Source: a virus | IMG/VR virus record: IMGVR_UViG_3300025133_000620 | Coordinates: 1-22,964 of that record | DNA: 22,964 nucleotides | Reading direction: 5' to 3' (one strand) | Part shown: positions 1 through 22,964 of the stretch, piece by piece | Position numbering within the stretch: the stretch's first letter is position 1 | How the letters are laid out: every line of letters starts with the position of its first letter | Notes under the pieces: generated by a model | Databases searched by the model: none | What the model was told of the DNA's origin: nothing | The model's input: only the letters and a program-made list of their open reading frames with translations | Program-made: the position numbers and the translations under genes

Positions 1-1055
1 TTCTTACCCAGTATCTTAACAGTATCTTCTGAGCCACCTCCTAGGTTAAGGTTCTTTGTATCATTACCAAATACTTTAACCTTAGCATTCTTTAATATCC
101 TGAACCCTCCTGCTTGTTGTCCTACAACAGTCCTATCAGTAGCTCTACCAGTTATACTTTGTGTTGACGTACCTTCTCTATAGTCCCGAAACAATGCTTC
201 GTCACTTTGTTCTGCTTTAAACTTACCTGCTTTATCAAGTCTTGCTTTAGATACCTGAGCTCTAACATCATGACCTACAGCACCTGTCTCATCTCTGAAC
301 TGTTTACCAAACGCTACCGCTTCATCTATGACCTCTCTAGCAGGTCTAACTACACCTGCTTTGATATCCATACCAATAGCAGCACCTATGTCTTTAGTAC
401 CCTTAGTGACACCCTTAATAGCTTGTGCTAGTACCCTAGCAGGATTCTCGGCAGTAGCGAGTTTAGCTAATGTTCCTACACCTTTACCTGCTACACCGAA
501 GAAAGGTAGCTGTGCTAAGAAATCTGCATTAGCTATAGTACCTTCTGGTAGCTTCATAGATTCATCAGTAATTCCTAGAGCACTAAACACATCCTTAAAG
601 GTAACATTGTCTTCTTCATCAGGTTGTAATACCGCAAGTCTCCGTAGAGCATTGAACTCCTTCTCACTACTCCCACCAGTAAAGTCCTTAATCAGACCTG
701 TCAACACATTTGACGTTACTGTTATAGGGAGCATAAGAGCAGTACCTGTTTGTTTGGCTAAGTTAGTACCAAGCTCCTTAGCTGTATCAGTAACAGCTTT
801 CTGTGGACCCGCTATAAGGCTAGGTTCAGTAAGCTGAGTATCTGGAAACGCACCTTCCGGTGCAAAGTCAGTCGGGTCCTGAGTTGCAGGAGCAGGTGTC
901 CCTGTTGCAGCGTTGTTAGTAGGTAAGGAGTCTCGTCCTTGAAACAACTCAGCAGATTGGTCACCTAGAGAAGGTAAGCCACTATTAACTACTTGGTTGC
1001 TTTGTCCTGTTTGTTCTTTTAATTGCCTAACTCTATCTTCTAGTAAAGATGCCAA
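1..1055 (-). CDS. Large virion protein, candidate internal/ejection protein 3 (partial, TTG start)
   Basis: A minus-strand frame is open from about 1055 to the left edge with no stop, giving at least 351 residues. The best start is TTG 1055, eight bases behind TAGGGGG. It gives the N-terminus MASLLEDRVRQLKEQTGQSN; there is no suitable ATG close by. After a polar, low-complexity linker (about 20-75) comes a hydrophobic-helical region: LAKQTGTALMLPITVTSNVL (about 94-113), then ADFLAQLPFFGVAGKGVGTLA (about 172-192). The region after about 200 is Ala/Lys-rich (ARVLAQAIKGVTKGTKDIGA). The last visible part is basic and mixed (TGRATDRTVVGQQAGG). It resembles its two neighbours in build. The C-terminal part, where an enzyme domain might lie, is outside the window. 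Confidence 0.7.
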   Translation of the reverse strand, partial: MASLLEDRVRQLKEQTGQSNQVVNSGLPSLGDQSAELFQGRDSLPTNNAATGTPAPATQDPTDFAPEGAFPDTQLTEPSLIAGPQKAVTDTAKELGTNLAKQTGTALMLPITVTSNVLTGLIKDFTGGSSEKEFNALRRLAVLQPDEEDNVTFKDVFSALGITDESMKLPEGTIANADFLAQLPFFGVAGKGVGTLAKLATAENPARVLAQAIKGVTKGTKDIGAAIGMDIKAGVVRPAREVIDEAVAFGKQFRDETGAVGHDVRAQVSKARLDKAGKFKAEQSDEALFRDYREGTSTQSITGRATDRTVVGQQAGGFRILKNAKVKVFGNDTKNLNLGGGSEDTVKILGK

Positions 1056-1057
1056 AA

Positions 1058-2926
1058 TTAAAACCCCCTAATTTCTTTTAAGATTTGCTCGTCACTTTCA
1101 GTTAGTTTATCTGCACCAGATTCCTTTGCAGCTCTACCTGCTTGAGATGAAGGTCGTGAAAGTTTATCGCCTAGTTCTCCTACAAACTTCCTTGTGTTAT
1201 TTGAAGCGTTTAATATCTTCGCTAATCTTAACTGGAAGTTTGGGTTGCTTAGTATTTTCTGAGCTATACCTGCTGTAACAACAAATGTACCTGTACCAGT
1301 AAGAACCTTACCTAGGTTCTCAGCACCTGCTGTAGTTATACCAGTTACACCACCTGCTAAACCACCTGTTATAACACCAGTACCAGAGCCAAAGGTATTA
1401 CCACTTTCCACTTTTAACAACGTATCTTCTATAGCATTCTTAAAGTCTATAGACTGCTTGATAGATAGGTTAAGTTCTTTAAGACCTAGTTGTTTTTCGA
1501 GTATCTCTTTAGTAGCAATCCTTACTTGGTCAGTAGCAACAGCCTTCACAGCATCAACTCCTGTAATTAGATCAGGTACAAATTTCTTATTCAGTGTTAC
1601 TTTCAAGTTTTGTACTTCACTAGGTTTAAGAACAGCGTTCTCTTTCACAAAGTCCTTAAACGCAGACTGAACTGCTTTTTTATTAAGACCTGTGAAATTA
1701 GGTGCAATCTTATCAGGGGATAAGCTGTCTATCTTAGATGCAAACTTCTCCATCATATCTATATTAGACTTAGTAAGAGCGTTTTTTGTACCCTTCCTAG
1801 CTTTGGCAATTTCACTACCTATCACCTTGAGTATTTCAGCTTTATCTATAGTTCCCTTGCCACCCTTAAACACCTTATTAATGATATTGTTAATCTTAGC
1901 TGATGGTAGTTTGCCGATTGTTGCGTTCTTTGAATTAAGCATAGAGTTTCTAAACCCTTCAAGTACTTTTAGATTCGCATTTGTATCTATTGTGTCTAAT
2001 GGATGAGCTTTTATTTCCTGTATTAAATCATCAAGCCTACTTGTGACCTCTGTGACAGGTATCCTTAATCCTGACTTGTCAGCATCTTTCAGTATAGATG
2101 AAACTATCCTTCCCTTCTGCTTTATATCAATGTCTAGCTTTCTTATTGAGTTCCTACTAACATCTTTACCTGAGTCTAAAAACTCTTGAGCAAGTTTATC
2201 AAAAAGTTTAAGCTTACTAGGTCCAAATGGTTCTCTAAACTTAACAGCAGACTTAACTAAACTCTTAACAGACTTAGTAGTACCTGATTTTCTCAATCCA
2301 ACTTTAAGCGATCTAGCAAGTGCAGTAGGTACGTCTAACGAAGCAGCATTCCTTTTAGTAAAATTACCAACCTTGCCTACAGTTTTAAGTATATTGCCAA
2401 CTTCACCACCTATCTTAGCACCTCTCACTGCAGCACCAACTCCACCACCTGCGGGTCCGAGGAATATAGATAAGTCTGACAGGAAACCAGCAGGGTCTTC
2501 TGCTATAGTGTTCTTAAGGTTTTCCGAACCACCATACCTATCTTTAAAGAAACTCATAGTTTGATCAAACGCTTCAACGTTTTTATCTTCACCACCAGGT
2601 ATAGCTTTTTCTATACCACCTACAGCTACTTTACCTAGAGCCGTACCTGTTTGTATAGGATGACGAACAGCTTGCCATACATTCTTAGCTAAGTCAATAG
2701 TACTTGGGACAAGATTACTAACAGCGTCAGCACCAACGTCCTTCCAGGCTTTAGGTGTATCAGCTGCAAGTTGTAACCTTTTCTGATACTCAGCTACATC
2801 GTTTTCTTGCAAACCTTCTGGTACAGCCATTTGAGAGAAAGCAATATTACGGTCTTCTTCGTTAAGTTTAAAGAACTTCCTCCTCATATCACTGTCTTGT
2901 GTTAAGCCTTTATATGATAATGGCAC
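1058..2926 (-). CDS. Large virion protein, candidate internal/ejection protein 2
   Basis: This 622-residue protein starts with GTG 2926 behind GGAGGA and overlaps the previous TAG by one base. The first residues are MPLSYKGLTQDSDMRRKFFK. A helical region contains VWQAVRHPIQTGTALGKVAVGG (about 84-105), a motif that I associate with phage DNA-ejection proteins. Gly/Ala-rich hydrophobic segments lie at about 155-175 (IFLGPAGGGVGAAVRGAKIG) and 513-560 (TGGLAGGVTGITTAG onward), of the type seen in membrane-active ejection proteins. Between these are long Lys-rich helices. No transglycosylase motif was seen. With its two neighbours it would form the set that builds a channel across the host envelope; this is inferred from position and composition. 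Its stop lies 2 nt before the next start. Confidence 0.68.
   Translation of the reverse strand: MPLSYKGLTQDSDMRRKFFKLNEEDRNIAFSQMAVPEGLQENDVAEYQKRLQLAADTPKAWKDVGADAVSNLVPSTIDLAKNVWQAVRHPIQTGTALGKVAVGGIEKAIPGGEDKNVEAFDQTMSFFKDRYGGSENLKNTIAEDPAGFLSDLSIFLGPAGGGVGAAVRGAKIGGEVGNILKTVGKVGNFTKRNAASLDVPTALARSLKVGLRKSGTTKSVKSLVKSAVKFREPFGPSKLKLFDKLAQEFLDSGKDVSRNSIRKLDIDIKQKGRIVSSILKDADKSGLRIPVTEVTSRLDDLIQEIKAHPLDTIDTNANLKVLEGFRNSMLNSKNATIGKLPSAKINNIINKVFKGGKGTIDKAEILKVIGSEIAKARKGTKNALTKSNIDMMEKFASKIDSLSPDKIAPNFTGLNKKAVQSAFKDFVKENAVLKPSEVQNLKVTLNKKFVPDLITGVDAVKAVATDQVRIATKEILEKQLGLKELNLSIKQSIDFKNAIEDTLLKVESGNTFGSGTGVITGGLAGGVTGITTAGAENLGKVLTGTGTFVVTAGIAQKILSNPNFQLRLAKILNASNNTRKFVGELGDKLSRPSSQAGRAAKESGADKLTESDEQILKEIRGF
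1064..1070 (-). promoter_or_regulatory. Ribosome binding site deciding a TTG start
   Basis: TAGGGGG on the minus strand, eight bases before TTG 1055. It is also the coding end of the previous gene (residues RG of its last five). It supports initiation at TTG since no ATG or GTG lies in the proper range. Confidence 0.6.
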
Positions 2927-4620
2927 TATTGAATTCCTCCAAATCTTTTTATAACTCTATTAAGATCAGCACTACCTCCCTCAACTACTCCAGGTGTTGT
3001 AGCGTCAGTATTACCTCCCACACCTATATTTCTTTCTTCATCAGTTCTGTTATTCACAGTAAACGAAGACCTATCAGATCTTTCTCCTACAAAGATATTA
3101 GACTGCTTGAATCTAGATTCCATATTATCACGCTTCCCTGTTATCCACTTCTCAGCGAAGTCTAGTGATACAAGGAAATTATCATCTGGTTGTGTTACCT
3201 GTGGCAGTATAGCACCTTTCAGCATTTCCATTTCCTGTGGACTTATCTGTTTACCAGACAGTTCATAAGCTATGGTAATTAGTGATGATATGCTCCTGTC
3301 TAATTCAGTGAAGTCTCCGTTGTTTGCAAATCGTGATTGTAATTGATTCCACTTACCTTCTACTGGACCTATGAACTCAGGATGCTCAGTAGCAATATTA
3401 CGTATATCTTGTATTTGATTAATCAACCCATCCATGCCAGCTAACCTTGTTGCACCTTCTTCGGTTATCAGTTTCTTGGTTTTAGGAAGTATTTCGGTAG
3501 GTACATCTTTTACATCTATTTTACCTGTTATATTGTTGAAGGTTAGCAGGTCACCTGATGGAGTACTTCCAACAACCTGCTGTCTGCCCTCGAATAATTC
3601 CCTATACCTTAACCTTGCTGTCTCATACTCCTGAGTGCCTCTTAGCTTAGGATCTATTCCTGACGTTGTTTCAAACGACCTAATATCAGTAGGTTGTTTC
3701 GCACCACCTCCAGGTTCGCCAAGGATTCTAGTTTCCATTTTAAATTTCTCTGTCTTAGCAGCGTCTAGTGGAGTAGTTATAGTGCTTTCTATATCCTCTA
3801 ATCTTGAAGCAACACCACCGATTTGCTTTTGCAATAACTGTGCTTCTTGTTCAATACCCTGTTTCTCAGGAAACGGTATAGCACCTGAGTCTATCTTAGC
3901 CATTTCTTCCTTCATTAAACTTTCAAGATTAACACCACGTTTCTTTAAAGACTTAATATCTATACCTGCGTCTTTTAGCCCTTTAAGTGCTAAGTCTTTC
4001 TTTGCTTGATCTTTGGCTACACCTAAGTTATCTAGCTTTGTTTGTAAACTATTCTTCTGTTCAGTCATTAAGGTCTTTTGCCTAGCAGGGTCGTTCTGGA
4101 AATCCTTCATTGCTTCTTGTAGTCTTGATCTCTGCACAACAAAGTTACCGTTTTCGTCATTTTTTCCAAGCCCTTGATTCTTCAAGTAATCTATTGCCAT
4201 GCTCTTAGCTTTTGGTTCTAACCCTGGAAACAGTCCTCCGGTGTCGACCAATTCCTGATCTTGTCTTAGTTGGTCTAACTTTGCTATATTAAGTGCTCCT
4301 TGTGTCTCTCTAAAATCAGCGGCAGAACTCATATACATACCTTTAGCGAACTTTGGTGATACAGCACTCAGTGCATCTTTAAAGTCAAAACCACCTGCGT
4401 TTGCACCACCAACACCCATTGCTGATTTCCCCAAACCAACTGCACCAGAAAATCCTTTACTCAATAAGCTTTGTCCTGCACCTGATGTAGCAGAACTAAC
4501 ACCTGCACTTGTTGCACCTGCACCTATTGAATCAAGACCACCACCACCTACAAAAGCCTTACCTAAAGTCTGAGTTATTTTACCAAGCTTGTAACCTGTA
4601 TCTTTGCCAAGAATTCCCAT
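2926..4620 (-). CDS. Large virion protein, candidate internal/ejection protein 1
   Basis: This 564-residue protein follows the acetyltransferase with AAGGAGG before ATG 4620. The N-terminal 75 residues are Gly/Ala/Ser-rich and low in complexity (KAFVGGGGLDSIGAGATS and similar), with hydrophobic bias. Residues about 100-300 are highly charged, with long coiled-coil stretches (QKNSLQTKLDNLGVAKDQAK, IEQEAQLLQKQIGG). The C-terminal half has mixed structure including RYRELFEGRQQVVG, DGLINQIQDIRNIATEHPEF and RSISSLITIAYELSGKQIS. No enzyme motif was seen. Size, order after the tail genes, and the Gly-rich plus helical build fit podophage internal virion proteins that leave the capsid with DNA. The stop overlaps the next start by one base (TAGTG). 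Confidence 0.68.
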   Translation of the reverse strand: MGILGKDTGYKLGKITQTLGKAFVGGGGLDSIGAGATSAGVSSATSGAGQSLLSKGFSGAVGLGKSAMGVGGANAGGFDFKDALSAVSPKFAKGMYMSSAADFRETQGALNIAKLDQLRQDQELVDTGGLFPGLEPKAKSMAIDYLKNQGLGKNDENGNFVVQRSRLQEAMKDFQNDPARQKTLMTEQKNSLQTKLDNLGVAKDQAKKDLALKGLKDAGIDIKSLKKRGVNLESLMKEEMAKIDSGAIPFPEKQGIEQEAQLLQKQIGGVASRLEDIESTITTPLDAAKTEKFKMETRILGEPGGGAKQPTDIRSFETTSGIDPKLRGTQEYETARLRYRELFEGRQQVVGSTPSGDLLTFNNITGKIDVKDVPTEILPKTKKLITEEGATRLAGMDGLINQIQDIRNIATEHPEFIGPVEGKWNQLQSRFANNGDFTELDRSISSLITIAYELSGKQISPQEMEMLKGAILPQVTQPDDNFLVSLDFAEKWITGKRDNMESRFKQSNIFVGERSDRSSFTVNNRTDEERNIGVGGNTDATTPGVVEGGSADLNRVIKRFGGIQ

Positions 4621-4995
4621 CTACATATCCTCCTTAATTTTAAGTAATTCAACCGATACCTCATTATTATAAGACATCGTTCCTATTATACGAAACCCTG
4701 CACTTAATACTATTTTGATTTCATCGTTATCTTGGTTATCGATACGTGATCTAACTATCGGATAGTCTAGCATCACAGCATCTATTATTTCCTTAAAAGC
4801 TCTCACAGCTTTAGTACCTCTAAACTCAGGTCGTAGAGTAGACTTGGTAATGTCAAACACACCACCAGATCGCTTTATACCAACGACACATCCTGCATAC
4901 TTATTGTTTATATAACCACAATAAGAGACACCAGTAAAGTCTTGGGGAACTAATTCCACGCTATATGTGTCATTCTTAGCTTCCAAACAACCCAC
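4621..4995 (-). CDS. GNAT-type acetyltransferase
   Basis: A longer in-frame reading from ATG 5088 would overlap the previous gene by more than 100 nt. I prefer GTG 4995, which sits 7 nt behind AAGGAGGG, giving 124 residues. The pattern is that of small GNAT proteins: strands YSVELVPQDF and YAGCVVGIKRSGGV, then the acetyl-CoA loop STLRPEFRGTKAVRAFKEI (R/Q-x-x-G-x-x/A form, RGTKAV). The conserved end is NDEIKIVLSAGFRIIGTMSY, with the AGF..IG turn found in this fold. It would move an acetyl group from acetyl-CoA to an amine; the substrate is unknown. Its place among virion genes is typical of some podophages. It could act on a virion protein or on a host target. Its last codons (KEDM) encode the next ribosome site. 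Confidence 0.75.
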   Translation of the reverse strand: MGCLEAKNDTYSVELVPQDFTGVSYCGYINNKYAGCVVGIKRSGGVFDITKSTLRPEFRGTKAVRAFKEIIDAVMLDYPIVRSRIDNQDNDEIKIVLSAGFRIIGTMSYNNEVSVELLKIKEDM

Positions 4996-5326
4996 TAAAG
5001 AACCCTCCTTTGTCTTCTTCAGCATCATGCCTAGCAGCAGCAGCTTCGTTCTTTTGTAGCTGTAATCGATCTGCAGCGATTTTTTCATTAGATGCTATCT
5101 GAGCCCTGTTGGTTCGGTTTGCGAGCTCTGACGCTCTCCTGCTTTCCTCTAATCGTGCTTGTGTATCAGAAAGTGCAGTTTCTCTCAGTCTGTCCTGTTC
5201 TAGTGTTCCCTCAGTTATAGCTTGTACGGTTCCAGGACCTAGAGCCGTCTTTGATCTAAACTGTCCTGATTTAAGCTGTCTAGCAAGTGCCTTTGCTATA
5301 AACGGTCTGTTTCTTTTTAAAGCCAT
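4976..5326 (-). CDS. Small helical protein of the tail/ejection cluster
   Basis: This is a 116-residue protein that I do not recognise. It starts at ATG 5326 after AGGAGA, which overlaps the end of the tail gene. Residues 1-30 are basic (LKRNRPFIAKALARQLKSG, then RSKTALGPG). Residues 38-100 form a long Ala/Gln/Arg/Glu-rich helix with coiled-coil character. The C-terminus is DKGGFFSGLFGS. There is no membrane segment. The last 20 nt overlap the acetyltransferase gene, whose ribosome site is encoded by the AAAGGAGGG of the DKGG region. In podophages small helical proteins in this place may be tail or internal virion proteins, but nothing specific can be assigned. Confidence 0.68.
   Translation of the reverse strand: MALKRNRPFIAKALARQLKSGQFRSKTALGPGTVQAITEGTLEQDRLRETALSDTQARLEESRRASELANRTNRAQIASNEKIAADRLQLQKNEAAAARHDAEEDKGGFFSGLFGS
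5003..5010 (-). promoter_or_regulatory. Ribosome binding site deciding a GTG start
   Basis: AAGGAGGG on the minus strand, followed by seven bases and GTG 4995. No comparable site precedes the more upstream in-frame ATG codons of the acetyltransferase frame, so it decides that start. Confidence 0.7.
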
Positions 5327-5341
5327 AATACTATTCTCCTT

Positions 5342-8300
5342 TTAGTCTGTTATATTTCTTTCACTATTACCACCAAGTTTATAGAAACCACCAATATACA
5401 ATGGCTCAAACCCTACCGTCTCATCATCAGTACTCATAGTAAACTTCAATTTATGTGTCATATGCTTTGGTGAATTAATCCTCTTGAAAGGAAACGCTAA
5501 TCTTTGTCCTGTTTTTATAGTACTAAGAGTATAAAAAGCAGTACCTGCTACGTTATCATTCGTTGCAGCAGTCTTCGTATCACCATAATGATAAACAAGA
5601 ATACTGTTACTGGTTGTGGTTTTAGATACCACCGCCATCCTAATAGAATCTAGTCTTGTTAGTATGTTAATACTAGCAGCAGGTAACACATCACCAAATG
5701 CCATCTCATAGCCAATAGCGTTACCATCAAAATCAGTTCCATTGTTTAGCCTCTGTAAGTATCCACCATTCTCAAATCCATATGTATAGATGTTGCCAGT
5801 AGTATCAACAACACTTACACCACCTTGTAACGCTTTACCTGTACCTCTATCATACTCAAACCATGTTTGTCTCTTGATATCAAGTACCCATTCCTCGTTA
5901 AGAGTAGTACTACTTCCTGATGCAAAACACCAATGGTAATAATGCTCTCCGTTCTCAACTTCAAAGAACCCTGTACTAAGGTGAGCCTTAGACAAGTTAA
6001 TAGCATTAGAGTTTCTTTGGTCAAAGAAGTTAGATATATCATCGGACACAGGATGTATAGCACTATTGTCAAACATATATATACCGGAACTACCTTGCCA
6101 TATAGCAATCTGTTTTCTCTGTAATGGTGAGAACTCTAAGCCTAAAGTACTCTGTTGTAATGTATGAGGAGCATTACATCCAATATTGTCTGTTAAGTTA
6201 ACAATAGACCAATCTTCTGGATTGTCACCCTCAATAACATGTGATGAGTTTTCTTTAAGCACAAGGATATGACTTTTAACCCTCGCAGATGTTCTTTCGA
6301 ATATTTCAACTGCTGCTACTGTTTCACTTTTATCCCCAAATGATAATGGGTCGCCTACACCTACACCATTGAAAGTGTTCAACTCGTTTAGGTTAGAAAC
6401 AATAGCTAGGTTCTTGTTTTCTGCTTGATCACTAAACAACCATAATCTATTCTGTGCATATAAAGGAAACCTAAAGTTACTTATCCTTCTTTGCACAGGT
6501 ATACCTGCTATATAATAACACAGGGCATCGTCAGAGAACTGATCATTCCATTCTAGTTTATAATGATAAGCAGGTATTTCTTCTGCTAACTCTCTCTTGA
6601 ACTCAGTGTTTTCAGCAACAGCATTCCATGTTATGAACCCTGATACACCGAATGATGAGTTGTCACTAATAGTACCGTCTTGTATATCGCCAACACTAAC
6701 CCAAGCAGTTCCGTTCCAGTAATTAATAGTAAGGACGGCATTAACATCTCTACCATTCGCCATGTCGACTGTAGTCAGTGTCATACTAGCAGATGTTTCA
6801 GAAACAGTGAAACCGTTAGAGCCACTACCCCTTGTCTCAGCCGTTATTGTTATATTCTGATTTATATCAGTTTCAGCAGTATAGTTTGGTGTTGATGTGT
6901 GGTTATTAATATTATCAACAATTCGTTGTGCAAAACTAGGTTCGTCTGTAGACGCTGCTGTTACAGTACCTGACATTATTTCAACATTATTAACCTTAAT
7001 GCTTGATACATTATCATTTATTTCAACATTATCACCTATAACAACACTACCTGTTGCAGGTACATCAATGTTACCATGACCAGGAATCATCTTAACCCTA
7101 AGACCTTGCTGTCTTTCAGAGAAACCAACCTGTAGGAACTCAGACGATGCAGTCAAATTATCCATTGCCATATACGTAGCTGTGTTACCCTGTGTTATTT
7201 CGTTAAATATAAACTCATCTTTAAGGACGTTGATCGTATTATCTTTGTTTATATTGTCTTCAAATAACTGAATAGAGTTAGCAGTCCTAAAATCACCGTC
7301 CCAGAAATCCTGTAATGCTTGGAATGGTTCACTGATTGTAACATGTGATATAGCTGTTGCAACGTCTGTATTCGTAATCTCTATCTTAAACCAGAACCCA
7401 AACACACCATCAATAACACTAGGCTTTGCAATATTAGCTGTGGAATCAAATGTAACCGTACCATCTTGTGCTAATGGTATACCTCCACTAGCTGTATTAT
7501 CAGTAAGGTTAGTAACCGCAGTCCATTCTCCTACTGATGACCAATAAAACACAGCCATCGTTCCAGTAGTTGTGTTAGCATTAGAAACAGAAAACTTAAA
7601 CCCATCAACAGGTAACGTATTTCCTATTCTCATATTTACATTAGCTGTAGCAGATGTATAAGCAGATGCAGGTAAATCGAAGTTACTGGTTGATAAAGCA
7701 CTGTCTGTCAGCCTCAATTCGTCCATACTACCGTTGAACGACTTAGTAGTACTAGTACCATCATGTGTAGCACCTATATATACCAATGAATCATAACTAC
7801 CATTACCTTCTGTCCTACTGGAATCAGTTAAGAAAGCTTTCTGTACACCACCTACGAATATGTAATAATCATTCGAGTTCTCAACAACTCTTATATGAGT
7901 AAATGTTGAACTACTGGTAGTTATAGTACTATCAGGTGTTGATAAGTCAACTACAGTTGTGTTAGCACCACTAGCCATATTAACATCAGTACTAGCTATT
8001 GTTGTTGTATTACTAACGACAGCATATGTGTTAACATGATCACCTTTATCATCGGATGTTATTGTTATAACAGAGCTTGCTGCAGAAGCTGTGTAGTTAG
8101 GACTAGACGTATGTGCTGTAATATTAGCAGCTATATTAGTAGCAGTTGTATCAAGGTCTGTATCAAAAGCCTCTACACCTGATGTCACAGTTACTCCATT
8201 AACAGTTACACTATCTACAGAACCAGCAGCACCTGAGTCCAGTGTTACAGTCCCAGTTGCAGCAGTTGTTCCTTCTTGTATCTTTAGCTTAACAGCACCA

Positions 8301-9241
8301 TTAGTGTCTATGTATATCCACATATAGTCGCCAGTTCTACCAGTGATCGCTTGTGAGTACAAACCAACATCAGCAGATAAACTTGCAACTCTAATACGAC
8401 CTTCAAATGTCATAAGACCACCTGAGAAGTCAAAGTCAGCATTATCTGGAATTGTAGCCCAATCAGATGTTCCATCCATAAGTAATGCAGCAGTACCAAA
8501 GTGTTTGGCCGCAGTATCTATCTGAGTATTACCTACAGCAGTTACAGTATGAGGTGTTGTTGGTGAATCATCAGTAATTGTGGTTGACTCGTCACTACCA
8601 TTACAATGTAGCAATAACTTTGTTTCACTACCAATACCCTGTACCTGTTTCAGTGTTGCAACGTTAGCCGTATCTGTTAAGGTGTTCTGTACCTCAACGG
8701 TGTAGTCATATAAGAAAGTACCATTAGGGTCAAATATAGTAAAGTTAGATACCCTAGTCTCATCACCTCCCCATACCATTGTTTCACCAGAGTTACAATA
8801 CGCAATATGTTCGTCAGGTGCTCCACTCCATCTACCAGTATTAGAACCAGCCGCATCAGTGTGTAGTGCTGTACTAGAGAAGTCACCTGCACTTGGTATT
8901 GCTGTTGTGTTTTGAAACACCTTAGATTCAGTTCCACCGCTATTGTCAGCTTGAACCAACACATGTGTCTCAGCAGGTTGTACTTTCTTGAAATGATAAG
9001 CACTTCTTATGAGAGGATGTGAAGTAAGTGCAGTTGAGTTAATCTTCGTCATTCCATTAGTAACACCAGTAACACCATTGTCGGTATACTTAATGTTCTT
9101 AAGTGAAGAGAAATTATCACTCTGGATTGTCTGTTGATCTTCCGACACAAATTCTATCTTCGCAGAATCAACTGACTGAATACACCTACCTGTTAGGTTA
9201 TTTTGCCAAGGTACTAAAGGATTATCTTTTGCTTTCGCCAT
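5342..9241 (-). CDS. Tail nozzle/stabiliser-like protein with LamG domain
   Basis: This 1299-residue protein follows the adaptor, as the nozzle (P22 gp10- or T7 gp12-like) does in podophages. Residues 1-200 begin MAKAKDNPLVPWQNNLTGRC. A concanavalin-like (LamG) fold starts near 206 (TKLLLHCNGSD, then HFGTAALLMDGTSDW) and closes near 501-525 (SFNGSMDELRLTDSALS). It is interrupted at 330-428 by a beta module. A second copy of this module lies at 731-835. Two further related W-containing modules lie at about 535-640 and 832-916. Residues 917-1290 (FRFPLYAQNRLWLFSDQA, ILVLKENSSHVIEG, IAIWQGSSGIYMFDN, EEWVLDIKRQTWFEYD) are typical of the propeller region of the nozzle. The LamG and beta modules are likely surface-exposed and may bind glycans. 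The Ser/Thr-rich bias is strong. Confidence 0.78.
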   Translation of the reverse strand: MAKAKDNPLVPWQNNLTGRCIQSVDSAKIEFVSEDQQTIQSDNFSSLKNIKYTDNGVTGVTNGMTKINSTALTSHPLIRSAYHFKKVQPAETHVLVQADNSGGTESKVFQNTTAIPSAGDFSSTALHTDAAGSNTGRWSGAPDEHIAYCNSGETMVWGGDETRVSNFTIFDPNGTFLYDYTVEVQNTLTDTANVATLKQVQGIGSETKLLLHCNGSDESTTITDDSPTTPHTVTAVGNTQIDTAAKHFGTAALLMDGTSDWATIPDNADFDFSGGLMTFEGRIRVASLSADVGLYSQAITGRTGDYMWIYIDTNGAVKLKIQEGTTAATGTVTLDSGAAGSVDSVTVNGVTVTSGVEAFDTDLDTTATNIAANITAHTSSPNYTASAASSVITITSDDKGDHVNTYAVVSNTTTIASTDVNMASGANTTVVDLSTPDSTITTSSSTFTHIRVVENSNDYYIFVGGVQKAFLTDSSRTEGNGSYDSLVYIGATHDGTSTTKSFNGSMDELRLTDSALSTSNFDLPASAYTSATANVNMRIGNTLPVDGFKFSVSNANTTTGTMAVFYWSSVGEWTAVTNLTDNTASGGIPLAQDGTVTFDSTANIAKPSVIDGVFGFWFKIEITNTDVATAISHVTISEPFQALQDFWDGDFRTANSIQLFEDNINKDNTINVLKDEFIFNEITQGNTATYMAMDNLTASSEFLQVGFSERQQGLRVKMIPGHGNIDVPATGSVVIGDNVEINDNVSSIKVNNVEIMSGTVTAASTDEPSFAQRIVDNINNHTSTPNYTAETDINQNITITAETRGSGSNGFTVSETSASMTLTTVDMANGRDVNAVLTINYWNGTAWVSVGDIQDGTISDNSSFGVSGFITWNAVAENTEFKRELAEEIPAYHYKLEWNDQFSDDALCYYIAGIPVQRRISNFRFPLYAQNRLWLFSDQAENKNLAIVSNLNELNTFNGVGVGDPLSFGDKSETVAAVEIFERTSARVKSHILVLKENSSHVIEGDNPEDWSIVNLTDNIGCNAPHTLQQSTLGLEFSPLQRKQIAIWQGSSGIYMFDNSAIHPVSDDISNFFDQRNSNAINLSKAHLSTGFFEVENGEHYYHWCFASGSSTTLNEEWVLDIKRQTWFEYDRGTGKALQGGVSVVDTTGNIYTYGFENGGYLQRLNNGTDFDGNAIGYEMAFGDVLPAASINILTRLDSIRMAVVSKTTTSNSILVYHYGDTKTAATNDNVAGTAFYTLSTIKTGQRLAFPFKRINSPKHMTHKLKFTMSTDDETVGFEPLYIGGFYKLGGNSERNITD
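6737..7051 (-). repeat. Beta module copy 2
   Basis: Codes for residues 731-835 of the tail protein. The matching pattern is SSIKVNNVEIMSG, then AQRIVDNINNHTSTPNYTA, ITITAETRGSGSNG and TVDMANG. Protein-level likeness to copy 1 is clear; DNA-level likeness is low, so the duplication is old or the copies were gained separately. Confidence 0.7.
7958..8254 (-). repeat. Beta module copy 1, inserted in the LamG fold
   Basis: Codes for residues 330-428 of the tail protein. The pattern is SVDSVTVNGVTVTSG, then TTATNIAANITAHTSSPNYT, ITITSDDKGDHVN and NMASG. It shares order and key words with copy 2. The flanking parts before and after belong to one LamG domain, so the module reads as an insertion. Confidence 0.7.
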
Positions 9242-10167
9242 TAACTATTCCTCTGTCTTCGTTTGAAGTTTACTTCAACCCTTCTTCTGTTGAGTGTTTT
9301 ATTAGAACTCTGTGTTGCTTCTTTAACTGCTAAGTCTGCTTGTCCAAACCAAACATTACCTTCGTTAGGTTGTGATTCCCTGTACTTATAAAATCCTGCA
9401 GCATAGAACAATAAGGCATTCTTGAAATGATTAGGAAACATAAACATGTCATAATCACTATACACTGGCTTAGGTCTTTTAATATACGGTACAGTTATCG
9501 TATGTCCTGTTGTTGACGGAGGAGGGTTGAGAACTATCTTATACCTCGCTTGAGGCTGTATAACATAAGCATCGGTTGATGTCCAATCATTAGCAGTACC
9601 ACCAAACAAAGCTGTTACAAGAACTGTAGACGATGTCTTTGACAGCACAACACCAAGTGAACCATCACTAGTATTATGTATTGTGTCTCCAGGTGACACA
9701 TCAGAGAAGTCTGCTGCTGTATCATTCAGCGTTGTCTTACCTGCAACCTTAGCGACAGTTGACGTAGCTGTTCCTGTTACCTGACTGTCTTCTGTCTGGT
9801 CAAACATCACAGAGAACCCACTAGGTATTGATTGAGATGTAACTGTCTCGTTAGATTGGTTACGGAAACGTACATCGTCATCTATCTCTGTTAGGTTATA
9901 CATAGTAGTACCATCACTATACTTAGTTAAGTACTTACCAAGAGTTTCCTCTCTGTACAATGTTATAAACTCAGCGTCAAGTGTATAATCAGATTGGTCA
10001 GCGACAGTTGTTATCGATTGATCTGCTGTAATGTGTCTTAGTTTTCTGTTAAGCTTCGCAGCACCATCGTTCAGCAGATCGAACGTTGTGAATGCATCAA
10101 GCTGATTAGAACCATCTTCTTCGTTTAGAAGGTTCCTCAATGCATAAGATAGTCTCTTTCCATCCAT
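9241..10167 (-). CDS. Tail adaptor / head completion protein
   Basis: This 308-residue protein has a helical N-terminus (LSYALRNLLNEE ... FTTFDLLNDGAAKLNRKLRHI). Then comes TVADQSDYTLDAEFITLYRE, a strand pattern that I recognise from the podophage adaptor family that docks on the portal. A beta-rich middle (about 125-215) forms an inserted domain (TLNDTAADFSDVSPGDTI, GSLGVVLSKTSSTVLV). The C-terminal part is FPNHFKNALLFYAAGFYKYRE and a basic tail NRRRVEVNFKRRQRNS. It lies just before the large tail gene, whose ATG overlaps its stop in TAATG. It would join the portal to the tail nozzle. Family recognition comes from pattern and order; the ribosome site (GGAA) is weak. Confidence 0.75.
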   Translation of the reverse strand: MDGKRLSYALRNLLNEEDGSNQLDAFTTFDLLNDGAAKLNRKLRHITADQSITTVADQSDYTLDAEFITLYREETLGKYLTKYSDGTTMYNLTEIDDDVRFRNQSNETVTSQSIPSGFSVMFDQTEDSQVTGTATSTVAKVAGKTTLNDTAADFSDVSPGDTIHNTSDGSLGVVLSKTSSTVLVTALFGGTANDWTSTDAYVIQPQARYKIVLNPPPSTTGHTITVPYIKRPKPVYSDYDMFMFPNHFKNALLFYAAGFYKYRESQPNEGNVWFGQADLAVKEATQSSNKTLNRRRVEVNFKRRQRNS

Positions 10168-10170
10168 GTA

Positions 10171-11133
10171 TTATTCCGTTTCTGCCAATTTTAATTCATC
10201 GGCTTTAGCTTTTTCTTTGTTATGCTTCTGTATATGAGCACCTTTCTGATTCAACCTACCAATAAACCCACAACCTGCTTCTGGACATATATAAGTCTTG
10301 TCAACCTTTGTTTTACGTTCTTCCTGCTTAGGTTGTTCTGGGATAATCTGGTTTACTTCTTCATGGTTCTCTATATCTATTATCTGTGATTTTAGTTTAT
10401 TTATCTTCTCTTTGATTTGTTCACTTGTAAGGTTTTCACCTTCTTGCTTCTTTTCATAATCTCTCATATTGTTAGGGTCAGGAGCATTGTCTTCTCCGAA
10501 TATCTCACGATGTCTTTTTGAGAAAGCTTCGTTAACAAACCCTACCATAGGCTTACTTCTACCTGAGTGATTTTCTGGTCTAATAGATTCTCTACTAGCA
10601 TCATCCCTACCAAAGTATTCACATAAGATTTTCCTAGCCTTATCAGCTTGGTTTCTAGAAACCTTACCATTGACAATACTCTTAATATTACATATCCTTG
10701 CTACTTCTGGATGCATAGATATACAAGGCTTATCATTAAGGTCAGCTTCTTGCTGAGGTCTAGCTATAGAACCCTTACCCTTTAACTGATCATATCTAGA
10801 ATATAATGTTTCTGATACTCTGTCGTTAAGGTTTAGTAGTTCACCATGTAGGAAAGCTTCCTCTGTGACATTGTAGTTAGGCTTTGATCTAACTATAGCA
10901 TCAAATCTTCCTTGTAATGTATGTAAATGTTCCTTAGCTTCAAATACATCCTCGGAAGGAACGTGACCGGAAGACAAGTCTCTTGATAGTTCAGTTATCT
11001 CTTCGTCTAACTGATTGATCTGTGAGTTCATCTTCCATGCAGGATACTCACTTTGTATATTACCGTCTTCTTCTTGTCCTTTTCTGTCGGGTGTTCCGAA
11101 CATGCTTTGCATCGGTTTCTTTTGTTCTGCCAT
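10171..11133 (-). CDS. Structural-region protein with C-terminal C2H2-like zinc finger
   Basis: The start is placed at ATG 11133, which follows TTAAGGAGAA at a proper distance; an ATG 14 codons upstream lacks such a site. The product is 320 residues, hydrophilic and mostly helical. An early heptad region spans about 27-75 and a Glu/Lys/Gln-rich helical region about 225-270. The end carries YICPEAGCGFIGRLNQKGAH with C283, C288, H300 and H304, i.e. C-x4-C-x11-H-x3-H, close to the classic C2H2 finger. It lies between the beta-helix gene and the tail adaptor. I do not know the family. Nucleic-acid or protein binding through the finger is an inference; it might be a virion or assembly protein. The end of the gene lies 3 nt before the adaptor ATG. 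Confidence 0.72.
   Translation of the reverse strand: MAEQKKPMQSMFGTPDRKGQEEDGNIQSEYPAWKMNSQINQLDEEITELSRDLSSGHVPSEDVFEAKEHLHTLQGRFDAIVRSKPNYNVTEEAFLHGELLNLNDRVSETLYSRYDQLKGKGSIARPQQEADLNDKPCISMHPEVARICNIKSIVNGKVSRNQADKARKILCEYFGRDDASRESIRPENHSGRSKPMVGFVNEAFSKRHREIFGEDNAPDPNNMRDYEKKQEGENLTSEQIKEKINKLKSQIIDIENHEEVNQIIPEQPKQEERKTKVDKTYICPEAGCGFIGRLNQKGAHIQKHNKEKAKADELKLAETE
10222..10287 (-). other. C2H2-like zinc finger coding segment
   Basis: Codons for the ligand set C283, C288, H300 and H304 of the preceding protein. The spacing C-x4-C-x11-H-x3-H falls in the range for classic C2H2 fingers (C-x2-4-C-x12-H-x3-5-H, one residue short in the middle). Phe at the position after the second Cys (CGF) and the basic LNQKGAH helix also fit. 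Confidence 0.6.
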
Positions 11134-11159
11134 TAGAATTTTCTCCTTAAGGTTTAGTT

Positions 11160-11187
11160 GCGGAGTAAGCACCATTGCCTACTCCGC
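11160..11187 (-). promoter_or_regulatory. 12-bp RNA hairpin between beta-helix and zinc-finger genes
   Basis: On the minus strand GCGGAGTAGGCA (11187-11176) pairs with TGCTTACTCCGC (11171-11160) around a four-base loop, ATGG. Eleven pairs are Watson-Crick and one is G-U. On the plus strand the same site would have an A-C mismatch, so the structure favours the transcribed RNA. No U tract follows, so an intrinsic terminator is unlikely. An mRNA stabilising or processing element, or an attenuating structure ahead of the next ribosome site, is more probable. Confidence 0.7.
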
Positions 11188-11200
11188 TTAATAATTATAC

Positions 11201-12109
11201 TTACGCAATAGCTGGTTCTATTACACCACTCAAGTCAGATGTACTCAACTCGTAGTAGTTCTCAAGTGAACCCATATCACCACAAACAATACCGTCTGTA
11301 GCATGTCCACCTGCACACCTATTGTCATTCATAATACCTGTTGCTGTTGCAGCAACACTAATACACGCATCTGCATCTGACGCAACATTATAAATTCGGT
11401 TATTGGATATAACAGCCCTAGTTATTACACCAGCACCACCAATAGCCATAGTTCCCCAGTCACCTAATAGTATGTTATCTTCGACAACATGACCATCACC
11501 AGTACCTGCGAAGTTTACAAAGTGAGTATTTGCAGCATCTAATACATTAGCATAACAACCTTTAATAGTCATACTGTTTGAAGTTGTTGTTGCACCATCC
11601 TGTACCCATATCTTAGCATTTAGATTAGTACCTGCTGATGTGAACCTACAATTTACAAGACTGAAACCTGTAGAGTTAACATCTATAGCAGCAGCTACGT
11701 CTGCAAAGTTAGATATAAAGTGTATGTTCTCAATAGTGATATTTGCAGCATCAATATCAAGATCAGCAGTTGCAGCAGTATCGAATGTAATAGTTGGTGT
11801 TGATGTACCTTTACCAATACCTATTACAGTTATACCAGCCTTACTTAAAGCAATCCCTGCTGCTGCTGAAATTGTCTCAGCATGTCCAGGAGCACAAACA
11901 ATGTAATCACCGTTATTAGCAGTACACTGTGCTTGTGCTGAGGCTATTGTTGTACATGGATTTCTCTTTGTACCTGCATTTGAATCTGCGCTACCTCCAC
12001 CATTTGAATCCACGAAGAACACATTACCATAAACTGATGTGCCTCCAATATCTTGGAATCCAGGTGTATTCTGACTCCCTTGTCCGTAAGGGAAACGTCC
12101 TCTTCCCAT
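11201..12109 (-). CDS. Right-handed beta-helix virion protein
   Basis: This 302-residue protein has features of the pectate-lyase-like right-handed beta-helix. It begins with a Gly-rich leader, then VYGNVFFVDSNGGG and GTKRNPCTTIASAQAQC...GDYIVCAPGHAETI, the usual first turn of this fold. Rungs of about 22-25 residues follow with ITIENIHFISN, FSLVNCRFTSAG, MTIKGCYANVL, HVVEDNILLGDW and AVISNNRIYNV. No lyase or hydrolase active site is evident. Phages use this fold in spikes and in surface decoration proteins; location right after the coat gene suggests a head-associated or appendage role. It has an unusual number of Cys for a virion protein (seven or so). AAGGAGA precedes ATG 12109. It lies between two hairpins, so its expression may be set apart from the genes around it. 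Confidence 0.75.
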   Translation of the reverse strand: MGRGRFPYGQGSQNTPGFQDIGGTSVYGNVFFVDSNGGGSADSNAGTKRNPCTTIASAQAQCTANNGDYIVCAPGHAETISAAAGIALSKAGITVIGIGKGTSTPTITFDTAATADLDIDAANITIENIHFISNFADVAAAIDVNSTGFSLVNCRFTSAGTNLNAKIWVQDGATTTSNSMTIKGCYANVLDAANTHFVNFAGTGDGHVVEDNILLGDWGTMAIGGAGVITRAVISNNRIYNVASDADACISVAATATGIMNDNRCAGGHATDGIVCGDMGSLENYYELSTSDLSGVIEPAIA

Positions 12110-12173
12110 AATTAAATCTCCTTGTTAATTGTGGATATGTCTTGCCGTTAAGCATCAGTCTCCACTTGCTCTG

Positions 12174-12212
12174 AAATAAAACTAGGAGCAGGGTAGTGCT
12201 CCCCACCCCTAG
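12174..12212 (-). terminator. Terminator-like hairpin after the capsid gene
   Basis: On the minus strand, GGAGCA at 12202-12197 and TGCTCC at 12190-12185 form a perfect 6-bp stem with loop CTACCC. The stem can extend by a G-U pair. TAG and then TTTTATTT follow (12181-12174). A competing fold pairs CTAGGGG (12212-12206) with CTCCTAG (12188-12182). The stem plus U-rich tract is the form of an intrinsic terminator. With a short stem and an interrupted U tract it is likely partial, so some transcripts would read on into the beta-helix gene. Confidence 0.65.
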
Positions 12213-12226
12213 CTAAAAACCATAGC

Positions 12227-13153
12227 TTATGCTACGTTGTTGTGATACCCAAATCTCCAATCCTTGAACAGGTATCCGAATCTACCATGAATACTATGTA
12301 CACTTGACAGAGTATCTTTGTCGATGTGTGCCATATACTGTGGCTCAATTCTATCAAACCAAAGCAAATCTTTCTTGGTTTGATTAACCCTGATCAAAGT
12401 CCAATCAGTCGTTGAGCTATCATCGAGTAATACCCAAGGTATACTAGAGTACTGTCCTTTGTGTACGTTTATAGTACCCTCGTCAGTATAAAGACCTCTA
12501 TCTGTACCTATGATCTCGTCAACAGTATCAGACAACGTAATTGGTGCTACGATAGCAAGAGAGTCCCTAGTATTAATTAGGTTACCCATACTATCTCTCA
12601 GTCTCATAAGACTGATTCTAGCAGCAGCTAATGAAGTAGGGTCTAGTGCTGATGTACCAGTGTTACTAAAACCACTTGCAGTACTTACACTAGGAACCTT
12701 TGTCAGATGAGCAGAGTTTGCCCAAGACAATCCTTCTTCGCTTTCTTGAAAATCAAATGCAGCAGATGTAGCGTTACTGAATATATTAACACCCATCTTT
12801 TCCTTCTTCCTGTCATACGAGTTACGTAAGTCTCTCGCCTGTTGCATTAAAACCGGATACTGCTTATCCTCAATAAGAGCAGGATCAATTTCTAACCTGT
12901 TCGCAAACCTCTGGAATATAACTTTTGAGGTATACCCAGGATATTGTTTCTTGGTTACAAACTTACCACCCCAAGGTGCAGCATCTCTAACACCAGAAAT
13001 CTGGAAGTACTCTTCAAAAGCACGATCAGATGAACCCTTACCAAATATCTTTGGAATCATGGAATCAATATCCGCATACTTTGCTTCTTCTTCTACCACC
13101 TCACGCATTTTCGCTTCAAGTAGCAAATTAAATTCTTCTGACTGTATAGTCAT
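12227..13153 (-). CDS. Major capsid protein
   Basis: This 308-residue protein has the size and pattern of an HK97-fold coat protein without a long cleaved delta domain. It has an acidic helical start (about residues 8-30), a segment like the E-loop and spine region with KVIFQRFANRLEIDPALIED (about 78-97) and a long helix QARDLRNSYDRKKEKMG (about 105-121). It also has DPTSLAAARISLMRLRDS (about 171-188), typical of the spine helix followed by the A-domain strand LAIVAPITLSD. It ends in beta strands with FGYLFKDWRFGYHNN. It would form the icosahedral shell. AGGAGAG precedes ATG 13153. Fourteen bases after the stop begins a terminator-like hairpin, which suits a gene needed in large excess over those downstream. 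Confidence 0.85.
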   Translation of the reverse strand: MTIQSEEFNLLLEAKMREVVEEEAKYADIDSMIPKIFGKGSSDRAFEEYFQISGVRDAAPWGGKFVTKKQYPGYTSKVIFQRFANRLEIDPALIEDKQYPVLMQQARDLRNSYDRKKEKMGVNIFSNATSAAFDFQESEEGLSWANSAHLTKVPSVSTASGFSNTGTSALDPTSLAAARISLMRLRDSMGNLINTRDSLAIVAPITLSDTVDEIIGTDRGLYTDEGTINVHKGQYSSIPWVLLDDSSTTDWTLIRVNQTKKDLLWFDRIEPQYMAHIDKDTLSSVHSIHGRFGYLFKDWRFGYHNNVA

Positions 13154-13178
13154 TTTACTCTCCTATATTAAATCATCT

Positions 13179-13991
13179 TTATGTTAAGGTATCAAAGTGC
13201 CTTGAAGCAAAGAATCCGATTACATGCTCTTCCCCAGCATTTTGAAGGTTCAACTCTATGACGTTGAAGTGCCAGTTGTTACTTGCTCCAGTTGCAGAGA
13301 TATCAAAATACAATGCCTCTGCATCTGTTACTACTGAACAGTTACCGAAAGTACGCAACGGTACTCTTACACATGTATCACCAACAGTAGTACCACCACT
13401 AAATGCTTGGTCGTTTGTTGGAGTTGTTGTGCTAGTATCGTCTGTAACTCTCATTTGTCCTGCACTAGCTCCAGTTCTCCAGTACAGAGAAGCTTCGTTA
13501 GCGACAGGTGTAAAGTCACACGCACCTGTTATAGTACCGGAAATACCAGTAGCATCAGCTACAGTGTTGGTAAGCACAGTTGGTGCTGTTCCAAAAGCTC
13601 CATTATACAACGGAACAGATACCTTTGTCCAAGGTGTGATTAATGCAATCTTTACATGCACTGATTTATCACCATGAATCCAAGGACCTTTGTCTGAACT
13701 AAAACTAACTTCTCTTGCATTCTGAGCACTAGCAGTACTTACCCCTTCGACATAACTACCATTAGCAGTTGTGTCGTTCTGGAATAATGGTACTCTTGTA
13801 TCGACTGCTTCTATAATACCGCATATGTTTGTTGTGGCATCAGGGTCTCCACCTGCTGCACCTGCGTTAACTACTCCGTCATACGCACCTTGTTCCCAAC
13901 CAACCAACATACCAACACGATAAGTATCTACAGCATCTACAGGAGCCCATACTCTCTGGACAGCTAATGACCCTGTATCGACTACTTCCAT
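13179..13991 (-). CDS. Probable capsid decoration protein
   Basis: This 270-residue protein lies immediately before the major capsid gene, with a strong AGGAGG site before ATG 13991. It is rich in Ala, Thr, Gly and Val and reads as beta-sandwich throughout, with no membrane segment or enzyme motif. The N-terminal part contains YRVGMLVGWEQGAYDGVV and CGIIEAVDTRVP. The region 125-215 holds APTVLTNTVADATGISG and other Thr/Ala/Gly-rich strands typical of virion surface domains. The C-terminus ends GFFASRHFDTLT. Small beta-rich proteins next to the coat gene are commonly head decoration or stabilising proteins that bind the shell after expansion. The assignment rests on place and composition; a minor capsid protein is the main alternative. 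Confidence 0.6.
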   Translation of the reverse strand: MEVVDTGSLAVQRVWAPVDAVDTYRVGMLVGWEQGAYDGVVNAGAAGGDPDATTNICGIIEAVDTRVPLFQNDTTANGSYVEGVSTASAQNAREVSFSSDKGPWIHGDKSVHVKIALITPWTKVSVPLYNGAFGTAPTVLTNTVADATGISGTITGACDFTPVANEASLYWRTGASAGQMRVTDDTSTTTPTNDQAFSGGTTVGDTCVRVPLRTFGNCSVVTDAEALYFDISATGASNNWHFNVIELNLQNAGEEHVIGFFASRHFDTLT

Positions 13992-14026
13992 AATAAAATC
14001 CTCCTATGTTTATTTAATTTAAAATA

Positions 14027-14425
14027 TTAATAGTCACCTTTCCAATTAAGGTTCCCATCATTCGGACATCCTCTGGTATCCACAATCTTATAATTATGAA
14101 CCACCTCTTGAGTGTCTCCGTTGCTGTCTGCTAAAGCCACAGCCAATGTACCTAGACTTAGAATTGGAGTAGTGTATTCAAAATTAATAATTACACCTGC
14201 ATTCAATCCAGCCCCACCTAATGCTCGGATAGGGTAGTCTAGGTACGATGTATGTACTTTAGAAGCACCATCGTCTAACTCGTCCGTTACATCATTACAA
14301 TGCATACCACAAGACCAGCATATATACCAATCACCGTCATCGCCACCATCACCCTTTATAGGGATTGTCCTACTACGACTTCTGGTACGACCTCGACTTG
14401 GTCTTCCGAGTCTCCTTGGTTCCAT
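14027..14425 (-). CDS. Hypothetical Arg-rich protein with Cys cluster
   Basis: I place the start at ATG 14425, which has AAAGGAG at 14437-14431; a longer in-frame extension has no better site. The product is 132 residues. It opens with a basic stretch (EPRRLGRPSRGRTRSRSR, about residues 2-19), then IPIKGDGGDDGDWYICWSCGMHC with a C-x2-C-x3-C cluster (about residues 35-41) that could bind a metal; a later Cys (GCPNDG) lies near the C-terminus. The central part includes a beta-rich segment. Arg-rich N-termini plus CxxC clusters occur in small uncharacterised genes between scaffold and capsid in aquatic phages. DNA or capsid binding would be a reasonable guess, but no function can be assigned. 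Confidence 0.65.
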   Translation of the reverse strand: MEPRRLGRPSRGRTRSRSRTIPIKGDGGDDGDWYICWSCGMHCNDVTDELDDGASKVHTSYLDYPIRALGGAGLNAGVIINFEYTTPILSLGTLAVALADSNGDTQEVVHNYKIVDTRGCPNDGNLNWKGDY

Positions 14426-14615
14426 TGCTACTCCTTTCAAATAAAACCCTTGATTCCTTTGCAGGAACATGTGGTAAAGGGTTTCCATTTTCCATTTTAA
14501 ATTCAAATGAACCCCAATACTTATCTACCATTGCGTTTGCTACCATACCTACTATCATAGCAAGCTTTTCGTATTGGTCATTTGATAATTCATCCGTTAT
14601 ATAAATTACTCTCAT
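14373..14615 (-). CDS. Hypothetical 80-aa protein
   Basis: This small reading frame starts at an ATGA overlap with the scaffold stop and has a GGAG 10 nt upstream. The N-terminal 45 residues look folded (MRVIYITDELSNDQYEKL, then AMIVGMVANAMVDKYWGSFEF). The last 20 residues are basic and low in complexity (KETRKTKSRSYQKS). That basic tail lies where the frame overlaps the next gene by 53 nt, so it may be a by-product of the other gene's Arg-rich start. I do not recognise a family. The stop/start overlap with scaffold and the non-random N-terminus argue that it is real. Confidence 0.6.
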   Translation of the reverse strand: MRVIYITDELSNDQYEKLAMIVGMVANAMVDKYWGSFEFKMENGNPLPHVPAKESRVLFERSSNGTKETRKTKSRSYQKS

Positions 14616-15352
14616 TTCTTAAGAGCTCCGGTAACAAAGTCTGCGTCACCACCCATCTCAGCAAGAAAAGCTTTAGCGTCATCTGGTAGATCAGGCATAC
14701 TTTTCGCTGTAGTATTAGTAGGTGTACTTAGCTCTTTATTTCCAGGAACAACAGGCTTACTGACAGTAGTTGTATCATTAAAAGGTACAGTCTTTCCTGC
14801 TGCTAACATTTTCTTGTAATGAGAAGCTTCTGCTTCTTTCCATCCAAGTTTACCATCCAGTACCGCATCACCTGTTGACTGTGGCATAGCTCCTGCTGCA
14901 ACTAAAGTATCATGTTCCTTACATATAGCTGCAAACGTTTCTTGGTTTTTAATACTAAGAGAACTCTGACTTAAACTCTCTGTGTAATCATCTCTGAACT
15001 TAATAGTTGCATCATCTCTGTCTTTTTCAAACTTCTTAAACCTTATAGATTCACCCTTCTTATATTCATCCAAGTCAGCCCTAGTAATACTTTCGTACTG
15101 ACTATCATCATCGTCATCAGTAGCCTGACCTGATAACTGTTCTGTTAATTCATCTACTTGTCTTGTTAAATTATTCAACTGCTCAGATGTGTTTTTACGA
15201 TCACCGTCATATCTATTTATACGCTCATCCCTATCAAGTAACTGCGATCTTAAATCTGCTACTTCATTGCTAAGAGCTTGTTTTTCATCTACTATAGGTT
15301 CTTCAACTACTGGTTCTTCAACTACAGGCTTATCTCCGATTGATTCGGTCAT
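14612..15352 (-). CDS. Capsid scaffolding protein
   Basis: This 246-residue acidic protein lies between portal and capsid genes. The N-terminal 25 residues hold three PVVEEP-like repeats. About residues 25-75 form a heptad-rich coiled coil (VADLRSQLLDRDERI and onward). A run of Asp (DDDDD) follows near 78-82, then a charged helical region. The C-terminus has a Thr/Pro linker ending in a small helical segment, SMPDLPDDAKAFLAEMGG, where scaffold proteins often contact the coat. There is no enzyme motif. Scaffold proteins guide coat assembly and leave the shell before or during packaging. An AAGGAG site precedes ATG 15352, one base after the upstream stop. Its TGA overlaps the next ATG (ATGA). 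Composition and place both fit, but there is no sequence signature. Confidence 0.78.
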   Translation of the reverse strand: MTESIGDKPVVEEPVVEEPIVDEKQALSNEVADLRSQLLDRDERINRYDGDRKNTSEQLNNLTRQVDELTEQLSGQATDDDDDSQYESITRADLDEYKKGESIRFKKFEKDRDDATIKFRDDYTESLSQSSLSIKNQETFAAICKEHDTLVAAGAMPQSTGDAVLDGKLGWKEAEASHYKKMLAAGKTVPFNDTTTVSKPVVPGNKELSTPTNTTAKSMPDLPDDAKAFLAEMGGDADFVTGALKK

Positions 15353-15353
15353 A

Positions 15354-15914
15354 TTACTTCTCCTTATAAATTATTTTCCTAATTCTTTCTATGTTATTTT
15401 TATAATCTGATCTACGCTTTGCCCAAAGCTTTAAGATAACTCTATAGATATTAAGCTCATATACTTCCTCTATAGTTATATTACCATTATAGACCTTCTT
15501 ATATCCCGACTGTACACCTCGTTTTATACAATCTTCAACAGCATCACCCATAACAGTTTTATATGCAGTATAGAATGAGCTACCAATCTCGATTGCTCGC
15601 CTTTCCTTTCTAAACTTCTCACCATTACACTTTTTAAATAACCTATACCATTCTTCTTTCTTAAAGAAATCTTTACCGTCTTCTAATTTAACCTCCTTAT
15701 TCAGTCTAACAATAGAGCATAAGTTACTAAGAACCTTCTTGCATATACGTATATCTGTGTTTTGTTTTCCTAGATCAAATATATCATTAACTTTATCTGG
15801 TACTAACTCTATGTTTTTTGATAGAAGGTAAAACGCATCATAGCAAAGCTCCCTACCAACCTCATGCTTAATAGCTCTGCTATAGTCAGCATTGACTGCA
15901 AAGAGCTGTAACAT
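15354..15914 (-). CDS. Hypothetical basic protein between portal and scaffold
   Basis: This is a protein of 186 residues from ATG 15914. I do not recognise the family. It is helical and rich in Lys, Arg and Glu, with several Cys (24, 58, 66, 95, 128). It contains NADYSRAIKHEVGRELCYDAF near the N-terminus and a strongly basic C-terminus. There is no membrane segment. The given ATG has no good ribosome site. The same frame stays open upstream through 22 further codons to an ATA that overlaps the portal stop and sits 6 nt behind a perfect AGGAGG, so the true protein may be 208 residues long (start 15980). Its last codons AAG GAG AAG form the ribosome site of the scaffold gene. A role in head assembly is suggested only by position. 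Confidence 0.68.
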   Translation of the reverse strand: MLQLFAVNADYSRAIKHEVGRELCYDAFYLLSKNIELVPDKVNDIFDLGKQNTDIRICKKVLSNLCSIVRLNKEVKLEDGKDFFKKEEWYRLFKKCNGEKFRKERRAIEIGSSFYTAYKTVMGDAVEDCIKRGVQSGYKKVYNGNITIEEVYELNIYRVILKLWAKRRSDYKNNIERIRKIIYKEK

Positions 15915-15976
15915 TGATTCTGGTATCCCATTAATAAACCGTTCCCTAAATTGTCTCAGTGAAACTTCGTTTAATT

Positions 15977-17950
15977 CTATTGTACACCTCCTATAGGTTG
16001 AGCTTGTTGTGTTGGCTGTGGAACACCTGTCTGATTAGCAGGTGATTCCGTTGGAGAGGTTAGCCCTGGTTGAGCACCACCGCCTCCACCACCTTTTGGT
16101 TCGTTTAACGGTGATTGTTCATCAAACAACTCACCTGTCATCTCTTCTTCCTCTTTACCCATTAACTTAAATATCTTCTTAAGTATACCATTAGCTACAG
16201 CAGGAGCCTGTGCATTCTGAGAGTTCATCACATAACCAAGAGCAGTATTAAGTCTATCAATCTTAGCACCTGATGTTGAATCTGTTTCAATCGATTCAGA
16301 TATAGGTTTGTAATGATAATCAAGATCAGAATTAAAAGCTAATGCAACCTCTTCACCTAACATCTCTACTGCTGTCTCAGCTAACATAAACTGTGATGAC
16401 ATCATCATTATCATCCAGTACAAGTTACCCATCATAGTGTGTTCAAACACTAGGTTCTTATACTGACTACGCACGTTAACCTGTTTCTCAGCCCTTGCAA
16501 CAGTAGTTGCAGCAGCAGAAGACAGTACTGGAACACCTGAGTCTCTTGCATTGGTTTCGTTAAACTTTGCTGTAAGCATATCTAACTGATTTAATGCAGG
16601 TACTGTGTTACTTGCAAAATCAACGACCTCTGTTCCAGCAGGCCATATTTCCATTGGTGCAATACGTAGAGGCATTTCGTCTTCATCAAAACCTTCTGGT
16701 TGTTTGATGATCTTCAACATACCCATCAATGTATTATCATTGTTTGCGTTGAATGTATCGTTTATAGCTTTCTGCAAACCTCTACTACCAACATCATCAC
16801 CAAAACCTCTATCATTTGTAGGATGTATGTAGCACAAACCTCTTGCTAAAGGTATGTAACGGTTACCGTAGTTATCCTTATAAGGATTAAGTTCGTGTCT
16901 GATTATAACCTTCTCAGTACTCTCACCGTTTAATACCGCTATGTTTTGTACTAAGTGAACAAGTTCAGCGTTTTCAAGAGGTTCACCTCTCGTATCGTAC
17001 CCATACTTAATAGCAGAAGGATCACCGTTCTCATCTCTTTCAGTAACAACAGCATAGTCCATACCCCATCGTTCTATAACCATAAGGTTCTTAACTGGTG
17101 TCTTATCGTTATCACGTTTCGTAGCACCCCTTAGATCGAAGTCAAGCGTCTTCTGCTTGGTTTCAGTTTCACCTGATAGTCTAACCCCCTCAAGTTTATC
17201 AAGGTTGATGTACCCAAGTGTATCAGCGTCACGTTTCAAGTCAGACAGTGTTGTGTCATACCTTAGTATTATCCAGTTCTTATTTCTTATGTTATATGAA
17301 TACTCTCCTGAGTATCGTATGTTACGTGGGTCAATAACATCAAAAGCAAACTGATCACGTATAACTTCAATAAACTCTTCTTCTGTTGTCTCTTCTATAG
17401 TTGCAGGTTGTTGGTTAGGGTCTGTTCTTTCATTACCATTAATATCAACTTCTTCTAGTACAGTTACATGAGTAATAGGTACTTTACGTGGTTCCAAATC
17501 CTGTTCCCACCAACATCTAATATATGACCTACCACCTATATTCTTAGTTTGTGACAATCTTATATACTTCTGAAAATAATCAAGGTTTGATCTACTAAGA
17601 GTTTTGTCTATCAAGTCCTTAGCAGCATTAGCCGCAGCTATATCTGCTTCGTCTTTCGACATAACATTTACACTGACAAATTCCTTCCTAGCAAAGTAAG
17701 CATGAGCATCGTCTGCTGTTTGACCCTGTATTGCATTAAGAAACTCAGGTATAGGTATATTACCTTGCCAATCGTAATCACGTTCAGTTCTTACATTATC
17801 AAACATATCCAACGCAGCCTCAAAGTCAGCATCATCGTCTATGTTATTTTGCTCACCAGTTACATATTCAGCATAAATCTGATCAACTATGATATCTTCG
17901 ACAAGCTGTTTACTATCACCTTTTGCCACTCTAATTACCTTCTCTGCCAT
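15977..17950 (-). CDS. Portal protein
   Basis: This 657-residue protein directly follows the terminase, and size and order match podophage portals. It opens with an acidic helical region and DYDWQGNIPIPEF (about 58-70). It has mixed alpha/beta stretches including FAFDVIDPRNIRYSG (about 205-220), GDDVGSRGLQKAINDTFNANNDN (about 380-400, the region of the long crossing helix), and a helical C-terminal half rich in Met (YWMIMMMSSQFM). The C-terminal 45 residues are low complexity, rich in Gly, Pro and Gln. It would form the dodecameric ring at the capsid vertex through which DNA enters and leaves. An AGAGGG ribosome site precedes ATG 17950. Its stop overlaps a possible unusual start of the next gene. 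The family call rests on context and overall pattern rather than on a single signature motif. Confidence 0.85.
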   Translation of the reverse strand: MAEKVIRVAKGDSKQLVEDIIVDQIYAEYVTGEQNNIDDDADFEAALDMFDNVRTERDYDWQGNIPIPEFLNAIQGQTADDAHAYFARKEFVSVNVMSKDEADIAAANAAKDLIDKTLSRSNLDYFQKYIRLSQTKNIGGRSYIRCWWEQDLEPRKVPITHVTVLEEVDINGNERTDPNQQPATIEETTEEEFIEVIRDQFAFDVIDPRNIRYSGEYSYNIRNKNWIILRYDTTLSDLKRDADTLGYINLDKLEGVRLSGETETKQKTLDFDLRGATKRDNDKTPVKNLMVIERWGMDYAVVTERDENGDPSAIKYGYDTRGEPLENAELVHLVQNIAVLNGESTEKVIIRHELNPYKDNYGNRYIPLARGLCYIHPTNDRGFGDDVGSRGLQKAINDTFNANNDNTLMGMLKIIKQPEGFDEDEMPLRIAPMEIWPAGTEVVDFASNTVPALNQLDMLTAKFNETNARDSGVPVLSSAAATTVARAEKQVNVRSQYKNLVFEHTMMGNLYWMIMMMSSQFMLAETAVEMLGEEVALAFNSDLDYHYKPISESIETDSTSGAKIDRLNTALGYVMNSQNAQAPAVANGILKKIFKLMGKEEEEMTGELFDEQSPLNEPKGGGGGGAQPGLTSPTESPANQTGVPQPTQQAQPIGGVQ

Positions 17951-17958
17951 ATCACCCT

Positions 17959-18663
17959 CTACATTTTAAATAAATTAGTTGTTCGTTTATCAGCGAATCT
18001 ACGTTTACGCACTTCAATTTTGTCGTCTTCCATGTCTATTCTAGGCTTAAAACGTTTTTCTTTCATTATACCTTCTAGAGCAGTGCAATGATGACTCCAT
18101 TTCTGAGAAGGTTTACTGTCTTCCATTCTCCATTTATAAAGAGAATTAAGAGTAATTCTACATGTTTCAGATACCCATAATGTGGGTAGTATTTCTTTAA
18201 ATCCTGTTCTCTTATTTACTACATTATTATTAAAAGGCTTCTTAGCTTCAACTGAGTTTATAAGCCTACGCTTAATATTATCTCTACCTGCCAGGAATCC
18301 TTTACGTGTTATATGGTACTTAGTATCGTAAGGTTCCCATTTACCTCCAGTACCAAACCCCTCTTTCTTGAACTTAGAAAAATAACGATTAAGGTCTTGT
18401 ATTACAGTTGTGCTAGTATTTGGTTGATTGACACCTGCAAGAGGGTCTATCCTATTTAACTTAAACTTATAATCACCGGAAGCTTCAATAATCTTTTCTG
18501 CTATAATCTCAGTAGTATTCTTCTTAGGGTCAACATTCAACTCATGCCATATAAAACATTCATCAGAAGGAGACAATGATAGAAATAATATAGGATTAAC
18601 ATTAGATGGATGATAGTCCCATGTTCTAAAGTGAGCCCATCTCATTGGCATTACATCTAACAT
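17959..18663 (-). CDS. Large terminase, nuclease part (split gene)
   Basis: This 234-residue protein continues the terminase in the -1 frame relative to the ATPase gene. The two overlap by 7 nt (ATGTTAG). Residues 12-40 (FRTWDYHPSN ... ILFLSLSP ... FIWHELN) match the first strands of the RNase H-like terminase nuclease, with D16 as the likely first metal ligand. D73 in LNRIDPLAG is a likely second ligand. The usual C-terminal H..DAL motif appears as HHCTALEG (191-198), so the third acid is either replaced or supplied by E197. The two parts sum to 594 residues, a normal full TerL length. A GAGAGG about 11 nt before the ATG could serve as ribosome site. The start at the overlap suggests coupled reinitiation. 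The stop lies 8 nt before the portal ATG. Confidence 0.8.
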   Translation of the reverse strand: MLDVMPMRWAHFRTWDYHPSNVNPILFLSLSPSDECFIWHELNVDPKKNTTEIIAEKIIEASGDYKFKLNRIDPLAGVNQPNTSTTVIQDLNRYFSKFKKEGFGTGGKWEPYDTKYHITRKGFLAGRDNIKRRLINSVEAKKPFNNNVVNKRTGFKEILPTLWVSETCRITLNSLYKWRMEDSKPSQKWSHHCTALEGIMKEKRFKPRIDMEDDKIEVRKRRFADKRTTNLFKM

Positions 18664-19739
18664 GCAACACCTATCCTCTCGTTAAACACCTTCTGTAAAT
18701 CGATACTATGAGTGTCCCATCTAAACTGTGGGAATATCTTTGAGGACAACTGTTGGAATACACAAAACCTTCTCATCATCTGTACTTCTGGGTCTGGATA
18801 CTCCATCAAGTATTCTATAACATCTTCTGTTGTTAGAATAGGATTATCATCAGACGCTGATTCAACTACAGCTATAGAATAAGGACTATTAGTATGTTCA
18901 ATACGAGCCTTATCCTCTCCTTTAATTTTCTTATAATATTCATCTATCATAAACTTTGATCGGTAATAAACTTGAGCCCTATCAAAGATTTGATCATATA
19001 ATACAGTACTCTTTGTGTCTTCCGTAACAGTGTAGGTGATGATAAAGTCACCCTTTTCGATCATAAGCCTTGGTCTTTGTTCGTCATAAAACCCCTCAGA
19101 ACCTAACTCATCAGCCCATATACTAACTCTCTGATGTCCTCTAGTGGACTCAACTGGCATCTTATAAGAAACAAACTCGAATACAATGTCTTCACCACCA
19201 TACGGGTCCCACAATTCAACAGTCTTCTTCCTAGTAGATGGTGTCTTCTTTATAAGAAACGGAGGACACCATTTCATAAGTTCTAGATACTGGATACTCT
19301 TTACTTCTTTAGTAGCACCTTTCTCTCCTGCCTTGTCGTGTTCACTCTCTGGTAGTATGTCACCTGCAAATCTTATGATCTTATTACCACGTTTATGTAG
19401 CTTTACTTCTTTACGATTAGGTTTAGCACACGTAGGACATAATCCATCCTTATACCGTAGTTCAAAACCATCAAGCCATTGAGCAGGACTAAAGGTATGA
19501 CCGTTAGCACATTCAAAGTAATTAATATTACGCTCTGGTATAGGATGACTACCCATAATCCTGTGCATATAACCCATTATAGTCATAGCACCTTTACCTC
19601 GTTGATTACCGAAGAACAATGCTATTGTTTTCTGTTTTATATTCAAGAACTGCTTAGATTCCCATGTATGAACGTATTGTGATAACGATGCGAAATCGTT
19701 AGCTTGTTTCACTGCTTCTTGTGTGAGGATGTTTGTCAT
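18657..19739 (-). CDS. Large terminase, ATPase part (split gene)
   Basis: This is a 360-residue protein with the layout of the packaging motor domain of a large terminase. A P-loop-like GNQRGKGA lies at residues 44-51, preceded by TIALFF. A Walker B strand with acidic pair RVSIWADEL lies at 204-212. A probable coupling motif is ITYTVTED at 234-241. The usual P-loop Ser/Thr after GK is Gly here. Between the P-loop and Walker B sits a zinc-ligand set: C77, H81, C101, C104 (C-x3-H ... C-x2-C). The frame stops with TAG at 18657, exactly where a normal terminase continues into its nuclease domain; that domain is encoded by the next, overlapping frame. The AAGGAGAGAG before the ATG is a clear ribosome site. 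The assignment as TerL ATPase is strong; whether it works as a separate chain is discussed in the findings. Confidence 0.85.
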   Translation of the reverse strand: MTNILTQEAVKQANDFASLSQYVHTWESKQFLNIKQKTIALFFGNQRGKGAMTIMGYMHRIMGSHPIPERNINYFECANGHTFSPAQWLDGFELRYKDGLCPTCAKPNRKEVKLHKRGNKIIRFAGDILPESEHDKAGEKGATKEVKSIQYLELMKWCPPFLIKKTPSTRKKTVELWDPYGGEDIVFEFVSYKMPVESTRGHQRVSIWADELGSEGFYDEQRPRLMIEKGDFIITYTVTEDTKSTVLYDQIFDRAQVYYRSKFMIDEYYKKIKGEDKARIEHTNSPYSIAVVESASDDNPILTTEDVIEYLMEYPDPEVQMMRRFCVFQQLSSKIFPQFRWDTHSIDLQKVFNERIGVAC

Positions 19740-19755
19740 CTCTCTCCTTGTTTAA

Positions 19756-19929
19756 TTATCTTTTAAATTTATCAGCAGCTTTCTGTATCTTATGACCAAT
19801 ACCAACAAAGCCAAATCCTGCTGCTACCGTTACAACTACCTTCGCTAATTCGACATAACCTAAACTGGTCAATATCGCACTAACCCCTGCTAATCCTGCT
19901 GCTATCCATGTTTTATAACCCTTCATCAT
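19756..19929 (-). CDS. Small membrane protein, holin candidate
   Basis: This 57-residue protein starts at ATG 19929 behind an AGGAGG at a 10-nt distance; a second ATG follows at once. It begins MMKGYKTWIAAG, followed by two hydrophobic stretches (about residues 8-25 and 30-46: ELAKVVVTVAAGFGFVGIG). It ends in a basic, charged tail HKIQKAADKFKR. The two short hydrophobic helices with a positive C-terminus fit class II holin-like or other small phage membrane proteins. It lies between the putative small terminase region and the large terminase, a place where lysis genes occur in several podophages. No endolysin is visible in the window. Membrane location is well supported by composition; holin activity is a guess. 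Confidence 0.7.
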   Translation of the reverse strand: MMKGYKTWIAAGLAGVSAILTSLGYVELAKVVVTVAAGFGFVGIGHKIQKAADKFKR

Positions 19930-19974
19930 CTTTCACTACCTCCTTTTATAAAGTTCTTTGTTCTTCTCCTAAAT

Positions 19975-20829
19975 TTAACCGCTCTGTTTATCCATAAATA
20001 AATATTCTTCTTTCATTAACGTTTTAATACCAATGCGTTTCATCACTTCTTTATGTGCATCTTTAAACTCATCGACCATTCTGTCAAGAAAGTCATACAA
20101 GCTAGTTACAGATGGCATTTGTTTACCATTGCTATTCTGAATCAGCTTATCACAATCATCCACATATTTCATAACAAAAGCCCTTGCTGTCATAGGGTGT
20201 ATACCATACTGCTCAAGATACTCCATTGTACCCATATTCATGCAACCATTTTGTATTAAATCCTTGTGGCAGTTACGGAAAGCCATTCTTATATGGTGAG
20301 CTATTTCTTCTTTCTCAACATCAACTTCATCCCAATCAGCAGGGATATTGTTTGTTTCCATAATCTCTTTGTATGCTTCTTGATACATACCTATCTCTTT
20401 TAATGCTCCTTCAATTGTATTTCTTGATGCAGTTAATTGGCTTTCAGCCTCTTCTATTTTAACAAGAGACATTGCATCACCTTTGTCCTTCCATTTTGCA
20501 ATATTAACAAGAGCCTTTTTATGTGTGAAGTATGCACTATTCAATGCGTTTCTTTTCGTGTCGATCTGTGCTAGGCATTGTCTTAACCTACGATAAGGAG
20601 AATCACACATCATAGTTAATGACATTAACTGGCTTGTTGTTTGAGTGTTCTTTCTCCCTGTTGTCTGTATTGCCCTGTCTATCATAGGCATATCAGACAA
20701 AATCGTAGCCAGTTTTTGCGTATTAATTGTAGGCATACCTCCTACCCATACTTCAATATCTTTATATCTATTTACTAAACTGTTATTATGTTTGTCCGTT
20801 TGACCCAGCACCGCCACCTCCTTCTTCAT
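19975..20829 (-). CDS. Hypothetical helical protein, candidate small terminase by position
   Basis: This is a 284-residue mostly helical and charged protein that I do not recognise. Long stretches (about 85-175) have a coiled-coil character, with many Lys/Glu and few Pro or Gly. Its place just before the large terminase (with one tiny gene between) is where small terminase subunits often sit, but I cannot point to a helix-turn-helix. The ATG at 20829 has only a weak upstream ribosome site. A strong AGGAGG at 20822-20817 lies inside the first codons and would better serve an in-frame GTG at 20811, which would trim six residues and reduce the overlap with the repeat protein to 26 nt. The reading frame is firm; the start and the function are open. 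Confidence 0.65.
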   Translation of the reverse strand: MKKEVAVLGQTDKHNNSLVNRYKDIEVWVGGMPTINTQKLATILSDMPMIDRAIQTTGRKNTQTTSQLMSLTMMCDSPYRRLRQCLAQIDTKRNALNSAYFTHKKALVNIAKWKDKGDAMSLVKIEEAESQLTASRNTIEGALKEIGMYQEAYKEIMETNNIPADWDEVDVEKEEIAHHIRMAFRNCHKDLIQNGCMNMGTMEYLEQYGIHPMTARAFVMKYVDDCDKLIQNSNGKQMPSVTSLYDFLDRMVDEFKDAHKEVMKRIGIKTLMKEEYLFMDKQSG

Positions 20830-21748
20830 GTGTTATCATATCACCAAAATCTGTTGCATTACCTATTGAGGATATAGTAATATATTCAATAGTGTTATCT
20901 TCTGTACCAGGACCTCCAGGACTCCAATCAGCATTGCCAACAACACCTCTATCACCATGCCCATTTGACAGACCGCCACCAAGTGAACAACTATTACCTA
21001 AATCACCAAAATCAGTTGCATTAGAAGGAGAGTTTATCGTGATGTATTCGATTACATTTGTGTATCCAGAACCTCTATTTCCTCCAAAAAAGCAACCTCT
21101 CTCTCTTGTATCATTACTTGCTCCATGTCTAAGTCCTCTTACCGCAGCAACAGTAATATCACCAAAGTCTGTTGCAGTACCTGTAGAGGAGATAGTAATA
21201 TAATCTATTACATTGCTATAACTGCCAGTATATCCCCCTGCAACAACACCTCTATCATTAACTCCATTAGACACACTCCCACTATCGTACCTCTCTACAC
21301 TTAAATTCCCAAAATCTGTTGCATCCCCTGTAGAGGATATAGTGACATATTCTAAGCTGTCTGTATTCAAATTACCTGCAAATACCCCTCTATCGGTAGA
21401 GCCATTCGACAGTCCTGTTTTTCCTGTTGTAATTCCACTTAAATCGCCAAAGTCAGTTGCATTTCCTGTTGATGAGACAGTAATATAATCTATTATATTG
21501 GCATTGCCGCCACTTAAAGTACCTCCTGCTGACAACATACGATCAGTACCCAAAAGACCATTACAACATACACCATTCTGGTCAGGACTATATGTTAAAT
21601 CTCCAAAATCAGTTGCATTTCCTGTTGAGGATATTGTGATATATTGAATTACATTTGCATAAGGAACACTATATCCTGAAAATATACCTCTATCGCCTGA
21701 AAGTGCAAGAGTAATACCACCCCAAAGCCATTCTAGCCCTTTTAACAT
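20786..21748 (-). CDS. Six-bladed repeat (beta-propeller-like) appendage protein
   Basis: This 320-residue protein is made almost wholly of six tandem units of about 45-55 residues. Each begins DRG(V/I/C)F.GG, continues through N(V/I)I(D/E)YITISS, and closes with GNATDFGDL and a variable loop ending SNG. Units start near residues 17, 68, 118, 163, 214 and 263. The short-strand repeat with Gly-rich turns resembles Kelch/RCC1-type propeller blades, and six units would close one ring. I know this repeat as a frequent uncharacterised family in marine phages, likely a surface or receptor-contact protein. The N-terminus MLKGLEWLWGG precedes the first blade. The ATG follows the upstream stop directly. 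The C-terminal 44 nt overlap the next reading frame. No enzyme motif is visible, so receptor binding is an inference. Confidence 0.72.
   Translation of the reverse strand: MLKGLEWLWGGITLALSGDRGIFSGYSVPYANVIQYITISSTGNATDFGDLTYSPDQNGVCCNGLLGTDRMLSAGGTLSGGNANIIDYITVSSTGNATDFGDLSGITTGKTGLSNGSTDRGVFAGNLNTDSLEYVTISSTGDATDFGNLSVERYDSGSVSNGVNDRGVVAGGYTGSYSNVIDYITISSTGTATDFGDITVAAVRGLRHGASNDTRERGCFFGGNRGSGYTNVIEYITINSPSNATDFGDLGNSCSLGGGLSNGHGDRGVVGNADWSPGGPGTEDNTIEYITISSIGNATDFGDMITHEEGGGGAGSNGQT
20795..21700 (-). repeat. Six tandem blade repeats within the appendage gene
   Basis: Six imperfect direct repeats of roughly 135-165 bp encode the blades. The best conserved core at DNA level on the + strand is a ccaaa(a/g)tc(a/t)gttgca block, found near 20844, 21003, 21161, 21309, 21447 and 21603. 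Each is followed by a (g/t)gatatagt(a/g)a-like block that encodes YITIS. The spacers between cores differ in length and sequence. Confidence 0.85.
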
Positions 21749-22183
21749 TTATACAGGAGCCTCCCCCCTTAATACCCTTCTTGCATTAATCTTGTTCCAT
21801 ACAGCATCAGGGAACGTACTTCTTTCCAAAGGAGTACCTGTCGCTATAGCCACCATGATGTCCTCATTAATACGAGTAAGACCTCCCTCTAAATTCTGTA
21901 TCTTGCCCACCTTAACTGCTTGGACTTCTGTTGGTGTTAGAGGTACAATGTCATACCCTTGCACCCTCTGAGCATTTACATTAACAGGAGTGCTTAAATC
22001 TGTCATGTCAGGCTGGGTTACATTGGGGACAACTTTCTGAGTATCTGCATCGTGAGCAGGAACTACTTCCTGTATTAAAGGAATCCAGACATACCGTTTA
22101 TTGAAAGTTCTTTTTATCGTAGCATAATCTTTCTGCTCTATTATGTTACCAGTAGTTCTGTCTATTTTGACATACGTTGTCAT
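21749..22183 (-). CDS. Hypothetical protein, candidate fibre assembly helper
   Basis: This 144-residue protein starts in a TAATG overlap with the preceding gene and has a GGGGAGG Shine-Dalgarno sequence inside that gene's last codons. It opens with MTTYVKIDRTTGNIIEQ, a pattern like the N-termini of small tail-fibre assembly proteins that follow fibre genes. The middle (about residues 45-85) is proline- and valine-rich and ends in GYDIVPLTPTEVQAVK. The C-terminal third looks helical and contains FPDAVWNKINARR. There is no signal peptide or membrane segment. The order fibre gene followed by a small helper gene is common in tailed phages and suggests a chaperone role. This is not proven here, and a minor structural role is equally possible. 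Confidence 0.6.
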   Translation of the reverse strand: MTTYVKIDRTTGNIIEQKDYATIKRTFNKRYVWIPLIQEVVPAHDADTQKVVPNVTQPDMTDLSTPVNVNAQRVQGYDIVPLTPTEVQAVKVGKIQNLEGGLTRINEDIMVAIATGTPLERSTFPDAVWNKINARRVLRGEAPV

Positions 22184-22851
22184 TATGTGTCCTCCCCTGC
22201 ATCTGTGGTAATAAATAATTGAATACCTAAATTAATTGCATCTACGTCTAAATCATCTGCTGACACATCTCTAAATAGTCTAAAGAAAACCAAGTCACCA
22301 GCAGTTGGTGTCCCTGCTATAGTAATCGCAGAAGATTCGGCAGATTGATACATATCTTCTGCTGTCGCTCCATCTACTGCTGTAGGAGTAACTGCTGTAC
22401 CGTAAGCCGCATTTATTGTATCATCATTGCTTACAGCAACACCTTGTAAACCAAAGGCAACCCCATCAAGCCCTCCTGTTTGACCCCCGTTATGTGTCCA
22501 GAATGATTTAAAAGTCACTGTTCCTTCATTCCAACTCTTAGGCATTGCTACTTGGAACTGTACTGCTTCGTCAGCAGCCGAGTCAAAAGCAAATCCGATC
22601 ATATCTGGTCTTCCTGCTGTTGTTTCAGTATTTGATATAGCCTCTGCTCCGTTAGAAGTAGTTGCTGTCATTGCTGATGGTGGAATGGGTATAGTATGTT
22701 TTCCAATAGGTGATATAGTAGCACCTGCAGAAGTAATGGAGTAACCATTCATATCTAGGTCACCACCCAATTTGGTAGAAGTAGATGCCTGTCCTCTTAT
22801 CACATCCGCTTTTAATGTGCTGTTTAATCCATCAATATCTACTTGTGGCAT
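22183..22851 (-). CDS. Fibre-like virion appendage protein
   Basis: This is a 222-residue protein whose ATG follows an AAGGAGG Shine-Dalgarno sequence. Near the N-terminus (about residues 28-41) is the motif KLGGDLDMNGYSI, which occurs in many phage fibre and tail-spike proteins as a short trimerising or hinge segment. The rest (about 50-222) reads as a beta-rich domain. It has an FQVAMPKSWNEGTVTF segment and ends in FFRLFRDVSADD followed by ITTDAGEDT, a pattern I recognise from uncharacterised virion proteins of marine phages. No catalytic residues are evident. It sits at the head of an appendage cluster, with its TAA overlapping the next ATG by one base. A role in host contact or fibre attachment is an inference from motif and position. 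Alternatively it could be a base structural protein of the tail. Confidence 0.72.
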   Translation of the reverse strand: MPQVDIDGLNSTLKADVIRGQASTSTKLGGDLDMNGYSITSAGATISPIGKHTIPIPPSAMTATTSNGAEAISNTETTAGRPDMIGFAFDSAADEAVQFQVAMPKSWNEGTVTFKSFWTHNGGQTGGLDGVAFGLQGVAVSNDDTINAAYGTAVTPTAVDGATAEDMYQSAESSAITIAGTPTAGDLVFFRLFRDVSADDLDVDAINLGIQLFITTDAGEDT

Positions 22852-22853
22852 CT

Positions 22854-22964
22854 TTACTCCTCCTTCGGATACTTGTTTTTAATTTCCCTGATGTGTTCTA
22901 GCCAGGTGTCAGTACCTTCTTCTTCGTCATGGAATATCATATCTAACTGATCCCCCACACTGGC
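22854..22964 (-). CDS. Small conserved phage protein, C-terminal 36 residues (partial)
   Basis: The frame is open from the right edge of the window to a TAA stop at 22856-22854, giving 36 residues; the start lies outside. The visible sequence contains GDQLDMIFHD, then an acidic stretch, a TW..HI..IK segment and a YPKEE end. I recognise this pattern (GDQLDxxFHD ... W ... I..IK..YPK) from short phage proteins encoded next to tail-fibre genes; their function is not established as far as I know. The last codons, AAG GAG GAG, double as the Shine-Dalgarno sequence of the next gene, whose ATG lies only 2 nt after the stop codon. That suggests translational coupling with the fibre-like gene downstream. 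The reading frame is well supported; the function is unknown. Confidence 0.75.
   Translation of the reverse strand, partial: ASVGDQLDMIFHDEEEGTDTWLEHIREIKNKYPKEE

Follow-up and report, generated by a model that had tools for sequence, protein, structure and literature searches.

A likely large terminase divided into separate ATPase and nuclease genes at the inter-domain linker in metagenomic virus contigs

Organization of the locus

The window analyzed here is the whole 22,964-nt stretch of IMG/VR record IMGVR_UViG_3300025133_000620 (positions 1 to 22,964). On its minus strand, two ORFs, terL-N and terL-C, encode the ATPase and nuclease halves of a large terminase (TerL), and the portal protein gene is the next one downstream (Table 1). 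The TAG stop of terL-N and the ATG start of terL-C overlap by 7 nt, with the second gene in the −1 register. The nuclease frame does not open until 25 nt before the ATPase stop ends, and no X_XXY_YYZ slippery heptamer was found in the frame overlap of the window. For the 20 nt preceding the nuclease ATG, the calculated energy of pairing with the anti-Shine-Dalgarno (anti-SD) sequence was −7.9 kcal/mol, a value reached by 3.7% of random 20-mers from the window.

Most of this layout had been proposed in a first-pass annotation made from the sequence alone. Both ORFs, with their coordinates, lengths (360 and 234 aa) and ATGTTAG overlap, were re-found, as were the short open stretch of the nuclease frame ahead of the ATPase stop and the GAGAGG site and ATG at the junction. 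The claimed absence of a slippery heptamer also held in the window, and so did the division of motifs, with those of the ATPase in the first ORF and those of the nuclease in the second.

Two further features were observed elsewhere on the minus strand. The ORFs at 4621-5088 and 4976-5326 share 113 nt (4976-5088) in different frames, with the start of the downstream ORF possibly lying later. A 320-aa protein (20786-21748) is built from YITISSTGNATDFGD-type repeats, with matching repeats in the DNA.

Table 1. Features of the divided terL locus in the window.
Feature	Position	Strand	Basis
terL-N, ATPase half of large terminase, 360 aa	18657..19739	−	ORF list, AF2 model, fold matches
Deviant Walker A, GNQRGKG	19590..19610	−	Alignment of relatives
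Putative zinc-ribbon insert (C77, H81, C101, C104)	19428..19511	−	Alignment of relatives
Walker B and catalytic Glu, VSIWADE	19107..19127	−	Alignment of relatives
SD-like sequence upstream of nuclease ATG	18664..18683	−	Anti-SD duplex −7.9 kcal/mol
GAGAGG, within SD-like sequence	18675..18680	−
AGGTG, within SD-like sequence	18668..18672	−
Junction ATGTTAG, ATPase TAG overlapped by nuclease ATG	18657..18663	−
terL-C, RNase-H-fold nuclease half, 234 aa	17959..18663	−	ORF list, AF2 model, fold matches
Nuclease Asp16 codon, invariant in 19 relatives	18616..18618	−
Nuclease Asp73 codon, invariant in 19 relatives	18445..18447	−
Nuclease Glu197 codon, invariant in 19 relatives, possible third acid (inferred)	18073..18075	−
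Portal protein gene, next downstream of terL-C	15977..17950	−	SU10_portal E 1.5e-5, under Pfam's cut-off

Domain architecture and identity of the two halves

The first ORF carries a P-loop (GNQRGKG), a Walker B motif (WADE) and motif III (TYTVT), and residues G44, N45, K49, D210 and E211 were invariant in 19 sequences. The ATPase-domain criterion for a TerL, comprising Walker A, Walker B with a catalytic Glu, and motif III, was met with a deviant Walker A. The second criterion, an RNase-H-fold nuclease with acidic residues, was also met, the third acid being assigned by inference.

Two peculiarities of the ATPase half were recorded. In the split clade of the window, the P-loop residue following Lys is G or N (GKG, GKN) and not Ser/Thr; the P-loop of one unbroken relative (L057) also lacks Ser/Thr (GKN), and the remaining relatives have KT. 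A putative zinc-ribbon insert sits between Walker A and Walker B, and its three Cys residues are present in 16 of the 19 relatives, being missing from L034, L037 and L057.

AF2 models built from the alignment of 19 relatives were confident for both halves, with pLDDT values of 82.8 for terL-N and 84.2 for terL-C. In fold searches, the matches of terL-N at E < 0.001 were TerL ATPases only (P74-26, D6E, Sf6 and T4), down to 3.5e-6. For terL-C, the D6E TerL was the sole match at this threshold (E 9.6e-6), followed by weaker matches to the TerL nucleases of P22, E217 and G20c. Structural superposition (VIA-align) placed terL-N on residues 9-232 of the D6E TerL (Z 19.3, 209 residues, 2.6 Å) and terL-C on residues 248-413 (Z 14.9, 151 residues, 2.6 Å). 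The linker of the D6E terminase comprises residues 230-241 (PMC5727402); the cut therefore falls at the inter-domain linker.

Sequence-based searches were far less informative. The halves gave no useful match in Pfam, PHROGs or NCBIfam, and profiles of both halves searched against the PDB found no TerL, so that TerL identity in the PDB came only through structure comparison. Across the family, Pfam Terminase_6N was matched by 7 of 19 members (best E 3.5e-6), and the halves of the window matched no curated family. The single-polypeptide criterion for a TerL was not met, with two ORFs in the window and six split lineages overall. The split records were also scanned for a second or whole TerL and none was found, with the caveat that these records may be fragments. 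By descent and parts the gene pair is a TerL, although not a standard one-chain TerL; its packaging function is inferred.

Split and unbroken relatives

Scans of IMG/VR supplied the relatives: a single near-identical contig, several with the split and 17 with an unbroken gene (L018, L030, L033, L034, L036, L037, L038, L039, L042, L045, L048, L050, L056, L057, L058, L062 and L064). Every record is a contig from a metagenome and lacks both a completeness estimate and a known host; scans of genome contigs gave no matches. Cultured phages contained only distant TerL relatives, and those examined (DS1, Jasmine, ctEqG8 and Shocker) carry single genes.

The near-identical contig, which comes from another assembly, shares 99.97% identity with the window; 3 of 9207 positions differ, none of them in terL, and it has no indel and the same junction. 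The nearest other relatives (L002 and L003, 75% nucleotide identity) show the same split with an ATGA overlap instead. Overall, the split was found at the same site in relatives with approximately 35–80% TerL residue identity, in five junction forms besides that of the window. The 7-nt ATGTTAG overlap of the window recurs in L001, and the others are the 4-nt ATGA overlap of L002 and L003, a 1-nt overlap (TGATG) in L052, TAA followed directly by ATG in the same frame in three records identical at the junction (L022, L023 and L024), TAA followed directly by TTG in the same frame in L053, and a 325-nt gap in L010, measured up to its TTG start. The TTG starts of L010 and L053 are assumed. Recurrence of the split in five other divergent lineages is beyond chance.

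The split site maps to the linker vHvId..YFPdGIPhdWvHaRgID in the 17 unbroken proteins. Between the conserved His and the first invariant Asp beyond it lie 66–81 nt in unbroken genes; of the six split lineages, five have 78–104 nt (92 nt across the junction of the window), the exception being L010, with 442 nt.

Some additional observations concern individual records. The gap of L010 contains an ORF of ~117 aa (L010:5095-5448) whose only similarity, to the MjaI restriction endonuclease family, is weak (E 0.022, under the cut-off); the ORF might be the remnant of a homing endonuclease. Intein-like inserts occur within the TerL ATPase domain of three unbroken relatives (L038:1-1015, L062:2602-3220 and L058:5650-6665). 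Those of L038, with a LAGLIDADG domain, and L062, with an intein splicing domain, lie at the P-loop; that of L058 lies near motif III and was identified by reading only. Contigs 3300025174_000064 (source of L023) and 3300031673_000224 (L059) are both listed at exactly 36,864 bases, a possible storage or truncation effect.

Selection, translation signals and origin of the split

Comparison of the window with L002 gave dN/dS values of 0.10 for the ATPase half, 0.15 for the nuclease half and 0.125 for the portal gene; the values are approximate because dS is high. Purifying selection acts on both terL halves, as it does on the portal. This meets the criterion of a conserved gene fission with both fragments under selection, as applied to Aeh1 NrdA-type cases. 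The split is conserved at one place, with domain folds intact in the AF2 models and catalytic residues invariant.

In split genes, anti-SD pairing upstream of the nuclease start lay between −4.7 and −9.1 kcal/mol, compared with −0.6 to −5.7 kcal/mol at the matching place in unbroken genes (one-sided Mann-Whitney test, p = 0.0015). The comparison included only 6 split and 11 unbroken genes, and the positions were imperfectly matched. Given the small sample, the stronger pairing in split genes hints at, and is compatible with, coupled reinitiation using a local SD-like site.

A clade of the window, L002/L003, L010 and L022 was recovered by the trees of both halves and by the TerL-plus-portal tree. 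A second split clade, L052 and L053, lay nearest to the unbroken L056 in the nuclease-half and TerL-plus-portal trees. A single origin was not rejected by the AU test (p = 0.065 for TerL, 0.126 for portal and 0.299 for both). Two separate fissions fit best, while a single fission remains admissible. The first clade contains four junction forms; the split has therefore persisted while the junction kept changing.

Alternative explanations

The main rival put forward by the first-pass annotation was a one-base sequencing or assembly error breaking a normal single terL. The frames in the window do differ by one register, most TerLs are one chain, and assemblies often carry short indels. Against this, the same junction is present in the near-identical contig from another assembly, which has no indel, and the break sits at one and the same place in divergent relatives that differ in overlap, start codon and spacing; moreover, three records (L022, L023 and L024) are identical at their junction. 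The annotation had also held that its split would be refuted if close relatives all had an unbroken gene, and had proposed searching them for the same split. This search showed that the nearest relatives are split as well, and that more distant ones are a mix of split and unbroken. An error can thus be virtually ruled out. Programmed ribosomal frameshifting or stop readthrough, which would produce a fused TerL besides or instead of two chains, finds some support in the −1 overlap of the window and L002 and in the in-frame TAA codons of L022 and L053, which could be read through. However, the window has no usable slippery heptamer, and the AAAAAAG of L002 is out of register and upstream of the opening of the nuclease frame. 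A conserved slippery heptamer in the overlap, the criterion for programmed −1 frameshifting, is lacking, and the frame relation is not conserved. Since this relation is −1, 0 or gapped across relatives, no single recoding mechanism fits all, and we regard such recoding as highly improbable. For L022 and L053 alone, it is conceivable that low readthrough of the TAA yields some fused protein.

Rejoining of the halves by a self-splicing intron or intein would have precedents in ICP1 and Jug phages, whose terL is intron-split and then spliced (PMC10448857, PMC12363816), and intein-like TerL inserts do occur in three unbroken relatives. In the window, however, the His-to-Asp distance of 92 nt, against 66–81 nt in unbroken genes, leaves no room for an intron, and only L010 has an intron-sized insert. 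An Rfam search with E values up to 1 allowed found neither group I nor group II introns in the window region or in L010, and no intein motif was found at the junction. Neither criterion of an intron-interrupted terL, an intron-size insert or group I RNA structure, was met in the window, and splicing has very little likelihood. The same Rfam search listed a HOTAIR_2 match in the window, which was dismissed as far below its cut-off. Finally, the split could be degenerative, with a decaying terminase and a phage that is defective or uses another motor. The P-loop of the window's clade, lacking the usual Ser/Thr after Lys, speaks for this view. Against it stand purifying selection on both halves at a level like that of the portal, retention of the catalytic residues, persistence of the split across large divergence and the absence of any other TerL from the split records, which together make decay a remote prospect.

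Proposed mechanism

The most likely explanation is a two-chain large terminase that arose through real gene fission, with the nuclease made by coupled reinitiation and the chains reassembling. An ancestral single terL gene would have been split at the linker codons between the ATPase and RNase-H nuclease domains. Ribosomes ending the ATPase chain would then restart translation at the start codon that overlaps or adjoins the ATPase stop, helped by the SD-like sequence, and produce the nuclease chain, so that both chains would come from one message. The two chains would meet, probably at the portal, and together do the work of one TerL. Coupled reinitiation, physical reassembly and packaging function are all inferred, without protein or transcript data. 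The first-pass preference for a true split with coupled reinitiation is supported to this extent: relatives confirm the split, and reinitiation is inferred. Its two-chain motor remains the best inference, with no protein-level evidence.

A caution comes from phage T4. When gp17 was cut artificially at the linker (Kanamaru 2004), ATPase and nuclease activities were kept and DNA translocation was lost (PMC3012670), and the T4 ATPase–nuclease linker is reported to be essential for translocation (PMC3012670, PMC9958956). Function of the natural split therefore cannot be assumed; either the two chains rely on tight non-covalent contact, or the ATPase ring moves the DNA by itself, with the nuclease acting as an independent cutter. 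The latter leads to a bolder and tentative reading, in which the translocating ring consists of the ATPase chain alone, and the nuclease joins as a distinct, exchangeable subunit when DNA is to be cut. The nuclease might even be present in its own stoichiometry, and the covalent hinge needed by T4 might not be needed here.

Comparison with known systems

TerL, the packaging motor of both tailed phages and herpesviruses, is regarded as a single-chain protein. That several phage lineages naturally lack the covalent link suggests that parts of the motor may not need one chain. It also makes directly testable a debated point, namely whether force is transmitted via a hinge to the nuclease domain or generated by the ATPase ring alone. 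For annotation pipelines such genes are a warning, as searches of Pfam, PHROGs and NCBIfam linked neither half to a terminase family.

With the TerLs of D6E, P74-26/G20c, Sf6 and T4 (gp17), the window shares the ATPase fold, Walker A/B, motif III, the RNase-H nuclease fold, the domain order and a position upstream of the portal gene. Each of those proteins is one chain, whereas the window has two genes divided at the linker. It also differs from them in its P-loop, which has no Ser/Thr after Lys, and in the putative zinc-ribbon insert that lies between its Walker A and Walker B motifs. The artificial split of T4 gp17 has the same inter-domain cut point; the split of the window is natural and conserved.

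Other phage genes and enzymes are known to be divided. In Aeromonas phage Aeh1 (NrdA) and Aeromonas phage 25 (DNA polymerase gp43A/B), two polypeptides give an active enzyme (PMC2988022). The likeness to the window lies in one phage enzyme encoded as two polypeptides, with reassembly inferred for the window. Those are other enzymes, however, and their splits are tied to a homing endonuclease or intercistronic sequence, whereas at most terL junctions here the two ORFs overlap or touch, and only L010 may still retain an endonuclease. The terL of ICP1 and Jug phages is, like that of the window, interrupted and spread over separate ORFs; there the introns are spliced and a single chain is restored, whereas five of the six split lineages here have no intron-long intervening sequence. 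In the open-licence literature searched, no natural intron-free TerL split at the linker was found. Split phage enzymes and intron-split terL were thus known before, and what is added here is, in all likelihood, a split terL that is apparently not rejoined by splicing.
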